From: Deltaproteobacteria bacterium Ga0077550 | GTDB lineage: Bacteria; Myxococcota_A; Polyangia; Nannocystales; Nannocystaceae | NCBI GenBank assembly: GCA_001464385.1 | Contig: LNFB01000288.1 | Location: 124,001-188,000, forward strand | Length of the DNA stretch: 64,000 bases | Reading direction: 5' to 3' | Part shown: positions 1-64,000 of the stretch, one piece after another | Layout of the letters: every line of letters starts with the position of its first letter | How positions within the stretch are numbered: the stretch's first letter is position 1 | Made by a program: the position numbers and the translations under genes | The notes under the pieces: model-generated | Databases searched by the model: none | What the model was told of the DNA's origin: nothing | Seen by the model: the letters and a program-made list of their open reading frames with translations, nothing else

Positions 1-36
1 CAAAGATCGTGTGTGTGTTGAAGCCCCGAACCCGGA

Positions 37-1443
37 CTAGAACGGCTCGGACACCGGCACGATGCCGGGCCAGAACGGCTCGTGGTCGATGTCGAGGACC
101 GACATCATCGTGGCGTAGTAGGCGGTCGTGCCGAACACCGGCTCGTTCGGCATGACCTCCATCGACATCGGATCGGTGCGGCCGAAGATCTTCCCGCCGT
201 TGGCGACAAGGCCGCCCATCATGAAGTACGCCTGGTACCGCGAGCCGGGGCCACCGGTGTGGTCGGAGCCGCCGCCCGAGTTGTAGCCATTGTCCATCAC
301 GTTGTCGCGGCCGAACTCGGTCACGCACCCGACCAGCGTGTGATCCCAATACGTGCCACCCTCGGGGTGTGGCATGAGCTTGAGCGCGTAGTTGACCCCC
401 GCGAGCACGCGGGCCAGCGTGTTGGCCGACATCGGGTACGCGGTCATCTCGCCCGAGTGCGTGTCCCAGCCGCCGACCGACGCCCCGGCGTTGCCGCTGT
501 CGCCGATGCACACCGCCGCCGAGCCGTAGCCGATGAAGCGCAGCGCGAGCGCGGTGTCGCGGCCGAGCTGGCTGGTGCCGAGGATCGCGGCGAGCTGCGC
601 GTTGGTGAGGCCGTTCGCCGAGCCGCCCGGCTCGGTCTCGACCTTGAGCGCGGGATCGAGGAACACGTTGCGGAAGGCCTCGACGTTGGCCTTGCCGTTG
701 GCGAGCCGCGCGATCATCTGCTTGTGGCGGTTGCTCCGCGACTTGATCGCGTAGCCGTCGAGTCCGGCCTCGAGGGCGCGGGCCCACTCGGGCTGTCCGC
801 CGGCGTCGTCGCCGTTCTGCGCGACGAACTCGGAGTGCGACGGCACCATGACCGGCGTGATCGAGCCGTCGGGAGCGCCGAGCGGCGTGGTCGCCTGGCC
901 GGTGCCGATGACCGCGGGCGGGAACACGAGGCCGTTGCTGCCCTCGGTGTAGTTCTTGTGGTTGGAGTAGATGCGGCTGATGATGCCGGGGCCGCCCTCG
1001 CCGAGGCCGCTGCCGATCCAGTTGCGCGCGGTCTGGTGATCGCCGACGCCCGAGGACGCGCCTGGCGTGTGGTCGACCGTGCCGAGCACGCAGATCTCGT
1101 GGCTGATGGCGGTGAGCGGCGGGACCGCGGCCATGCCGAGGGCGACGGTGTCCTGGTACGGCTGGTTGTCGAAGATCGACGAGACGCCCCACTCGGTGGT
1201 GCCGCTGCCCGCTTGCACGCCGTACGGGTTCCAGCGGCCGTCGACGTTGCCGTTGAACATCGGCACGGTGCGCGCGCCACCGTCGAGGCTGAACAGCAGC
1301 ACGTGGTTGTGACGCGAGCGCGGGATGTCACCGCCGGCGTAGCTCAGCCGGGGGATCCACAGGTGCGGCGCCGCGATGGCCCCCGCGACGCCCGTGAGCC
1401 CGTACTTCAGGAAGTTGCGACGATTGGCAAAGAACTTCGACAT
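37..1443 (-). CDS. Tat-exported DUF1501 (sulfatase/alkaline-phosphatase-like) protein
   Basis: 468 aa. The N-terminus has a twin-arginine motif (residues 7-13, NRRNFLK) followed by a hydrophobic stretch to about residue 30, so it is probably exported folded through Tat. DUF1501 hallmarks are visible: HVLLFSLDGGARTVP near residue 50, a GGWDTHSG segment in the second half and a TEFGRDN segment towards the end. The family belongs to the alkaline-phosphatase-like superfamily; no substrate is established. The start at 1443 is preceded by GGAGGT with 7 nt spacing. The gene lies 32 nt downstream of the DUF1549-like lipoprotein gene on the same strand, so the two are probably co-transcribed, as is usual for DUF1501 genes paired with DUF1549/DUF1800-type partners. 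Confidence 0.9.
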   Translation of the reverse strand: MSKFFANRRNFLKYGLTGVAGAIAAPHLWIPRLSYAGGDIPRSRHNHVLLFSLDGGARTVPMFNGNVDGRWNPYGVQAGSGTTEWGVSSIFDNQPYQDTVALGMAAVPPLTAISHEICVLGTVDHTPGASSGVGDHQTARNWIGSGLGEGGPGIISRIYSNHKNYTEGSNGLVFPPAVIGTGQATTPLGAPDGSITPVMVPSHSEFVAQNGDDAGGQPEWARALEAGLDGYAIKSRSNRHKQMIARLANGKANVEAFRNVFLDPALKVETEPGGSANGLTNAQLAAILGTSQLGRDTALALRFIGYGSAAVCIGDSGNAGASVGGWDTHSGEMTAYPMSANTLARVLAGVNYALKLMPHPEGGTYWDHTLVGCVTEFGRDNVMDNGYNSGGGSDHTGGPGSRYQAYFMMGGLVANGGKIFGRTDPMSMEVMPNEPVFGTTAYYATMMSVLDIDHEPFWPGIVPVSEPF

Positions 1444-1475
1444 GGTGGTGACCTCCGCTCGTTCGCCCGTACGCA

Positions 1476-3194
1476 CTAGTAGTAGAAGAAGTCCGCCGAC
1501 TTGAGGACCAGGCGGCAGGCCTGGATCGCGAACTCGGTGGGGGTGCACTCGAGGTCGTCGCGGCACAGCGAGATGCCCTCGTCGACGCCCTCGGAGGCGC
1601 CCTCCATCGTGGGGCGGATGAGCGCGGCGGAGTACACTTGGTCGACCGCCTCCCACAGCGCCTCCTCCGACTTGTCGCTGGGATCGTCGACGACCGACAG
1701 CGGGTAGATCGGGGCGCCTTCGCCGGCCATCTCGCAGAGCTCGGCGGTGAGCGTGGCCTGGGTGAGCGCGGCGATGAGGCCGGTCCGGGCCTCGCGGAAC
1801 TGGCCGACGCGATCGGGGCAGCCGCCGAGCAGCTGGGCCTTGTCGCGCAGCGTGTAGTCGGGCTGGCCGCCCGGCAAAGTCGCGTAGGTGTGGGGGTGGA
1901 AGCCGCCGTTGCCCGACTGCACCTCGGGGTAGCGGTGATCGCAGCCGACCAGCGGCGTGCCGGCGAGCTTGAACGCGCTGCGCAACCAGTCCTCGGCGTC
2001 CATCTGCTTGACCGGCCCGTGCAGGTACGGCGGATCCCAGTTCTCGTCGTCCGGCGAGTCGACCTCTTCGTAGCGGTTGGTCGAGGTGTACAGGACGCTG
2101 GTGAGGATCTCGCGATCGACCGCGCGGACGTTGCCGTTGGTCTCGACCATGAGATCGACCAGGGCTTGGCGCACCAGCGGCAGATCGGCGCCGGCGTCGT
2201 AGCCGAGGTAGCGCATGAGCGCCCGGTCGACGTACGACTCGTAGAAGGCGGGCTGCTCGGCGATGAGCTGGCCGGGGCGACGCAGCAGGTCCCACTGCTC
2301 GGTGGTCAGCATGCTCTGGTCGATGATGTTGGGGCCGGGGTCGCTGGTGTCGCCCGGCATCACCGGCGGCACGAGGACGGTCTGGTCGCCCCAGAAGTCG
2401 CTGTGGCAGTCGGCCTCGTTGGGCGCGGCGCAGGCCAGCGTGTTGAGCACCACGTTCTTCGCGTTGCTCTGCATCGGGTCGGGCACCGCCCGCTCCTCCC
2501 AGAGGTGCCACAGCGGCTCGAGGGCGAGGCGCTCGGCCGGCGTCGCCTCGCGGCCGAGGAAGGCGCGGAAGCTGAACGCGACCAGGTCGTTGCCGTCCCA
2601 GCGGCCGAGGAACGCCGGGTGGGTCGCCGCGAGCTCCGCGAACTGGCCGAGCGTCAGCGTGCCCGCGTGCAGCTCACCGGCGCGCGCGTCGAGATCGGCG
2701 ATGTACGCGTAGTGCGTCACGAGCGAGTTCATCTGGAACAGGTCGGCCCACATCCGCTGGCTCGTCCGCAGGTACTCCGGCCGGGCCATGAACGCGTCGA
2801 CCAGTTCGTCCGCCGACTTGTACTTGCACTGCTGCTCGTACTCGAGGTCGGTCGGCGACTCGCCGAGCAGATCGATGTACGCGCGGCGGCACATCTCGAC
2901 GTCGTCCGCCGGCGGCGGCTCGACGCCCATGCCCTGGATCATCGGGCACGCGGCCTCGTCGATGACGTTGTCGAACTCGAGGCCGTCGCAGATCTCGGAC
3001 GGCTCGCCCGTGTCGACCGCGCCCGTGTCGGCCGAGTCCGCGGCGCCCGTCGAGTCGACGCCGGGGTCGGTCGTCGCCGGCGCGGTCGCGGTGCCGGTGT
3101 CCTCGGCACCGTCGTCACCGCCGGACGAGCCACCGTTGCAGGCGCATAGGGCTAGGATCACCCCGATGGAATTTCGCGGTACGGCTCGTCGCAT
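1476..3194 (-). CDS. DUF1549-like secreted lipoprotein, partner of DUF1501
   Basis: 572 aa. A short signal peptide runs into ALCAC, giving a likely lipidated Cys near residue 18-20, followed by an Asp/Thr/Gly-rich linker (about residues 20-65) typical of myxobacterial surface lipoproteins. The segment MCRRAYIDLLGESPTDLEYE resembles the conserved start of DUF1549 (RRAYLDLTGxPPT). At least ten cysteines are spread along the chain, but there is no CxxCH, so unlike many DUF1549 relatives it should not bind c-type haem. The start at 3194 has AGGGAG about 10 nt upstream. Family placement rests on this motif and on the adjacent DUF1501 gene; the biochemical role is unknown. Confidence 0.75.
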   Translation of the reverse strand: MRRAVPRNSIGVILALCACNGGSSGGDDGAEDTGTATAPATTDPGVDSTGAADSADTGAVDTGEPSEICDGLEFDNVIDEAACPMIQGMGVEPPPADDVEMCRRAYIDLLGESPTDLEYEQQCKYKSADELVDAFMARPEYLRTSQRMWADLFQMNSLVTHYAYIADLDARAGELHAGTLTLGQFAELAATHPAFLGRWDGNDLVAFSFRAFLGREATPAERLALEPLWHLWEERAVPDPMQSNAKNVVLNTLACAAPNEADCHSDFWGDQTVLVPPVMPGDTSDPGPNIIDQSMLTTEQWDLLRRPGQLIAEQPAFYESYVDRALMRYLGYDAGADLPLVRQALVDLMVETNGNVRAVDREILTSVLYTSTNRYEEVDSPDDENWDPPYLHGPVKQMDAEDWLRSAFKLAGTPLVGCDHRYPEVQSGNGGFHPHTYATLPGGQPDYTLRDKAQLLGGCPDRVGQFREARTGLIAALTQATLTAELCEMAGEGAPIYPLSVVDDPSDKSEEALWEAVDQVYSAALIRPTMEGASEGVDEGISLCRDDLECTPTEFAIQACRLVLKSADFFYY

Positions 3195-3698
3195 TGGACT
3201 CAACTCCCTGCCGGGCGGCGTCGTGTAGAACACGGGGGCGCGGGGGCTCTCGCGAGGTTTCGCGGCGGGGTGGTCCCCGCACAAGCTCCGACGTGTGAGA
3301 CCCCACCTCATGGGGGGCTTTCCGGGGTCCCACGGAAAAAGTTGCCGGCCCGCGCGCCGGGTTCCCCATCGGCCTGATTCGCCCGAATTCGTGGGTTCTC
3401 GGGGATTCCGCGGCCCGAACATCGAGGCCGGATTCGCCCCGATCGCGTACGCCGAGATCGCCCGCGCGCTGCGCATCGGCCTGCACGCATCGACGCCCGC
3501 GCTCGGATTCCTGCCGAATCGCCACGACACCGCGGTGACCGTCGGCCGTCGCTTGCGTGTCGAATCCCGACGCGAGCGCCAGCGCGTCGTCGTCCTCGTC
3601 GAGCAGCACATCGAAGCCGCAGGTGTCGATCGTCAGGGCCGCGGCCATCCCGGCGCACCCACGGCGAGGCGCTACGTACAACACTCGACACGACGAGG
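3195..3698. other. Intergenic region between divergent genes
   Basis: About 500 bases without a convincing gene, between the start of the DUF1549-like gene (minus) and the M15 peptidase (plus). It must hold both promoters, but I cannot pick a -35/-10 pair with confidence. The minus strand at roughly 3660-3545 reads as an open frame beginning MAAALTIDTCGFDVLLDEDD with strong G/C third positions. It soon loses coding character and has no recognisable fold, so it may be a gene remnant or chance. Confidence 0.5.
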
Positions 3699-5300
3699 AT
3701 GCCCCGCACCGGGCTCCACGCGTCGGCTACCGTGATGTCGGGGCACATGCTGGCGAACGCACTACTCTCGACGATCCTGGGCCTCGATGGTCCCGTCTCC
3801 GCGCCGTGCGGGCTCACGCAACCGCTGGATCCCGACTACGGCAGCGTCCCGTACGACTGCGCCGAGTCGCAGGACATGGGCTACGACAACGGCGACCCGT
3901 TCGACATCACCGTCGTGATGATCGACGGCGAGCCGGTCGAGAAGGACACCGCCAACGCGTTCTGGGTGATGCGCGAGGCGGCGTCCGCCGACGGCGTCGA
4001 GATCCACATCAACTCCGGCTTCCGCACGATGGAGGAGCAGGAGTACTTCTACATGTGCTACACGTGCTGTTGCTGCAACAGCTGCAACCTCGCGGCGCAG
4101 CCCGGCTACAGCAACCATCAGAGCGGCCACGCGCTGGACTTGAACACCAGCGCCGCTGGCGTCTACGACTGGTTGGCCGCGCACGGTGGCGAGTACGGGT
4201 TCTCGCGCACGGTGCCCAGCGAGGACTGGCACTGGGAGTGGTGGGGCGGTGGCCCTGGCGGTGGCATCTGCGACATCGCGGCGGCCCCCACCGGGACCCT
4301 CGACGCGGCGGGCTGCGAGGGCATCCGCGGGTGGGCACAGGATCCCGACGCCCCCGAGGCCGCGCTCGGCGTCGAGGTTGCCTTCGGCGCGCCGACGGGC
4401 GATCCCGCGGCCGTGTCGGTGTCGATCGTCGCCGACCAGGAACGCGCAGATCTGTGCGAGCCGCTCGGCACCTGCAACCACGGCTTCACCCTCGATGTGC
4501 CGCTGTCGCTGCAGGACGGCGCGCCGCACGACGTGCACGTCTACGCGATCGACAGCGACGGGGCCGACAACGCCGAGCTCGTCGCGAGCCCGCAGCAGCT
4601 GATGTGCCCGCCGCCGCCGGTCCCCGAGGGAGTCCGCCGGGCGACGGGCGCGGCGAGCCTCGCCGGCTGGGGCTTCTCGACGTTCTGGCAGATGATGAAG
4701 GTCGACGCGGCCACGCTCGACGAGCTCGACGAGTGGACGGCGCTGGCGAACGCGCCGCTGCTGGTGCGCACCGAGGACGCGCCCGAGGTATGGTGGGTGG
4801 ACTCGGGCTGGCGACGCCACGTGCCGAGCCCGGAGGTCGCCGCGGCGTGGGGCCTCGACCTCTCGACGGCGGAGATCGTGACCGCGGAGATCCTCGATCA
4901 GTGGCGCGAGGGCACGCCGATGCGCGACCGGCCGGTGCTGGTCTCGGTCGACGGCGTGACCGTGTATCTGATCGACGACGCACAGGGCGACGGCTCCGGC
5001 GGTGGAGCCGACGGCGGCGAGGGGGATGACGGCGGCTCGGGCAGCGGCGGGGACGACACGCTGGATCCCGACGATGGCTCGGACAGCGGGGCTGCGCTGC
5101 CGGGGGCCGACGACGAGGGCGACGCGGGCTGCGGGTGCGCGGGCGGCCCGTCGGGCCCACGCGGGGGCCTGATGCTGTTGGTCGTCGCCGCGATCGGTCG
5201 CCGGCGAGCACGCGCACGGTCGCTGCGGGTTTCCCCTTCGGCTACGGGAGCCCAGGGCAATCGATCTGGCGGTTCTGCGACAACTGGCACGTCGCGCTGA
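3699..5300 (+). CDS. M15 (VanY-type) D-Ala-D-Ala carboxypeptidase-like protein with MYXO-CTERM-like tail
   Basis: 533 aa. The M15 zinc-peptidase signature is present: SNHQSGHALDLN at residues 138-149 (ligands H140 and D147) and DWHWEW around H178. Such enzymes trim peptidoglycan stem peptides. Just before the first motif is a cysteine cluster, six Cys within residues 120-129. A central segment (about 205-300) starting GCEGIRGWAQDPDAP resembles accessory beta domains on myxobacterial secreted enzymes. The tail has a Gly/Asp-rich linker, GCGC, a short hydrophobic stretch and RRRARAR, which is the MYXO-CTERM sorting pattern. About 25 residues follow the Arg cluster, which is longer than usual. 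The 3' end overlaps the convergent VWA gene by 59 nt. The start is uncertain: ATG 3699 or ATG 3735, neither with a good ribosome site. Confidence 0.85.
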   Translation: MPRTGLHASATVMSGHMLANALLSTILGLDGPVSAPCGLTQPLDPDYGSVPYDCAESQDMGYDNGDPFDITVVMIDGEPVEKDTANAFWVMREAASADGVEIHINSGFRTMEEQEYFYMCYTCCCCNSCNLAAQPGYSNHQSGHALDLNTSAAGVYDWLAAHGGEYGFSRTVPSEDWHWEWWGGGPGGGICDIAAAPTGTLDAAGCEGIRGWAQDPDAPEAALGVEVAFGAPTGDPAAVSVSIVADQERADLCEPLGTCNHGFTLDVPLSLQDGAPHDVHVYAIDSDGADNAELVASPQQLMCPPPPVPEGVRRATGAASLAGWGFSTFWQMMKVDAATLDELDEWTALANAPLLVRTEDAPEVWWVDSGWRRHVPSPEVAAAWGLDLSTAEIVTAEILDQWREGTPMRDRPVLVSVDGVTVYLIDDAQGDGSGGGADGGEGDDGGSGSGGDDTLDPDDGSDSGAALPGADDEGDAGCGCAGGPSGPRGGLMLLVVAAIGRRRARARSLRVSPSATGAQGNRSGGSATTGTSR

Positions 5301-6894
5301 CCGCAGTGCCACCGGGCGCGGGGACACCATCTCGACGCACGAGCTGGAACTCGAGGTTCCAGCCCTCCTCGGAGCAGACGTCCGAGAGACGATCGTCGAC
5401 CAAGGTCACGAAGCACACGTCCTCGCCGTCGGGCAGGCTCCCATCCGCCGCGCACGTCTCGATGTTCGTCTCGACGACGTCACCGCTGGCGACGTCCGGC
5501 GCTTCTTGGATCAGGGTGCACTGCGGCTGCAGACCATCGCCGACCGGATCGGTGTCCGCGACGCAGGCGGTCATGCACGCCGGCTTGATCTGGTCGCGGA
5601 TGGTGTTGGCGATCGCCGACAGCGCGTCGGAGTAGTCGTCCTGGCAGATCGAGTAGATGTTCGGCCCGTCGCCGACCTCGAACGCCTCGGCGAACTCGCG
5701 CTCTCGCACCGGCGGCCGGGCCGTCGATGTCCCGGCGGCGCTGGCGTAGGTGCAGCCGGCACCGATGCCGAAGTCGTTCTGCTCGACCGGATCGAGCGAT
5801 TTGGCGTAGGTCAGCTCGCCGTCGTAGCCGTCCGGGACGCCAGCGATGAGCGCGACCAGGACCTCCTGACTGGGCGTGATCGTCTGCTTCGCGGTCTCGA
5901 TCTCCTGGATGAAGTCGATGTAGCGATTCAGCGGGTGGAGCACCGCATCGCCGTCCGCGACGTCGATGTCGCCGTCGACGTTCTTGTTCGACGAGCGGCA
6001 GGTGTCGTACGGCGTGCCACTGCCCTCGCAGACCACGCCCGCGTTCCAGCACACCGCCGAGGTGGGCCCCATGGCGTCGGGATCGGACCAGAAGACCTGG
6101 CCGCCCCCCTGGCTCGCGGACAAGAAGATCGACGCGTACTCGTTGTTGTACGAGCAATCGACCTCGTCCGTGATGATGACGACCGACAAGATCGCGTTGC
6201 TGCGCAAGAAGCCGTACTGCTTCTCGTCGGCGTTCTGGGCCCGCAGGAGGGCTTTGTACATCGACTCGAGATGGGACTCGAAGCCGCAGCCCGCGATTCC
6301 CTGGGGGCCGAAGCACTGGAACGCCTCGGTGGTGCTGATGTCACCGGCGAGGTTGGTCTTGCCCTCGATGTTCTCGAGCCAGGGGCGCTCCTTCGGCTCG
6401 GGATCGAACTCGGTGGTCGTCGGTTCGATGCCGATCGACTCCGTCGAGCACACGTCGGTGCACGCCACTGCGGTGGCGTCGGCCGGCGGGCTGGATTGGG
6501 ACACGAATTCCCCCTGGCGGCTGCGACAGCTGGACAGCTGCAGCTTGCCGGCCTCTGGCGACGTACTGCCCCCGCATTGGGGGTTGCCGTTGTCGGTCGT
6601 GGTGACCCCGATGCGGTAGTTCGCCTCGACCATGGGATCCTCGAGGACGTCGATGAACGCCGGGAAGTTGGCCGCCAACAGCCCCTGTTCCTCGCCCATC
6701 GAGCCCGAGTTGTCGATCACGAAGAGAATGTCGACATCCTTGTTCACCGTCAGCGCCACCGCGTTCTCCTTCTCCGATGCCGCCTCGTACTCCACGTCCT
6801 TCAACGGGTGATCGAGACAGGCGAGCAGTGTCGGCGAAACGACGCCGGTGGCAGCGAGCAGCGTCATGCGGAAGACGAGGGAGATGCGGGGCAT
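5242..6894 (-). CDS. VWA-domain lipoprotein
   Basis: 550 aa. The signal peptide ends in a lipobox, PTLLAC with Cys26, so this is an envelope lipoprotein. A von Willebrand factor A domain follows: VDILFVIDNSGSMGEE carries the MIDAS triad (D61, S63, S65), and SVVIITDEVDCS near the middle forms the domain's later beta strand. A Cys-containing C-terminal half (CxxxCV, SATCQLSQNRQIDC) is probably disulfide-stabilised outside the cytoplasm. VWA proteins bind partners through a metal ion; the partner is unknown. The start has GGAG 5 nt upstream. It stands between the two secreted DUF pairs and points the same way, so a shared surface function is possible but not shown. Confidence 0.85.
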   Translation of the reverse strand: MPRISLVFRMTLLAATGVVSPTLLACLDHPLKDVEYEAASEKENAVALTVNKDVDILFVIDNSGSMGEEQGLLAANFPAFIDVLEDPMVEANYRIGVTTTDNGNPQCGGSTSPEAGKLQLSSCRSRQGEFVSQSSPPADATAVACTDVCSTESIGIEPTTTEFDPEPKERPWLENIEGKTNLAGDISTTEAFQCFGPQGIAGCGFESHLESMYKALLRAQNADEKQYGFLRSNAILSVVIITDEVDCSYNNEYASIFLSASQGGGQVFWSDPDAMGPTSAVCWNAGVVCEGSGTPYDTCRSSNKNVDGDIDVADGDAVLHPLNRYIDFIQEIETAKQTITPSQEVLVALIAGVPDGYDGELTYAKSLDPVEQNDFGIGAGCTYASAAGTSTARPPVREREFAEAFEVGDGPNIYSICQDDYSDALSAIANTIRDQIKPACMTACVADTDPVGDGLQPQCTLIQEAPDVASGDVVETNIETCAADGSLPDGEDVCFVTLVDDRLSDVCSEEGWNLEFQLVRRDGVPAPGGTAVSATCQLSQNRQIDCPGLP

Positions 6895-7044
6895 GGGGGC
6901 TCCACCGCGCGAGGTCCGCCCGAATTGGGGGCCTCGGCGTCCATGTGTTCCGCAACGGCTCGACTTCCATCACGCGCCACGACGCAAGGCGAAGGAAGCA
7001 CCGAGTGCTCCCCTCGTCGGCGGGCGACGTGCTCCGCGACGACT

Positions 7045-8430
7045 CTAGGCCAACAACGCCGCGAGCGGCGTGTTCGAGTAGCCGTTGCCGGACCCGACCT
7101 CGGTCGCCTCGGGCACGACCGACTTCAGGATCGCGAGCAGGACGTCCGACGTGTTCTCGCCGCTGGGCGAGTGGTAGTGGATGCCGGGGTGCGTGAGCGC
7201 CCCGCCACCGCCGCCACACACGAGGATCGGCATGTCGTCGGTCGAGTGGGTCAGGCCGCTCGCGGCGTCCGACGACGCGAGCAGGACCGAGTTGTCGAGC
7301 AGGTTGCCGGCGCCCTCGGGCGTCGCCTGCAGCGCCTCGAGCAGGTAGGCGAGCTGCTGCATCGTGTAGATGGTCGCGGCGTCGACCATGTCGTTCATCC
7401 CACCGTCGTGGGTGAGATCGTGGTGGCCCTGGGTCGCGCCCACGGTGTTGAACACGGTGTAGCCGACCGAGCCCGTGAACTGCACGCTGGCGATCCGCGT
7501 GACGTCGCAGCTGAAGGCCATGACGATGAGGTCCGTCATCGCCCGGTTGACGGCCTCGAGCTGCTCCTGGCCCTCGATGTCGTCGTTGTTCTGCTGCGTC
7601 ATCTCGGGGATCTCGCACAGCGGCGCGAGGGCGTCGATCTGCGAGCGGATCTGCTCGACGCTGGCGAGGTGGGCGTCGAGTCGGACCTTGTCCGCGTTGC
7701 CGACCCGCAGCTTGAGCCGCTCGACGTCGGCCTTGACCGCGTCGAGGCTGGCGATGCGGTGCGGCTTGGTCGGGTCGTCCGGCACGGAGAACGAGCCGAA
7801 GAGCTGGTTCCACACCTCGCGCGGATCGAACAGCTGCGACAGCGGCGAGTCCGGCCCCTGGTGCGAGAGGAACTGCAGCGTCGGTCCCTCGCCGCCGATG
7901 ATGCGCTTGGACACCGCGACCTGGATCGACGGCAGGAACGTCTCGCCGCCGATCGCCGCGGCAGCGACCTGATCGATCGTCGGTCCGCCGAACTTCGACG
8001 CGTAGTTGGCCCCGTTGGGCGGCAGCTCGATGAACGGATGCCCCGCGAACAGCACGCAGCCGTCGTGGTGACCGCGGCGCCCCGGGTTCGCCGCGCCGAC
8101 GCGCGTGCCCGACACGAGCGAGACGTAGTCCTTGACGTTGGAGAACGGCTGGAGCTGCGGCGTGAGCTCGTAGCCCGCGCCCTGCCCCGCCGGCCAGAAG
8201 CGCAGGCCCGAGCCGCCGTTGTTGGGGTCGTTGAGCGCGACGCCGTTGCCCCAGAACCAGGTGAGCATGCGGCGAGCGAACGGCGTGCCGCCGGCGTAGG
8301 CCTCGCCGTGATCGTCGAGCATCACGTCGAGCACGGGCAGCGCGAGCGCGACCGCCGTGCCGCCCGCGACACCGCGGAGCATGGCCCGACGACCGAGGGT
8401 GAACCGAGAACGGGTGGTCTTGATCAGCAT
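7045..8430 (-). CDS. Tat-exported DUF1552 protein
   Basis: 461 aa. The Tat motif is GRRAMLRG (Arg14-Arg15), followed by a hydrophobic stretch to about residue 35. The body matches DUF1552: MLTWFWGNGVALND after the signal, GHHDGCVLFAGHPF around residue 120, LDAHLASVEQIRSQ and QGHHDLTHDG further on. The family is secreted and common in myxobacteria and planctomycetes; I know of no demonstrated activity. The start at 8430 has GGGGGAG 7 nt upstream. It lies 17 nt after the DUF1592/DUF1588 gene, the usual two-gene arrangement for these families, so the pair is almost certainly one transcript and probably one complex. Confidence 0.9.
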   Translation of the reverse strand: MLIKTTRSRFTLGRRAMLRGVAGGTAVALALPVLDVMLDDHGEAYAGGTPFARRMLTWFWGNGVALNDPNNGGSGLRFWPAGQGAGYELTPQLQPFSNVKDYVSLVSGTRVGAANPGRRGHHDGCVLFAGHPFIELPPNGANYASKFGGPTIDQVAAAAIGGETFLPSIQVAVSKRIIGGEGPTLQFLSHQGPDSPLSQLFDPREVWNQLFGSFSVPDDPTKPHRIASLDAVKADVERLKLRVGNADKVRLDAHLASVEQIRSQIDALAPLCEIPEMTQQNNDDIEGQEQLEAVNRAMTDLIVMAFSCDVTRIASVQFTGSVGYTVFNTVGATQGHHDLTHDGGMNDMVDAATIYTMQQLAYLLEALQATPEGAGNLLDNSVLLASSDAASGLTHSTDDMPILVCGGGGGALTHPGIHYHSPSGENTSDVLLAILKSVVPEATEVGSGNGYSNTPLAALLA

Positions 8431-8447
8431 GGTGTTGCTCCCCCTGC

Positions 8448-10163
8448 TCACTCGGGTTCCCCGACCACGCGGAAGGCCGGGCTCGCCACGAGCTCGACCA
8501 GGAACGCCCGCATGCGGTAGTCGCCATCGGCGAACGTCGCCGTCAGCTCGTCGATCTCGACCATCTCGGTCGGGAGCTCGATGTGTCCGGTCGCGTGGCG
8601 GAAGAGGTTCCGGACCAGGCACGCGGTCGCCTCGGGGTCCTCCTTGAGGATCGCGCCCAGCGCCCGGGCGCCCGCGAAGGCCTGCCCGTCGACGTCGGCG
8701 TTCGCGTCGATCGTCTCGCCGTTCTCGATCGTGCGGAACGAGCCGATGCCGTCGTAGTTCTCGAGGCCGAGGCCCATCGGATCCATCAGCTTGTGGCAGC
8801 CGGCGCACGACGGGTCGGCCATGTGCGCCTCGAGCCGCTGGCGCATCGTCGCGTACTCGGCGGCCGGCGGCAGCGTGGTGTCGACGCCGACCGGCGGCGC
8901 CGGGATGTCCTGGCACAGCACCTGGGTGCGGATGAACTTGCCGCGGTAGGTCGGCGACGTCGTGGTGACGTGGCCGAGGACCGAGAGCAGGCCCGCGTGC
9001 CCGAAGAGTCCGCCGCGCAGCTGCTCGGCCGGGAGCACGACCTGGGTGGGCGTGGTGTACTGCTCGGGGTTCGGCAGGCCGTAGTGCGCCGCGAGCTGGG
9101 CGTCGACGAAGGTGAAGTCGGCGTCGAAGAGATCGCGGAAGTCCGCGTCCGCGTCGAACGCCAGGTGCGTCACCAGGGCCCGGGTCTCGTCGCCCATCGC
9201 CGCGGCGAGCTCCGGGCTGAACGTCGGGAACACCGTGGGGTCCTTGGGCACCGTCGCGAGCTCGCGGATGCGGAACACCTCGGCCGCGAAATCGGCGAGG
9301 GCCACCCGCGTGTCGGGCGACTCGACCAGGGTCCAGGCGACCTCGCGGACCCCATCGGCGTCGTCGAGCGCGCCGGCCTCGGCGAGGTCGAGCAGCTCGG
9401 CGTCGGGCGTGCTGTCGCGCAGGAAGAACGACAGGCGCGTGGCCATCTCGACGCCGGTGAGGCGTCGGCGGCCCTCGACGTCGCCGGGCTCGCCAACCTC
9501 GACCTGGTAGAGGAAGTTCGGCGACTGCAGCATCGCCGCGACCACCGTGCGCACGCCGAGATCGAAGTCGCCGAGGTCGGCCGCCGCGGCCAGGCCGACG
9601 CCGACGTAGCTGTCCTGCTCCTCGACGATGAGCGGGCGGCGGAAGGCGAGCCGACCGAAGGCGGTCACGAACTCCCGCAGACACGCCTCGTCCGTCGGCC
9701 CGCTGGGCACGCACGTGTGGTGCGCGGCGAGCTTGGTCGCGTCCGCCGCGGCCGCGGCGGCCCGCGCCGAGGCCTCGAACGCGTCGACCTTGGCGTCGGT
9801 CAGCGACAGCTGCGAGGCACCGACGGCGTCGAAGCCGTTGATCGCGACGTCGTTCGGCGGCGTGACGGCCAGCGACGACGCCTCGCCGAGGAGGTCGCGG
9901 ACGCTCCGCACGTACTGCCGCGCGAGCAGCAGGCGCAGTCGCACCGGCGCCGGCTCGAACTCGGCATCGACGCCGTCGTCGGCCCCGGTGCCGCCATCGT
10001 CGTCGCCAGCGGTGCCGTCCGCGGTCGCGTCACCACCCTGCTCGGCGGCCCCACCGTTGCCTCGGCCATCGAGGCCCGAGTAGCAACCCATCGGTAGCAG
10101 CGCGCCGCAAAGCGCGATCGTCCTGCATGTGTGCTGCACGTGTCTCGACCCCCGCACGAGCAT
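8448..10163 (-). CDS. DUF1592/DUF1588/DUF1585 secreted haem lipoprotein
   Basis: 571 aa. Signal peptide with lipobox LLPMGC (Cys27), then an acidic Gly-rich linker and the chain of domains usual for this family. A DUF1587/DUF1595-like N-terminal part includes [18 protein letters not shown]. The DUF1592 core follows with [14 protein letters not shown]-type sequence and [15 protein letters not shown], then DUF1588 and a DUF1585-like C-terminus. DUF1588 contains one c-type haem site, CAGCH at residues 453-457, followed by [14 protein letters not shown]. The protein is therefore a likely electron carrier or haem enzyme working with the DUF1552 protein encoded 17 nt downstream. The start codon has no clear ribosome site; a start shortly downstream would lose the signal peptide. 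Confidence 0.9.
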
Positions 10164-10271
10164 CGCACCGAAACCGCGGCGACGGTGCAGGCGATTCGCG
10201 AGAAAGATGGGGGGTCTGGCGTACCTCGCCGACGTGCGGACGCGCCTTGGGTTTGACGGCTTTGCCGGAGG

Positions 10272-12083
10272 TCACTCGGCGAGGACGACCCGCGATGCGT
10301 CGCGCTCGCGGATCCACCGGGCGATCGCCTCGCGATCCGGCGCGTCACGATCGCGCAACACCCCCGCGCCCTCGCGGTCGGCGGGCGCGTCGGCGAGCGC
10401 GGTGCGGATCCGCTCCGCGAGCGCAGCGTCGGGCACGGCCCCGCGCTCCGGCGCGCCGAGCTCGACGACCGCGGGCCAGATCCGCGTCAACGATTCCCAC
10501 GCGACCTCGCGCACCGCCGCGTAGGGATCCTCGAGCGCCTCCGCGAGCAGGGCCCGCTGCCACTGCGATCCCGCGATCGCCGTCGCCGGGGCCCACCCCA
10601 GGTGCCAGGCCCAGAGCGCCCGCACGCCGGCCTCGGCCGCGAGCACGCCGGTCGCCGCCGCCGCGGGCTCGCCGGCCGGGATCTCGACCGCCTCGCCGCG
10701 CCACCGCGACAACCACGCGGACGTCCAGCCGAGCGAGCGATCCAGGTGACACAGGTTGCACGCGTTGGGTCGCCCGGTCTCGGCGCTGATCGTCGCGTCG
10801 GGCGTGTCGACCTGATGGCTGCGGATCGCCCCGAGCAGGCCCCACGTCGTGCGCGGCAAGTGGCAGTTCATGCACCCGGCGCCCTCGCCCTCGGCGTGGT
10901 GCGTGTGCGCGACGTCGGCGTAGCGCGCGGCGGCGTGGCACTGGGTGCACGCAGCGTCGCCGTCCATGCCCGCGCGCAGCTGATCGTCGCGGCTTCCGTC
11001 GTGCAGCGAGTGGCACGACAGGCACGACAGCTGGCCCGACGCCGCGCACGGCGACTCGACCAGCGCGTTGTACTCGCGGCCGGTGACCCGCACCATCCCG
11101 TCCGACCAGAATCGATCCGCGAGGAAGTTCGGATCCGCCTCCAGCACGGCGTCGAGCCAGTCGGCGTCGCGTTCGTCGTCGCGATCGTCGTCGCGCGCCG
11201 GGTGACGCACCAGGCGGCCCCAGTCCGCGATCGGATCACCCGCAGCATGCGACGAGCCGTGCGCGAGCCACCCCGCCTCGTCGTCGAACTCCGTGATCGC
11301 GTGGCACTGCGCGCACACCTGCGCGCCCGCGTCGGACGCCATCGCCCGCGGCTGCACGATGTCCGACGGCGGGTCCTCGCCGCGCCCGAGGTACCGCGTC
11401 CACGGGTTGCGCCGCGCCGCCACGTGGGCCGCCGCCGGGCCGTGGCACGACTCGCACGCGATGCCGAGCTCGACGACCTCGGAGGCGACCTTGCCTGTGC
11501 CCTCGCGCCACCCCGGTGTGCCCGCGACCGCGTGGCAACGGATGCAGACGCGGTTCCACGTGTAGACCCCGTCGTCGCCGGCCGGGCGCACCAGCGTGGC
11601 GGCGTTGGGCACGAAGCGCTGCGCGTCGATGCGCCACGCGTACTCGAAGGCGCGCACGGCCCCTGTCGCCGGCTCGGGGATCCAGTACAGCTGCAGGTGG
11701 TGCGAGCCGGTGGTCATCACCACGGGCTCGATCCGCGGCTCGCCGGTCGGCGACGTGCGCACGACCTCGGGACGCGCCCCCGTCCACCGCAGCGACACGC
11801 CCCCGGGCAGCTCCCCCGACCACGGCGCGACGATCGTGTCCCGGCCCGCGCGCTGCGTCATCGTGCGGTGGTAGCTGCCGTGCCAGCTCGCGTACGCGGC
11901 GGGGTGACACGCGGCGCACGTCTCGGAGCCGGCGTATCCGTCGTCGCGATCGAGCTGCGGGGTCCACCGCGCCCGCTCGCTCGACCACGCCCGATCTGCC
12001 CGGCCGTGATGGACCCGCGCCCACATCGCGGCGCCGGCGAGGCCGGCCAGACCGAGCAGCACCCATCGCGGCGGTGCACGCAC
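10272..12083 (-). CDS. Membrane-anchored octahaem c-type cytochrome
   Basis: 603 aa from a GTG at 12083. A hydrophobic segment at residues 7-20 is an anchor or signal. Eight CxxCH motifs follow at residues 56-60, 180-184, 210-214, 257-261, 354-358, 379-383, 404-408 and 442-446, a pattern like cytochrome c554/NrfB-type multihaem proteins. Many extra histidines (such as TTGSHHLQ and HTHHAEG) could be distal haem ligands. The last 155 residues have no haem and are Ala/Trp-rich and helical, suggestive of HEAT-like repeats. It should act outside the cytoplasm in electron transfer; the partner is unknown. The start is the least certain part: no clear ribosome site precedes the GTG, and the open frame continues upstream. 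Confidence 0.85.
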   Translation of the reverse strand: MRAPPRWVLLGLAGLAGAAMWARVHHGRADRAWSSERARWTPQLDRDDGYAGSETCAACHPAAYASWHGSYHRTMTQRAGRDTIVAPWSGELPGGVSLRWTGARPEVVRTSPTGEPRIEPVVMTTGSHHLQLYWIPEPATGAVRAFEYAWRIDAQRFVPNAATLVRPAGDDGVYTWNRVCIRCHAVAGTPGWREGTGKVASEVVELGIACESCHGPAAAHVAARRNPWTRYLGRGEDPPSDIVQPRAMASDAGAQVCAQCHAITEFDDEAGWLAHGSSHAAGDPIADWGRLVRHPARDDDRDDERDADWLDAVLEADPNFLADRFWSDGMVRVTGREYNALVESPCAASGQLSCLSCHSLHDGSRDDQLRAGMDGDAACTQCHAAARYADVAHTHHAEGEGAGCMNCHLPRTTWGLLGAIRSHQVDTPDATISAETGRPNACNLCHLDRSLGWTSAWLSRWRGEAVEIPAGEPAAAATGVLAAEAGVRALWAWHLGWAPATAIAGSQWQRALLAEALEDPYAAVREVAWESLTRIWPAVVELGAPERGAVPDAALAERIRTALADAPADREGAGVLRDRDAPDREAIARWIRERDASRVVLAE

Positions 12084-12193
12084 CGTGAGCAGGCTACCGC
12101 GACGGGCAGCGGCGCAGGGACGCCGGGCCGGATTTCGCCGCTTTCTTGGGCGTGATGGGCCGCCCTTGAGACCGTCGACGGGCGAGGTTCGCC

Positions 12194-12394
12194 ATGCCCG
12201 ACCGCAACACACTCCAAGGGTTCACCGATCTCGAGCACACGTTGTTCGGCTGGGACGCGGGCCACCGCGACACGTCGGCGCAGGGCTTCGTCCGCGACGC
12301 GCTCGGGCCCCGCCGCGCGCGCGTGCGCTTCAAGACCGATCGCTACCCGACCGTGCCGCTGGGCCCCGACACGCTGCGCGCCTGCAATTCGTGA
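12194..12394 (+). CDS. Small hypothetical protein (66 aa)
   Basis: 66 aa starting MPDRNTLQGFTDLEHTLFGW. I do not recognise it. Support for a real gene: GAGG sits 6 nt upstream of the ATG, and third codon positions are almost all G or C across the whole frame, as in neighbouring genes. No signal peptide or membrane segment is visible; the composition is polar with several Arg, Asp and His. It is transcribed away from the cytochrome gene and converges on the metallo-beta-lactamase-fold gene, whose stop lies 24 nt beyond its own. Confidence 0.5.
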   Translation: MPDRNTLQGFTDLEHTLFGWDAGHRDTSAQGFVRDALGPRRARVRFKTDRYPTVPLGPDTLRACNS

Positions 12395-12418
12395 TCGCAG
12401 GGCCGCCCGCGGGGCCGC

Positions 12419-13144
12419 TCAGCCCATCCGCCGCAGGAAGCTCTGCAACGTCGTGAGCTGCAGCGTCGGGTTCGTCCGGCGCACCTGACCCAGCGTCGCC
12501 TTCTCGCCGCCGTAGGCGTGCCCAGGCAGCAACAGCGTCTGCGCCGGCAGCGTCGCGAGCCGCTCGTTCAGCGTCCGGAACATCTGCTCGGCATCGCCGC
12601 CCGGCAGATCGACGCGGCCGCAGCCCTGGAGGAACAGCGTGTCGCCGGCGAGCAGCGCCTCCTCTTCGCCGTGGGTGAGGCCCGCGACGCGGAAGCACAT
12701 CGATCCCGGCGTGTGCCCGGGCGTGTGCAGCAGCTCGATCTCGATGCCGCCGACGCGGACCTTGTCGCCCGAGTCGTGCTCGACCAGATCGCTCTTCGAC
12801 AGGCCCGTCACCATGCGCACGCCGTCGGACTCGAGCCGGTGCACGTGGGCCTTGCAGCCGCACTTGGCCCCGAGCTCGGCGATGCCCTGGATGTCGAAGC
12901 CGAACATCGAGCCGCCGCAGTGATCCGGGTGGTAGTGGGTCACCAGCGCGCCCGTGATCGTCATGCCGTCGGCCGCCGCCGCCGCGACGAGCCCGTCGAC
13001 GTCCCACGCCGGATCGACGACCACGCACTCGCGGGCATCGAGGTCGCCCACCAGGTACGCGAAGTTCTGCATGCCGGCGGCCATCTGGTCGCCCGTGGCG
13101 AAGTCGCGGCCCGCGAGGAGCTGCTTCAGGTAGAGCTGGGCCAT
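12419..13144 (-). CDS. Metallo-beta-lactamase-fold hydrolase (glyoxalase II-like)
   Basis: 241 aa. All metal ligands of the fold are present: THYHPDH at 69-75 (H70, H72, D74, H75), H144 in TPGHTPGS, D168 in LLAGDTLF and H209 in LLPGHAYGG. This arrangement fits glyoxalase II-type thioesterases and persulfide dioxygenase relatives. Which reaction it performs cannot be told from sequence; hydrolysis of a glutathione-like thioester is one possibility. It is the last gene of a tight minus-strand operon, starting 5 nt after the PP2C phosphatase stop. Its place with DUF444 and SpoVR suggests a stress or stationary-phase setting. Confidence 0.85.
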
Positions 13145-13149
13145 CGAAC

Positions 13150-14007
13150 TCACCGTCCCGGCGGCAGGGTGTCGAGCACCGGCCGGCGGTAGTGCGGCAC
13201 GGCGCGGCGGTCGTCGCGATCGTTGCACGCGAGCACCGCGACCGCCGTGATGTTGTCGTCGCCGCCGCGCTTGTTCGCCAGCTCGAGGCACACCCGCGGC
13301 AGATCGGCGTACCAGTGATCGCGCGCGAGCACGGCGAACTCCTCGGCGTCGATGTAGTTCGACAGGCCATCGGAGCACAGCAGGAACGCGTCGCCGAGGT
13401 TGACCGTCAGCGGCAGCACGTCGGGATCCACCTGGCGCTCGAAGCCGACCGAACGCGTGATGATGTGCTTGAGGTCGCTCTGCGCGGCCTCCTCCTCGGA
13501 CATGCGGCCGGCCTGGACCTGCTCGTTGAGCCACGAGTGATCGGTGGTGAGCTGCCGACAGGTGCCGCCGCGCAGCAGGAACGCCCGCGAGTCGCCGACG
13601 TGCACGACGTAGCCGCGCTCGCCGTACACGAACAGCCCGGTGAGCGTGGTGCCCATGCCCTGCAGCCGGTGATCCGTCGCCGCCTGGTCGTTGATGCGCG
13701 CGCTGGCCTCGCTCGCCGCGACCGCGAGCATCTCGGCGATCGCCGCGGTGCGATGCTCGGGCGCGACGCGGGCCAGCGCGTCGATGCCCCGCCGCACGAC
13801 CTTGTCGACGACGTCGACGCACAGCTGCGATGCATGGGCGCCGCCCGCGTGGCCGCCCATGCCGTCGGCGACGAGGTACAGGCCCAGCGCGCTGTCGACG
13901 AGGTGACTGTCCTCGTTGTGGCTACGCACACGCCCGACGTCGGTCGCGGGCCAGGCCATCAGTCGCACGGTCGGGATCCTACCGGAAGCCGCGGCGTTCG
14001 GCGACAC
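13150..14007 (-). CDS. PP2C-family Ser/Thr protein phosphatase
   Basis: 285 aa from the GTG at 14007. The bacterial PP2C (Stp1-like) motifs occur in order: [13 protein letters not shown] near the start, [11 protein letters not shown] (metal ligand Asp), [23 protein letters not shown] and GGDDNITAV at the end. It should remove phosphate from Ser/Thr using two Mn/Mg ions in the cytoplasm. The start may instead be the GTG at 13968, which has TAGGA 9 nt upstream and leaves the normal length of leader before the first strand. It begins 24 nt after spoVR and is followed after 5 nt by the hydrolase gene. Both genes upstream, DUF444 and SpoVR, are normally partners of the PrkA Ser/Thr kinase, which makes a phosphatase here notable. 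Confidence 0.93.
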
Positions 14008-14031
14008 GCGGCCGCCGACCGCGCGCGCGGA

Positions 14032-15539
14032 TCACACCTTGAAGGCCTCGGGCTCGTCCGAGATGCCGATCTCGCTGCCGTCGAACCGGATGCGCTTGGG
14101 CTTCTCGTCGACCTGCGTGAGGATCGAGACCGGGCGTCGCCAGACCCGCTCGACGTTCCGCAGGGTGTCCCGGGCGTAGTCGAGCTTGAGGTCACTGCCC
14201 TCGTGGCGGTGCCCCAGCAGGAGCTCGCCGCGATTGAGGTAGTTCGAGTCGACCACGTAGATGAACGGCTGGCCGAAGTTCGTCAGGGCGCCGAGCAGTT
14301 TCTGCTTGATCTGCTGGAACTCGCGGCTCTCGATCTCGAGCCGGCCCGAGCGGCGGTTCTCGGCGAACGTGAAGTACTTCTGCTCGCGGCAGAAGTCCAT
14401 CGTGAAGAACTCGTCGATGAAGGTGACGTCGTTGTAGAGCCGACGGACCTCGAAGATCTTGGCCTTGCCCAGGCCGAGCTTCTTGTTCCAGCTGGTGCGC
14501 TGCTCGAGGTTGTCGCAGCGGTCCCACTCGGGCCCGAACTTGCCCTCGTCCCAGCGGCGCTCGATGTCGCGGTACAGCTCGACGCCGAGCTTGTACGGGT
14601 TGAGCTGGCCGGGCGCCGAGGCGAACACGCCCGAGACGACGTCGGCGTAGTCGATGACCTCGTCGTCGCGCAGCGCCTTCTCCGTCATGATCCGGGAGTG
14701 CCAGTAGCTGGCCCAGCCCTCGTTCATGATCTTGGTCTGCATCTGCGGCAAGAAGTAGTAGGCCTCACCGCGCAGGATGCCGAGCACGTCGGCCTCCCAG
14801 GCCTCGAGCGGGGCGTGCTGCATCAAGAAGCCGAGCACGTCGCGCTCGGGCTGGGCGGGGTTGCGGTGCTTGACCTGCTCCCGCTTCTCGCGCTGCTTCT
14901 GCCGCTGCGACTCCACGAACTCGGGCGGGTTGATGTAGTCCTCGAGGTACGTGCGCTCGTTCTGTAGCCGCACGCGATCGTCGTCGACGGCGTCGGGCGC
15001 GTTGGTGCTCGCGGGCGCCTGGTTGCGGGCGTCGCGGAACGAGAGCCACGGGTCGATGAGGTTGTCGAGCGACAGGCAGGTGTCGATGAAGCTCTCGACC
15101 GTGTTGACGCCGTGTCGATCCATGTAGCGGCGGACCCGCGCGGCGTTGTTCGCCATCACGTCGATCATCCGCCGGTCGGTCCGCGAGAAGTAGTGGTTGT
15201 TGCGGAAGAAGTCGTTGTGGCCGTAGACGTGGGCCATCACCAGCTTCTGATCGACCTGCGAGTTGCCCTCGAGCAGGTATGCGTAGCAAGGGTCGGTGTT
15301 GATGACCAACTCGTAGATCTTCGAGAGCCCGTAGGTGTGGCTCTTGATCATGTGGTCGTATTCCATGCCGAACCGCCAGTGCGGATACCGGACCGGGAAT
15401 CCGCCGTAGCTGGCGATCTCACACATCTGGCGGTAGTCGACGAGCTCGAAGACCTGCGGGAAGTACGAGAGGCCGTAGCCGTCCGCGTAGCCCTGGATCT
15501 CGACCTGCAGCTCGCGCAGGTACGGCGGGATGAGAGCCA

Positions 15540-15540
<1 letters not shown>
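14032..15540 (-). CDS. spoVR: SpoVR family protein
   Basis: 502 aa, close to the usual SpoVR/YcgB length. Recognisable family features: the start [20 protein letters not shown], the segment [47 protein letters not shown], and [22 protein letters not shown]. It is cytoplasmic with no signal. The family is needed for spore cortex formation in Bacillus and is an RpoS-type stress gene (ycgB) in E. coli; the molecular activity is not settled. A very strong ribosome site, AAGGGAGG, lies 6 nt before the ATG. Its start overlaps the stop of the DUF444 gene by one base (TGATG), so the two are translationally coupled. Confidence 0.95.
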
Positions 15541-16652
<1,112 letters not shown>

Positions 16653-16728
16653 GGGGCGTGGGACTTTCGCTCGGTCGGTACGCGCGAAGGCAACTAGAAG
16701 GGTAGCAAAGCGGCGAGGCCCGTAACCG

Positions 16729-16745
16729 GACGGCGGACGATCCGC
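16729..16745 (-). terminator. Short GC-rich hairpin between OmpA-like and DUF444 genes
   Basis: A perfect 7-base stem (CGGCGGA / TCCGCCG) with a 3-base loop, in the 231-base gap after the OmpA-like gene stop and before the DUF444 gene, both on the minus strand. There is no run of T on the downstream side, so it is at best a weak or factor-assisted terminator, or part of the operon leader. Nothing else notable is seen in this gap. Confidence 0.3.
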
Positions 16746-16883
16746 CGCGAAAGGGCCACGGGGCGTGCCCGCAGTGGGGGTCCGGCTGGCGCGGCGGATC
16801 GCGGGCGCGAGGGGCGAGTCCCGGGCCGTGCTAGGGCTTGGGGGCGTCGACCTCGGCAGCTGTGGGTGGAGTGACGGCGGCGT

Positions 16884-17402
16884 TCAGTCGACGGACGCCG
16901 ACGCCGACGCCTGGAACTCGAGGCTGCCGCCGAACTCGCGCTGCAGCTTGACCTCGTTGTGGGTGCCGAACTCCGGGTAGTAGAAGTACAGCTCGACGCG
17001 CCGGTTCTTGGCCTTGCCCTCGGGCGTGTCGTTGTCGGCGATCGGTCGGTCCTTGCCGAAGAACGCCAGCTCGAGCCGGTGCACGAGCGACGGATCCTCG
17101 TCGAGCAGCAGGTCGCGGATTCGAGTCGCCCGATCGAACGCGAGCTTGCGGTTGTGCTCGTCGGAACCATCGCCGTCGGTGTGGCCGACGAGCAGCAGGC
17201 GCAGCTTCGGCTCGCGCTGCATCGCCTCGAGGGCGCGACCGAGGGTGACGTAGTCGTCCTGCGCGACCGGGTCGGCCTTGTTGCTGGCGAAGTGGACGTT
17301 GCGCGGCGTGGGATCGTCGTGGGCACACGCGGAGCCGAGCAGAGCCGTGATGCACGCCAGGAGGAGACCGACGGAGACCGCGGGATGACGCATCCTTGTC
17401 AT
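16884..17402 (-). CDS. OmpA-family lipoprotein
   Basis: 172 aa. The signal peptide ends in LLGSAC (Cys26), so it is lipidated. The mature part is a compact OmpA C-terminal domain: NVHFASNKADPV as the first strand, LLLVGHTDGDGSDEHN at about 70-85, and RATRIRDLLL, ending with NRRVELYFYY. Such domains bind peptidoglycan and tether the outer membrane to the wall, like Pal. A short Ala/Ser tail follows. The start could be ATG 17402 or ATG 17393; neither has a convincing ribosome site. It lies 107 nt downstream of the LysR gene stop on the same strand, and a 9-base inverted repeat lies in that gap. Confidence 0.88.
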   Translation of the reverse strand: MTRMRHPAVSVGLLLACITALLGSACAHDDPTPRNVHFASNKADPVAQDDYVTLGRALEAMQREPKLRLLLVGHTDGDGSDEHNRKLAFDRATRIRDLLLDEDPSLVHRLELAFFGKDRPIADNDTPEGKAKNRRVELYFYYPEFGTHNEVKLQREFGGSLEFQASASASVD

Positions 17403-17474
17403 GGGCGTGAGCGTGCGCCCCTTCCTGGCCCGCGGCTGTGTGCCCGCCTACGCGCGAGTTCGACGGCGTGACGC

Positions 17475-17510
17475 ACGATCGTTCGGGAAAGCAGCTGGCC
17501 AAACGATCGT
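17475..17510. repeat. Spaced inverted repeat ACGATCGTT ... AACGATCGT
   Basis: Two 9-base arms, 17475-17483 and 17502-17510, are exact reverse complements separated by 18 bases. Each contains the self-complementary octamer ACGATCGT. The arm centres are about 27 bases apart. The element lies at the 3' end of the LysR gene, overlapping the first base of its stop, and about 75-105 bases upstream of the OmpA-like gene on the same strand. It could be a regulatory site for that gene or chance; no protein can be assigned. Confidence 0.3.
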
Positions 17511-18421
17511 CACCGCCCCGCGCGGCCGGGTCGCAGGTGCTCGAGCACGTGGTCGATCACCACGCGCACCGCTCGGGTCGTCGCGCTGCCCTTGGGGTAG
17601 ACCAGCGAGAAGCGGCGCGCGGCGCCGGCGTGCTGCGGCAGCACCTCGACGAGCGCGCCCGAGTGGACGTCGCGCTCGACGAGGAAGTGGTAGCTCTGCA
17701 CGATGCCGGCGCCGGCGCGGGCGAGCCCGAGGCACGCGAGGAAGTCCTCGGCGACGACCCACGCGCGGCGCGGCGTGACGCTGCGGCCGCCGGCGAGCTC
17801 CCAGGGGAGCACGCGACCCGTGCTCGGGCGCGCGAACACGATGGCCTCGTGCTCGAGCAGCGCGTCGAGGTCGGCGGGGGTGCCCGCGCGCGCGAGGTAG
17901 CTGGGGCTCGCGAACAGGCCCAGGCCGTAGGTGCCGAGGCTGCGCGCGACGAAGCTGGCGCGATCGATCTCGCCGAGGCGCACCGCGAGGTCGAAGCCCT
18001 CGCGGGCGAAGTCGACGTTGTGGTTCGAGACGTGGACGACCAGGCGCAGCGCCGGGTGCAGCGCCCGCAGCCGCGCGAGCACCGGCAGCAGGCGGAAGTG
18101 GCCGAAGGTCGTCGGCATGCTGATCCGCACCTCGCCGACCACCGCGCCGCGGCCCGCCGAGAGCTGCTCGGTCGCCTCGCCGAGCACGGCGAGCCCCTCG
18201 CGGCACCGCTCGTAGTAGCGACGTCCCAGCTCGGTGGGCGCCACCGCACGGGTGCTGCGACGCACCAGCGCGACGCCGACCGCGGCCTCGAGCCGCGTCA
18301 CCGCGCGGCTGGCGGCCTGCGGCGTGAGGCCGAGGGCGCGCGCCGCCAGGGTGAACGATCCGAGCTCGACCGTGCGGCAGAAGACCGCGAGATTCTCCAG
18401 GCTGGCGGCGGCGCGGGGCAC
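17510..18421 (-). CDS. LysR-family transcriptional regulator
   Basis: 303 aa from a GTG. The N-terminal winged helix-turn-helix is clear: SLENLAVFCRTVELGSFTLA, ARALGLTPQAASRAVTRLE, up to RRSTRAVAPTELGRRYYERC (about residue 70). It is followed by a linker helix and a periplasmic-binding-protein-like effector domain starting GEVRISMPTTFGHFRLLPVL. The effector is unknown. It is divergent from the DJ-1/PfpI gene, and a perfect 7-7-7 palindrome abuts its start codon, so it probably controls that gene and itself. No ribosome site precedes the GTG because the palindrome occupies that position; the message may be leaderless. Confidence 0.92.
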   Translation of the reverse strand: MPRAAASLENLAVFCRTVELGSFTLAARALGLTPQAASRAVTRLEAAVGVALVRRSTRAVAPTELGRRYYERCREGLAVLGEATEQLSAGRGAVVGEVRISMPTTFGHFRLLPVLARLRALHPALRLVVHVSNHNVDFAREGFDLAVRLGEIDRASFVARSLGTYGLGLFASPSYLARAGTPADLDALLEHEAIVFARPSTGRVLPWELAGGRSVTPRRAWVVAEDFLACLGLARAGAGIVQSYHFLVERDVHSGALVEVLPQHAGAARRFSLVYPKGSATTRAVRVVIDHVLEHLRPGRAGR

Positions 18422-18441
18422 TTGTACAGCGAAGGTACAAG
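18421..18441. promoter_or_regulatory. Probable LysR operator: 21-bp palindrome
   Basis: CTTGTAC (18421-18427), a 7-base spacer, then GTACAAG (18435-18441): the arms are perfect inverse complements. The site fits the LysR-box idea of an interrupted dyad with a T-N11-A core and sits in the gap between the divergent lysR and DJ-1/PfpI genes. It overlaps the first base of the LysR start codon, so binding would be expected to repress the regulator's own transcription, while from about 60 bases upstream it could activate the DJ-1 gene. Assignment to this LysR is inference from position. Confidence 0.6.
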
Positions 18442-18499
18442 CATTGTGGCTGCGATGGAACTACCGCATGGGCTCGGTCGGGTGCATCCCTTGGTGGTC

Positions 18500-19189
18500 A
18501 TGAACAAGCGCATCCTCTTCGTCCTCACCAGCCACGCGAACATCGGAACCGGCGGCGCGGGCGGCAAGCCCACGGGCGCGTACCTCTCGGAGATCACGCA
18601 TCCCTTCGAGGTCCTGCAGCACGCGGGCGCCACGATCGACTTCGTCTCGGTGAAGGGCGGCGCCGTGCCGCTCGACGGCGTCGATCGCAAGGATCCGATC
18701 AACGCCAAGTACCTCGACGACGCCGGGTTCATGCAGCGGCTGCAGACCACCGCAGCGCCCGCGGACGTCGACGCGACGCGCTACGACGCCGTGTTCTTCG
18801 CGGGCGGCCACGGCACCATGTGGGACTTCCCAGGCGCGACCGACCTCGCTCGGATCGCCGGCGCCGTCTACGATCGCGGCGGCGTGGTCGCGGCGGTGTG
18901 TCACGGACCCGCGGGCCTGCTCGGGGTGACGCTCGCCGACGGCACGCCACTCGTCGCGGGCAAGCGCGTCGCCGCGTTCACCAACGACGAGGAGCGCGCG
19001 GCGGGCCTGGCCGAGACGGTGCCCTTCTTGCTGGCGGACGCGCTGGTGGCCAAGGGCGCGACGCATGTGCCCGCGGCGAACTGGCAGCCGCAGGTGGTGG
19101 TGAGCGAGCGGCTCGTCACCGGGCAGAACCCTGCGTCGGCCGGCGGCGTCGCGCGCGGGGTGGTGGAGCTGCTGACGGGTCGCGAGTGA
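18500..19189 (+). CDS. DJ-1/PfpI superfamily protein (class I glutamine amidotransferase-like)
   Basis: 229 aa starting MNKRILFVLTSH, the usual opening of this family. The nucleophile elbow is AAVCHGPAGL with Cys134-His135, and FFAGGHGTMWDFP near residue 100 forms the neighbouring loop. ITHPFEVLQHAGATIDFVS and AAFTNDEERAAGL are also typical. Members of this subgroup act as glyoxalase III/chaperone-type or amidotransferase-like enzymes; activity cannot be decided from sequence. An in-frame ATG at 18455 would add 15 residues, but 18500 matches the family length. It is divergent from a LysR gene with a palindromic site between them, which suggests induction by a small reactive metabolite. Confidence 0.9.
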   Translation: MNKRILFVLTSHANIGTGGAGGKPTGAYLSEITHPFEVLQHAGATIDFVSVKGGAVPLDGVDRKDPINAKYLDDAGFMQRLQTTAAPADVDATRYDAVFFAGGHGTMWDFPGATDLARIAGAVYDRGGVVAAVCHGPAGLLGVTLADGTPLVAGKRVAAFTNDEERAAGLAETVPFLLADALVAKGATHVPAANWQPQVVVSERLVTGQNPASAGGVARGVVELLTGRE

Positions 19190-19210
19190 GCCGCGGGCGC
19201 GGGCGCTGGT

Positions 19211-19780
19211 CTACGCCCACGCGCCCGCGAAGACCTCGGCGAGCGCGACCACTCCGGCGAGGCCCGGCACGACGGCCTCGGCGTCGCCCTCGTACTCGCG
19301 CAGGCGCCAGCTCCCGTCGGGCTCGCGGCCCTGGCACTCGATCCGCGCGCGGTGCTGGGACACCAAGAGCAGCGCGCGGACGCTGGGGAGCGCCCGGTAG
19401 CCGTTGGCCTTCTCGCCGCGATCGAAGCGTTCGGTGCTGTCCGACAGCACCTCGACGACGAGCGTCGGGTTGAGCAGCACATCGCGCGCGTCGTCGAGGA
19501 ACCGCGGCGGATCGCACACCATCACGATGTCCGGGTAGACGAAGCCGTCGCGCGCGGGCACGTGGACCTTCATGTCCTGGGACACCGTCGTGCAACCGTT
19601 CGCGCGACCGAGACGATGCAGGATCGCCGTCAGGTTCGCGGTGATGACGTTGTGCGCCCACGAAGCGCCGACCATCGCGTACGCGCTGCCCTCCCAGCGC
19701 TCGTGCCGGGCCTCGGCCCCGCGCTCGTGCTCGAGGTACGCCGCCGCGTCATCCGGCCGATGTGCTGGCTCGCCCACCAT
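19211..19780 (-). CDS. Uma2 family (DUF820) PD-(D/E)XK nuclease-like protein
   Basis: 189 aa. The restriction-endonuclease-like core is visible: GASWAHNVITANLTAILH, then FVYPDIVMVCDPP (acidic residue) and LNPTLVVEVLSDSTERFDRGEK, where ExV plus the following Lys complete the active site. Uma2 proteins occur in many copies in cyanobacteria and myxobacteria; function is not established, and links with mobile elements have been proposed. The start has GGAG 5 nt upstream. It converges with the DJ-1/PfpI gene (21 nt between stops) and is divergent from the rhomboid-like gene. No transposase or repeats flank it. Confidence 0.88.
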   Translation of the reverse strand: MVGEPAHRPDDAAAYLEHERGAEARHERWEGSAYAMVGASWAHNVITANLTAILHRLGRANGCTTVSQDMKVHVPARDGFVYPDIVMVCDPPRFLDDARDVLLNPTLVVEVLSDSTERFDRGEKANGYRALPSVRALLLVSQHRARIECQGREPDGSWRLREYEGDAEAVVPGLAGVVALAEVFAGAWA

Positions 19781-19859
19781 GGGAACTCCAGCATAGCAGC
19801 GAGCGGCCGCCGAGGCGCCCCCTTGGCGGTGCCCCGGCCGTCGGGGCAGACTCTCGCCG

Positions 19860-20513
19860 ATGTTCCAGCGCAGCCCCCTGCGAGAGCTCGCCGCATCGGC
19901 CCGCGGCCGGCCGCCGCGGTTCCTCGCGGCGCTGCTCGCCACCCTCGCGATCGGTCTGCTCGCCGACGCGTTCTTCGAGCTGCAGCCGCTCGTCGCGTGG
20001 TTGCGGCTCGACGCGGCCGTGTGGGAGCAGGGGCAGCTGTGGCGGCTCGTCACGTTCGGCCTGGTGGGCGAGGGCGGCGTCGGACTGTGGAGCGTGGTGC
20101 AGCTCGCGTTGGTCTACTGGTTCGCGATGGAGCTGTGCGTGTTCATCGGCGAGCGCCGCACGCAGGTGCTCCTCGTCGGCGGCGTCGCGATCGCCGGGGT
20201 GACCGCGGCCACCGCCGAGTTCCTGTGGCAGGTGGGCGGCGGCCAGGGCAGCGAGTTCGCGTTCACCATGGTGCAGGGTCAACGCACGGTCCTCGCGATC
20301 CTGCTGCCCGCGTTCGCGGTGCGGCACCGGCACTCGGTGCTCGTGGAAACGCACCTGCTGTTCGGGATGCCGGTGCCGACGAAGTGGTTGATCCCGATGC
20401 AGTTGATCGGGGCGCTGGCGAGCTTCGCGGCGCTGCGGGATGTCGGCGGGTTCGCGGGGGTGTTGGCGGCGACGTGGTGGGGGGCGAGGCTCCCGCGGGC
20501 GCGGGCGCGATGA
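19860..20513 (+). CDS. Rhomboid-like polytopic membrane protein lacking the catalytic Ser/His
   Basis: 217 aa with about five to six hydrophobic segments (roughly 20-37, 75-95, 100-118, 140-155 and 175-205). The segment EQGQLWRLVTFGLV resembles the rhomboid loop-1 pattern GQxWRLxT, followed by a membrane helix as in rhomboid and Derlin folds. I see no GxSG serine motif and no His partner, so if it has this fold it would be a non-proteolytic pseudorhomboid. The family assignment is tentative. The stop is 15 nt from the convergent MlaC-like gene stop. Confidence 0.6.
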   Translation: MFQRSPLRELAASARGRPPRFLAALLATLAIGLLADAFFELQPLVAWLRLDAAVWEQGQLWRLVTFGLVGEGGVGLWSVVQLALVYWFAMELCVFIGERRTQVLLVGGVAIAGVTAATAEFLWQVGGGQGSEFAFTMVQGQRTVLAILLPAFAVRHRHSVLVETHLLFGMPVPTKWLIPMQLIGALASFAALRDVGGFAGVLAATWWGARLPRARAR

Positions 20514-20528
20514 TCCGCGACCTCCCCC

Positions 20529-21170
20529 TCACTCCCGAGCGGCAACCTCCGCCAGCTTCCCCTGCAGCTGCGCCACCAACCCATCGATCCCCTTCGCCTC
20601 GAGGATCCGGTGGAAGTCATGCCGGTACGTCGCGGCCAGGCTCACCCCGTCGGTGATCACGTCGCGGACCATCCACCGACCCTCGACCACGTGCATCACG
20701 TACGCGACGTCGACGCTCTGGGTGCGGCCGTCGGCAGACCACCGGACGCGGGTCCGGACGCGGGTCGCCCGGGGCTTGCGGTCCTCGCCGAGGATCTCGA
20801 GCTCGCCGTCCGACGAGCCGCCGAGGACGCGCAGGTAGTTGCGGCGGACCAGGCGCGCGAGCAGGCCCTCGAGCTCCGCGCACCGGGGCTCGCACCCGTG
20901 GCGCACGCCGCCCTTGCCGCGCAGCGCGGCGTCGGTGAGCCACGCGTAGTCGATCAGCGCATCGACCACAGCCTGCGTCCGGGCCTCGACGTCGCCACCG
21001 CCGGCCTGCGCGCGTCGCAGCGCGCCGTGGTGCGATCGCAAGGCCTCGGCGGCGGACTCTGCGGGCGCCGACGCGTCCGAGGGCTGCGCGCGCGCGTCCC
21101 CGCCCGGGATCGGGAGGGGGAGCACGAGCGCAACGAGACACGCGACGATCCATCCGCGCAGGGGCAGCAT
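20529..21170 (-). CDS. MlaC/Ttg2D-like periplasmic phospholipid-binding protein
   Basis: 213 aa with an N-terminal signal peptide (MLPLRGWIVACLVALVLPLP, cleavage around ARAQ). The mature part follows the MlaC pattern: a helical start, a segment corresponding to VRRNYLRVLGG, strands with RVRTRVRWSADGRTQSVDVAYVM, then GRWMVRDVITDGVSLAATYRHDFHRIL, which matches the conserved DvxveGvSlvxnyRxqF of the family. MlaC carries phospholipids between membranes for an MlaFEDB transporter. No other mla gene is nearby, so it may serve a transporter elsewhere. The minus-strand neighbour upstream is the M16 protease, 86 nt away. Confidence 0.8.
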   Translation of the reverse strand: MLPLRGWIVACLVALVLPLPIPGGDARAQPSDASAPAESAAEALRSHHGALRRAQAGGGDVEARTQAVVDALIDYAWLTDAALRGKGGVRHGCEPRCAELEGLLARLVRRNYLRVLGGSSDGELEILGEDRKPRATRVRTRVRWSADGRTQSVDVAYVMHVVEGRWMVRDVITDGVSLAATYRHDFHRILEAKGIDGLVAQLQGKLAEVAARE

Positions 21171-21256
21171 CGATCTCGAGCCTAGGGTGCAGGATCGTCG
21201 CGCGCCGTGACAGCGATCACCCTCACGACGTCGGCCTTCGCGCCCGCGTCGGCCCC

Positions 21257-24103
21257 CTACCCCTCCGGCATCAACAACGCGTCCACCACGTCGCGCCCCA
21301 GGTACCGCCGCGCCGCCCCCTGCACCGCCTTCGCGCTCACCCGCTCGATCATCCGCCCCAGCTTCGACACCTCGCGAGGATCGGTCCCATGGCGCAGGTG
21401 GTCCGCGAGCTGGCCCATCCAGAACCCGTTGTCCTCGAGCTGCACCTCGAGCGCGCGGCGCCGCTGCTCGACGAGCTTCGCGACGAGCTGCGGATCCACG
21501 CCCTCGGCCTTCACCGTGGCGACGGTCTGGAGGACCGCGCCGGTCAACGCCTCGGCGTTCTCGGGCGAGCAGCCGAACCCGATCATGAACTGGTACTCGG
21601 GCTTGGGTCGGCGATCCAGCGCCGCGCTGGTGAAGACGCCGTACACGCCGCTCATGTCCTCGCGCAGGATCTCGCGCAAGCGGATGCCCAGCGCCTCGGA
21701 GAGCATCGCCAGATCGTCCTTCGCCTCCGGGCTCCACTTCGCCGGGCCGTGGAAGGCCATCATCACGAAGCTCTTCGGATCCTGCCCGCGCTTCACCCGG
21801 ACCTCGGCGACGCCCTCGGGCGCCTTCACGCCGACGTCGCGCCACTTGTCGCGTCTCCGGGGCAGCGCCGGCAGCGACGCCAGGTAGGTGGTGGCGTGGC
21901 GCTCGAGGGCGGCCTCGTCGAGGTTGCCGACGAACACGAAGGTGAAGTCATCGGCGTCGGCGAAGCGCGTGCGATAGAACTCGATCGCGGACGCGTGGTC
22001 CACCGCGGCGAGGCTCGCGGCCGTCGGCGGGCGCCGCCGGGGGTGGTCGCTGGTGATCGCCTTGCCGAAGGCATCGAAGAACGCCGCCTGCGGATCGAGG
22101 TCGCGGTTCTGGAAGAAGCCGATCATCTGCCCCTTCCACGCCGCGAAGGCCTCGGGGTCCTGCCGCGGCGCGGTGAAGTAGAGGTGCACGAGCTGGAGCA
22201 GGGTCTCGAGGTCCTTCGGCGAGGCGCTGCCGTGCATGCCCTCCTCGAGCTCGTCGATGAAGGGCTCGAGGCTGACCACCTTGCCCGTCAGCAGCTTGCG
22301 CAGCGCGACCGCATCATTGTCGCCGACGCCCGACTGCGCGACGATCGACGCCGCGAACTCGGCCGAACCGAAGCGCTTCGCGGGGGCCAACGAGGTGCCG
22401 CCGGGGCTGAAGGCCTCGAACAGCACCTCGTCGTTCTTGAAGGCGGTCGGCTTCAGCAGCACGCGTGCGCCGTTGGAGAGCGTCCACACCTTCGCGCCGA
22501 TCTCCGCGAGATCCTCGCGCTTCACGATCGTCCCGGGCACCGGGGCCTTGGCCATCAGCGCCGCGCCGAGGTCGGCCTCCCGCCACGGCTCGACCGCCAC
22601 CTTCGCGACCGCGTCGGCGGTCGCCAGCAGCGCCGCATCGCTCGGCATCGCGTCCCGCGAGGCCCCCGCCGCCGAGATCACGCGGTCCTTGCCGCTCACC
22701 CACGCCTTCGCCCGGGCGTCGACCTGCGCCAGCGTGATCGCGGGCAGCATCCGCTCGGCCAGCGCGAGCTCGGCCGCAGCACCGATCATCGTCCGCCCCT
22801 CGAGGAACTGGGTGACCAGGCCGAAGGCGTACTCGCCACCGTCGACGGTGTCGGCCTCGGCGAGCTTCTGCTGGAGGCCGCGAACGTGCTCGGCCTTGGC
22901 GCGCGCGAGCTCGACGTCGAGGAAGCCGTGGCGACGCACCCGCTCGAGCTCGACGAGCAACGCCTTCACCGCGGCCTCGGCCTGCTCGGGCCTGGCGCCG
23001 GCGAAGAGGTTGAACACGTCGACCGCGCGACCCATCTGGTTGGTGTACGTGAACGTGAAGGTGAACGGCGCCCCTGGCCGTTGCTGCAGCTCGTCGAGCC
23101 GCGCGCGGAGCATGCCGTGCAGGAGCTCCTCGACCAGCGCGTCGCGGAAGTCGTGCTCCGTCGCGTAGCCGGTGCGCGGCCCCTTGATCGACACGGTGAC
23201 CTGCGGCAGCGCCATCTCGGGGTCGGTCTGCACGTGGACGCGCGTCTCCTCGAGCAGCGGCACCGGCACCGCCGGTCGCACCTTCGGCGTCGCGGGGTTG
23301 GCCAACTTGCCGAACCGCGCCTCGATCTCGCGCTTCGCCGCCGCGGGGTCGATGTCCCCGACGACGACGACCGCCATGTTGTCGGGTCGGTACCAGTCGC
23401 GATAGAAGTCCCGCAGCCGCGCGACCGGAGCCGACTCGAGGATCGCCTTCTCTCCGATCGGCAGCCGCTCGGCGTACTTCGAGCCCGCGAGGACGACCGG
23501 CCACTGGCGGTCGAACACGCGCTGGCTCGCGCCACGACCGAGCCGCCACTCCTCGATGACGACCCCGCGCTCCTTCTCGACCTCGGCGGGCACGAAGCTC
23601 ACGGCCCCGGCCCAGTCCTCGATCACGTCGTAGCCGTTCGCCAGCAGCTTGGCGTCGTCGGTGGGGACGGTGAGCATGTAGACGGTCTCGTCGAACGACG
23701 TGAAGGCGTTGACGTCGGCGCCGAAGTCCATCCCTGCGCGCTCGAAGAAGTCGATGATGGTGTTCTTCTCGAACCGCGCGGTCCCGTTGAACGCCATGTG
23801 CTCGACGAAGTGCGCGAGCCCCCGCTGGTCATCGTCCTCGAGCACCGAGCCGGCGTCGACCGCCAGCCACAGGAACGCGCGGTGCTCGGGCTTGCCGTGC
23901 CTGCGGATGTAGTAGGTGAGGCCGTTGGCGAGCACGCCGGTCTGCACCGCGGGATCGAGCGCGAGCGCCGGGGAGTCGTCGCCCGGGGTCGGGGCGGCGA
24001 TCGGCGCGGCATCGCGGGGGGCCTCGGTCCGCACGTCGCGGGGCTTCGGGGTGCACGCCACCAGGGCGAGCAGGACGAGGGACGTCGGCACGGTCGGTCG
24101 CAT
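21257..24103 (-). CDS. M16-family zinc protease (PqqL-like), lipoprotein
   Basis: 948 aa with two M16 halves. The signal peptide has a lipobox LALVAC (Cys17). The inverted zinc motif HFVEH is at 98-102 (ligands H98, H102, catalytic E101) and the third ligand lies in the region after FVPAEVEKERGVVIEEWR. The second half (about 500-948) is the non-catalytic M16 repeat. Length and the HGLTYY-like start (LANGLTYYIRRHGKP) resemble PqqL/pitrilysin-type oligopeptidases and myxobacterial processing proteases. It probably degrades peptides in the periplasm. The start codon follows the signal logic; no clear ribosome site is present. Confidence 0.93.
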   Translation of the reverse strand: MRPTVPTSLVLLALVACTPKPRDVRTEAPRDAAPIAAPTPGDDSPALALDPAVQTGVLANGLTYYIRRHGKPEHRAFLWLAVDAGSVLEDDDQRGLAHFVEHMAFNGTARFEKNTIIDFFERAGMDFGADVNAFTSFDETVYMLTVPTDDAKLLANGYDVIEDWAGAVSFVPAEVEKERGVVIEEWRLGRGASQRVFDRQWPVVLAGSKYAERLPIGEKAILESAPVARLRDFYRDWYRPDNMAVVVVGDIDPAAAKREIEARFGKLANPATPKVRPAVPVPLLEETRVHVQTDPEMALPQVTVSIKGPRTGYATEHDFRDALVEELLHGMLRARLDELQQRPGAPFTFTFTYTNQMGRAVDVFNLFAGARPEQAEAAVKALLVELERVRRHGFLDVELARAKAEHVRGLQQKLAEADTVDGGEYAFGLVTQFLEGRTMIGAAAELALAERMLPAITLAQVDARAKAWVSGKDRVISAAGASRDAMPSDAALLATADAVAKVAVEPWREADLGAALMAKAPVPGTIVKREDLAEIGAKVWTLSNGARVLLKPTAFKNDEVLFEAFSPGGTSLAPAKRFGSAEFAASIVAQSGVGDNDAVALRKLLTGKVVSLEPFIDELEEGMHGSASPKDLETLLQLVHLYFTAPRQDPEAFAAWKGQMIGFFQNRDLDPQAAFFDAFGKAITSDHPRRRPPTAASLAAVDHASAIEFYRTRFADADDFTFVFVGNLDEAALERHATTYLASLPALPRRRDKWRDVGVKAPEGVAEVRVKRGQDPKSFVMMAFHGPAKWSPEAKDDLAMLSEALGIRLREILREDMSGVYGVFTSAALDRRPKPEYQFMIGFGCSPENAEALTGAVLQTVATVKAEGVDPQLVAKLVEQRRRALEVQLEDNGFWMGQLADHLRHGTDPREVSKLGRMIERVSAKAVQGAARRYLGRDVVDALLMPEG

Positions 24104-24234
24104 CGCGTCCACGGGTGTGGGACGGCACGGTCGCGTGGTTCCCCGGCCCAGGCCGACGGATGCGATTCGCCCCGCGTCGGGCTCCCCCCGAGCCCTCAGC
24201 CTCGGAGACACGCCGTGATCGTCGTCACTTCGAA

Positions 24235-24258
24235 CGGGCGCGGAGAGATCCGCGCCCG
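24235..24258 (-). terminator. Hairpin after fliW
   Basis: A perfect 10-base stem (CGGGCGCGGA / TCCGCGCCCG) with a 4-base loop begins 21 bases after the fliW stop on the minus strand. Only a TT follows on the transcript, not a long U tract, as is common in high-GC genomes. It is well placed to end the csrA-fliW transcript. The rest of the 176-base gap before the M16 gene shows nothing recognisable. Confidence 0.5.
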
Positions 24259-24279
24259 CCACCCTGGCCCCGGTCGACG

Positions 24280-24708
24280 TCAGCGGCGCGCGAGGTGCAG
24301 CGGCGTGTGCATGTCCAACCCCGCGTTGTGGAGCAGGATTTGCGCGCCGCGCCGCGAGCGGAGGCCGATGCCGATCGGCGCCTGGAAGTTGGCCGTGGCC
24401 TCCTCGGGCGGCGAGGGGATCCGACAGATGGCCAGCACCGCGAGCTCCTCGTCGGGCTCGAGGTCACAGCACGCCAGTGACCGGCGGACCTCGGCGAACG
24501 GGAAGTCGGGCAGGACCGTCGACACGTCGATCACCACGAACGACAGCGCGGGGACATCGACGGCCTGCAGCCACCGGAACCGCGAACCGGTTCGATGCTC
24601 GAGCAGCACGAAGCCCTTGGCGTCGGGGAATCCGGGGATTCCGAGGGGAAAACGGATGTGCTGCGACTCGGGAGCGTCGATGTCGCCGAACCTCGTGGAG
24701 TGGATCAC
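24280..24708 (-). CDS. fliW: FliW, flagellar assembly factor / CsrA antagonist
   Basis: 142 aa from a GTG that overlaps the csrA stop (GTGA). Family hallmarks: FPLGIPGFPDAKGFVLLEH at about 20-40, FRWLQAVDVPALSFVVID, and CDLEPDEELAVLAICRIP, followed by TANFQAPIGIG, the expected region before the end. In other bacteria FliW binds CsrA and releases it from target mRNAs when flagellin is secreted. No flagellar gene is in this window, and myxobacteria generally lack flagella, so the input signal here may differ. Co-translation with csrA implies a fixed ratio of the two proteins. Confidence 0.93.
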   Translation of the reverse strand: MIHSTRFGDIDAPESQHIRFPLGIPGFPDAKGFVLLEHRTGSRFRWLQAVDVPALSFVVIDVSTVLPDFPFAEVRRSLACCDLEPDEELAVLAICRIPSPPEEATANFQAPIGIGLRSRRGAQILLHNAGLDMHTPLHLARR

Positions 24709-24923
24709 GCGTCAATTGCCTCCAAGCGAGCGAGGTCGACGTCGGTCATCGCGGCGTAGTTGGCGTCGGCGATCTGAACGTAGAGCTCCTCGCGGTACAC
24801 CGGCAGGCCGAGTGGCGCCGTGATCCCCAGGCGGACCTGCGACCCACGGATCTCCCGTACCTCGATCTCGATCCCGCCAGCGATGAAGATCTTCTGGCCG
24901 GGTTTCCTCGTCAGCGTCAGCAC
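24705..24923 (-). CDS. csrA: CsrA post-transcriptional regulator
   Basis: 72 aa from a GTG. The start MLTLTRKPGQKIFI and the following IEIEVREIRGSQVRLGITAP match CsrA almost throughout, including the late RNA-binding strand (VRLGITAPLGLPVYREELY). CsrA dimers bind GGA in mRNA leaders and block or stabilise translation. Its own ribosome site, AAGGGAGG with 5 nt spacing, contains GGA, and a small hairpin lies just before it, so autoregulation is possible. The last four bases overlap the start of fliW. Confidence 0.96.
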   Translation of the reverse strand: MLTLTRKPGQKIFIAGGIEIEVREIRGSQVRLGITAPLGLPVYREELYVQIADANYAAMTDVDLARLEAIDA

Positions 24924-24940
24924 GGTGGCCTCCCTTGGGG

Positions 24941-24960
24941 GGCGTCGTGTTGCCGACGCC
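24941..24960 (-). promoter_or_regulatory. csrA: Hairpin in the csrA leader, just upstream of its ribosome site
   Basis: GGCGTC and GACGCC form a perfect 6-base stem with an 8-base loop, ending about 17 bases before the csrA GTG and next to AAGGGAGG. A small stem beside a GGA-containing ribosome site is the layout seen in CsrA-regulated leaders, although there the GGA is usually in the loop. Whether it is functional is inference. Confidence 0.35.
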
Positions 24961-25027
24961 TTTGATCGGCTAAGACTACGCGAACCGCCGCGCCTCGTCA
25001 CTTCGGCCGCGGCGCGGCGCGGCTTCG

Positions 25028-25555
25028 TCAGCCCGCGCGATAGCGCGGGGCCCTCGCGGAGCCCGAGGCCTTGACCTTGCCCGACGACACCAGGCGCTCG
25101 ATCGCGGCGCGGAAGGCCGCGGCGGTGCCTCCGACCTTCGCCCGAACCGCCGCCGCCCCGACGGGCCCCACGGCGGCGAGGATCTCCACGAGGACCGCAG
25201 CGTCGTACTCCTTCGGGCGCGGACCCTTCGGCCCCGCGGCGTCCGCGATGGGGAGCGCTGGTGCGCGCGGGGCCGCGACGCGCGGGGCCGCGACGCGCGG
25301 GGCCGCGACGGCGACCGGGGAGATCGCAGCGCGCGGCGGCGCGACGCCTGCTCCGACGCCAGGTCCGACGACTGGCCCGACGACTGGCCCGACGCTCAGT
25401 GCCCGCGCGAATTCCCGGAGCGTCATCGCCCGCGCCGCAGCGCCGAGCGATGGGTCGGCGAGCACCGAGCCGAGCGTCACCTCGGGCGACTTCTCGGCGA
25501 GCAGTCGCAGGATCGCGGGCAGGGCGGACGCGGAGAACTCGATCGCTCGGGGCAC
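25028..25555 (-). CDS. Hypothetical protein with C-terminal winged-helix-like domain
   Basis: About 175 aa from the GTG at 25555. The N-terminal third (AIEFSASALPAILRLLAEKS) is helical. A Val/Pro/Gly- and Ala/Pro/Arg-rich linker (about 65-110) is encoded by short tandem repeats. The last 60 residues, EYDAAVLVEILAAVGPVGAA through AFRAAIERLVSSGKVKASG to APRYRAG, look like a winged helix: helix, turn, helix and a basic wing. It could be a small DNA-binding or chromatin-type protein. The open frame runs up to 25975 but the upstream part is Arg/Ser-rich and not coding-like, so the start is uncertain. Confidence 0.6.
   Translation of the reverse strand: MPRAIEFSASALPAILRLLAEKSPEVTLGSVLADPSLGAAARAMTLREFARALSVGPVVGPVVGPGVGAGVAPPRAAISPVAVAAPRVAAPRVAAPRAPALPIADAAGPKGPRPKEYDAAVLVEILAAVGPVGAAAVRAKVGGTAAAFRAAIERLVSSGKVKASGSARAPRYRAG
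25265..25309. repeat. Three copies of a 15-bp tandem repeat inside the linker
   Basis: GCGCGGGGCCGCGAC is repeated exactly three times and encodes an Ala/Pro/Arg/Val linker in the minus-strand protein. A second short repeat nearby (about 25355-25395) encodes VGPVVGP. Unit length is a multiple of three, so copy-number change would lengthen or shorten the linker without a frameshift. Confidence 0.85.
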
Positions 25556-25895
25556 GGGAGCGAAGGCTGCTTTGCGGCGCGGCGCGGCGCAAGTCGGAAT
25601 CGCGCCGCGGAGCCACGGGCAGCGACGACAGTCCTCGCGCTTCCCTCGTACGGCGCCGCGCTCGCCACGGGCACCGAGCCGACGCGCGAGCCGGCGGGCC
25701 GCGGACGCACGACCGTGCCGATGTGCACGCGTGTGGCCGTTCGGCCGAGCGCCTCGGCCACGGCGGACCGGCATTCGGGCGCGTATCCCCTCTCGCCGCG
25801 TCGCGCCGACCTCCATCGAGACAGCGGCCGCCGAGGCCCTTTCGACGACCCCGCCTATCGATTTCGATTCCAACGCGCGATGCACGGGGCGCGCG
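25556..25895. other. Intergenic region, no supported gene
   Basis: About 340 bases between the winged-helix-like gene (minus) and the decayed kinase (plus). Several frames are open because of base composition, but all give Arg/Ser/Pro-rich translations without domains. It should contain the promoters of both genes; none can be assigned from sequence alone. Confidence 0.5.
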
Positions 25896-26939
25896 ATGCT
25901 GGACGATGCAGAACACCGGATCCTCATCGTCGACGACGACGCGAAGATCCGCGACGCCGTCGCGAAGCGGCTCACTCGCGTCGGCTACGAGGTGATCGTC
26001 GCCGCGGACGCCGAGCTGCGGAGATCCGAGCGGTCGCCGGTGGCAAGGTCGACATCGCGCTGATGGACATCACCCTGCGCGGCCCGCTCGACGGCATCCG
26101 CACGGCGAAGACGCTGCGCGATCGCTGGGGCACCGCCGTCGTGTTCCTGACGGCGCACTCCGACGAGGCCACGCTCGCCCGGGCGCGCGCCGTGGTTCCC
26201 CACGGCTACCTCCTCAAGCCGTTCAGCGAGCGCGACCTCCGGACGACGCTCGAGGTCGTGATCACCAGGGTGGGGTTCGACCGCGACCTCGCGGCGCAGG
26301 AGCCGTGGTTCACCGACACGATCGACTCGCTCGGCGAGGCGGTGATCACGGCCGACCGCGACAACCGGATCACTTACCTGAACCCCGTCGCCGAGCGCAT
26401 CACCGGGTGGCCATGCGCTCGCTCGGCCGCCGCACCGCGCTGGTCCGCGACCTGCCGCCGTCGATCGCCGAGGGCTGCCCAGCGAGACCGACCGCACCTT
26501 CCACCTCGACACGACCGTCGATCGGGCGGTGGCGCGCTGCCGCATGCCCGACACGATCGAGCTCCGCGTGCGCCGCGAGCCGACGCCGATGGTGGTCGGC
26601 GACGAGGACGACTTGGTCGAGGTCGTCGGCATCCTGCTCGCCAACGCCATGGACGCGACCGTCGCCCGCGGCGGCGCCGGGCTGGTCGAGATCGCGACCG
26701 GCCTCGACGATCGCGGGCGCGCGACGGTGTGGTGCTCGGACGACGGCGTCGGCGTCCCCGTCGAGGATCGCGAGCGCGTGTTCGATCCGTTCTTCACGAC
26801 CAAGGACGTCGGCGAGACCCTCGGCTTCGGGCTCGCGAAGACGCATCGCACGATCACCGCACAGGGCGGGGAGATCGTGATCGCGGCGCGCCCCGGCGGT
26901 GGCACGATCGCGAGCGTGGGGCTGCGGACCCCGCTGTGA
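25896..26939 (+). pseudogene. Decayed REC-PAS histidine kinase
   Basis: The reading begins MLDDAEHRILIVDDDAKIRD (receiver domain). It loses frame at about 26015, where one missing G turns GAGGCT into GAGCT. In the next frame the receiver continues (GGKVDIALMDITLRGPLDGI, then VFLTAHS, YLLKPFSERDL) and a PAS domain starts (VITADRDNRITYLNP, AERITGW). After about 26408 the frame changes again; only a remnant of the dimerisation region is left (MRSLGRRTALVRDL), with no phospho-accepting His. A third frame holds an ATPase domain (LLANAMDATV, VFDPFFTTKDVGETLGFGLA) to the stop at 26939. About 150 residues of PAS and HisKA are missing. Two frame changes and a deletion make this a pseudogene unless the assembly is wrong. 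Confidence 0.85.
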
Positions 26940-27088
26940 TCGATCGGCCACCGCGGTCGCGACGTGCACGCGGGCCCGCCGTTCGATCGAACGGCCACGG
27001 GCCTGGTGCGGCGCGGGAACCCGACTTCTCCGGCCGTCGCGACCCCGTGCGGGGTCACGCGTCACAGCCCGCGTACGATGGACCGCCG

Positions 27089-29914
27089 ATGCTCGCGGAC
27101 GCGATCGAGACCGAGGGCGAGCGCATGCGCAGACTCTGCGCGTGGTTGACCCTGGCCGAGGCCGCCAGCGGTGTCGGCACGTGGACGCTGGATGTCCCCA
27201 CCCGGGCGCTCACCGTGTCCGACGGCTTCCGCGAGCGGCTCGGGCTCGCGCCGGGAGTCGGACCCACCCTCGACACGTGGCTCGGCCTCGTCGGTGCCGA
27301 CGACCGCGGCACGGTGACCGCCGGGCTGTCGGCGTGCATCGAGCGGGGGATCGCCCTCGACGTCGAGGTGCGCCTCGTCAAGGGCGGACGCGCGCGGGTG
27401 CTCGGCGTGCGGGCCCCGGGCGCCACCGAGGCGACGACGCGCGTCCACGGCGTGCTGTCCCTGGTCGGCCCGTCGCTGCCGAGCCCCGCCGACGCCGGGG
27501 CGCGCCACGCCGCCACGCACGTCGACGCGCGCCCCGTCGCCCCGCCGCACGTCGAGCCGCCGACGGTCATCGTCGGCCCGTCGCCGACGTCGATCAGCGA
27601 GGAGCGCTTCCGATCGATCGCCGAGGCCATGCCGATGATCGTGTGGACGGCGACCCCGGCCGGCGACGTCGACTACTCCAACCGCGCCTTCTCGGACTAC
27701 ACCGGCGTGCCCGCGTCGGAGCCGGTCGCGACCCGCTGGCAACGCACCCTTCACCCCGACGACGGCCTCGCGTGGATCGCCGTCTGGGACGAGTGCGTGC
27801 GCACCGGTTCGCCCTACGAGATCGAGTGTCGCCTGCGCCGCCACGACGGCGCGTACCGCTGGTTCCGCGTGCAGGCGACGGCGCAGCGCGACGACGGCGG
27901 CGCGATCGTCCGCTGGTGCGGCAGCGGCATCGACGTCCACGACCTCAAGGTGCTGGAGGAGGAGGCCCGCGGCCTCGCGCGCCGCGCCGCCCTCGACGTG
28001 GCCGAGGGCGTCCGCCACCGCGAGCTGCTGCGCCAGAGCGAGGAGCGCTTCCGCCTGCTCGCCAGCGCCACCAACGACGCGGTCTGGGACTGGGATCTCA
28101 CCACGGACGTGCTGTGGTGGAGCGACGGCTTCGCCGCGGTCTTCGGGTTCGCGCGCGAGGATCTCGAGCCCACCATCGACGCATGGATGAGCCGCATCCA
28201 CGCCGCCGATCAGGACCGGGTCGCCGCCTCGCTGCGCGCCGCGATCTTCGGCGACGCCGCCGCGTGGTCGAGCGAGCACCGCCTCGTCCGCGGCGACGGC
28301 AGCGTCGCGTACGTGCTCGATCGCGGGCACGTCGTGCGCGATGGCAGCGGCCGCGCGGTGCGGATGGTCGGCGGCACCACGGACGTCAGCGAGCGGCGCC
28401 GGGTCGAGCTGCGGCTGCGCGAGCAGGCGACCCTGCTCGACCATGCCCAGGACGCGATCCTCGTCCGCGACCTCGAGCACCGCATCCTCTACTGGAACCG
28501 GGGCGCCGAGCGGTTGTACGGCTGGACCGCCGAGGAGGCGGTCGGCCGCCGGATCCAGGAGCTGCTCTACCTCGAGCCCGGGGGCTTCGACGCCGCGACC
28601 ACCGCGACGCTCGAGCGCGGCGAGTGGCTCGGCGAGCTCGAGCAGGTCGACCGCCACGGCAAGCCGCTGCTGGTCGAGGCCCACTGGACCCTCGTTCGCG
28701 GCGACGACGGCGAGGGGGCGATCCTGGCGATCAACACCGACATCACCCAGCGCAAGAAGATCGAGGCCCAGTTCCTCCGCGCCCAGCGGATGGAGAGCAT
28801 CGGCACGCTCGCGGGCGGGCTCGCGCACGACCTCAACAACCTGCTGTCACCGATCCTGATGTCCGCCACGGCGATGCGCGGGGAGATCGACGATGCCGAG
28901 CTGCTCGACGACCTCGCCACGATCGAGGCCTGCGCGAAGCGTGGCGCCGAGATGATCCGCCAGCTGCTGGCCTTCGCCCGCGGCGGTGAGCGCCGCCGCG
29001 CGCCGGTGCACCTCGGGCGCATCGCCGCCGACGTGCAGCGGTTGTTCGCGGAATCGTTCCCCAAGAGCATCGCGTTCCGGCTCCACGTCGAGCCCGACCT
29101 CTGGCTCGTCGATGCGGACGCCACGCAGATGCACCAGCTGCTCACCAATCTGTTCGTGAACGCCCGAGACGCCATGGCGGACGGCGGCAGCCTCACCGTC
29201 TCGGTCGAGCGGGTCGAGCTCGACGAGGTCTTCGCCGAACTGAACACTGACGCGAATTCCGGGCCCCACGTGCTCGCGAAGGTCGAGGACACCGGCCCGG
29301 GCATGCCGCCCGAGGTGGTCGATCGGATCTTCGAGCCGTTCTTCACCACCAAGGAGCAGGGCAAGGGCACGGGCCTGGGGCTGTCGACGGCGCACGCGAT
29401 CGTCCGCGACCACGGCGGGTTCATCCATGTTTACAGCGAGGTCGGACGCGGCACCCGCTTCCGCATCTACCTGCCCGCGGCCAAGACCTCGGTCACGGCG
29501 TCGACGACGGCGCCCCCGGCATCGGCGCTGCCCCGCGGAAACGGCGAGGTGGTGCTCGTGGTCGACGACGACGAGCAGATCCGTCTGGTCGCGAGCCGGA
29601 CGCTCGAGCGCTTCGGGTACCGGGTGATGCTCGCCAGCAACGGCGCCGAGGCGGTCGCCATCTACGCGCAGCACCGCGCGATCGTCGACGTCGTGCTCAC
29701 CGACATGGCGATGCCGATCATGGACGGGCCCACGACCATCGTCGCGCTCAAGGCCATCGACCCCGGCGTCCGCATCATCGGGTCGAGCGGCCTGGGGAGC
29801 AACGGCAGCCTCGCCAAGGCGGTCGACGCCGGCGTGGAGCACTTCGTCCCGAAGCCGTACACCGCCGAGTCGATCCTCACCGTCATCGCGCGGGTCCTCG
29901 CCGATCGCCCGTAG
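27089..29914 (+). CDS. Hybrid sensor histidine kinase, PAS x4 - HisKA - HATPase - REC
   Basis: 941 aa, no transmembrane segment, so a cytoplasmic sensor. Four PAS-like domains lie at about 20-125 (degenerate), 172-288, 318-437 and 445-556. The HisKA H-box is [14 protein letters not shown] with His580. The ATPase domain has NARDAM (N box), DTGPGMPPE (G1) and [15 protein letters not shown] (F/G2). The receiver domain (819-941) has the acidic pair VVDDDE, phospho-acceptor Asp872 in LTDMAMP and Lys922 in VPKP. The H-box with DLNN is typical of HK families with C-terminal receivers that pass phosphate to separate response regulators. Signals and target are unknown. A related but broken kinase lies 149 bases upstream on the same strand. 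Confidence 0.95.
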
Positions 29915-30079
29915 GAGCCGCCCGGAGCCGCGGTCCCACCCGGCCCAACCGCGGCCACCCGCGGCGCCGAACGCCGGCCTCGCCGGGAAATCGGCGCCGG
30001 CCCGGGCCGGGGCGCCCACGTCGCCCCCATCGGGTGTAGGATGCTCGTCCTCCTTCACTCGAACCAACTCGAGACGAAC

Positions 30080-32131
<2,052 letters not shown>

Positions 32132-32145
32132 GCAATCCCCCGGCG

Positions 32146-32388
32146 ATGAACTTCGATCCGAAATCCGCGACCGCGCCCGGTGAAGCTGGGCCGATCTCGA
32201 TCGAGATCGCCGGGAAGACGGCGATGTTGCTGGTGTCGCTCGCGACCGAGATCGGTGCGCGGGCGCCCGGCGACGTCGTGGCGCAGGCGCTCGGTCTGCT
32301 GCAGATGGTCCGGCAGGCGAAGGCGCGCGGGCAGCGGATCGTGCTGCGCGACCCCGCCACGGGCCACGAGGTGGATCTGGCGCTGTAG
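32146..32388 (+). CDS. Small hypothetical protein downstream of prkA (80 aa)
   Basis: 80 aa, starting 14 nt after the prkA stop, probably on the same transcript. A central helix-rich region reads [20 protein letters not shown] and [20 protein letters not shown], followed by [16 protein letters not shown], which could be a beta hairpin. No signal peptide or known domain is recognised. G/C third positions throughout and the position support a real gene. Confidence 0.6.
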
Positions 32389-32469
32389 CGCGGGTGCGAA
32401 GCGTCGACGCACGCAGGCGTGACGGAGGCGTCGCATCGGCGACGTGCGATCCCTGGTAGGGTGCGCGCC

Positions 32470-32844
32470 ATGGACCCGCGTCTCGATGCGATTGCGCTGC
32501 TGTATCTCTCGTTCGCCCACGGCACGGATGGCGTGCTGTCTGGGGAGGAGATGCGGCTGCTCGCGTCGAAGCTCGGCGGCTGGCAGCCGCAGTCGAGCCT
32601 CGACGCGGTCGGCGGCCACCTGAAGAGTACCGTCGATCGCTACAAGCGACTCGGCAGCCAGGACGCGCGGCTCGCCGAGGCGCGCAAATGTGTGGCGACG
32701 CTCCGACGCTCGCTCGACTCGGCGGCGCGCGAGCGGATCGTCGGCGACCTCCGCGAGCTCGCGGCCGTCGACGGCGAGATCACCCCCGAGGAGGCGGCGT
32801 TGCTCGACGAGGTCGCCCTCGCGATGGCCCCCGCGCCGCAGTAG
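32470..32844 (+). CDS. TerB-like protein
   Basis: 124 aa, all helical. The pattern [20 protein letters not shown] and, in the second half, [21 protein letters not shown] matches TerB-type repeats, where an acidic DGxIxxEE motif binds metal. TerB proteins occur in tellurite/stress membrane complexes, but isolated small TerB proteins are common and of unknown role. GGTAGGG lies upstream of the start. It follows the small protein after prkA by 81 nt. Confidence 0.75.
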
Positions 32845-32867
32845 CCGGACCGTCGCCCGGAGCCGCC

Positions 32868-33422
32868 GTGCCGCGCCCGAAGCTCTCCCTCGTCCTGCTG
32901 GCTCGCGAGAGCGTCCTGCTCGCGCCGATGCTCGCGGGCTGCCCGACCACCCCGAGCGCCCCGACCGGCGCACCGCAGGGCGGCGAGTTCACCCACGATC
33001 CGAGCTGCACCCTCGCGGGCTCGCTGAGCGTGTCGCTCGGCGACGGGACGGACGGCTTCGTCGCGCTGACCAGCGGCCAGGGCCCCGTCGAGCAGTTCGG
33101 ACCCCAGGGAGGGACCCACGCCTTCGCGGCGGTGCAGGTCGGCGGGCTCGCGCTCGACCGCTACGACATCGTGCTGCTGCAGCTGTCTCTGTTCGCGGCC
33201 GAGCAGTGTCCGACGGTCGACGCGCCGTGTGAGGGCGACGCGACCTTCGGCGTCGGCACATGGGTGCTCGGCGACACGCTGCCGCTCGATCCGGTCGACG
33301 CGCACACGATCGAGCAGGACCAGCTGAGGATCGAGGCTGGCAGCGGCGCAGTGGTGCTGCAGGCGCAGGTGGAGGACCCCTGCGGCCAGCTCGGGTTTGC
33401 CGAGCAGCCGTTCGTCCGCTGA
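32868..33422 (+). CDS. Hypothetical lipoprotein
   Basis: 184 aa from a GTG with GGAG 5 nt upstream. The signal peptide ends APMLAGC (Cys about residue 25), so it is lipidated. The mature part has four further Cys residues (SCTLAG, EQCPTV, PCEGD, DPCGQ), which may form two disulfides, and is predicted beta-rich (SLSVSLGDGTDGFVAL, YDIVLLQLSL). I do not recognise a family. It begins 23 nt after the TerB-like gene and probably ends the prkA gene string; a 16-base perfect palindrome follows at 33452. Confidence 0.75.
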   Translation: MPRPKLSLVLLARESVLLAPMLAGCPTTPSAPTGAPQGGEFTHDPSCTLAGSLSVSLGDGTDGFVALTSGQGPVEQFGPQGGTHAFAAVQVGGLALDRYDIVLLQLSLFAAEQCPTVDAPCEGDATFGVGTWVLGDTLPLDPVDAHTIEQDQLRIEAGSGAVVLQAQVEDPCGQLGFAEQPFVR

Positions 33423-33451
33423 GCGCGGCCGACACGAAAAACGGCGGCGCC

Positions 33452-33467
33452 GGCCCGCATGCGGGCC
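33452..33467. repeat. 16-base perfect palindrome GGCCCGCATGCGGGCC
   Basis: Self-complementary over 16 bases, 30 bases after the lipoprotein stop and about 130 bases before the nuclease gene. It could form an RNA hairpin acting as a terminator, though without a U tract, or be a protein binding site. The surrounding bases include several more GGGCC/GGCCC elements. Confidence 0.35.
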
Positions 33468-33593
33468 ACGGGTGGCCAGCGAGCGGGCCACGTCCGGCTC
33501 GCCCGCGGGCCACAGCACCCCGAGTGCACCGCTTGCAGCCACACAACGAGCCTCATCCCGATGGCACATCGCTCGCAGAGGCGCGTCCCATCG

Positions 33594-34544
33594 ATGCCCT
33601 CCTTCGAGCACGAGGTCCTCGTCCAGCTCGTGCGTGAGCACCCCGAGTTGGTGCTGGACCTGGTCGGCGAAGGGCTCGGACTGCCCCACGGGGCCACCGA
33701 GGTGGTCGCCGACTCGGAGAACCTCTCGGCGCTCGTCCCCGTCGAGCTCCGCGCCGACTCCGTCGTGTTGGTGCGTGGGCCTGCAGGCGTCGTGGTTGCA
33801 GTGCTCATCGTCGAGGTGCAGCTCGACACCGACCCCGACAAGCGCTTCAGCTGGCCCGCCTACCTCGGGGTCGCACGCGCGCGGTGGCGCTGCCCCGTGC
33901 CGGTCGTCGTGATCACGACGAGCGCCCGCGTCGCTCGATGGGCGGCCAAGCCCGTCGCGTTGAGCCCAACCGGGGCTGTGTTCCTCGCCCACGTGATCGG
34001 TCCCGACGGCGTACCGCTCGCCGAGCCGGGGCTTGCGAGGCGCCACCCAGAGCTGGCCGTGCTGTCGCTGCTGGCGCACCGCGACGCCCCCGAGGCGCTC
34101 CCCCTCGGGCGTGCGATCCTCGGCGCCTGCCGCACCCTCGACCACGACCGCGCCGCGCTCTACACTGACGTGGTCTTCAGTTTCCTGAACCGGGCGGCCC
34201 GGACCGCCCTCGAGGACGAGATGAACCTGGAGAAGTACGAGTTCCGCAGCGAGTTCATGCGCAACCTCCAGGCCCGCGCGATCCAAGAGGGTCGCGAAGA
34301 AGGTCGCGAAGAAGGTCGCGAAGAAGGTCGCGAAGAAGGTCGCGAAGAAGGTCGCGAAGAAGGTCGCGAAGAAGGTCGCGCCGCGCTGGCACGCGCGTTG
34401 ATCCACGTCCTCGTCGGCCGCGGGTTCGACCTCGAACCGCGGCACCACGCGCGGATCGCCGCGTGCGCCGAGCTCGAGCAGCTCGACGGGTGGTTGGTCC
34501 GCGCGCTGGGTGCGACCGAGCTCGACGCGGTCTTCGAGGACTAG
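33594..34544 (+). CDS. Rpn-type PD-(D/E)XK nuclease-like protein with (GREE)7 repeat
   Basis: 316 aa. The nuclease-like core is VPVELRADSVVLV (D55) and VLIVEVQLDTDPDKRFSWPAYL (E74-x-Q76), the E-x-Q variant of PD-(D/E)XK seen in Rpn/transposase-like families abundant in myxobacteria. After a helical segment (EFMRNLQARAIQ) come seven exact GREE repeats, then a C-terminal helical part that in the family ends in a conserved WL motif (LEQLDGWLVRALG). The GREE tract should be a charged helix for dimerisation. The upstream ATG at 33561 is an alternative start. Its stop codon is shared with the convergent amine oxidase through CTAG. Confidence 0.88.
   Translation: MPSFEHEVLVQLVREHPELVLDLVGEGLGLPHGATEVVADSENLSALVPVELRADSVVLVRGPAGVVVAVLIVEVQLDTDPDKRFSWPAYLGVARARWRCPVPVVVITTSARVARWAAKPVALSPTGAVFLAHVIGPDGVPLAEPGLARRHPELAVLSLLAHRDAPEALPLGRAILGACRTLDHDRAALYTDVVFSFLNRAARTALEDEMNLEKYEFRSEFMRNLQARAIQEGREEGREEGREEGREEGREEGREEGREEGRAALARALIHVLVGRGFDLEPRHHARIAACAELEQLDGWLVRALGATELDAVFED
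34290..34373 (+). repeat. 12-bp tandem repeat, 7 exact copies (GREE)
   Basis: GGTCGCGAAGAA repeated seven times without a mismatch, plus a partial eighth. Each unit encodes Gly-Arg-Glu-Glu. The identical codons in each unit point to recent expansion by slippage or unequal crossover; changes in copy number would stay in frame. Confidence 0.97.
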
Positions 34545-36262
34545 CCGAGCAGCCGGCGCCGCTGCAGCCATCGCGGCCGCGTCGGGAGCCGGCCCTCGAT
34601 CGCGGGCTGCGGCAGCACGAGCTTGCGCTCGGCCATCCCGCGGTGCACCCGCGAGGGCGCGATGCCGAGATCCATCAGGATCGCCATCGCGACGAGCATG
34701 CCGGTCTCCGCGGCGCCCTCCATGAAGCCTTGGAACTCGAGCGACGTGTGCTCGCCGCAGAAGTGGACGTTGCCCTCGCGAGCGCCCTCGAGGCCGTAGA
34801 ACGCCCACTGCCCCGGCCGATAGCAGGCGTAGCTCCCCAGCGTGTTGGGTTCGGTCGGCCAATGCATGCGCACGGCCTTGCCCGCGACGTAGGCCGCCAT
34901 GGCGCCGGGGAAGATCGTCTCGAGGTCGGGCAGCGCGACGCTCGTGAACCAGTCCTCGGCCTCGCCGCCGCCGGACGCCACGCCCTGATCACCCCCGAGG
35001 AAGTTGGTGATGATCCCGGCGTCGCCGTCCTGACCGACGGACGTGTCCCAGAACTGCTGGGCCGGCAGGTCGCTGGTCGCCGATCCGGACGCGTCGTAGG
35101 CCAACCGCCACGCCCGCGAGCTGAAGGCGCCCATCACCTTCGCGTTCGTGCCGTAGCCGAGATCCGAGATGATGTGGCGCTTCTCCTGCGACAGGGACAG
35201 GCCGCTGAGATCGACATCTCGCAACCGCGTGAACGGCAACGCGAACACCACGTGATCGGCCTCGACCTCGACCATGCCGTCGGGCCCGAGCATGCCGAGC
35301 ACGAAGCCGCCGTCGTCGCCGTCGCGGGCGCTGACGAGGACCATGCCGAGCTCGATGTGCCCCGCGAGTTCGTCCGCCAACGCGGTCGTGAGCGTGTCGT
35401 TGCCGAAGTGGGTGTGGTAGCGCTCGTCCGAGACGCCGAAGATCCGGAACTGCTCGGGGGTGTCCGAGCCGATGAGGTAGATGAGGTTCAGCGCCGACTG
35501 CTGGTCGTTCTCGAGCCCATACTCGCCGCGGTACGCGGCCGAGAGGATCGCATGGAGCTCCGGGTACGTCGCGGTCGGCACGTTGTCGTCGAGCCACTGC
35601 GACAGCGGCGTGGCGTCGAGCTCGGCGTACGCCGCGTCGTCGGTGTCCGCCGCCTCGAGCTGATCGGCGATCAGCCCCGCCACCGCCGAGAACTGCTCGA
35701 CCACCGTGGCCTCCGGCACCGCGGCCCCCGCGATGAACCACGTGTCACGCACCGTGGACTCGGCGAAGAACGCCTCGCGGTCGTCGAGCTGGATGTCGAA
35801 CTCCGCCGCCAGGTCCAGGAGCGTCACGTGGACGCTGTCGATGAACTCGCCGCCGAGCTCGGCGACCTGCCCGCCGGGGAACACGCGCGCGCTGTACATG
35901 CGGCCGCCCGTGCGCTGGCTCGCCTCGTACACCGTCGCATCGACCCCGACCTCGCGGAGGCGGTAGGCGCAGTGGAGCCCCGCCATGCCGCCGCCGATCA
36001 CCGCGACGCGCGGACCACTCGGCCCGCCGGTGTCGGTGCCGCTCGAGGTGTCGGCGCCCGTGTCGGCCGCGCCCGAGTCACCGCACGCCGCAGCGCCGAC
36101 GAGCGCGGCGCTCGCCAGCCCGCGGCTGAACGCGCGACGCGGCAGCGGGTGACTGCGGATCCACGAGGCGATCTCGGCCGGGTCGGTCAGGCCTTCGTCA
36201 CGCGCGGCGCGGCACGCAGCGGCGATCGTCCGCAGTCGGGAGAACAGGCTGGTCCTTGCCAT
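34541..36262 (-). CDS. Secreted FAD-dependent amine oxidase-like lipoprotein
   Basis: 573 aa. After an unusual 40-residue N-terminal extension comes a Tat-like signal LPRRAFSRG (Arg42-Arg43) that ends in a lipobox GAAAC (Cys60), then an Asp/Thr/Ser linker. The Rossmann motif VIGGGMAGL is at 88-96 and the flavin monoamine oxidase signature EASQRTGGRMYS at 113-124. GEHTSLEFQGFMEGA near the C-terminus is the second FAD-binding motif of this family. It should oxidise an amine or amino acid outside the cytoplasm, with FAD loaded before Tat export. The last 40 residues are basic. It is divergent from recC (102 nt gap) and convergent with the nuclease gene. Confidence 0.92.
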   Translation of the reverse strand: MARTSLFSRLRTIAAACRAARDEGLTDPAEIASWIRSHPLPRRAFSRGLASAALVGAAACGDSGAADTGADTSSGTDTGGPSGPRVAVIGGGMAGLHCAYRLREVGVDATVYEASQRTGGRMYSARVFPGGQVAELGGEFIDSVHVTLLDLAAEFDIQLDDREAFFAESTVRDTWFIAGAAVPEATVVEQFSAVAGLIADQLEAADTDDAAYAELDATPLSQWLDDNVPTATYPELHAILSAAYRGEYGLENDQQSALNLIYLIGSDTPEQFRIFGVSDERYHTHFGNDTLTTALADELAGHIELGMVLVSARDGDDGGFVLGMLGPDGMVEVEADHVVFALPFTRLRDVDLSGLSLSQEKRHIISDLGYGTNAKVMGAFSSRAWRLAYDASGSATSDLPAQQFWDTSVGQDGDAGIITNFLGGDQGVASGGGEAEDWFTSVALPDLETIFPGAMAAYVAGKAVRMHWPTEPNTLGSYACYRPGQWAFYGLEGAREGNVHFCGEHTSLEFQGFMEGAAETGMLVAMAILMDLGIAPSRVHRGMAERKLVLPQPAIEGRLPTRPRWLQRRRLLG

Positions 36263-36364
36263 GGTCGTGCTGGTTTACCAGATCGCACCGCGACCCGGGA
36301 GCGCGCTCGAGGTGCTGCCGTGGCCTTGCGCGGGGCCCCACGCAGGCGGCAACGTGGGGCGCCC

Positions 36365-39300
36365 GTGGTCCTCGTCGTGCACCGCAGCAACCGCGCCGAC
36401 GTGCTCGCGCACGCGCTGGGTGACGTGGTCGCGAGCGCACCGCTGCCGCCGCTCCAGACCGAGCGCGTGGTCGTCCACGGGCGCAGGATGGCGGGCTGGC
36501 TGTCGATGCGCCTGGCCGAGCGGTTCGGCGTGTGGTCGGGGGCGCAGTTCCCGTTCCCGCGGCGGTTCGTCACGCAGCTGATGGAGCTCGCGCTGCCCGG
36601 ACACACGGACGCGCTCCTGCTCGACGAGCGCGACAGCCTGCAGTGGTTGGTGCTGCCGCAGCTCGATCGTCGCCTCGACGATCCCGCGTTCGCCGAGCTG
36701 CGCCGGTACTGCCGCGACGAGCCGGGGGCGCGCAGCGGCCACGCCGGCCGCGGCGATCCGAGCGCGCGCAACGAGGCGACGCTGCGACGCTTCGGGCTCG
36801 CAGCGAAGATCGCCGGCCTCTTCGATCGCTACCTCGTCCACCGCCCCGAGATGGTGCTGCACTGGGAGCGCGGCGGCAGCATCGACGACTGGCAGGCGAT
36901 CCTGTGGCGGGACGTCGTGGCTGCCCGAGGCGGCGAGCACTTCGCGGCGCTGCTCGAGTCGGCGGTGGCGCGCCTGCGTCGCGGCGAGGTCGTCGGCCTG
37001 CCGCCGCGGGTGAGCTTCTTCGGCATCGCGAGCCTGCCACCGTCGTACCTGCAGCTCGTCGCGGCCCTCGCGGAGGCGACCGACGTCCACCTGTTCGTGC
37101 CCTCACCGTCGATGGTGTGGTGGGCCGAGATCCGCAGCCAGCGTCGCCGCGCCGCGCCGGTCGATCTGGAGGACGCCCCCGACGAGGGCCACCCGCTGCT
37201 GGCGTCGCTCGGCACACTGGGCCGCGACTTCCAGCGCCTCCTCGAGTCCGACTGCGCCTACGTCGAGCCGCCCGTCGATCTGTACCGCGAGCCCGCGGCC
37301 GACACGGCGCTCGGCGTCGTGCAGGGCGATCTGCTGCACCTGCGCGCCCGCGGGGGCGATCCGCTGGGGCGCGTCGGCGAGCCCGCGCTCCCGCTGGACG
37401 ACGCCGACGCATCGATCGCCGTGTTCTCCTGCCACTCGCGGCTGCGTGAGGTCGAGGTCCTGCACGACCGGCTGCTCGCGCTGCTCGCCGCCGACCCCAC
37501 GCTGCAGCCGCGCGACATCGTCGTGTACCTGACCGACGTCGACGGCTACGCCCCCCTGGTCGAGGCCGTGTTCGAGCGCGACCGCGAGGACGCGACCCAG
37601 ATCCCGTTCTCGATCGCCGACCGCTCGCCGCGGGCGTGCAACCCGACGATCGAGGCGTGGCTGCGGATCCTCGCCCTGGTCGGCAGCCGCATGACCGCGA
37701 GCGCAGTGCTCGATCTCCTCGCGCTCGAGCCCGTCGCCGCGCGCTTCGGCTTCACGCCCGACGACCTCGACACCATCGCGCGGTGGGTCGACGGCAGCGG
37801 CGTGCGCTGGGGCATCGACGGCGCGCACCGGGGCACCCATGGCCAGCCCGAGCTCGAGGCCACGACGTGGCGCTTCGGCCTGCGGCGCCTGCTGCTCGGC
37901 CACGCGATGCCGGGCGGCGGTCGCACGAGCTTCGCCGGCGTGCTGCCGTTCGACGAGATCGAGGGCCAGCGCACCGAGCTGCTCGGACGCCTGGTCGCCG
38001 CGTGCGAGACGCTGTTCGGGCTCGCCGCGAGCCTCGCGACCCCGCGCAGCGTGGCCACCTGGCAGATCGATCTCGAGGTCGCGATCGCGGCGGTCCTCGC
38101 CGCCCGCCCCGGCGGTCACTGGGAGCTCGACGACATCCGCCAGGCGATCGCGAAGGTCGCCCGCTCGGCCGCCGCCGCCCGCTTCGAGGGCGAGGTGCCG
38201 CTGACGGTGATGCGCGACGCCGTGGTCGCCTGCCTCGACGACGGCGCGACGGTGCGCGGCTCGGCCAACACCGGCGTGTCGTTCGCGGCGTTGCAGCCGA
38301 TGCGCGCGGTCGGCTCGCGGGTGGTCGTGGTGCTCGGGCTGCAGGACGGCGTGTTCCCGCGGGCCGATCACGGGGTCGACTTCGACGCGATGCGCCAGAC
38401 CCCGCGCCCGGGCGATCGGAGCCTGCGCGACGACGATCGCTACGCGTTCCTCGAGGCAGTGGTCGCCGCTGGCGAGCGCCTCCTGCTCGGCTACGTCGGA
38501 CAGAGCAGCCAGGACGATCGCGACCTGCCGCCGTCGGTGGTGCTCGCGGAGTTCCTCGACGTCCTCGGCGCGGCGTTCTTCGTCCCGGGGACCGAGGCCG
38601 CGAGCCCCGGGGCGCGCGCGGCCGCGGTACGACGGCGGCTGGTCGTGCGCCAGCCGATGCAGCCCTTCAGCCCGCGGAACTTCGGCGCCGATCCCGACCC
38701 GCGCCTGTTCAGCTACTCGGTGCCCTACTACGAGGGGGCGCGCACCCTGGCGTCGAACGTCCGCCGCGAGCGCGCAGTGCTCTTCACCGAGGCGCTCCCG
38801 CCGATCGATCCGGCGATCCCCGTGGAGCTCGATCGATTCGTGAAGATGCTGCAGCTCCCCCAGGCCCAGCTGCTCCGGCGACGGCTCGACGTCGAACTGA
38901 AGGACTGGTCGCGCGAGCGCACCGACCGCGAGCCGATGGAGCTCGATCAGCTCGAGCAATGGCAGCTCGGCGAGGAGCTCCTGCGCCTGCGTCTCGACGG
39001 CGTCGAGGACGACCGCGCCCGCGAGCTGCTGGCCCAGGCGGGGACGCTGCCGCTGGGCTCGATGGGCAAGGCGACCTTCTCGACGCTGGCCGCGTCGGTC
39101 GAGCCCCTCGTGCAGTCGACGCTCGAGCTGCGGGGTGGCCTCCCGTTGCCCGCCCGCGAGGTCACCCTCGACGTCGGCGGCATGACGCTCGTCGGCCACC
39201 TGCGCCACCGCCACGAGCGCGGCCTCGCCATCACCCACTTCGGGCGGCTGTCGGCGAAGCACCTCCTCGAGCTGTGGGTGCTGCACCTGGTCGCGACCGC

Positions 39301-39727
39301 GATCGACCCCGATGCGGCGCACGAGGCCGTCGTGATCGCGCGGGCCAGCGCAGAGGATGACGGCGCCGCCGCGGTGGTCCGCTTCGCCCCCGTCGCCGAC
39401 CCACGGCCGATCCTCGCCGACCTCGCGGCGCTCTACCGCGATGCGTCGAGCGAGCCGGTGCTGCTGTTCCCCAAGGCGTCGTTCGCCTACTACGAGCGCC
39501 TCGAGGAGACCGGAGATCCCGACGCGGCGCTCGGCGCCGCGCGGAGCGTCTTCGGGAGCAATGCCGGCGGCGACGGCAAGGAGCCCGCCGTGCAGCGCAT
39601 CTTCGGCGACCACGATCCGCTCGCGCCCGGCTACTCGCTCTTCGAGCGGCCGATGGCAGGCGGCGACTTCGCCGCCCTCGCCGTCCGGGTGTTCGGACCC
39701 ATCTTCGCCCACCGGAGGTCGCGATGA
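36365..39727 (+). CDS. recC: RecC subunit of exonuclease V
   Basis: 1120 aa from a GTG giving MVLVVHRSNRADVLAHAL, the usual RecC opening. It has the layout of an inactive helicase (domains around 1-800, including VVVVLGLQDGVFPRADH and DDDRYAFLEAVVAAGERLLLGYVG) and a degenerate nuclease-like C-terminal domain. RecC recognises Chi and guides the split strands in RecBCD, the main double-strand-break processing enzyme. An upstream GTG at about 36320 is an alternative start. The stop overlaps recB by four bases (ATGA). The order recC-recB-recD is that of E. coli but without ptrA between. Confidence 0.92.
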   Translation: MVLVVHRSNRADVLAHALGDVVASAPLPPLQTERVVVHGRRMAGWLSMRLAERFGVWSGAQFPFPRRFVTQLMELALPGHTDALLLDERDSLQWLVLPQLDRRLDDPAFAELRRYCRDEPGARSGHAGRGDPSARNEATLRRFGLAAKIAGLFDRYLVHRPEMVLHWERGGSIDDWQAILWRDVVAARGGEHFAALLESAVARLRRGEVVGLPPRVSFFGIASLPPSYLQLVAALAEATDVHLFVPSPSMVWWAEIRSQRRRAAPVDLEDAPDEGHPLLASLGTLGRDFQRLLESDCAYVEPPVDLYREPAADTALGVVQGDLLHLRARGGDPLGRVGEPALPLDDADASIAVFSCHSRLREVEVLHDRLLALLAADPTLQPRDIVVYLTDVDGYAPLVEAVFERDREDATQIPFSIADRSPRACNPTIEAWLRILALVGSRMTASAVLDLLALEPVAARFGFTPDDLDTIARWVDGSGVRWGIDGAHRGTHGQPELEATTWRFGLRRLLLGHAMPGGGRTSFAGVLPFDEIEGQRTELLGRLVAACETLFGLAASLATPRSVATWQIDLEVAIAAVLAARPGGHWELDDIRQAIAKVARSAAAARFEGEVPLTVMRDAVVACLDDGATVRGSANTGVSFAALQPMRAVGSRVVVVLGLQDGVFPRADHGVDFDAMRQTPRPGDRSLRDDDRYAFLEAVVAAGERLLLGYVGQSSQDDRDLPPSVVLAEFLDVLGAAFFVPGTEAASPGARAAAVRRRLVVRQPMQPFSPRNFGADPDPRLFSYSVPYYEGARTLASNVRRERAVLFTEALPPIDPAIPVELDRFVKMLQLPQAQLLRRRLDVELKDWSRERTDREPMELDQLEQWQLGEELLRLRLDGVEDDRARELLAQAGTLPLGSMGKATFSTLAASVEPLVQSTLELRGGLPLPAREVTLDVGGMTLVGHLRHRHERGLAITHFGRLSAKHLLELWVLHLVATAIDPDAAHEAVVIARASAEDDGAAAVVRFAPVADPRPILADLAALYRDASSEPVLLFPKASFAYYERLEETGDPDAALGAARSVFGSNAGGDGKEPAVQRIFGDHDPLAPGYSLFERPMAGGDFAALAVRVFGPIFAHRRSR

Positions 39728-42700
39728 CCGCGACGCTCGATCCGCTGGCGATCGACCTCACCGGCACGACGCTCATCGAGGCGAGCGCCGGCACCGGCAA
39801 GACCCACGCGATCGCGACGCTGTTCGTGCGACTCCTGCTCGAGGGCGGGCTCGACGTCGATCGCATCCTCGTCGTCACCTTCACCGAGGCCGCAGCCGCC
39901 GAGCTGCGCGAGCGGGTCCGCGCGCGCCTCGCCGTGGCGCTCGGCGAGCTCTCGAACCCGGGCGAGGCCGACGACGATCTGCGGCGTCTGCTGACGTCGC
40001 GACGCGCCGCCGGGCACGACGACGTACCGCGACTGGTCGCCGCGATCCGCAGCTTCGACCTCGCGACGATCGCGACCATCCACGGCTTCTGCCAGGGCGT
40101 GCTGCAACGCAACGCCTTCGAGACCGGCGTCTCGCTCGACACCGAGCTCATCGTCGACGAGGCCCCGCTGCTCGACGAGGTCATCCGCGACTTCATGGCC
40201 CGCGAGCTGTACACGGCCGACCCGATGTTCGTGGCGTGGGTGCTGCAGTCGAAGCAGCCGCCCAAGCGATCGATGCGCCTGGCCCGGATCGCCGTCTCGC
40301 ACCCCGAGCTGCCGATCCACCCCGCCGACGTCACCGTCGGCGACGCGCCGGATCGCACCGCCTACCTCGCCGCGTACGGCGAGGCCCGGCGGCTGTGGCT
40401 CGCGGAGCGGGACGCCGTCGCGCACGTGCTGTCGACCAGCAAGGTCATGCACAAGTCCCACGCGCCCGACACGTGGCCGCCCCGCTTCACGGAGATGGAC
40501 AGCGCGCTGCGCGAGGCGAGCCCCGCGACGCTGGTCGAGCCGGGCAGCTTCGTCTCGTTCGCCACCAGCACCCTGTACGAGAAGACCCACAAGGCCGCGC
40601 GGCTCGCCGGCAAGACCCCGGCGCATCGGTTCTTCGACGCCTGCGAGGCCCTGCTGGTCGCGCGCGAACCGATCGCCGCCGACTTCGACGATCGGCTGGT
40701 CTCGTTCAAGCTCCGGCTGATCAAGTACGCGCGCAAGGAGGTGCCCAAGCGCAAGCGCACGGCCGGTGTGCAGTCGTTCGACGACCTGCTGCTGCAGCTC
40801 GACGCCGCGCTGCGCAGCCGGACCAAGGCCCGCCTCATCGAGCAGATCCGCAGCCGCTTCGGCGCCGCGCTGATCGACGAGTTCCAGGACACCGACCCGG
40901 TGCAGTACCGCATCTTCCGCACGCTGTTCGGCCAGCGCGGCGGCGGCACGCTGGTGCTGATCGGTGATCCCAAGCAGGCCATCTACGGTTTCCGCGGCGC
41001 CGACGTGTTCGCGTACCTCGAGGCCGCGGTCGGCAAGCGACGGGTCACGATGGGCAACAACTGGCGGTCGGATCCGCCGCTGCTCGCCGCGATCGAGCGG
41101 CTGTTCGCGATCCACCAGCCGTTCGTCCTCGACGGCATCGACTTCGTGCCGGTCGCGTCGCGCCCCGGGGCGACCGCGCGGCTGCACGCCCACGGCGCGC
41201 CCCTGCCCGCGCTCTCGATCGCGTTCCTCGACCGCGAGGGCGCCGAGACGCGCGGCCGCGGCCTGGTCGAGAAGAACTGGGCCGAGGCGACGATCCCCGC
41301 CCGCGTCGCCGCCGAGATCGCCGCGCTGCTCGCCTCCGACGCCACGCTCACCACCGACGCCGGGCCCCGACCGGTGCACGCCGGCGACATCGCCGTGCTC
41401 ACCCGCAAGAACGTGCAGGCGCTCGCCGTCCAGGCCGCGCTGCGCCCCCTGGGCATCCCGAGCGTCGTCTACGGCGACTCGACGGTGTTCGAGACCCGCG
41501 AGGCCATCGAGCTCGGCCACGTCCTCGCGGCGATCGGCGAGCCGACGTGGGTGCGCGGCGTCCGGGCGGCCTTGGCCACCGAGTTCATCGGCGTCAGCGC
41601 CCGCGATCTCGCCGCGCTCGACAGCGACGACGCCCGCTGGGAGCACTGGGTCGACGTCTTCCGCCGGCTGCACGAGATCTGGGCCACGCGCGGGTTCGTG
41701 CAGATGTTCCGCGCGCTGCTGGTCGAGACCTCGGCGCAGTCGCGGCTGCTCGGGCTCGACGACGGCGAGCGGCGGATGACGAACCTGCTCCACCTGGCCG
41801 AGCTGCTCCACGCGACGGCCAGCGAGCAGCACCTGGGGCCGATCGGGCTGCAGCGGTGGTTCGCCGAGCAGCGGCGCATGGGCACGCAGATGGTCGACGC
41901 CTTCAAGCTCCGGCTCGAGCGCGACGACCGGGCCGTGCAGCTCATCACGATCCACCGCAGCAAGGGCCTCGAGTATCCCATCGTGTACTGCCCGTTCTCG
42001 TGGGACGGCGACGACATCTGGGGCGACGAGAAGGAGGACCTGCTCTACCACGCCGCCGAGGCCGACCACCCGCTGCAGCTCGACGTCCGGCCGAGCACCA
42101 GCGCGGCCAAGGTGGCCCCGCTCGATCTGGCGCGCAACGAGCACCTCGCCGAGTCCGTGCGCCTGCTGTACGTCGCGCTGACCCGCGCGCGGCACCGCTG
42201 CGTGGTGGTGTGGACCCCTGGGTCGCGCGCGGTCGGCTCGGCCCTGGGTCGACTGCTGTGGTCACCGCGCCGCGACGAGCCCGACGCGCCGATCGAGGCG
42301 ACCAAGCGCCGGGTGCTCGAGCTCGACGACGACGCGATGATCGCCGAGCTGCGCGAGCGCGGGCGCGGGCTGTGGGCGGTCGAGCGCCTCGTGCCGGCCA
42401 TCGGCGAGCGCCGCGGCCCTGCGGCGACCACGACCGGCGCGCCGCTGTCGGTCCGCCGCCCGCGCGCCGCGATCGATCGCCTGTTCCGGACCTCGAGCTT
42501 CTCGAACCTGGCGTCGGCGCAGTCCCTCGCGGGTCCGCTGTTCGTCGACTTCGCCGACGCGCGCGCCCACGACGAGGCCCTCGCGGCGCTGCCGGGCACC
42601 ACCGCCTCGGCCGCCGACGACGCGCTGCAGCCGTGGCCCGAGCCGCGCCCCGAGGGCGAGCCGACCGTCACGCTCGCCGAGTTCCCCCGCGGGGTCCAGG

Positions 42701-43446
42701 CGGGCAACTTCTTCCACGACCTCATCGAGCACCTCGACTTCGCCGCCGACCCGGCGACGATCCGCGCGCAGGCCGAGGCCGCGCTGCGCACCCACGCGCT
42801 CGGGCCCGAGCAGTGGATCGGCGTCGTGGAGCAGGCGCTGCACGAGATCCTGGACGCGCCGCTGCTGCCCGACGCCCCGCTGTGCCTGCGGAGGATCGAT
42901 CGGGCCTCGCGCCTCGACGAGCTCGAGTTCCTGATCCCGGTCGCCGACGCCGACACGTCGCTGGGCCGACGGGCGCTCGCGCAGGTGTTCCGCGACCACC
43001 CCGCGGGCCTCCCCGACGACTACGCCGATCGGGTCGCGAGCCTCGGGTTCGCGCCGCTGCGGGGCTTCTTGAAGGGCTTCGTCGACATGGTCTTCGTCCA
43101 CGAGGGCAAGTGGTGGGTCGTCGACTACAAGACCAACCACCTCGGCGCGACGCCGGCGGACTACGGCCACGCCAACCTGGCGCGGGCGATGGCCGAGGAT
43201 CACTACGTGCTGCAGTACCACCTGTACACCGTCGCGCTGGTGCGGATGCTGGCGATGCGGCTGCCCGGCTTCGACTACGATCGGGACTTCGGCGGGGCGC
43301 TGTACCTGTTCCTGCGCGGGATGGCCCCGGGCAACGGCGACGTCGGCGTCTGGCGCGAGCGGCCGCCACGCGGGCGCATCGAGGCGCTTTCGCGGCTGCT
43401 CGAGCACGGCGCCTCCGCCGACGGTGGCCGGAAGGGGAGCCCATGA
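39724..43446 (+). CDS. recB: RecB helicase-nuclease subunit of exonuclease V
   Basis: 1240 aa. An SF1A helicase: Walker A SAGTGKTH (Lys26), VTFTEAAAAELRERVR (Ia), IDEFQDTDPVQYRIF (Walker B), IGDPKQAIYGFRGAD (III), VQLITIHRSKGLEYPIVYCP (V) and LLYVALTRARHR (VI). The C-terminal RecB nuclease has NFFHDLIEH, GFVDMVF with D1121 and VVDYKTNH with D1134 and K1136, so it should be active. GGAGG lies 5 nt before the ATG. The gene overlaps recC and recD by four bases at each end, so the three subunits are translationally coupled. Confidence 0.97.
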   Translation: MTATLDPLAIDLTGTTLIEASAGTGKTHAIATLFVRLLLEGGLDVDRILVVTFTEAAAAELRERVRARLAVALGELSNPGEADDDLRRLLTSRRAAGHDDVPRLVAAIRSFDLATIATIHGFCQGVLQRNAFETGVSLDTELIVDEAPLLDEVIRDFMARELYTADPMFVAWVLQSKQPPKRSMRLARIAVSHPELPIHPADVTVGDAPDRTAYLAAYGEARRLWLAERDAVAHVLSTSKVMHKSHAPDTWPPRFTEMDSALREASPATLVEPGSFVSFATSTLYEKTHKAARLAGKTPAHRFFDACEALLVAREPIAADFDDRLVSFKLRLIKYARKEVPKRKRTAGVQSFDDLLLQLDAALRSRTKARLIEQIRSRFGAALIDEFQDTDPVQYRIFRTLFGQRGGGTLVLIGDPKQAIYGFRGADVFAYLEAAVGKRRVTMGNNWRSDPPLLAAIERLFAIHQPFVLDGIDFVPVASRPGATARLHAHGAPLPALSIAFLDREGAETRGRGLVEKNWAEATIPARVAAEIAALLASDATLTTDAGPRPVHAGDIAVLTRKNVQALAVQAALRPLGIPSVVYGDSTVFETREAIELGHVLAAIGEPTWVRGVRAALATEFIGVSARDLAALDSDDARWEHWVDVFRRLHEIWATRGFVQMFRALLVETSAQSRLLGLDDGERRMTNLLHLAELLHATASEQHLGPIGLQRWFAEQRRMGTQMVDAFKLRLERDDRAVQLITIHRSKGLEYPIVYCPFSWDGDDIWGDEKEDLLYHAAEADHPLQLDVRPSTSAAKVAPLDLARNEHLAESVRLLYVALTRARHRCVVVWTPGSRAVGSALGRLLWSPRRDEPDAPIEATKRRVLELDDDAMIAELRERGRGLWAVERLVPAIGERRGPAATTTGAPLSVRRPRAAIDRLFRTSSFSNLASAQSLAGPLFVDFADARAHDEALAALPGTTASAADDALQPWPEPRPEGEPTVTLAEFPRGVQAGNFFHDLIEHLDFAADPATIRAQAEAALRTHALGPEQWIGVVEQALHEILDAPLLPDAPLCLRRIDRASRLDELEFLIPVADADTSLGRRALAQVFRDHPAGLPDDYADRVASLGFAPLRGFLKGFVDMVFVHEGKWWVVDYKTNHLGATPADYGHANLARAMAEDHYVLQYHLYTVALVRMLAMRLPGFDYDRDFGGALYLFLRGMAPGNGDVGVWRERPPRGRIEALSRLLEHGASADGGRKGSP

Positions 43447-45338
43447 GCGCCGCGTCGCCACCGCCCGCGACGACACCCAGCACGCTCGCGCGCCTGGCCG
43501 AGGCCGGCGTGCTCGCGCCGCTCGACGTCCACTTCGCGCGGATGCTCGGCCAGCTCGCCCCGGGCACGCACGCCGACGTGCTGCTCGGCGCGGCCTGGGC
43601 CTCGCGGGCGATCGCCTTCGGCCACGTCTGCGCCGATCTGCGCCGCATCGTCGAGCGCACGATCACCGACGCCGAGGGGCACGAGCTGCGCGACCTCGCG
43701 ATCCCGTCGATGTTCGGCTGGGTGATGGCGCTGTCGGGCGCGAGCACGCTGGTCGGCGACGGCGACCGACCGACGCCGCTGGTGTTCGACGGCGACGCGC
43801 GGCTGTACCTGTACCGCTACCACCGCTACGAGCGGATGCTCGCCGCGGCGCTGGCGAGCCGCGCCGGGACCACACACCCCATCGACACCGCCGTCGCCCG
43901 CACGACGCTCGATCGGCTGTTCGCCGCCGAGGGCGGCCTGCAGCTCGACGATCGCCAGCGCGAGGCCGCCGCGGTCGCGGCGATGCGCGGGCTCACCGTG
44001 TTGAGCGGCGGACCCGGCACCGGCAAGACGACGACCGTGGTCCGGATGCTCGCGCTGCTGCAATCGCTGCAGCTCGCGCGCGGTCTGCCGCCGCTGCGCG
44101 TCGCCCTGGCCGCGCCGACCGGCAAGGCCGCCGCGCGCCTGGTCGAGAGCATCGGCAAGCAGGTCGACGCGCTGGACTGCGACGATGCAGTCAAGCGGGC
44201 GATCCCCCGCGCGGCATCGACGATCCACCGGCTCCTCGGCTTCCGCGGCGGATCGACGACGCGGTTCCTCCACGACGCCGAGCTCCCGCTGTCGGTCGAC
44301 GTGGTCGTGGTCGACGAGGCCTCGATGGTCGACCTGGCGCTGATGGCCAAGCTCGTCGACGCGGTGCCCCAGCACGCGCGTCTGGTGCTCGTCGGCGACA
44401 AGCACCAGCTCGCCAGCGTCGAGGCCGGGGCGATCCTCGGCGACATCTGCGACGCGGGCACCCGCGAGCACGTCGGTCGCTCGGCGAGCTTCGCCGCGCA
44501 GCTGGGCGCCGTCACGGGCGGCGGTGCCCCGAGCTCCGGCGACGCCGGCCCTCCGGTCCGCGACTGCCTCGTCGACCTCGTGCAGAACCACCGCTTCGGG
44601 CCCGACAGCGGGATCGGGCGGCTCGCCGACGCGATCAAGCACGGCCGCAGCGACGAGGCGATGTCGCGGCTGCAGGGCGCCATCGGGGCGCGTCGCGGCG
44701 AGCTCACGATGGTGCCGATGACCGAGGCCGACGCGCTGCCGCAGGTGCTGCGGACCTCGATCCTCGAGGGCTACCGCGGCTACCTCGAGACCGACGATCC
44801 GCTGCTGCGCCTGGCGCGGCTGCTGCAGTTCCGCCTGCTGTCGCCGCACCGCCGCGGGCCCTTCGGCGTCGAGCGGCTCAACCAGATCGTCGAGCAGACG
44901 CTCGCGCACGACGGCCGGATCCAGCCGGGCACTGCGTGGTACGACGGCCGCCCCATCCTCGTCACGAGCAACGACTACCAGCTCGGGCTGTTCAACGGCG
45001 ACGTGGGCGTCGTCGGCCGCGACGGCGAGGGCCGCCTGCGCGCCTACTTCGCCGGGGCCGACGGCGCGCTGCGGGGGTTCGCGCCGTCGCGATTGCCCGC
45101 GGTCGAGACCGTGTTCGCGATGACGGTGCACAAGAGTCAGGGGTCGGAATTCGATCGCGTGGGGCTGCTCGTGCCGCGCCAGATCTCGTCGCTGCTCACG
45201 CGGGAGTTGCTGTACACCGCGATCACGCGGGCGCGGGCGCACGTGACGTTGTTCGGCGCCGCGAAGGTGGTCGCCGACGCGATCGGCAAGCGCATCGAGC
45301 GCGCGTCGGGCCTGCGCGACGCGTTGTGGGAACCCTGA
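43443..45338 (+). CDS. recD: RecD helicase subunit of exonuclease V
   Basis: 631 aa, the normal length for the RecBCD-type RecD. An N-terminal helical domain (1-160) is followed by an SF1B helicase: GGPGTGKTTT (189-198), APTGKAAARL, STIHRLLGF, VVVDEASMVDLAL (Walker B), LVGDKHQLASVEAG and, near the end, TVHKSQGSEFD and LLYTAITRAR. It moves 5' to 3' and, with RecB, unwinds broken ends. GGGGAG precedes the start. It is the last gene of the coupled recCBD group. Confidence 0.97.
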   Translation: MSAASPPPATTPSTLARLAEAGVLAPLDVHFARMLGQLAPGTHADVLLGAAWASRAIAFGHVCADLRRIVERTITDAEGHELRDLAIPSMFGWVMALSGASTLVGDGDRPTPLVFDGDARLYLYRYHRYERMLAAALASRAGTTHPIDTAVARTTLDRLFAAEGGLQLDDRQREAAAVAAMRGLTVLSGGPGTGKTTTVVRMLALLQSLQLARGLPPLRVALAAPTGKAAARLVESIGKQVDALDCDDAVKRAIPRAASTIHRLLGFRGGSTTRFLHDAELPLSVDVVVVDEASMVDLALMAKLVDAVPQHARLVLVGDKHQLASVEAGAILGDICDAGTREHVGRSASFAAQLGAVTGGGAPSSGDAGPPVRDCLVDLVQNHRFGPDSGIGRLADAIKHGRSDEAMSRLQGAIGARRGELTMVPMTEADALPQVLRTSILEGYRGYLETDDPLLRLARLLQFRLLSPHRRGPFGVERLNQIVEQTLAHDGRIQPGTAWYDGRPILVTSNDYQLGLFNGDVGVVGRDGEGRLRAYFAGADGALRGFAPSRLPAVETVFAMTVHKSQGSEFDRVGLLVPRQISSLLTRELLYTAITRARAHVTLFGAAKVVADAIGKRIERASGLRDALWEP

Positions 45339-45386
45339 CCCGCGGATCGCCGGATCGGGGCGAATCGCGGTCGCCTGCCGCAGGGA

Positions 45387-47156
45387 ATGCGGCGATACTC
45401 GGGCGGATCGACCGCCTTGTCGCTCGCCGCTCCATTCGCCCTCGCGCTCGCGCTGCTCGCCCCCGCGCCCACGCCGGTGGGGGTCGAGGCGCCGTCGCAG
45501 TCGTCGGTACCGACGTCGGCACCGACGTCGCCGTCGCGACCGCCGTCGCAGGCGGTCCCCCCAGCGCCGCCGCCGGGCGCCGCCGTCGGGGCCGCACCGG
45601 ACGAGGTCCCCCCACCAGCCCCGCCCGCACCCGACGCGCCGCCTTCGGGGCTCGCGGATACCACCCCGTCACCCCAGGGCGCGGGCCCGATCGACGCGGC
45701 GGCCACCGACGCGAGCCCCACCGACGCGAGCACCAGCGAGTCGGCGGCGACCGACGCGAGCCCCACCGACGCGAGCCCCACCGACGCCGGCCCCTCGGCG
45801 ACGACGGAGCCGCTGTCGAGCGCCGAGCCGCCCTCGCCCGAGCTGACCGAGCCGGACGCCACCGCGCCGCCGATCCTCGCGCCCGTCCCCGAGGCGAAGC
45901 CCGTCGCGAGCGAAGACCGGCCGTGGTTCGCGGTGAAGGTCTTCATCGGCCTGGTCGGCCTGCTCGCGCTCGCCTACCTCGGCGGGCATCCGCTGGTACT
46001 CCGGCTCGAGCGAAAGATCGGGGTCTCGCGCGTGGTCGCGGCCGGCTTCCCGTTCCTCGGCCTGGGCCTGCTCGCCCACCGCAACGACATCCTCACCGAC
46101 GACGTGCTGGGCCACATGCGCCCGATCCTGCACCTCGCGCTGGGCTGGATCGGCCTGGTCATCGGCATGCGGATCGAGCTGGGCAAGCTGAGCGCGCTGC
46201 CCCGCGGCACGGTGTCGATCATCGGCATCAGCACCGGACTGCCATTGGGCATGATCGTCGCCGGCTGCGGCGCGGTGCTGATCGGCGGGCGGATCCTCGC
46301 CGGAGAGGCGTGGCTCGATCCGCTCATCGTCCGCGATGCGCTGGTCCTCGGCGCGGCCGGGGCGATCGCGGCGGACACCGAGACCCTGCGCTACGGCGCG
46401 CGACGGGCCAGCTCCGAGGCGCGGCGCACCCTCGTGCAGCTCGCCACCCTCGACGAGCTCGCCGCGCTGGTCGGCCTGGCCTTCCTCAACGCGTACTTCC
46501 GGCCGACCGGGATCGCGGTGACCTGGCAGCTGCCCAGCACCGCGTGGCTGTTCGTCACCTTCGGCCTCGCGCTCGTGGTCGGCGTGGTGGTCTACGCGAT
46601 CGTCCGGTTGCCCGCGACCCGCACCGAGTCGGTCGCGCTGCTCCTGGGATCGGTCGCGTTCGCGGCCGGCACCGCGAGCACGCTCCACCTGTCGCCGCTG
46701 GTGGTGTGCTTCGTCGTCGGCATGCTCCTCGCGAACTTCCCCGGCGACTACAAGTCGCGCCTGACCGACAACCTCGCCCGGCTCGAGATGCCGATCTACC
46801 TCGTGTTCCTCATCGTCGCCGGGGCGATGTGGCGGCCGAACCTCCTCGGGTGGACGGCGATGCTCGTGCTGCTGGCGGCGCGCTTCGTCGGCCGCTGGGT
46901 CGGAGGGCGCATCGTGTGGCGCAACATCGACGGACACCTGCCCGCCGACGCTCGCCGATCCCTGGTGTTCGCGCCCATGGGCGCGCTGCCCATCGCGGTC
47001 GCGGTCAACGCGGCGCTGCTGTACCCCGACGGCGAGCTGTCGACGATTCTGACCGCGACCATCGGCGGTGCGATCCTCTGCGAGCTCGCCTTGGCCCTGG
47101 TCTGGCGCCGCGAGGAGCTCCCCGCGGCGCCCACCGGTGACGGGGTGCCGCGGTGA
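45387..47156 (+). CDS. Cation/proton antiporter-like membrane protein with Pro/Ala/Thr-rich extracytoplasmic N-terminus
   Basis: 589 aa. A signal-like first segment (about 8-27) is followed by about 140 residues of Pro/Ala/Ser/Thr/Asp, including TDASP repeats. Some ten to twelve membrane segments then span about 180-570. Conserved-looking helices include ILHLALGWIGLVIGMRIELGKL, LGAAGAIAADTE, and VCFVVGMLLANFP, resembling the CPA2 antiporter fold. It overlaps the next gene, a Kef-type antiporter, by four bases (GTGA), suggesting they form one transporter or heterodimer. Ion specificity cannot be told. Confidence 0.75.
   Translation: MRRYSGGSTALSLAAPFALALALLAPAPTPVGVEAPSQSSVPTSAPTSPSRPPSQAVPPAPPPGAAVGAAPDEVPPPAPPAPDAPPSGLADTTPSPQGAGPIDAAATDASPTDASTSESAATDASPTDASPTDAGPSATTEPLSSAEPPSPELTEPDATAPPILAPVPEAKPVASEDRPWFAVKVFIGLVGLLALAYLGGHPLVLRLERKIGVSRVVAAGFPFLGLGLLAHRNDILTDDVLGHMRPILHLALGWIGLVIGMRIELGKLSALPRGTVSIIGISTGLPLGMIVAGCGAVLIGGRILAGEAWLDPLIVRDALVLGAAGAIAADTETLRYGARRASSEARRTLVQLATLDELAALVGLAFLNAYFRPTGIAVTWQLPSTAWLFVTFGLALVVGVVVYAIVRLPATRTESVALLLGSVAFAAGTASTLHLSPLVVCFVVGMLLANFPGDYKSRLTDNLARLEMPIYLVFLIVAGAMWRPNLLGWTAMLVLLAARFVGRWVGGRIVWRNIDGHLPADARRSLVFAPMGALPIAVAVNAALLYPDGELSTILTATIGGAILCELALALVWRREELPAAPTGDGVPR
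45705..45794 (+). repeat. 15-bp repeats encoding TDASP
   Basis: Units of ACCGACGCGAGCCCC at 45705, 45720 (one change), 45750, 45765 and 45780 (diverged), with one unrelated 15-base unit at 45735. They encode Thr-Asp-Ala-Ser-Pro in the N-terminal linker of the antiporter-like protein. Length is a multiple of three, so expansion would stay in frame. Confidence 0.85.
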
Positions 47157-48565
47157 GGATCCTGGTCCTACTGGCGGTCGTCGGTCTCATGACCGCGGCG
47201 CGGAGCTTCGAGGTCGCGGGCGACACCATCGGCTCGAGCACCGCGCTCACCGTAGGCTTCCTGCTGATCGTCGCCTACCTCACCGGCTGGATCGCCAAGC
47301 AGCTCGGCATGCCCAAGCTCACCGGCTACCTCATCGCCGGACTGCTCGCGGGCGACTCCCTGCTCGCGCTCATCCCCGCCGGGTCGGCGGGTGACCTCAA
47401 GATCTTCACGGGCGTCGCGGTGTCGCTCATCGCGTTGACCGCCGGCACCGAGCTCGAGGTCAAGACCATGCGTCCGCTGATGCGCACGGTGGCGTGGCTC
47501 ACCGGCATCGCGGGCGTGGGGACGGTCGTCGTGCTGACGCTGGCGGTGTGGTTGCTCCGCGGGCAGCTGCCGTTCATGGCCGACCTGAGCCCGATGGGCG
47601 TGATCGCCATGTCGGCGGTCCTCGGCGTGGTCATGTCGGCCAACTCGCCCGCGGTCGTCGTCGCCCTGCGCACCGAGATGAACGCCGACGGACCGCTGTG
47701 CCGCACGGTGCTCGGCGTCGTCGTCATGGGCGACCTCCTGGTCATCATCCTCTTCGGCGCGGTCGGTGCCGCCGCGGCGCCGTTCCTCGGCAGCGAGTCC
47801 GACCAGGGCGCGCTGGTCCACCTGGTGTGGCACATCGGCGGATCCCTGGTCGTGGGCTCGTTCGTCGCCGGGCTGCTCTACGTGTTCCTGCGCTTCGTCG
47901 GCCAGAGCACCGCGCTCTTCGTCGTCGCGCTGTCGTTCGTGGTCGCGGAGGTCGGCGCGCGCATCGGTCTCGATCCGCTGCTCGTCGCCCTGTCGGCGGG
48001 CATCCTCGTGCGCAACGCGACCCACTTCGGCGACGCGCTGCACGAGGCGATCGAGGGCTCGTCGCTGCCGGTGTACCTGGTGTTCTTCGCCGCCGCTGGC
48101 GCGTCGATCCACCTCGACGTGCTCGCCGCGGTGGGCATCCCGGCCCTGCTCTTCGCCGGCGTCCGGGCGGTCTCGTACCTCGGCACCGCGCGGCTCGCCG
48201 CGACCATCGCCGGCGCCGAGCCGGTCGTGCGCCGCCTCGTCGGCTTCGGTCTGCTCCCCCAGGCCGGCCTCGCCCTCGCGCTGGGCCTGTTGATGGTGAA
48301 GACGTTCCCGGCGGTCGGGCAGGCCGCCGGCACGCTCGTGCTCGGCGTCGTCGCGCTGAACGAGATGATCATGCCGATCGTGTATCGCCTCGCGCTGCTG
48401 CGCTCGGGCGAGGTCGGCCGCGCCGCGAACCACAGCTCGGTGTTCCCCGCGGTGTCCCCGGACTCCTCGGCCGGCAACGCGATCGTGGCCCCGTGGGAGG
48501 ACAGCCCCCATGGGCTGCCGCTCGACACGGCATCCGTGCCACTCACCGACGCCCCGACGCAGTGA
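47153..48565 (+). CDS. Kef-type (CPA2) cation:proton antiporter
   Basis: 470 aa from a GTG overlapping the previous stop. About twelve membrane helices. TGWIAKQLGMPKLTGYLIAG at about residues 43-62 is the classical CPA2 second helix region, followed by LIALTAGTELEVKTMR, ANSPAVVVALRTE and VVMGDLLVIILFG, the region carrying the conserved acidic residue. VYLVFFAAAGASIHLD in the second half is also typical. It lacks a TrkA-type regulatory domain. Probably exchanges K+ or Na+ for H+ across the inner membrane together with the overlapping upstream gene product. Confidence 0.9.
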   Translation: MRILVLLAVVGLMTAARSFEVAGDTIGSSTALTVGFLLIVAYLTGWIAKQLGMPKLTGYLIAGLLAGDSLLALIPAGSAGDLKIFTGVAVSLIALTAGTELEVKTMRPLMRTVAWLTGIAGVGTVVVLTLAVWLLRGQLPFMADLSPMGVIAMSAVLGVVMSANSPAVVVALRTEMNADGPLCRTVLGVVVMGDLLVIILFGAVGAAAAPFLGSESDQGALVHLVWHIGGSLVVGSFVAGLLYVFLRFVGQSTALFVVALSFVVAEVGARIGLDPLLVALSAGILVRNATHFGDALHEAIEGSSLPVYLVFFAAAGASIHLDVLAAVGIPALLFAGVRAVSYLGTARLAATIAGAEPVVRRLVGFGLLPQAGLALALGLLMVKTFPAVGQAAGTLVLGVVALNEMIMPIVYRLALLRSGEVGRAANHSSVFPAVSPDSSAGNAIVAPWEDSPHGLPLDTASVPLTDAPTQ

Positions 48566-48623
48566 GCGGCAGCCTCTGGCCGATGCCGCCGCGACGGGAG
48601 CGACCGAGGAGGTGAAGACCGCC

Positions 48624-49802
48624 ATGAACGCCGACAGACCATCGATGCAGATCCTGTTCTGTGTAACCGCGCTGGCCTCCGCATGCTCGCGGTCGCACGT
48701 CGATGCGGAAGTGAGCGCCCCACCGCAGCTCGACGGTCCGGAGATGACGCGTGAGGCCGCCCAGCGCATCCTTCGCGACGCGCAGGCGATCCCTACGCCC
48801 AGGGGAATCGAGGACCTCGAGGCAGTCGAGATCGGCGGCATCCCACAGTGGATATCCGTCCGCGGACGGGACCGCCGCAACCCGATCCTGCTCTTCATCC
48901 ACGGTGGGCCGGGAACGACCGAGATGCCAGTGAGCTGGTACTGGCAGCGGCCGGTCGAGGATTTCTTCACGGTCGTGCAATGGGACCAGCGCGGGTGTGG
49001 CAAGACCGCGGCGTCGACGCCTGAGTCCGCCGCCCTCCCCACCATCACACTCGAGCGCATGATCGCGGACGGCGAGGAGATGGTCGCCCACCTCCGTGCG
49101 CAGTACGGCAAGGACAAGATCTTCGTACTCGGACATTCGTGGGGGACCCTCATCGGCCTAGAACTCGCCAAGCGACACCCCAACTGGCTCCACGCCTATG
49201 TGGGCATGGGCCAGTTCATCTACACACGCGACAACGAGGCCGTGGGCTACAGGTTCGCTCTCCGCGAGGCGCGTCGCAGAAACGACGAGACCGCCATCCG
49301 GGAACTCGAGGCGATCGCGCCCTACCCCTCCGACGACATGCTGCTGCCATTGCCTAGCGTCATCATCCAGAGGAAGTGGGTCGCAGCCTACGGCGGGATG
49401 ACATGGGGCCGGGCCGATCTTGCCCACGAAGAGAACCTCCGACGCCTGTCGCCGGAGTACTCCGACGCCGATCTCGCGGCGGACGACCGGATCGTCGGCG
49501 TCGTCGCGCGACTGCTGCCGCAGCTCGGCCGTGTCGACTACCGAGGCACTACGCGGCTCGATCTCCCAGTGTTCCTCTTCTCTGGCCGGCACGACTACGC
49601 CGTGCCATCCGAAGTGTCACTCGCGTGGTTCGAGCGCCTCGACGCGCCCCTCAAGCAGATCGTGTGGTTCGAGCACGCCGCGCACATGATGCACCTCGAG
49701 GAGCCGGGTCAGTTCATCCTCCACCTCGTTCAAGATGTGCGACCGATCGCAGCGGCGGTCGGGGACGCCGCGCCCCCGGACGCGCCGGGCACGGGCCGGT
49801 GA
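48624..49802 (+). CDS. Secreted alpha/beta hydrolase (proline iminopeptidase-like), lipoprotein
   Basis: 392 aa. Signal peptide with lipobox LASAC (Cys21). Alpha/beta hydrolase motifs: oxyanion region HGGPGTTE (93-100), nucleophile elbow GHSWGT (Ser172), acid in FSGRHDYAVP and the catalytic His in FEHAAHMMH. HGGPG plus DQRGCGKT is typical of S33 proline iminopeptidases and related esterases. GGAGGTGAAG lies before the ATG. Codons such as CTA, GAA, GGA, AGG and AGA are more frequent than in neighbouring genes, a weak sign of later acquisition. The gene is followed 10 nt later by a hexanucleotide array. Confidence 0.9.
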   Translation: MNADRPSMQILFCVTALASACSRSHVDAEVSAPPQLDGPEMTREAAQRILRDAQAIPTPRGIEDLEAVEIGGIPQWISVRGRDRRNPILLFIHGGPGTTEMPVSWYWQRPVEDFFTVVQWDQRGCGKTAASTPESAALPTITLERMIADGEEMVAHLRAQYGKDKIFVLGHSWGTLIGLELAKRHPNWLHAYVGMGQFIYTRDNEAVGYRFALREARRRNDETAIRELEAIAPYPSDDMLLPLPSVIIQRKWVAAYGGMTWGRADLAHEENLRRLSPEYSDADLAADDRIVGVVARLLPQLGRVDYRGTTRLDLPVFLFSGRHDYAVPSEVSLAWFERLDAPLKQIVWFEHAAHMMHLEEPGQFILHLVQDVRPIAAAVGDAAPPDAPGTGR

Positions 49803-49812
49803 CATCGGGTAC

Positions 49813-49872
49813 GGGCAAGGGCAAGGGCAAGGGCAAGGGCAAGGGCAAGGGCAAGGGCAAGGGCAAGGGCAA
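49813..49872 (+). repeat. (GGGCAA)10 hexanucleotide array, G-quadruplex-type
   Basis: Ten exact copies of GGGCAA, 10 bases after the hydrolase stop and 45 bases before the stop of the convergent membrane-protein gene. Ten GGG tracts separated by CAA satisfy the usual intramolecular G-quadruplex rule (four or more G3 tracts with short loops) more than twice over. The array is intergenic; open frames through it encode only Gly-Lys or Ala-Leu repeats and are not credible genes. Copy number is likely to vary between strains. Confidence 0.97.
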
Positions 49873-49888
49873 GGAGCAGGATGTCCGG

Positions 49889-49907
49889 AAGAACGCTTCG
49901 CGTTCTT
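49889..49907. terminator. Hairpin between convergent genes
   Basis: AAGAACGC and GCGTTCTT form a perfect 8-base stem around TTC, ending in TT on the plus strand (and beginning with AA, so TT on the minus strand too). It lies between the stops of the convergent hydrolase and membrane-protein genes and could end transcription from both sides. Confidence 0.6.
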
Positions 49908-49917
49908 TCGCCCCCCG

Positions 49918-50781
49918 CTAGAACCGGCCCGTGATCGCCACTCCGGCCGCACCCGGGGCCACGCGCGCGGAGGCCCGCGCCCGGTCGCGGCGTCTGCCGG
50001 CGATGACCAGGCCGACGCCGCCACCGAGGAGCGCGACGCCGACGCCCGTCGCGACCGCGCCGGGCACGGCGGTGCGATAGACGAGCGGGATGCACGGTCC
50101 CCCGCGGGGATCCTCGGGACAACCCGCGCCGCTGCCCTGCAGCGCGAGCAGTACGACGCCGCCGATCGTGCCCGCGATGCCGGCCCCGACGAGGCCCCAT
50201 CCCGCGGCGCCAAGCGGCGAGGCGCGGAGCACCTCGGTGCGTGCCGACGAGGGCGCCGGGACCTCGGGCGGCGGCAGCTCGACGGGCGGCTCGATCACCT
50301 CGGCCGGTGCGAGGTGGCGCAGCAGCGCCTCGCGGACATCGAGGGTGCGCTCGCGGACGATCCGCTCGAGGTCCGCCTCGCTGCAGATCGTGCACGCGTC
50401 GTCGAAGCTCGCGATCGCCTCGTCGGTGCCAACCTCGAACAGCTGGACGCGCACCGCGTAGTCCGACGACTTGGGCTCGGTCACGGAGGCGTGGACGACG
50501 AACCGCGCGCCGCTGGCCTCCGCGACCTCGCCGCGACAGGTCGTGCTCGCGGCGCAGCCGGGGGCGCGGCCCGCCATCGCCGCGGCCACGCTCGATCGCG
50601 GGACGACCCGCACGCGCTCGTCGGGCAACCGCGCCAGGACGGTGTCGAGCACCAGCGCGCGCCGATCGACCGGCAGATCCGCGGCGTCCGGCGGCAGCAC
50701 GACCACGACCACCGGCGCCTCGTCGGGCGCGGCTCCATCGGCGACGGCGACCAGCGAGAGCGCGAGCGAGAGGTGCAGCAT
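49918..50781 (-). CDS. Hypothetical exported protein with C-terminal membrane helices
   Basis: 287 aa. A signal peptide (MLHLSLALSLVAVADGAAPD) leads to a mixed alpha/beta domain of about 150 residues (VVVVVLPPDAADLPVD, LVLDTVLARLP, RVVPRSSVAAAMAGR, RFVVHASVTEPKSSDYAVRV, FEVGTDEAIASFDD). This pattern resembles the FlgT/Curli-like domain often fused to TPR or PEGA proteins in myxobacteria. Four Cys residues (GCAASTTC, CTICS) may form disulfides. Two hydrophobic segments near the C-terminus (about 196-222 and 240-267) anchor it. GGAAG precedes the ATG. It is 45 nt downstream of the Ser/Thr kinase gene on the same strand and could be co-expressed with it. Function unknown. Confidence 0.75.
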   Translation of the reverse strand: MLHLSLALSLVAVADGAAPDEAPVVVVVLPPDAADLPVDRRALVLDTVLARLPDERVRVVPRSSVAAAMAGRAPGCAASTTCRGEVAEASGARFVVHASVTEPKSSDYAVRVQLFEVGTDEAIASFDDACTICSEADLERIVRERTLDVREALLRHLAPAEVIEPPVELPPPEVPAPSSARTEVLRASPLGAAGWGLVGAGIAGTIGGVVLLALQGSGAGCPEDPRGGPCIPLVYRTAVPGAVATGVGVALLGGGVGLVIAGRRRDRARASARVAPGAAGVAITGRF

Positions 50782-50826
50782 GGTGGAGTTCTTCCTTCGG
50801 TACGCGCGCACGGATCGGCGACGGGA

Positions 50827-53070
50827 CTAGCGACGCTTCAGCGCCTCGAGACGCTCGCGCGCCTGGGCCACGCCGAGGCCCGCGGCGGTGGTCCACGCCC
50901 GCTCGGCCGCGGCGTAGTCGGCGAGCTTCCAGTGGGCCTCGCCGAGGCGCAGGTGATACTGACCGTTGCTCGGCGCGAGCTTCACGGCCTTCTCGCCGTA
51001 CTGCACCGCCTCGTGGTAGGCGCCCTGCTGGAAGTGGAGGTCGCGCAGGCCGTCCCAGGCGGGCGCGAAGCGCTTGTCGACGCGCGTCGCCTCGAACATC
51101 TTCTTGAGCGCCGCGTCGCGCTTGCCCTGCCCCTTCTGCCGCCGCGCCTCGGCGACGAGCGCCTTGGCCTGTTCGCGGGCCGCGGCCGGATCCCGCGGCG
51201 CCTCGACGGCGTCGACCTCGAGCGGCGCGGGGTCGGCGGGCACGGCGACGGGCTCGACCGCGACCGGCTCGATCGCGACGGACTCGATCGCCAACGCCGG
51301 CGTCGGCGCGGGCGTCGACGTCGGGGGACTCGGCGCGGCGGTCCGGGCCGCGCTGGCGACGTGCGAGCCGCCGCGTCGCGTCTCGGCCCGCTTGCGCACG
51401 CGGGAAACCACCTGGGCGATCTGCTCGGGCGGCGGTGCGCTCGCCTCCGCCGCGAGCACGGGCGCGGCGAGCTCGACGAGCTCGTCCGCGGCGGCGAGCT
51501 CCGCCTGCGAGAACTCGCCCTGCTCGGCGCGCGCGCGCAGGTCGGCGAGCTCTCCGGGCAGGAACCCGCTGCGCGTCCGCGCGTGCACGAGGTCCGGGTC
51601 GAAGAGCAGCGCCTGGGCGTAGAAGTCGCGGGCGAACACGCGACCGCCCTCCGCGTCCCAGTACTGATCGCCCAGGCGCGCCAGCGTCCCACCGAACTCG
51701 AGGCCGAGCTCGACGGCCTGCGCCTCACCCGAGGCGTCGAGTTCGCCCTCGAGCGCGCGCAGGGCCGCGACGGCGCGCAGGGCCGTCTGCTCGGGGGCGG
51801 CGGCGTCGGGATAGACCCAGTGGGCCCGCGAGGCCCAGAGCCGCGCGCTGGCGGCCAGCGCCTCGACCTCGGACGCGCGCGCCGGCTCCGGCCGCGGCCA
51901 CAGCAGCACCGCGGCCAACGCCACCACCGCGGCGCCCAGCGCCGCGATCGCGGCCCACGTCCCACGTGATCGTGCCGGCCTCGGCGTGGTCGCGTCCCGC
52001 AGCGCGTCGAGCAGCGCCCGCAGCGAGGGCCACCGCGCCGCGGGGTCCGGCGACAGGCCGCGCACCACGATCTCGCGCAGCGCCGCGGGCACGCCCGCAC
52101 CCGGTGGCGCCGCCTCGATGTTGCCTTGCCGGGTCGCGAACGCCAGCGCCATGCGGTTGTCGGCGGTGAACGGCCGCACGCCGTACATCGCCTCGTACAG
52201 CACCACGCAGAAGTTGAACTGATCGCTGGCCGCGTCGGTGGCCAGACCAAAGTGCTGCTCGGGCGACATGTACGCCGGCGTGCCCATGATGCTGCCGTGC
52301 TTGGTGAGCTGCACCGACAGCACCGAGCCCTGCCGCTCGGGCAGCGCCGACTGCAGCGTCTGCTCGCCGACCCGCTCGCCCGAGACGTCGTCGCGCTCGT
52401 CGGTGCCGCGCGCCAGGCCGAAGTCGAGGACGCGCGCGCGACCGTCGGAGGCGACCATCACGTTCTCGGGCTTGAAGTCCCGGTGCACGATCGCGTGCTC
52501 GTGCGCCGCGACCAGCCCCTCTCCGGCCTGGGCGACCATCGCGACGCGCTCGTGCAAACCATGGGCGCCCTGGTCGAGCCAGTCGCGCAGCGTCACGCCG
52601 CGGACGTACTCCATCGCGACGAACACGCGACCGTCGACCTGGCCGACCTCGTAGACGTGCACCACGTTCGGGTGCGAGAGCTTGGCCATCGCCTGCGCCT
52701 CCCGCATCAGGCGCGCGCGGCCGCGGAACTCGACGGCGATGTCGGCCCCGAGGACCTTGATCGCGATGCGGCGATCCAGCTCCTCGTCGAAGGCCGAGTA
52801 CACGACGCCCATGCCGCCCTCGCCGATGGCCTTGAGCACGTGGTAGCGCCCGATCCGCTGGGCCGCGACGGCGGGCGCGGGGGCTGCGGACGCGGGCGCG
52901 ACGACGGGGTCGACCGCCGCGTCGCCGTCGATCTCGACGGTGACCGCCGCGCGTGCGGTCGGACTCCATTGCTCGGTGCGCTCGGCCAACGTCCATCGAT
53001 CATAGCCGGCGGCCAGGGGCGAATCGGCGCACGCGCGCCCGATGTCATCGCGGTGAAACCGGGCCCCCAC
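50827..53070 (-). CDS. Membrane-anchored Ser/Thr protein kinase with C-terminal TPR region
   Basis: Up to 747 aa. Hanks-type kinase: Gly-loop GEGGMGVVY (83-91), Lys105 in IAIKVLG, HRDFKPEN (catalytic Asp198), DFGLAR (216-221) and GTPAYMSPEQ. One membrane segment lies at about 371-391; beyond it is an extracytoplasmic region with helical TPR-like repeats at the end (AWDGLRDLHFQQGAYHEA, YHLRLGEAHWKLADYAAAERAW). Such kinases are numerous in myxobacteria. The frame opens at a GTG at 53070, but this is only 36 nt from the divergent DUF1554 gene start, so a start nearer the kinase domain, for example the TTG beginning LAERTEQW at about 52987, is likely. Confidence 0.93.
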   Translation of the reverse strand: MGARFHRDDIGRACADSPLAAGYDRWTLAERTEQWSPTARAAVTVEIDGDAAVDPVVAPASAAPAPAVAAQRIGRYHVLKAIGEGGMGVVYSAFDEELDRRIAIKVLGADIAVEFRGRARLMREAQAMAKLSHPNVVHVYEVGQVDGRVFVAMEYVRGVTLRDWLDQGAHGLHERVAMVAQAGEGLVAAHEHAIVHRDFKPENVMVASDGRARVLDFGLARGTDERDDVSGERVGEQTLQSALPERQGSVLSVQLTKHGSIMGTPAYMSPEQHFGLATDAASDQFNFCVVLYEAMYGVRPFTADNRMALAFATRQGNIEAAPPGAGVPAALREIVVRGLSPDPAARWPSLRALLDALRDATTPRPARSRGTWAAIAALGAAVVALAAVLLWPRPEPARASEVEALAASARLWASRAHWVYPDAAAPEQTALRAVAALRALEGELDASGEAQAVELGLEFGGTLARLGDQYWDAEGGRVFARDFYAQALLFDPDLVHARTRSGFLPGELADLRARAEQGEFSQAELAAADELVELAAPVLAAEASAPPPEQIAQVVSRVRKRAETRRGGSHVASAARTAAPSPPTSTPAPTPALAIESVAIEPVAVEPVAVPADPAPLEVDAVEAPRDPAAAREQAKALVAEARRQKGQGKRDAALKKMFEATRVDKRFAPAWDGLRDLHFQQGAYHEAVQYGEKAVKLAPSNGQYHLRLGEAHWKLADYAAAERAWTTAAGLGVAQARERLEALKRR

Positions 53071-53106
53071 CGTGACTCCAGGGCCTGCGTGCTAGCGTGG
53101 GGCGTC

Positions 53107-54414
53107 GTGATCGTCCGCCTCGCATCGCGCGTGGTCGCTGCGCTCGGACCGGCGTTGCTGCTCGCGGACTCGATCGGCTGCGTCGCGATCGATCCCAACG
53201 CCGAGCTGTGCGCCGTGGGCGGGGTCGACTGCGCGTGCACGCAGGGCGGCGCCTGCGATGTGGGGCTGTCGTGCGTCGCCGGCACGTGCATCGGTCCCGG
53301 CGGCACCTCCACGGACGCGCCGACGAGCTCGTCGGAGACGATCGACCCGAGCGAGTCCTCGACGGCGCCCGGCGACTCGAGCGACGGCGGATCGACGACC
53401 GCCGACACGACGCCCGCGAGCCACGCCAACCTCGCGTTCGTCACCTCGAGCGCCTACACGGCCGGCGCCCTCGGTGGCCTCGCGGGGGCCGACGCGATCT
53501 GCCAGGGGCACGCGGATGCGGCCGGCCACTCGGGCACGTATCGCGCGTGGCTGTCGCTGCCCGGCGAGGATGCCCGCGATCGCATCGGCGACGCGCGTGG
53601 CTGGGTCCGCCCCGACGGCGCGCCGCTGGCGATCGATCTGCCGCAGATCATCGAGGGCCGGTTCTTCCACCCACCGGTCCTCGACGAGAACGGGACCTTC
53701 GCGGCGCCGAACTTCATCTGGACGGGCACGGTGGACGACGGCACCGCGAACTCCCTGGACGGGTTCGGCGTCTGCGGCGGGTGGACGACCGACGAGGCGA
53801 CCGGCTTCGCGTGGATCGGCGATCTGGGCGCAGGCCCCGGGTGGTGGACGGCCTACGGCTCGCAGCCCTGCACCGGCTCGGCGCGCCTGGTGTGCCTCGG
53901 CGTCGACCAGCAGCACGAGCTGGTGGTCGAGCCCGTGCCGGGTCGACTCGCCTTCGTCAGCGCCGGCTACGTCGCGCCGACCGAGGGCCGCGCCGCCGCC
54001 GACGCCCTGTGCCAGGCCGAGGCCGCCGCCGCCGGGGACGACGGCAGCTTCCTCGCGCTCATGGCCGTGCCCGGCGAGGCGCCCGCGGATCGCTTCGACC
54101 TCGGCGGCGCGCCGTGGGTCCGCGCCGACGGCGTCCCGGTGTTCCCCGACGGCGACCCCTTCGGCGACACCCTCGCGACGCCCTTCGTGTTCGACGCGCT
54201 GGGCAACGCGACGACCCTGGCCATCGGCTGGGCCGGATCGTACGGCGCACAGGACCCCGGCGACGACCTGTCGAGCTGCACGGGCTGGACCGCGAACACC
54301 GGCAACGCCGGGATGTTCTCGACCATCCACATCTTCTGGCAGGCGTGGGCGCTGGGCGGCGGCGACCAGGAGTGCGCGCAGCTCGGCTACTCGGTCGTCT
54401 GCCTCGAGCAGTGA
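53107..54414 (+). CDS. Lipoprotein with two DUF1554-type domains
   Basis: 435 aa from a GTG. Lipobox DSIGC (Cys25), then a small Cys-rich segment (C7 within about 37-66, resembling a disulfide knot), then a Ser/Thr/Asp linker. Two copies of a domain follow. Copy one starts LAFVTSSAYTAGALGGLAGADAIC and copy two LAFVSAGYVAPTEGRAAADALC. Both continue with a Trp-containing GGWTTDE / GWTAN segment and end with VCLG / VCLEQ. The pattern of FVTSxxxxGxLGGLAGADAxC matches DUF1554, found on secreted proteins of Leptospira and myxobacteria. Role unknown, possibly carbohydrate binding by its resemblance to collagen-type lectin folds. Confidence 0.82.
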   Translation: MIVRLASRVVAALGPALLLADSIGCVAIDPNAELCAVGGVDCACTQGGACDVGLSCVAGTCIGPGGTSTDAPTSSSETIDPSESSTAPGDSSDGGSTTADTTPASHANLAFVTSSAYTAGALGGLAGADAICQGHADAAGHSGTYRAWLSLPGEDARDRIGDARGWVRPDGAPLAIDLPQIIEGRFFHPPVLDENGTFAAPNFIWTGTVDDGTANSLDGFGVCGGWTTDEATGFAWIGDLGAGPGWWTAYGSQPCTGSARLVCLGVDQQHELVVEPVPGRLAFVSAGYVAPTEGRAAADALCQAEAAAAGDDGSFLALMAVPGEAPADRFDLGGAPWVRADGVPVFPDGDPFGDTLATPFVFDALGNATTLAIGWAGSYGAQDPGDDLSSCTGWTANTGNAGMFSTIHIFWQAWALGGGDQECAQLGYSVVCLEQ

Positions 54415-54503
54415 TCCCCGATCCGCCCGTTTCGTCCCTCGGCCGTGATCGTCCCGCCTCGATGGGTATCTGTACGCGCGTCCACGAACGGACGGAGGCG
54501 CAG

Positions 54504-55241
54504 ATGCAGACGACAAAACTGATCTCGATGGTGGCGTTGGCGGCGGTGCTCGGGGGCTGTGACTGGGATCCGCTGATCCACCAGGACGACGCAGAGACGC
54601 AGGACCTCTACCGCGCGCAGGCGCAGGGGTGGATGCACTGGGCGCTCGAGCAGCCGTGGTCGACCGGCCCGGTGCTCGACGACGACGGCAGCGCGTGCGC
54701 GGTCGGCCAGTCGGGCGACACGTGGTTCCTCGCGGGCACGACCGGCGGGCCGGTGACGCGCAGCTGCACGGTGCCCCGCGGCAAGCGGCTGTTCTTCCCC
54801 CTCCTCAACCGCTGGGCCGGCGCGCGACCCGACCAGATCGACACCCCGGAGAAGCTGCAGGGCTTCCTCGACTTCATCCCGCTGTACCTCGGCGGTCAGC
54901 GCGAGGCCACGTGCCAGCTGACGCTCCGGATCGACGGCGAGGATCTCCTGCCGGATCTCGCGGCCATGGACGCCGAGCTGTACACCGAGCAGGCCACGCC
55001 GTTCGAGGTCGAGCTCGGCGACGACAACTACACCGGCGGGGCCGCACAGATCCGCCACTCGGTGGTCGGCGGACACTGGGCGCTGCTGCGTCCGCTGCCG
55101 CCCGGCGACTACACCCTCGAGTTCGGCGGTGCGACCTGCGACGGCGGCGAGGTCGACTTCGAGGTCTCCGCGACCTACGAGCTGCACGTGGAGCGCGGTC
55201 ACCACGGCCACGGCGGGCACGGCGGCGACGACGACGACTGA
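54504..55241 (+). CDS. Hypothetical lipoprotein with His/Gly/Asp-rich tail
   Basis: 245 aa. GGAGG lies 6 nt before the ATG. Signal peptide with lipobox LGGC (Cys19). The mature protein is soluble with about four Cys residues and has the segments WMHWALEQPWSTGPVLDD and VPRGKRLFFPLLNRW, the latter seen in a group of secreted bacterial proteins of unknown function. It ends GHHGHGGHGGDDDD, a plausible metal-binding tail. No catalytic motif is recognised. It is 89 nt after the DUF1554 gene and 93 nt before the ExbB gene, so it may be read with either. Confidence 0.75.
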   Translation: MQTTKLISMVALAAVLGGCDWDPLIHQDDAETQDLYRAQAQGWMHWALEQPWSTGPVLDDDGSACAVGQSGDTWFLAGTTGGPVTRSCTVPRGKRLFFPLLNRWAGARPDQIDTPEKLQGFLDFIPLYLGGQREATCQLTLRIDGEDLLPDLAAMDAELYTEQATPFEVELGDDNYTGGAAQIRHSVVGGHWALLRPLPPGDYTLEFGGATCDGGEVDFEVSATYELHVERGHHGHGGHGGDDDD

Positions 55242-55334
55242 CCCGCGCCCGCACTTCGGGACGCGCCGCGGTAGCACTCCGGCGGCGCTGCGGTGTTCGA
55301 CCTCCCGCACGGGCTGACCCCCGGGAGGACGACC

Positions 55335-55958
55335 TTGGACCTGAACGAACGATTCTTGGATCTCGCGCTCGGCGGCGCCGCGTGGGTGCTGTGGCTGCTG
55401 GTCGGCATGAGCGTGATGAGCGTCGCGATCATGATCGAGCGCGCGCTGCACTACCGCTCGGTGGCGCTGCGCGAGCGCTCCCTGTCGCTGGCCCAGGGCA
55501 AGATGCTGTCGGCCCTCGCGACCAAGCTCGACACGCCCGGGGCGCGGATGTTCGAGCGGCTGCTGCGCGACGGCGGCGGCGGCGGCGGCGGCGGCGAGGC
55601 CCTCGGCCTGTGCGTCGAGTCGACGCGCGCGGTCGAGAAGGTCCGCCTCGAGCGCAACCTCGGCCTGCTCGGCACCATCGCCGCGAACGCGCCGTTCGTC
55701 GGCCTGCTCGGCACCGTGCTCGAGATCCTGCGGGTGTTCCACCTGCTGGGCGAGCAGGGCGTCGGCTCGGCGCAGGACGCCGCGTCGATCATGACCGGCA
55801 TCAGCGAGGCGCTGGTCGCAACGGGTGTCGGCCTCATGGTCGCGATCCCGGCGACGGCCGCCTACAACGCCTTCGTGCGCCGCGTCGCGGGCCTGCTCAG
55901 CGTGGCCCAGCAGACCGCGACGCGGGCGCTGGCGTTCGCCGGACGGGAGGCGATCTGA
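55335..55958 (+). CDS. ExbB/TolQ/MotA-family proton channel subunit
   Basis: 207 aa from a TTG with GGGAGG 6 nt upstream; an upstream GTG at 55293 is a poorer choice. Three membrane helices: about 12-32 (AAWVLWLLVGMSVMSVAIMIE), 107-130 (LGLLGTIAANAPFVGLLGTV) and 155-178 (GISEALVATGVGLMVAIPA). These contain the ExbB signatures APFVGLLGTV and GISEAL. A run of GGC codons at 55572-55592 gives a glycine stretch in the cytoplasmic loop, where ExbB proteins usually have an acidic helix. With ExbD it would use the proton gradient to energise TonB, encoded next. Confidence 0.93.
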   Translation: MDLNERFLDLALGGAAWVLWLLVGMSVMSVAIMIERALHYRSVALRERSLSLAQGKMLSALATKLDTPGARMFERLLRDGGGGGGGGEALGLCVESTRAVEKVRLERNLGLLGTIAANAPFVGLLGTVLEILRVFHLLGEQGVGSAQDAASIMTGISEALVATGVGLMVAIPATAAYNAFVRRVAGLLSVAQQTATRALAFAGREAI

Positions 55959-56389
55959 TGGCCGCGGCATCGGACGGCGACGGCGGACTGACCGCGATCA
56001 ACATCACGCCGATGGTCGACATCATGCTCGTGCTCCTCGTCATCTTCATGGTGACGACGAGCACGCTGTCGCAGCTCGACGGCCTCGACGTGAATCGACC
56101 CGACGCGGCCACCGGTGCGCCGATCGAGGCGGCGATCGACCGCGAGATCCTGCTGACGTGTCGGCCCGATGGGACCGTCGCCGTCGACGGAGCGGCGGTC
56201 GCCGACGACGCGGCGATCCGGGCGGCGATCGAGGCCAAGCGGGCGCGCAACCCGGAGCTGTCGGGGATCATCGCCTGCGACGAGGACGCGAGCGTCCGCG
56301 CGCTGGTCCGTCTGCTGGACCTGCTCCGCGCCGCGGGCGTCCAACGCTACGCCATCGCCACCGAGTCACCGCAGGCCCCGCAGGGCTGA
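55958..56389 (+). CDS. ExbD/TolR-family protein
   Basis: 143 aa. The single membrane helix near the N-terminus, INITPMVDIMLVLLVIFMV (16-34), holds the conserved Asp (D22) that carries the proton. A periplasmic domain follows, ending with a helix that reads ALVRLLDLLRAAGVQRYAIA, typical of ExbD. The start overlaps the ExbB stop by one base (TGATG), with GGGAGG 7 nt upstream, so the two subunits are translationally coupled. Confidence 0.95.
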   Translation: MAAASDGDGGLTAINITPMVDIMLVLLVIFMVTTSTLSQLDGLDVNRPDAATGAPIEAAIDREILLTCRPDGTVAVDGAAVADDAAIRAAIEAKRARNPELSGIIACDEDASVRALVRLLDLLRAAGVQRYAIATESPQAPQG

Positions 56390-56410
56390 CGCGCGACAGG
56401 AGACACGACC

Positions 56411-57271
56411 ATGGCGGGACTGGAATGGATCGCGGCGCTGGTCGGCGCCGCGCTGGCCGGAGGCTTGCTCTTCGGGTTCGTCGGCCGCTCGCGGGTGGCC
56501 CCGATCGCGCTCCTCCTGGCGCTCGCGCTGCACGTGGTGCTGCCGTGGTGGATCCCGACGGCCACGCGGCCCCCGAGGCGCGAGCCGCCGCCGCGGATGA
56601 CCGAGGTGAGCGTGCGCGCCCCGGAGCCGACGCCCCCGCGCGTCGATCCGCCAGCGCCTCCGATCGACGCCGCGCCCACACCCGCACCGACGGAGCCCGC
56701 GCCGAAGCCGGCACGCCCCTCGAAGACGAAGGCGCCGCCGCGCCCCGCGAAGGCCGAGCCCGCGCCCGCCAGCTCGGCACCCGCCGCGGCGCCGCTGCGC
56801 TTCGAGCTCGGGCAGCTGAACGCAGGCGCCTCCTCGGGCGTGACCGTCGCCGCGGGGACGCCAGGCGGCGTGCCGGGCGGGACCGGCACCGCGAGGTCGG
56901 GGCCGGCCACCGCGGGCTCGGGCGATCGGCCGTCGCCCGGGACCGACGCGCCTCGAGGCGCGGCCAAGGGCCCCACGTGGGCGCCGCTCGGCGCCGCCGC
57001 GGTGGCGCGCCTCCCCCAGACCCGGAGCATCCCGAAGAAGCCCTGCCCCGCCACGGCGCAGGGCGTGGAGGGCACGGTGGTGCTCGCCGTGCAGGTCCGC
57101 CGCGACGGCACCGTGCGTCGCGCGACCGTCCGAAGCGGCATCGGTCACGGGTGCGACGAGATCGCGGCCGCGGCCCTGCGCGCCGCCCGATTCGAACCAG
57201 CCACCGACGGCGCCGGCGCGCCCGTCGACTTCGAGCTCGACTATGAATACGCGTTCCGCCTCGAGAACTAA
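56411..57271 (+). CDS. TonB-like energy transducer
   Basis: 286 aa. Two hydrophobic segments (about 5-25 and 29-48), a long Pro/Ala/Lys region (57-130) able to span the periplasm, and a C-terminal TonB domain. In that domain GVEGTVVLAVQVRRDGTVRR and GCDEIAAAALRAARFEPATD follow the family pattern. Two Cys residues (CPATAQ and HGCDE) may form a disulfide within this domain. Gene order ExbB-ExbD-TonB-receptor leaves little doubt. The last 29 bases overlap the receptor gene start. Confidence 0.9.
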   Translation: MAGLEWIAALVGAALAGGLLFGFVGRSRVAPIALLLALALHVVLPWWIPTATRPPRREPPPRMTEVSVRAPEPTPPRVDPPAPPIDAAPTPAPTEPAPKPARPSKTKAPPRPAKAEPAPASSAPAAAPLRFELGQLNAGASSGVTVAAGTPGGVPGGTGTARSGPATAGSGDRPSPGTDAPRGAAKGPTWAPLGAAAVARLPQTRSIPKKPCPATAQGVEGTVVLAVQVRRDGTVRRATVRSGIGHGCDEIAAAALRAARFEPATDGAGAPVDFELDYEYAFRLEN

Positions 57272-60005
57272 TGCACATTGGGCGGGCCTCGCCCTCGGTG
57301 TCGTGTTGACATTCCCCGGATCCGCCGGCGCGGCGCACCTCGCCGAGGAGCCAGCGGCGAGCCCCGCAGCGGCGCCCGAGGGGCTGATCGCGCCGGTGCT
57401 CGAGGTGCCGCGGACGCTGGTATATCCGCCCGATCTCGCGGCGAGCGAGCAGGCCCCGGCGGGGACGATCATCGTCGCATTCGTGGTCGCCACCGATGGG
57501 TCGACCAAAGAGGCGTCGATCGTCCAATCCTTGCACCCCGAGCTCGACGCGGCCGCGCTCGCGGCAGTGGCGGAGCTGCGCTATCGCCCCGCGACGTACG
57601 GCGGCAACGCCGTCGAGGTGAGCCTGCAGATGGCGATCGAGGTGACGCCTCCGCCGCGGCCCGCGGTCGCGCCGCCGCCCGAGGTCACGCCCGCCGCGCC
57701 GGCCGACGCCGTGCCGGAGCCTGCCGTCGCCCCGGGCCCGGTGCGGATCCGCGGCACCGTCCGCGAGGCCGGCCAACGCACTCCGCTCGGCGCCGCCATC
57801 GTGACCGCGATGCCGGCGGGCGACCTCCCGCTCGGCAAGGTCCCCTATCGCAAGCGTCGCCCGCCGAGCGAGGCCCCGGCGTGGACGGTGCAGAGCACGA
57901 CCGACGACGCCGGTCGCTTCACGCTGACCGGCGTGCCCGACGGCCGCACCCGCGTCGCGATCCTGACGCCCGGCTTCGAGCGCCTCGACTACGTGCTCGA
58001 CGTCCGCGGCGGCGAGGTCACCGAGGTGACGTGGTTCCAGGTGCGGATGAACACCAACCCCTATCGCACCGAGGTGCTCACCGAGGCCGAGACGATGCCG
58101 GAGATCACCCGCCACGCGGTCGAGCGCGAGGAGATCCAGCGCATCCCGGGCACCAACGGCGACGCGCTGCGCTCGGTGCAGAACCTCCCCGGCATGGCCC
58201 GCGCGCCGTTCGGCGGCGGCGACCTGATCATCCGCGGCGCGGCCCCGGGGGATTCCGTCGTCTACCTCGGCGGCCACGAGATCCCGGCGCTCTTCCACTT
58301 CGGCGGCCTCACCTCCGTGTTCAACAGCGATCTGGTCGCGCGCATCGACTACCTGCCCGGCAACTTCGACGGCCGCTACGGCGACGCCACCGGCGGCGCG
58401 GTGGCGGTGACGACCCGCCGCGGCCGCCGCGACGGTCACCACGGCGCCGTCGACGTCGACGTCTTCGACGCGGGCGCCCTCGTCGAGGGTCCCGTGGGCA
58501 AGGGCTCGTTCGCCCTCAGCGCGCGGCGGAGCTACATCGACGCGATCCTCCCGGCCATCCTGCCCAAGGACGGCGGTCTGCGCTTCACCGCCGCACCGCG
58601 CTACTGGGACTACCAGGCCCAGCTCGACTATCCGCTGTGGGGCGGCACGCTGACCGCTCGGGTGTTCGGCAGCGACGACCGCACGGTGCTGCTGTTCGCC
58701 GAGCAGAACGAGGACGGCGACGATCTGCGCAGCCAGTTCGAGACGCGGCAATGGTTCCACCGCGCCGACCTGGCCTACGAGCGCAAGTGGGGCCGGTGGA
58801 GCGCGATGATCAGCCCGTCGTACCGCCGCGACTCGTTCCAGCAGCGCGTCGTCGAGATCTTCGACTTCGACATCGTCACCGATCGCCTGAGCGTGCGTGG
58901 CGAGGTCGCCCGGACCGTCGGGAAGCGCTCGGAGTTCCGGGTGGGGACGGAGCTCGTGAACGACTGGATCTCCGCCGACGTCGCCTCGCCGCCGCCGCCG
59001 GGCGACACCACGGGCGGGCGTGGCGGCGGCAATGCGGTCGCCGGCGGCGTGAACGATCAGCTGATCCGCAAGGTCGACGACTACCGCGGGCGCCCGGCGT
59101 TGTACGGCAGTTTCCGCATCGGCCTGCACGATCGCGTGACGCTCACCCCCAGTGTGCGATTGACCTACTATTCGGCGCCCACCAATCGCGTGGCCTTCGA
59201 ACCGCGCCTGCGATTCGAGGCGGACGCGACCAAGACCACCCGGATCACCGCGGGCGCGGGCATCTTCTCGCAGGGGCCGCAGCTGGTGCAGAACGACGCT
59301 GTGTTCGGCAACCCCGATCTGAAGCCCGAACACGCCGTGCACACGTCGATCGGTGTCGAGCAGAAGTTCCGCGGCGACTGGAGCATCAGCGGCACCGGGT
59401 TCTACAAACACCTGTGGTCCCTGGTCTCGACCTCTCCCGACGAGATCGAGCGCGGGGGCCAGCGCGTGCCCGAACGCTACGACAACGCCGGTGTCGGTCG
59501 GATCTACGGCGGCGAGTTCATGGTCCGCAAGGCCCTCGGCGGCAAGCTGTTCGGCTGGGTGTCGTATACGATCAGCCGCAGCGAGGTCCAGGGTCGCCCG
59601 GGCCAGTCGTGGGCGCTGTTCGACTACGACCAGACCCACATCCTGACATTGATCGCCAGCTACAATCTGCCGCGCAATTGGCAGATCGGCGCCCGATTCC
59701 GGTTGGCGTCGGGCAACCCCACCACGCCGGTCGCCCACGGCGTCACCCAGCTCTACGACGGGGTCGGTCTCGCATTGCCGGGCCCGTACAACGGCGATCG
59801 CATGCGCACATTCCATCAGCTCGACCTCCGAATCGACAAGACCTGGACCATGCGCCGCGTGCGACTCCATACCTATCTCGACATCCAGAACGTCTACAAC
59901 GCAAAGAACCCCGAGATGCGGATCTACTCATGGAACTTCCAGAAGTCGACCTCGATCAATTCGCTGCCGATCATCCCGTCGATCGGGCTGAAGCTGGAGT
60001 GGTGA
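57243..60005 (+). CDS. TonB-dependent outer-membrane receptor with its own N-terminal TonB C-terminal-type domain
   Basis: 920 aa. Signal peptide about 1-30. Residues about 45-135 form a TonB_C-like domain (TIIVAFVVATDGSTKEASIV, LDAAALAAVAELRYRPATYG), closely parallel to the end of the transducer encoded just upstream. A carboxypeptidase-regulatory-like beta domain (about 165-270) follows with VRIRGTVREAG and DDAGRFTLTGVPDG. The plug domain is at about 285-400 (ALRSVQNLPGMARAP, LIIRGAAPGDSVVYLGGHEI) and a beta barrel runs to the C-terminus, which ends IPSIGLKLEW with the aromatic residue expected of outer-membrane barrels. The substrate is unknown. A TonB_C domain on the receptor side is uncommon. 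Confidence 0.93.
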   Translation: MNTRSASRTNAHWAGLALGVVLTFPGSAGAAHLAEEPAASPAAAPEGLIAPVLEVPRTLVYPPDLAASEQAPAGTIIVAFVVATDGSTKEASIVQSLHPELDAAALAAVAELRYRPATYGGNAVEVSLQMAIEVTPPPRPAVAPPPEVTPAAPADAVPEPAVAPGPVRIRGTVREAGQRTPLGAAIVTAMPAGDLPLGKVPYRKRRPPSEAPAWTVQSTTDDAGRFTLTGVPDGRTRVAILTPGFERLDYVLDVRGGEVTEVTWFQVRMNTNPYRTEVLTEAETMPEITRHAVEREEIQRIPGTNGDALRSVQNLPGMARAPFGGGDLIIRGAAPGDSVVYLGGHEIPALFHFGGLTSVFNSDLVARIDYLPGNFDGRYGDATGGAVAVTTRRGRRDGHHGAVDVDVFDAGALVEGPVGKGSFALSARRSYIDAILPAILPKDGGLRFTAAPRYWDYQAQLDYPLWGGTLTARVFGSDDRTVLLFAEQNEDGDDLRSQFETRQWFHRADLAYERKWGRWSAMISPSYRRDSFQQRVVEIFDFDIVTDRLSVRGEVARTVGKRSEFRVGTELVNDWISADVASPPPPGDTTGGRGGGNAVAGGVNDQLIRKVDDYRGRPALYGSFRIGLHDRVTLTPSVRLTYYSAPTNRVAFEPRLRFEADATKTTRITAGAGIFSQGPQLVQNDAVFGNPDLKPEHAVHTSIGVEQKFRGDWSISGTGFYKHLWSLVSTSPDEIERGGQRVPERYDNAGVGRIYGGEFMVRKALGGKLFGWVSYTISRSEVQGRPGQSWALFDYDQTHILTLIASYNLPRNWQIGARFRLASGNPTTPVAHGVTQLYDGVGLALPGPYNGDRMRTFHQLDLRIDKTWTMRRVRLHTYLDIQNVYNAKNPEMRIYSWNFQKSTSINSLPIIPSIGLKLEW

Positions 60006-60007
60006 CC

Positions 60008-61111
60008 ATGGGCTCGGTGGCGCGGGCGGTGGTGTGGATCTTCCCCCTGGCGATGGGCGTCGTCGGGTGCGCCGATCTCCCGGACTCGCAGCTCGTGATC
60101 GAGCGGCGGATCCTCGGGGCGCGCCCCTTCGTCGTCGACCCCCTCGAGGCCCCCGCCGCGGGCGCCCCCGATCGGGCCGAGGCCCTGCCCCTCGAGACCC
60201 TGCAGATCGACCCGCTGTGGGTCGGGCCGAGCGGGGTCCTCCCGAACGACGACGTCGACGCGATCTGGGTCGCGTGCGAGCTGACCCTCGGCGCGCCGCC
60301 GTTCACGTGCCTCTCGCAGCACTTCGGGGACCTCGCGCTCGCCGACCTCCCCGCGTGCGTGGTCGATGATCCCGACGCGCCGCCGGCGTCGCCGCGGCAG
60401 GTCCCCTCCCCGTGCCTGCTCGAGCGCACGGGGAACCCGAGCTTCACGGTGCCGTGGTCGACCGGGATCCTCGCGGGGGCGGACGTCGAGCTGACGGTCA
60501 TCGCCGGCGACCCCGACGGCACGACGTCCGAGGCCTGCGCCGACGCCCTGCTCTCCGGCGCGTGGGATCCACCGTCGGACTGCGTCTTTGGCGTGCAGGT
60601 CATCCCGATCGGGCCCAAGCCGGCGCTGCTCGCCGCGGCGCAGGCGGCGGGCCTGGTCCCCGACGACCTCACGTTGCCCCCGGCGGATGCACCCGACACG
60701 CACCCGCGGATCGCCAGCTTCCGGGTCACCGTCCTCGACGAGGACGACGAGCCGGTCGGCGACGCCCGCGAGGTGACCCGCGGCGAGATCGTCGACGTCC
60801 CGCTGGGGACGACGCTCCGCATCGACGCCGCGTCGCCGACCGAGGATCTGCAGACGTTCTCGGTCGTCGTGAACAACGGCGCGTCCGCCGAGGAGCGGAC
60901 GGAGTCCTACGCCGGGCAGTGGTTCCGCACCTGGGGCAGCCAGCTCGCGGCGGGCAGCCTCAGCCCCGAGAGCTACAACGAATGGACGCTCGAGCCCTCG
61001 GACGACGACGCCGAGCTCCCCGAGGACGGGCTCGCGCACCTGTATTACGTGGTCCGCGACACGCGGCACGGGGTCGCGTGGTGGTGGTTCACGGCGCGCG
61101 TGGTGCCGTGA
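60008..61111 (+). CDS. Hypothetical lipoprotein encoded with the TonB-dependent receptor
   Basis: 367 aa. Signal peptide with lipobox GVVGC (about Cys21). The start is ATG 60008, three bases after the receptor stop; a GTG at 60002 would overlap that stop. The mature protein has about eight Cys residues, two long beta-rich segments and ends AHLYYVVRDTRHGVAWWWFT, a pattern resembling end domains of surface-layer or Ig-like folds. Such lipoproteins encoded after a receptor often cap or assist it, as SusD does in Bacteroidota, but there is no similarity to SusD that I can see. Confidence 0.75.
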   Translation: MGSVARAVVWIFPLAMGVVGCADLPDSQLVIERRILGARPFVVDPLEAPAAGAPDRAEALPLETLQIDPLWVGPSGVLPNDDVDAIWVACELTLGAPPFTCLSQHFGDLALADLPACVVDDPDAPPASPRQVPSPCLLERTGNPSFTVPWSTGILAGADVELTVIAGDPDGTTSEACADALLSGAWDPPSDCVFGVQVIPIGPKPALLAAAQAAGLVPDDLTLPPADAPDTHPRIASFRVTVLDEDDEPVGDAREVTRGEIVDVPLGTTLRIDAASPTEDLQTFSVVVNNGASAEERTESYAGQWFRTWGSQLAAGSLSPESYNEWTLEPSDDDAELPEDGLAHLYYVVRDTRHGVAWWWFTARVVP

Positions 61112-61133
61112 GCGTTAGCGGGCGCGCGATCCT

Positions 61134-62000
61134 TCAGCCCGCCGCGCGCAGCCCGAGCATCGCCCGCGCCTCGGCCGGGCTCGCGATCCCCCGCCCTGCC
61201 CGCGTCGCACACTCGGCGATCGCCGCGACCAGCTCGCCGTTGCCGCGCGCCTTGGTGCCGTCGGGCAGGTAGAACGTGTCCTCGAGCCCGGTGCGCAGGG
61301 AGCCGCCGAGCTCGGCGGTGCGTTGGTGCAGCGGCCACACGTCGGCGCGGCCGATCGCGGTGACCTCCCACGACGCGCCGGGCGGCAGCCACTTGCGCAG
61401 CAGCGGCAGCAGGTCGGGATCCGCGGCCATGCCCGAGGCGACGCCCATCACGAAGTTGCAGTGCGGATGCTCGGCCAGCTTGTTCTCGACGAACAGACCC
61501 ACGCTGCGCAGGATGCCGGTGTCGAAGCACTCGAACTCGGGTCGCGCACCCACCTCGTTCATCACGTCGAGGAAGGCCTTCACCTTCGCGACCGGGTTGT
61601 CGAACACCAGCGGCGGCCAGGCCCACGAGCCATCGCTGCGGGTCTTGAGGTAGTTGAGCGTGCCGGCGTTGCACGCCGCGATCTCGGGCTTGATCCGGCG
61701 CATCGCTGCGGCGGGCTCGGAGATGTCGGGGCCCATCACGCCCGTGCTCATGTTGATGATGATGCCGGGGCACGCCTCGCGGACCGCGTCGCTGATCGCG
61801 GCGCAGACCTCGGGGTCCCAGGTCGGCAGGTGCCCGAGCCCGGGCTCCTGGCGGCGGAAGTGCAGGTGCACGATCGCCGCGCCGGCGTCGTACGCCTCCC
61901 TCGACGAGCTCGCCATCTGCTCGGCCGTGACCGGCACCGGGTGCTGCTTGGGGTCGGTGAGGACGCCGGTGACGGCGCAGGTGATGATCGCCTTGTCCAT
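61134..62000 (-). CDS. BKACE family beta-keto acid cleavage enzyme
   Basis: 288 aa, the usual length. The zinc-binding HxH is in AAIVHLHFRR near residue 48, and TWDPEVCAAISDAVREACPG, INMSTGVMG, CNAGTLNYL and AELGGSLRTGLEDTFY match the family (3-keto-5-aminohexanoate cleavage enzymes). These condense a beta-keto acid with acetyl-CoA to give a CoA ester and acetoacetate. The substrate is not predictable. AAGGAG lies 7 nt before the ATG. It follows the carboxylase gene by 28 nt on the same strand, so both probably serve one catabolic route. Confidence 0.93.
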   Translation of the reverse strand: MDKAIITCAVTGVLTDPKQHPVPVTAEQMASSSREAYDAGAAIVHLHFRRQEPGLGHLPTWDPEVCAAISDAVREACPGIIINMSTGVMGPDISEPAAAMRRIKPEIAACNAGTLNYLKTRSDGSWAWPPLVFDNPVAKVKAFLDVMNEVGARPEFECFDTGILRSVGLFVENKLAEHPHCNFVMGVASGMAADPDLLPLLRKWLPPGASWEVTAIGRADVWPLHQRTAELGGSLRTGLEDTFYLPDGTKARGNGELVAAIAECATRAGRGIASPAEARAMLGLRAAG

Positions 62001-62028
62001 GGTCTCGCTCCTTCGCAAATGCCCCGCG

Positions 62029-63987
62029 TCAGTCGGGCGTGATCACAGCCACGATCGCCCGGGCGACGACCTGGGCCCCGGAGGCCACGCCCAGGGTCTG
62101 CACGACGCCGGTGCACGTGGCGACGACCCGGTGCTCCATCTTCATCGCCTCGATGATCGCGAGGGTCGCACCGCGCTCGACCCGGTCGCCCTCGGCGACC
62201 GCGACGCTCACGACTCGTCCGCCCATCGGGGCGCGGACCTTGCCGTCGGCGGCGGTGTCGTCGGCCCGCGCGGTCGGGCCGGGCTCGGTGAACCCGTGCA
62301 CGTGGCCTTCGTCGTCGACCCACACCGCGTCGCCGTGGACGACGACGTCGAGCCGCCGGCGCAGGCCGTCCACGTCGAGGGTCACGCGGCCGTCGTCGCC
62401 GCGCTCGACGTTCGCGACCTCGAGCACCGCGACGTCCGGGATCGTCACGGCGAACCGACCGCGGCCGCGCGGCGCGACGCGGATGGTGCGGCGCTGCGTG
62501 CCCCACTGCAGCTCGACGGCCGCCGGGTAGTCGCCGCTGCTGCGCCACACCTCGACCGCGCCGCCCAGAAGCGCTCCGCAGCGACCCAGCGCCGCGCTCG
62601 CCCACGCCACCGCGCTCGGCTCGGGCCGCGCCGGCGGGGCCGCACGGAAGCGATCGTCGAGCGTGTCGGTGCGGATCTCGGCGCCGGCGAACGCGTCGCT
62701 CGCGAGCAGGTCGAGGAGGAACCCGCGGTTGGTCGTGACGCCGAGGATCACGCTGCCGCGCACGGCGGCGAGCACCGCCCGGATCGCCTCGGACCGCGTG
62801 GCGCCGGTGCCGATCACCTTGGCGAGCATCGGATCGTAGTACGGCGACACGACCTGGCCCTCGCGGATGCCGGCGTCGACGCGCGTGCACGCGGCGTCGC
62901 TCGGGCGCCAGCGCAGCACGTCGCCCGTCTGCGGCAGGAAGCCCGCGTAGGGATCCTCGGCGTACAGCCGCGCCTCGATCGCCCAGCCGCGGAGCGCGAC
63001 CTCCGGCTGCGTGAGCGGCAGGCGCCCGCCCTCGGCCACGCGCAGCTGCCAGGCCACCAGGTCCTGGCCCGTGACGCACTCGGTGACCGGGTGCTCGACC
63101 TGCAGGCGCGTGTTCATCTCGAGGAAGTAGAAGTTGCGATCGTCGTCGAGGAGGAACTCGACGGTGCCCGCGCCGACGTAACCGATGGCGCTCGCGGCCG
63201 CGACCGCCGCGGCGCCCATCGTCGCGCGCAGCTCGGCGTCGACGACCGGCGACGGGGCCTCCTCGATGATCTTCTGGTGGCGACGCTGCACCGAGCACTC
63301 GCGCTCGCCGAGGTGGATCGCGCCGCCGTGGGCGTCGCAGAACACCTGGATCTCGATGTGCCGGGCGCCGACGACGAGCTTCTCGAGGAAGACCTCGCCG
63401 CTGCCGAAGGCCCCGCGGGCCTCGGAGCTCGCGCTCGCGACGGCCTCGGCGAGCTCGGGTGCGCTCCGCACGATCCGCATGCCACGACCGCCACCGCCAG
63501 CGGACGCCTTGACCAGCAGCGGGAAGCCGATGCGCTCGGCCTCGGCGGCGAGCCGCGTGCCGTCCTCGACTCCGCCGTGGTAGCCGGGCGCCGTCGGGAC
63601 GCCGGCCTCGATCATCCGCAGCTTGGCCTGGACCTTGTCGCCCATCAGGCGGATCGCGTGGGGCGGCGGGCCGACGAACACGAGGCCCGCGGCCGCGCAG
63701 CGCTCGGCGAACGCGGCGTTCTCGGAGAGGAAGCCGTAGCCGGGGTGGATCGCCTGCGCGCCCGTGCGCGCCGCGGCGTCGAGGATGCGATCGACCGCGA
63801 GGTACGAGTCGGCGACCGGGCCCGCGCCGATGCACACCGCCCGGTCCGCGGCGCGCACGTGCGGCGCCGCGGCGTCGGCCTCGGTGTAGACCGCGACCGT
63901 GGTGATGCCCATGGCCTTCGCCGTCCGCATGACCCGCGCCGCGATCTCGCCGCGGTTGGCCACCAACAACACGTCGATGCGCGTCAC
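62029..63987 (-). CDS. Biotin-dependent acyl-CoA carboxylase alpha subunit
   Basis: 652 aa from a GTG with GGAGG about 7 nt upstream. Biotin carboxylase domain (1-445): VLLVANRGEIAARVMRTA at the start, ASAGGGGRGMRIV (ATP-grasp loop), HIEIQVFCDAHG, GERECSVQRRHQKIIEEAPS and FYFLEMNTRLQVEHPVTE. A middle domain links to the biotinyl domain with IEAMKMEH, where the Lys is biotinylated. Length and order match alpha subunits of 3-methylcrotonyl-, propionyl- or geranyl-CoA carboxylases. Acyl specificity resides in the beta subunit, which is not in this window (it may lie beyond the edge). The BKACE gene follows. Confidence 0.93.
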   Translation of the reverse strand: MTRIDVLLVANRGEIAARVMRTAKAMGITTVAVYTEADAAAPHVRAADRAVCIGAGPVADSYLAVDRILDAAARTGAQAIHPGYGFLSENAAFAERCAAAGLVFVGPPPHAIRLMGDKVQAKLRMIEAGVPTAPGYHGGVEDGTRLAAEAERIGFPLLVKASAGGGGRGMRIVRSAPELAEAVASASSEARGAFGSGEVFLEKLVVGARHIEIQVFCDAHGGAIHLGERECSVQRRHQKIIEEAPSPVVDAELRATMGAAAVAAASAIGYVGAGTVEFLLDDDRNFYFLEMNTRLQVEHPVTECVTGQDLVAWQLRVAEGGRLPLTQPEVALRGWAIEARLYAEDPYAGFLPQTGDVLRWRPSDAACTRVDAGIREGQVVSPYYDPMLAKVIGTGATRSEAIRAVLAAVRGSVILGVTTNRGFLLDLLASDAFAGAEIRTDTLDDRFRAAPPARPEPSAVAWASAALGRCGALLGGAVEVWRSSGDYPAAVELQWGTQRRTIRVAPRGRGRFAVTIPDVAVLEVANVERGDDGRVTLDVDGLRRRLDVVVHGDAVWVDDEGHVHGFTEPGPTARADDTAADGKVRAPMGGRVVSVAVAEGDRVERGATLAIIEAMKMEHRVVATCTGVVQTLGVASGAQVVARAIVAVITPD

Positions 63988-64000
63988 TGTCCGTCCTCCG

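Follow-up and report, generated by a model that had tools for sequence, protein, structure and literature searches.

Genes of the PSCyt2 and PSCyt3 families were described from freshwater Verrucomicrobia (He 2017, PMC5615132); they belong to the same domain families as the genes studied here and likewise tend to have a constant neighbour gene. The authors of that study suspected a role in carbohydrate metabolism from fusions with carbohydrate-binding modules (CBMs), predicted the products to be periplasmic or cytoplasmic, and reported that PSCyt gene density goes down as glycoside hydrolase density goes up. The families are therein already known and their adjacency is hinted at; the main text does not name the two neighbour families, and the article as excerpted holds no analysis of fold, active site, Myxococcota or paralogues (PMC5615132). 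A second related system is Cbp2D of Cellvibrio japonicus, whose X132 domain is described as DUF1587 with one CxxCH (PMC8981238, PMC10916295). X132 shares both features with the haem lipoprotein described below as PSD, an equation made from published domain labels and not from sequence, and CBM2 of Cbp2D recurs in some PSD proteins. X132 differs in being fused to X158, X183, FN3 and CBM2, and the partner discussed in the excerpted papers is Cbp2E, whereas here it is DUF1552 (PMC8981238, PMC12542752, PMC10916295). Mutants in cbp2D grew poorly on insoluble cellulose (PMC8981238, PMC12542752), and cbp2E mutants likewise grew poorly on cellulose. A third system is the DUF1501-DUF1800 operon found beside bacterial chitin synthases, which likewise combines a Tat-type DUF1501 protein with a constant partner gene (PMC5122149, as excerpted). 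That partner is DUF1800, for which the present genome gave no match. In the open-licence literature we did not find the amplification of DUF1552-PSD pairs, the apparent change in the active site of DUF1552, a homology of each half with its counterpart beside DUF1501, or a link between DUF1552 and Cbp2D.

The window analysed here is a stretch of 64,000 nucleotides from the genome of Deltaproteobacteria bacterium Ga0077550. A sequence-only reading had placed two DUF pairs on one strand of it, and the gene models and Pfam matches for DUF1501, the DUF1549-like protein, DUF1552 and PSD confirmed this for the reverse strand. PSD (8448..10163) is a lipoprotein with the domains DUF1587-DUF1595-DUF1592-DUF1588-DUF1585, all five above cut-off (PSD4 2e-35, PSCyt3 4e-30, PSD5 4e-17, PSD2 4e-15, PSD3 1e-7). 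Its stop is separated by 17 bases from the start of a DUF1552 (HXXSHH, PF07586) gene (7045..8430; E 8e-53, 180.5 bits, cut-off 30), which encodes a Tat-type signal (R14 R15). The other pair begins with a PSCyt2/DUF1549-like lipoprotein (PF07583; 1476..3194; E 1.5e-8, 35.3 bits, cut-off 29.8), followed by a DUF1501 protein with a Tat-type signal (PF07394; 37..1443; E 7e-14, 52.2 bits, cut-off 27), in which the match covers profile positions 226-367, the C-terminal part only. Between the pairs lie a VWA/MIDAS-type lipoprotein on the same strand (5242..6894) and, on the forward strand, a VanY-type peptidase with a MYXO-CTERM-like tail (3735..5300; E 1e-14), a neighbour that probably does not belong to the system. 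For VWA the match fell short of the Pfam cut-off (15.2 vs 23.8 bits), and the NCBIfam MIDAS adhesin model matched this protein only partially (45.5 bits, cut-off 700).

Throughout the genome DUF1552 and PSD occurred side by side. We found 44 DUF1552 matches representing 43 genes, two of them being pieces of one frame-broken gene, and 43 PSD4 matches, which together form 42 adjacent pairs. A single gene of each kind remained unpaired, even at a looser threshold. PSD was the first gene in 39 of 41 intact pairs. The same applied to external loci, for which the PSD profile gave 578 confirmed candidates and the best 80 were taken: DUF1552 adjoined the focal PSD in 76 of these 80, and one of the other four lay at a contig edge. 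One external locus (L145) encoded a PSD with CBM2 and no DUF1552 nearby. Record titles assigned the external loci to Myxococcota, Acidobacteria, Planctomycetes, Verrucomicrobia and Gammaproteobacteria, with Nannocystis and Saccharophagus represented among them. Within the family, DUF1552 matches ranged from 0 to 53 per genome, with at least one in 27 of 29 genomes. Lack of co-occurrence had been named as a finding that would speak against the pairs. For DUF1552 and PSD4 the opposite was observed among 95 genomes of the phylum, in which both were present in 47, both absent in 41 and only seven were discordant, an agreement in 88 of 95 (Fisher p 8e-19, Spearman 0.92, both uncorrected for common descent). 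Tree distances of the two halves were correlated as well (r 0.763 for 41 pairs; reached in 0 of 5000 permutations, maximum 0.328), and the nearest paralogue was identical in both trees for 18 of 41 copies. These congruent trees show inheritance of the pair as a unit; co-duplication alone can give such congruence, and contact between the proteins is unproven by it. The copies are old, identity among the DUF1552 proteins of this genome being low (median 27%, maximum 51%). The best reading of these data is that DUF1552 and PSD form one functional unit.

The fold of DUF1552 was predicted with AF2 from 80 sequences (pLDDT 86.7). Foldseek with this model returned 26 matches to the alkaline phosphatase superfamily at E <= 0.001, and VIA aligned it to PafA with Z 16.4 (rmsd 3.9-4.0, 273-279 residues), so that the earlier description of this protein as alkaline-phosphatase-like holds in the model. 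Sequence searches of solved structures gave no meaningful match, and DUF1552 had no Pfam match to the sulfatase family (PF00884) at E 0.1. The conservation of candidate active-site residues was assessed in a joint alignment (n=123) of 80 external and 44 own-genome rows, the window copy being counted in both sets and the own-genome rows including both pieces of the broken gene (C203). His337 and His341, which form an HxxxH motif of candidate Zn1-type metal ligands (7408..7422), were invariant (80/80 external, 44/44 own-genome rows). Of the further candidate ligands at 7246..7269, His395 was kept in 80/80 and 43/44 rows, and position 388, an Asp in the window copy, was E or D in 69/80 and 36/44. 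Asp153 was kept in 80/80 and 42/44 rows, and His121 (8068..8070) in 79/80 and 41/44, while Asn62 was common outside (68/80) but not in this genome (19/44).

The family consensus around His121 is HxxGxxxLLTG, the window copy being one residue shorter here, and this is the same spacing as in the sulfatase motif CxPSRxxLLTG. In the usual order of the superfamily, N62 closes the first strand, where the metal Asp is expected, H121 opens a helix at the expected place of the nucleophile, and HxxxH, D/E388 and H395 come after. By motif spacing and helix start, a near-invariant His would thus stand at the expected nucleophile position, and H337, H341 and H395 together with H121 and D/E388 are candidates for a His-rich metal site. 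Position 388 aligned with the metal Asp of the sulfatase TADHG motif in a weak local profile match (probability 56). The nucleophile register of H121 was absent from the profile alignment to sulfatases, in which only 2 of 30 sulfatase loci had the canonical signature.

These features bear on whether DUF1552 might simply be a hydrolase of the superfamily (phosphatase, sulfatase or esterase) with a variant active site, next to which the haem lipoprotein would serve as an anchor or work separately. The superfamily fold, the retained Zn1-type His pattern and the sulfatase genes close to two pairs (C311, C81) are in line with this possibility. DUF1552 nevertheless differs from PafA, sulfatases and NPP in the His at the expected nucleophile position and in the Asn that often replaces the first metal Asp, it lacks a PF00884 match, and its partners all retain a haem motif, which together make an ordinary hydrolase unlikely.

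The haem motif of the window PSD had been read as CAGCH at residues 453-457 (8793..8807, reverse strand), which is exact, and it is the sole CxxCH of that protein. Exactly one CxxCH was present in 43 of 43 PSD proteins of this genome and at least one in 83 of 84 PSD ORFs from the loci of other genomes. The window protein combines this motif with the five PSD/PSCyt3 domains in order (PF07626, 07637, 07631, 07627, 07624), and its lipobox Cys27 was invariant among 34 aligned paralogues. The AF2 model of PSD (pLDDT 90.0) found no convincing counterpart among solved structures (best Foldseek E 0.76; best VIA Z 5.5, for residues 84-219 only). The VIA match, a likeness to the phycobilisome linker domain, was too weak to use.

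Some PSD paralogues carry CBMs. We scanned 48 of 127 PSD ORFs, picked because they had additional segments or an atypical number of haem motifs (44/84 external, 4/43 own), and found CBM60 in 11, CBM2 in 4, and malectin, AMPK1_CBM and CBM35 in one each, counted per family with overlaps unchecked. In this genome three paralogues had such modules, namely CBM60 (E 4e-13), AMPK1_CBM (3e-9) and CBM35 (6e-4, under its cut-off); the window PSD had none in Pfam. Lytic polysaccharide monooxygenases (LPMOs) might be the recipients of electrons from PSD, with DUF1552 as a catalytically dead binding protein, such as a lectin or chaperone, and PSD serving other secreted oxidases. The apparent loss of the canonical nucleophile would fit this, as would the reduction of LPMOs by CjX183, another domain of Cbp2D (PMC8981238, as excerpted). 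Teredinibacter proteins with related domains, on the other hand, did not act as LPMO donors (PMC10916295, as excerpted), and the DUF1552 His pattern is invariant. Moreover, LPMO_10 was found in only 6 of 29 family genomes, with one match each, against up to 53 pairs, and was not found in three genomes of the same genus that have 19, 22 and 53 DUF1552 matches. Since LPMO_10 is rare while the pairs abound, feeding AA10 LPMOs cannot be their general role, and we regard a dead binder with an electron-donating PSD as improbable.

The second pair proved to be larger than the window shows. Haem had been attributed only to the partner of DUF1552, and this restriction does not stand: a PSCyt1 cytochrome lipoprotein gene lies directly downstream of DUF1501 on the same strand (C288:122618-123988), and haem seemed confined to one pair because this gene begins 13 bases past the left edge of the window. 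Among 25 family loci including the window's own, PSCyt1 followed DUF1501 in 24, the exception being a short locus situated where its contig ends, and a DUF1549-like gene preceded DUF1501 in 22; loci without one of these genes were short ones. With these neighbours present upstream and downstream in most loci, the DUF1501 group is therefore a unit of three genes that includes a cytochrome of its own. Both C-x(n)-CH sites of PSCyt1 were kept in 23 of 23 covering rows, with spacings of CX6CH and, depending on the clade, CX2CH or CX4CH. In two full-length rows (L187, L188) the script matched no second site; the column is conserved there and a longer spacing is likely. The DUF1549-like protein had no CxxCH in 22 aligned rows, despite the haem motif implied by the name PSCyt2. 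DUF1501 was present in 70 of the 95 phylum genomes, and this genome encodes eight DUF1501 genes after two pieces (C109) were merged and the weakest match (C95), a sulfatase, was dropped.

DUF1501 and DUF1552 were homologous in hhalign (probability 97.8, 371 columns); in a control with the DUF1552 alignment reduced to 40 rows, the score was 88.4 and none of 24 column shuffles exceeded 23.2. An invariant His of DUF1501 (row position 130, protein residue 136, 25/25) was set opposite His121 of DUF1552 by the profile alignment. The window's DUF1549-like protein and PSD matched only weakly when compared directly (probability 7.4). The partners of six other DUF1501 genes in this genome, all with CxxCH, matched both proteins, PSD with probability 99.9 over 316 columns and the DUF1549-like protein with probability 96.5 over 369, the observed score being reached in 0 of 24 column shuffles for each link. 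Profile comparison thus supports a relationship of the DUF1549-like protein and PSD through these intermediates, and the suggested common theme of the two pairs was upheld. The N-terminal block of PSD matched the DUF1501 partners at their C-terminus (68 columns, probability 85.9) but gave no match at the N-terminus, which might suggest a circular permutation between the partner types; a weak internal repeat in PSD calls for caution here. An organising role in the envelope or intracellular membranes, as proposed for PVC bacteria and their DUF1501 module (PMC4452313, as excerpted), would leave 43 divergent copies, the carbohydrate-binding modules and the haem unexplained, and we give it hardly any credence.

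The sequence-only reading had further suggested a surface system from the two pairs with the VWA adhesion-type lipoprotein between them. One form of this idea would be an adhesion or predation machinery organised by the VWA protein. VWA lipoproteins do occur near some DUF1552 pairs (5 loci), and in this genome as in six of nine loci examined from relatives the DUF1501 unit has a different, small VWA lipoprotein as its fourth gene, which here lies past the window edge. Most pairs are without a nearby VWA gene, however, and the family of the window VWA is scattered over the genome in 48 match pieces, its two closest paralogues lying on contigs without DUF1552 matches. Nor is the gene conserved at this place. 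In two loci of the same genus with the gene order kept (L236, L237), the order was PSD-DUF1552, VanY, DUF1549-like, DUF1501, PSCyt1, VWA, PSD(-DUF1552), with VanY as the only recognised gene between DUF1552 and the DUF1549-like gene; in L236, DUF1552 alone remains of the first pair at the contig end. We therefore rejected the window VWA as a specific partner, judged it to be outside the system and consider a VWA-organised adhesion or predation system very improbable. The flanking copies in both loci had their highest identity with the window pair (67-91%) and with the neighbouring pair past the window edge (75-81%). A third same-genus locus had a different DUF1552 upstream, and six loci from other genera lacked a DUF1552 pair within the stretch retrieved. 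The side-by-side position of the pairs, found in two genomes of the genus and not in these six loci, is therefore a trait of the genus, as judged from few genomes. Around the pairs in general there was no recurrent third gene (Pfam, 108 ORFs within 2.6 kb, at most four of any family), and the 25 commonest families listed for these flanks included no recurrent glycoside hydrolase. BLAST clustering of the flanks gave one cluster of 14 loci and two small ones.

Our tentative preference is for a two-protein metal-haem enzyme acting on glycans, a reading we hold to be possible rather than probable. Several observations speak against it: the window PSD has no CBM, the 25 commonest flank families include no recurrent glycoside hydrolase, PSCyt and glycoside hydrolase densities run in opposite directions in freshwater Verrucomicrobia, where the products were predicted to be periplasmic or cytoplasmic, Asn62 is kept in fewer than half of the own-genome rows, the register of H121 did not emerge from profile alignment, and some copies (one DUF1552, one PSD and the PSD of L145) stand without their partner. 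In this reading Tat would export DUF1552, probably in a folded state with metal already bound in the His-rich site, with an alkaline-phosphatase-type fold in which the usual nucleophile is replaced. PSD, once outside, would receive an acyl group at Cys27 and a single c-type haem, and may hold DUF1552 at the cell envelope in a physical complex. The pair could then act on complex carbohydrates, the putative substrates of the window copy included, as a redox enzyme or as a metal enzyme for which the haem relays electrons, and the divergent copies would serve different substrates. The DUF1501 group might be a divergent counterpart in which DUF1501 and the DUF1549-like lipoprotein work with a separate PSCyt1 cytochrome lipoprotein. 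A wider proposal, which we put forward as doubtful, is that DUF1552 and DUF1501 represent hydrolases of alkaline-phosphatase fold turned into His-rich metal redox enzymes with anchored cytochrome partners, which have radiated into tens of substrate-specific copies. They would form an oxidative glycan-attacking class outside the LPMOs, with a fold in the partner of DUF1552 not seen among solved structures.

Families of the DUF1501, DUF1552 and PSCyt type are common in several phyla, and the investment of 86 genes of one genome in one two-gene unit indicates that this unit matters. If the pair is indeed a metal-haem enzyme acting on glycans, it would help to explain the cellulose phenotype of Cbp2D, assign a role to many uncharacterised genes and bring in a further kind of enzyme that attacks polymers.

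Immediately upstream of the PSD gene, which encodes the DUF1587/1595/1592/1588/1585 monohaem lipoprotein, we found a gene for a multihaem cytochrome (window 10272-12212, minus strand) with eight CxxCH motifs and partial similarity to DmsE/GSU2203 decahaem models. An additional PSD-DUF1552 pair was encoded approximately 4 kb past the left edge of the window (G000:C288:116841-118983, in locus L059 of the source genome). Two DUF1552 pairs of this genome had a sulfatase gene shortly downstream (G000:C311:6834-7664 and G000:C81:6971-7783).

In the PSCyt1 lipoprotein, encoded next after DUF1501 just outside the window (L059:12119-13489), and in its relatives from loci L171-L195, one site is an expanded haem-type motif, CX6CH. 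A second site read CX2CH or CX4CH depending on the relative in the L171-L195 alignment, and two Met-Pro pairs were conserved.

The VWA/MIDAS-type lipoprotein (window 5242-6894, minus strand) belonged to a large family with 48 match pieces genome-wide, its closest paralogue being encoded on contig C127 (88% identity). Elsewhere in the window, a local G+C dip coincided with a 696-aa ORF (30041-32131, plus strand), which resembles a PrkA-type kinase.
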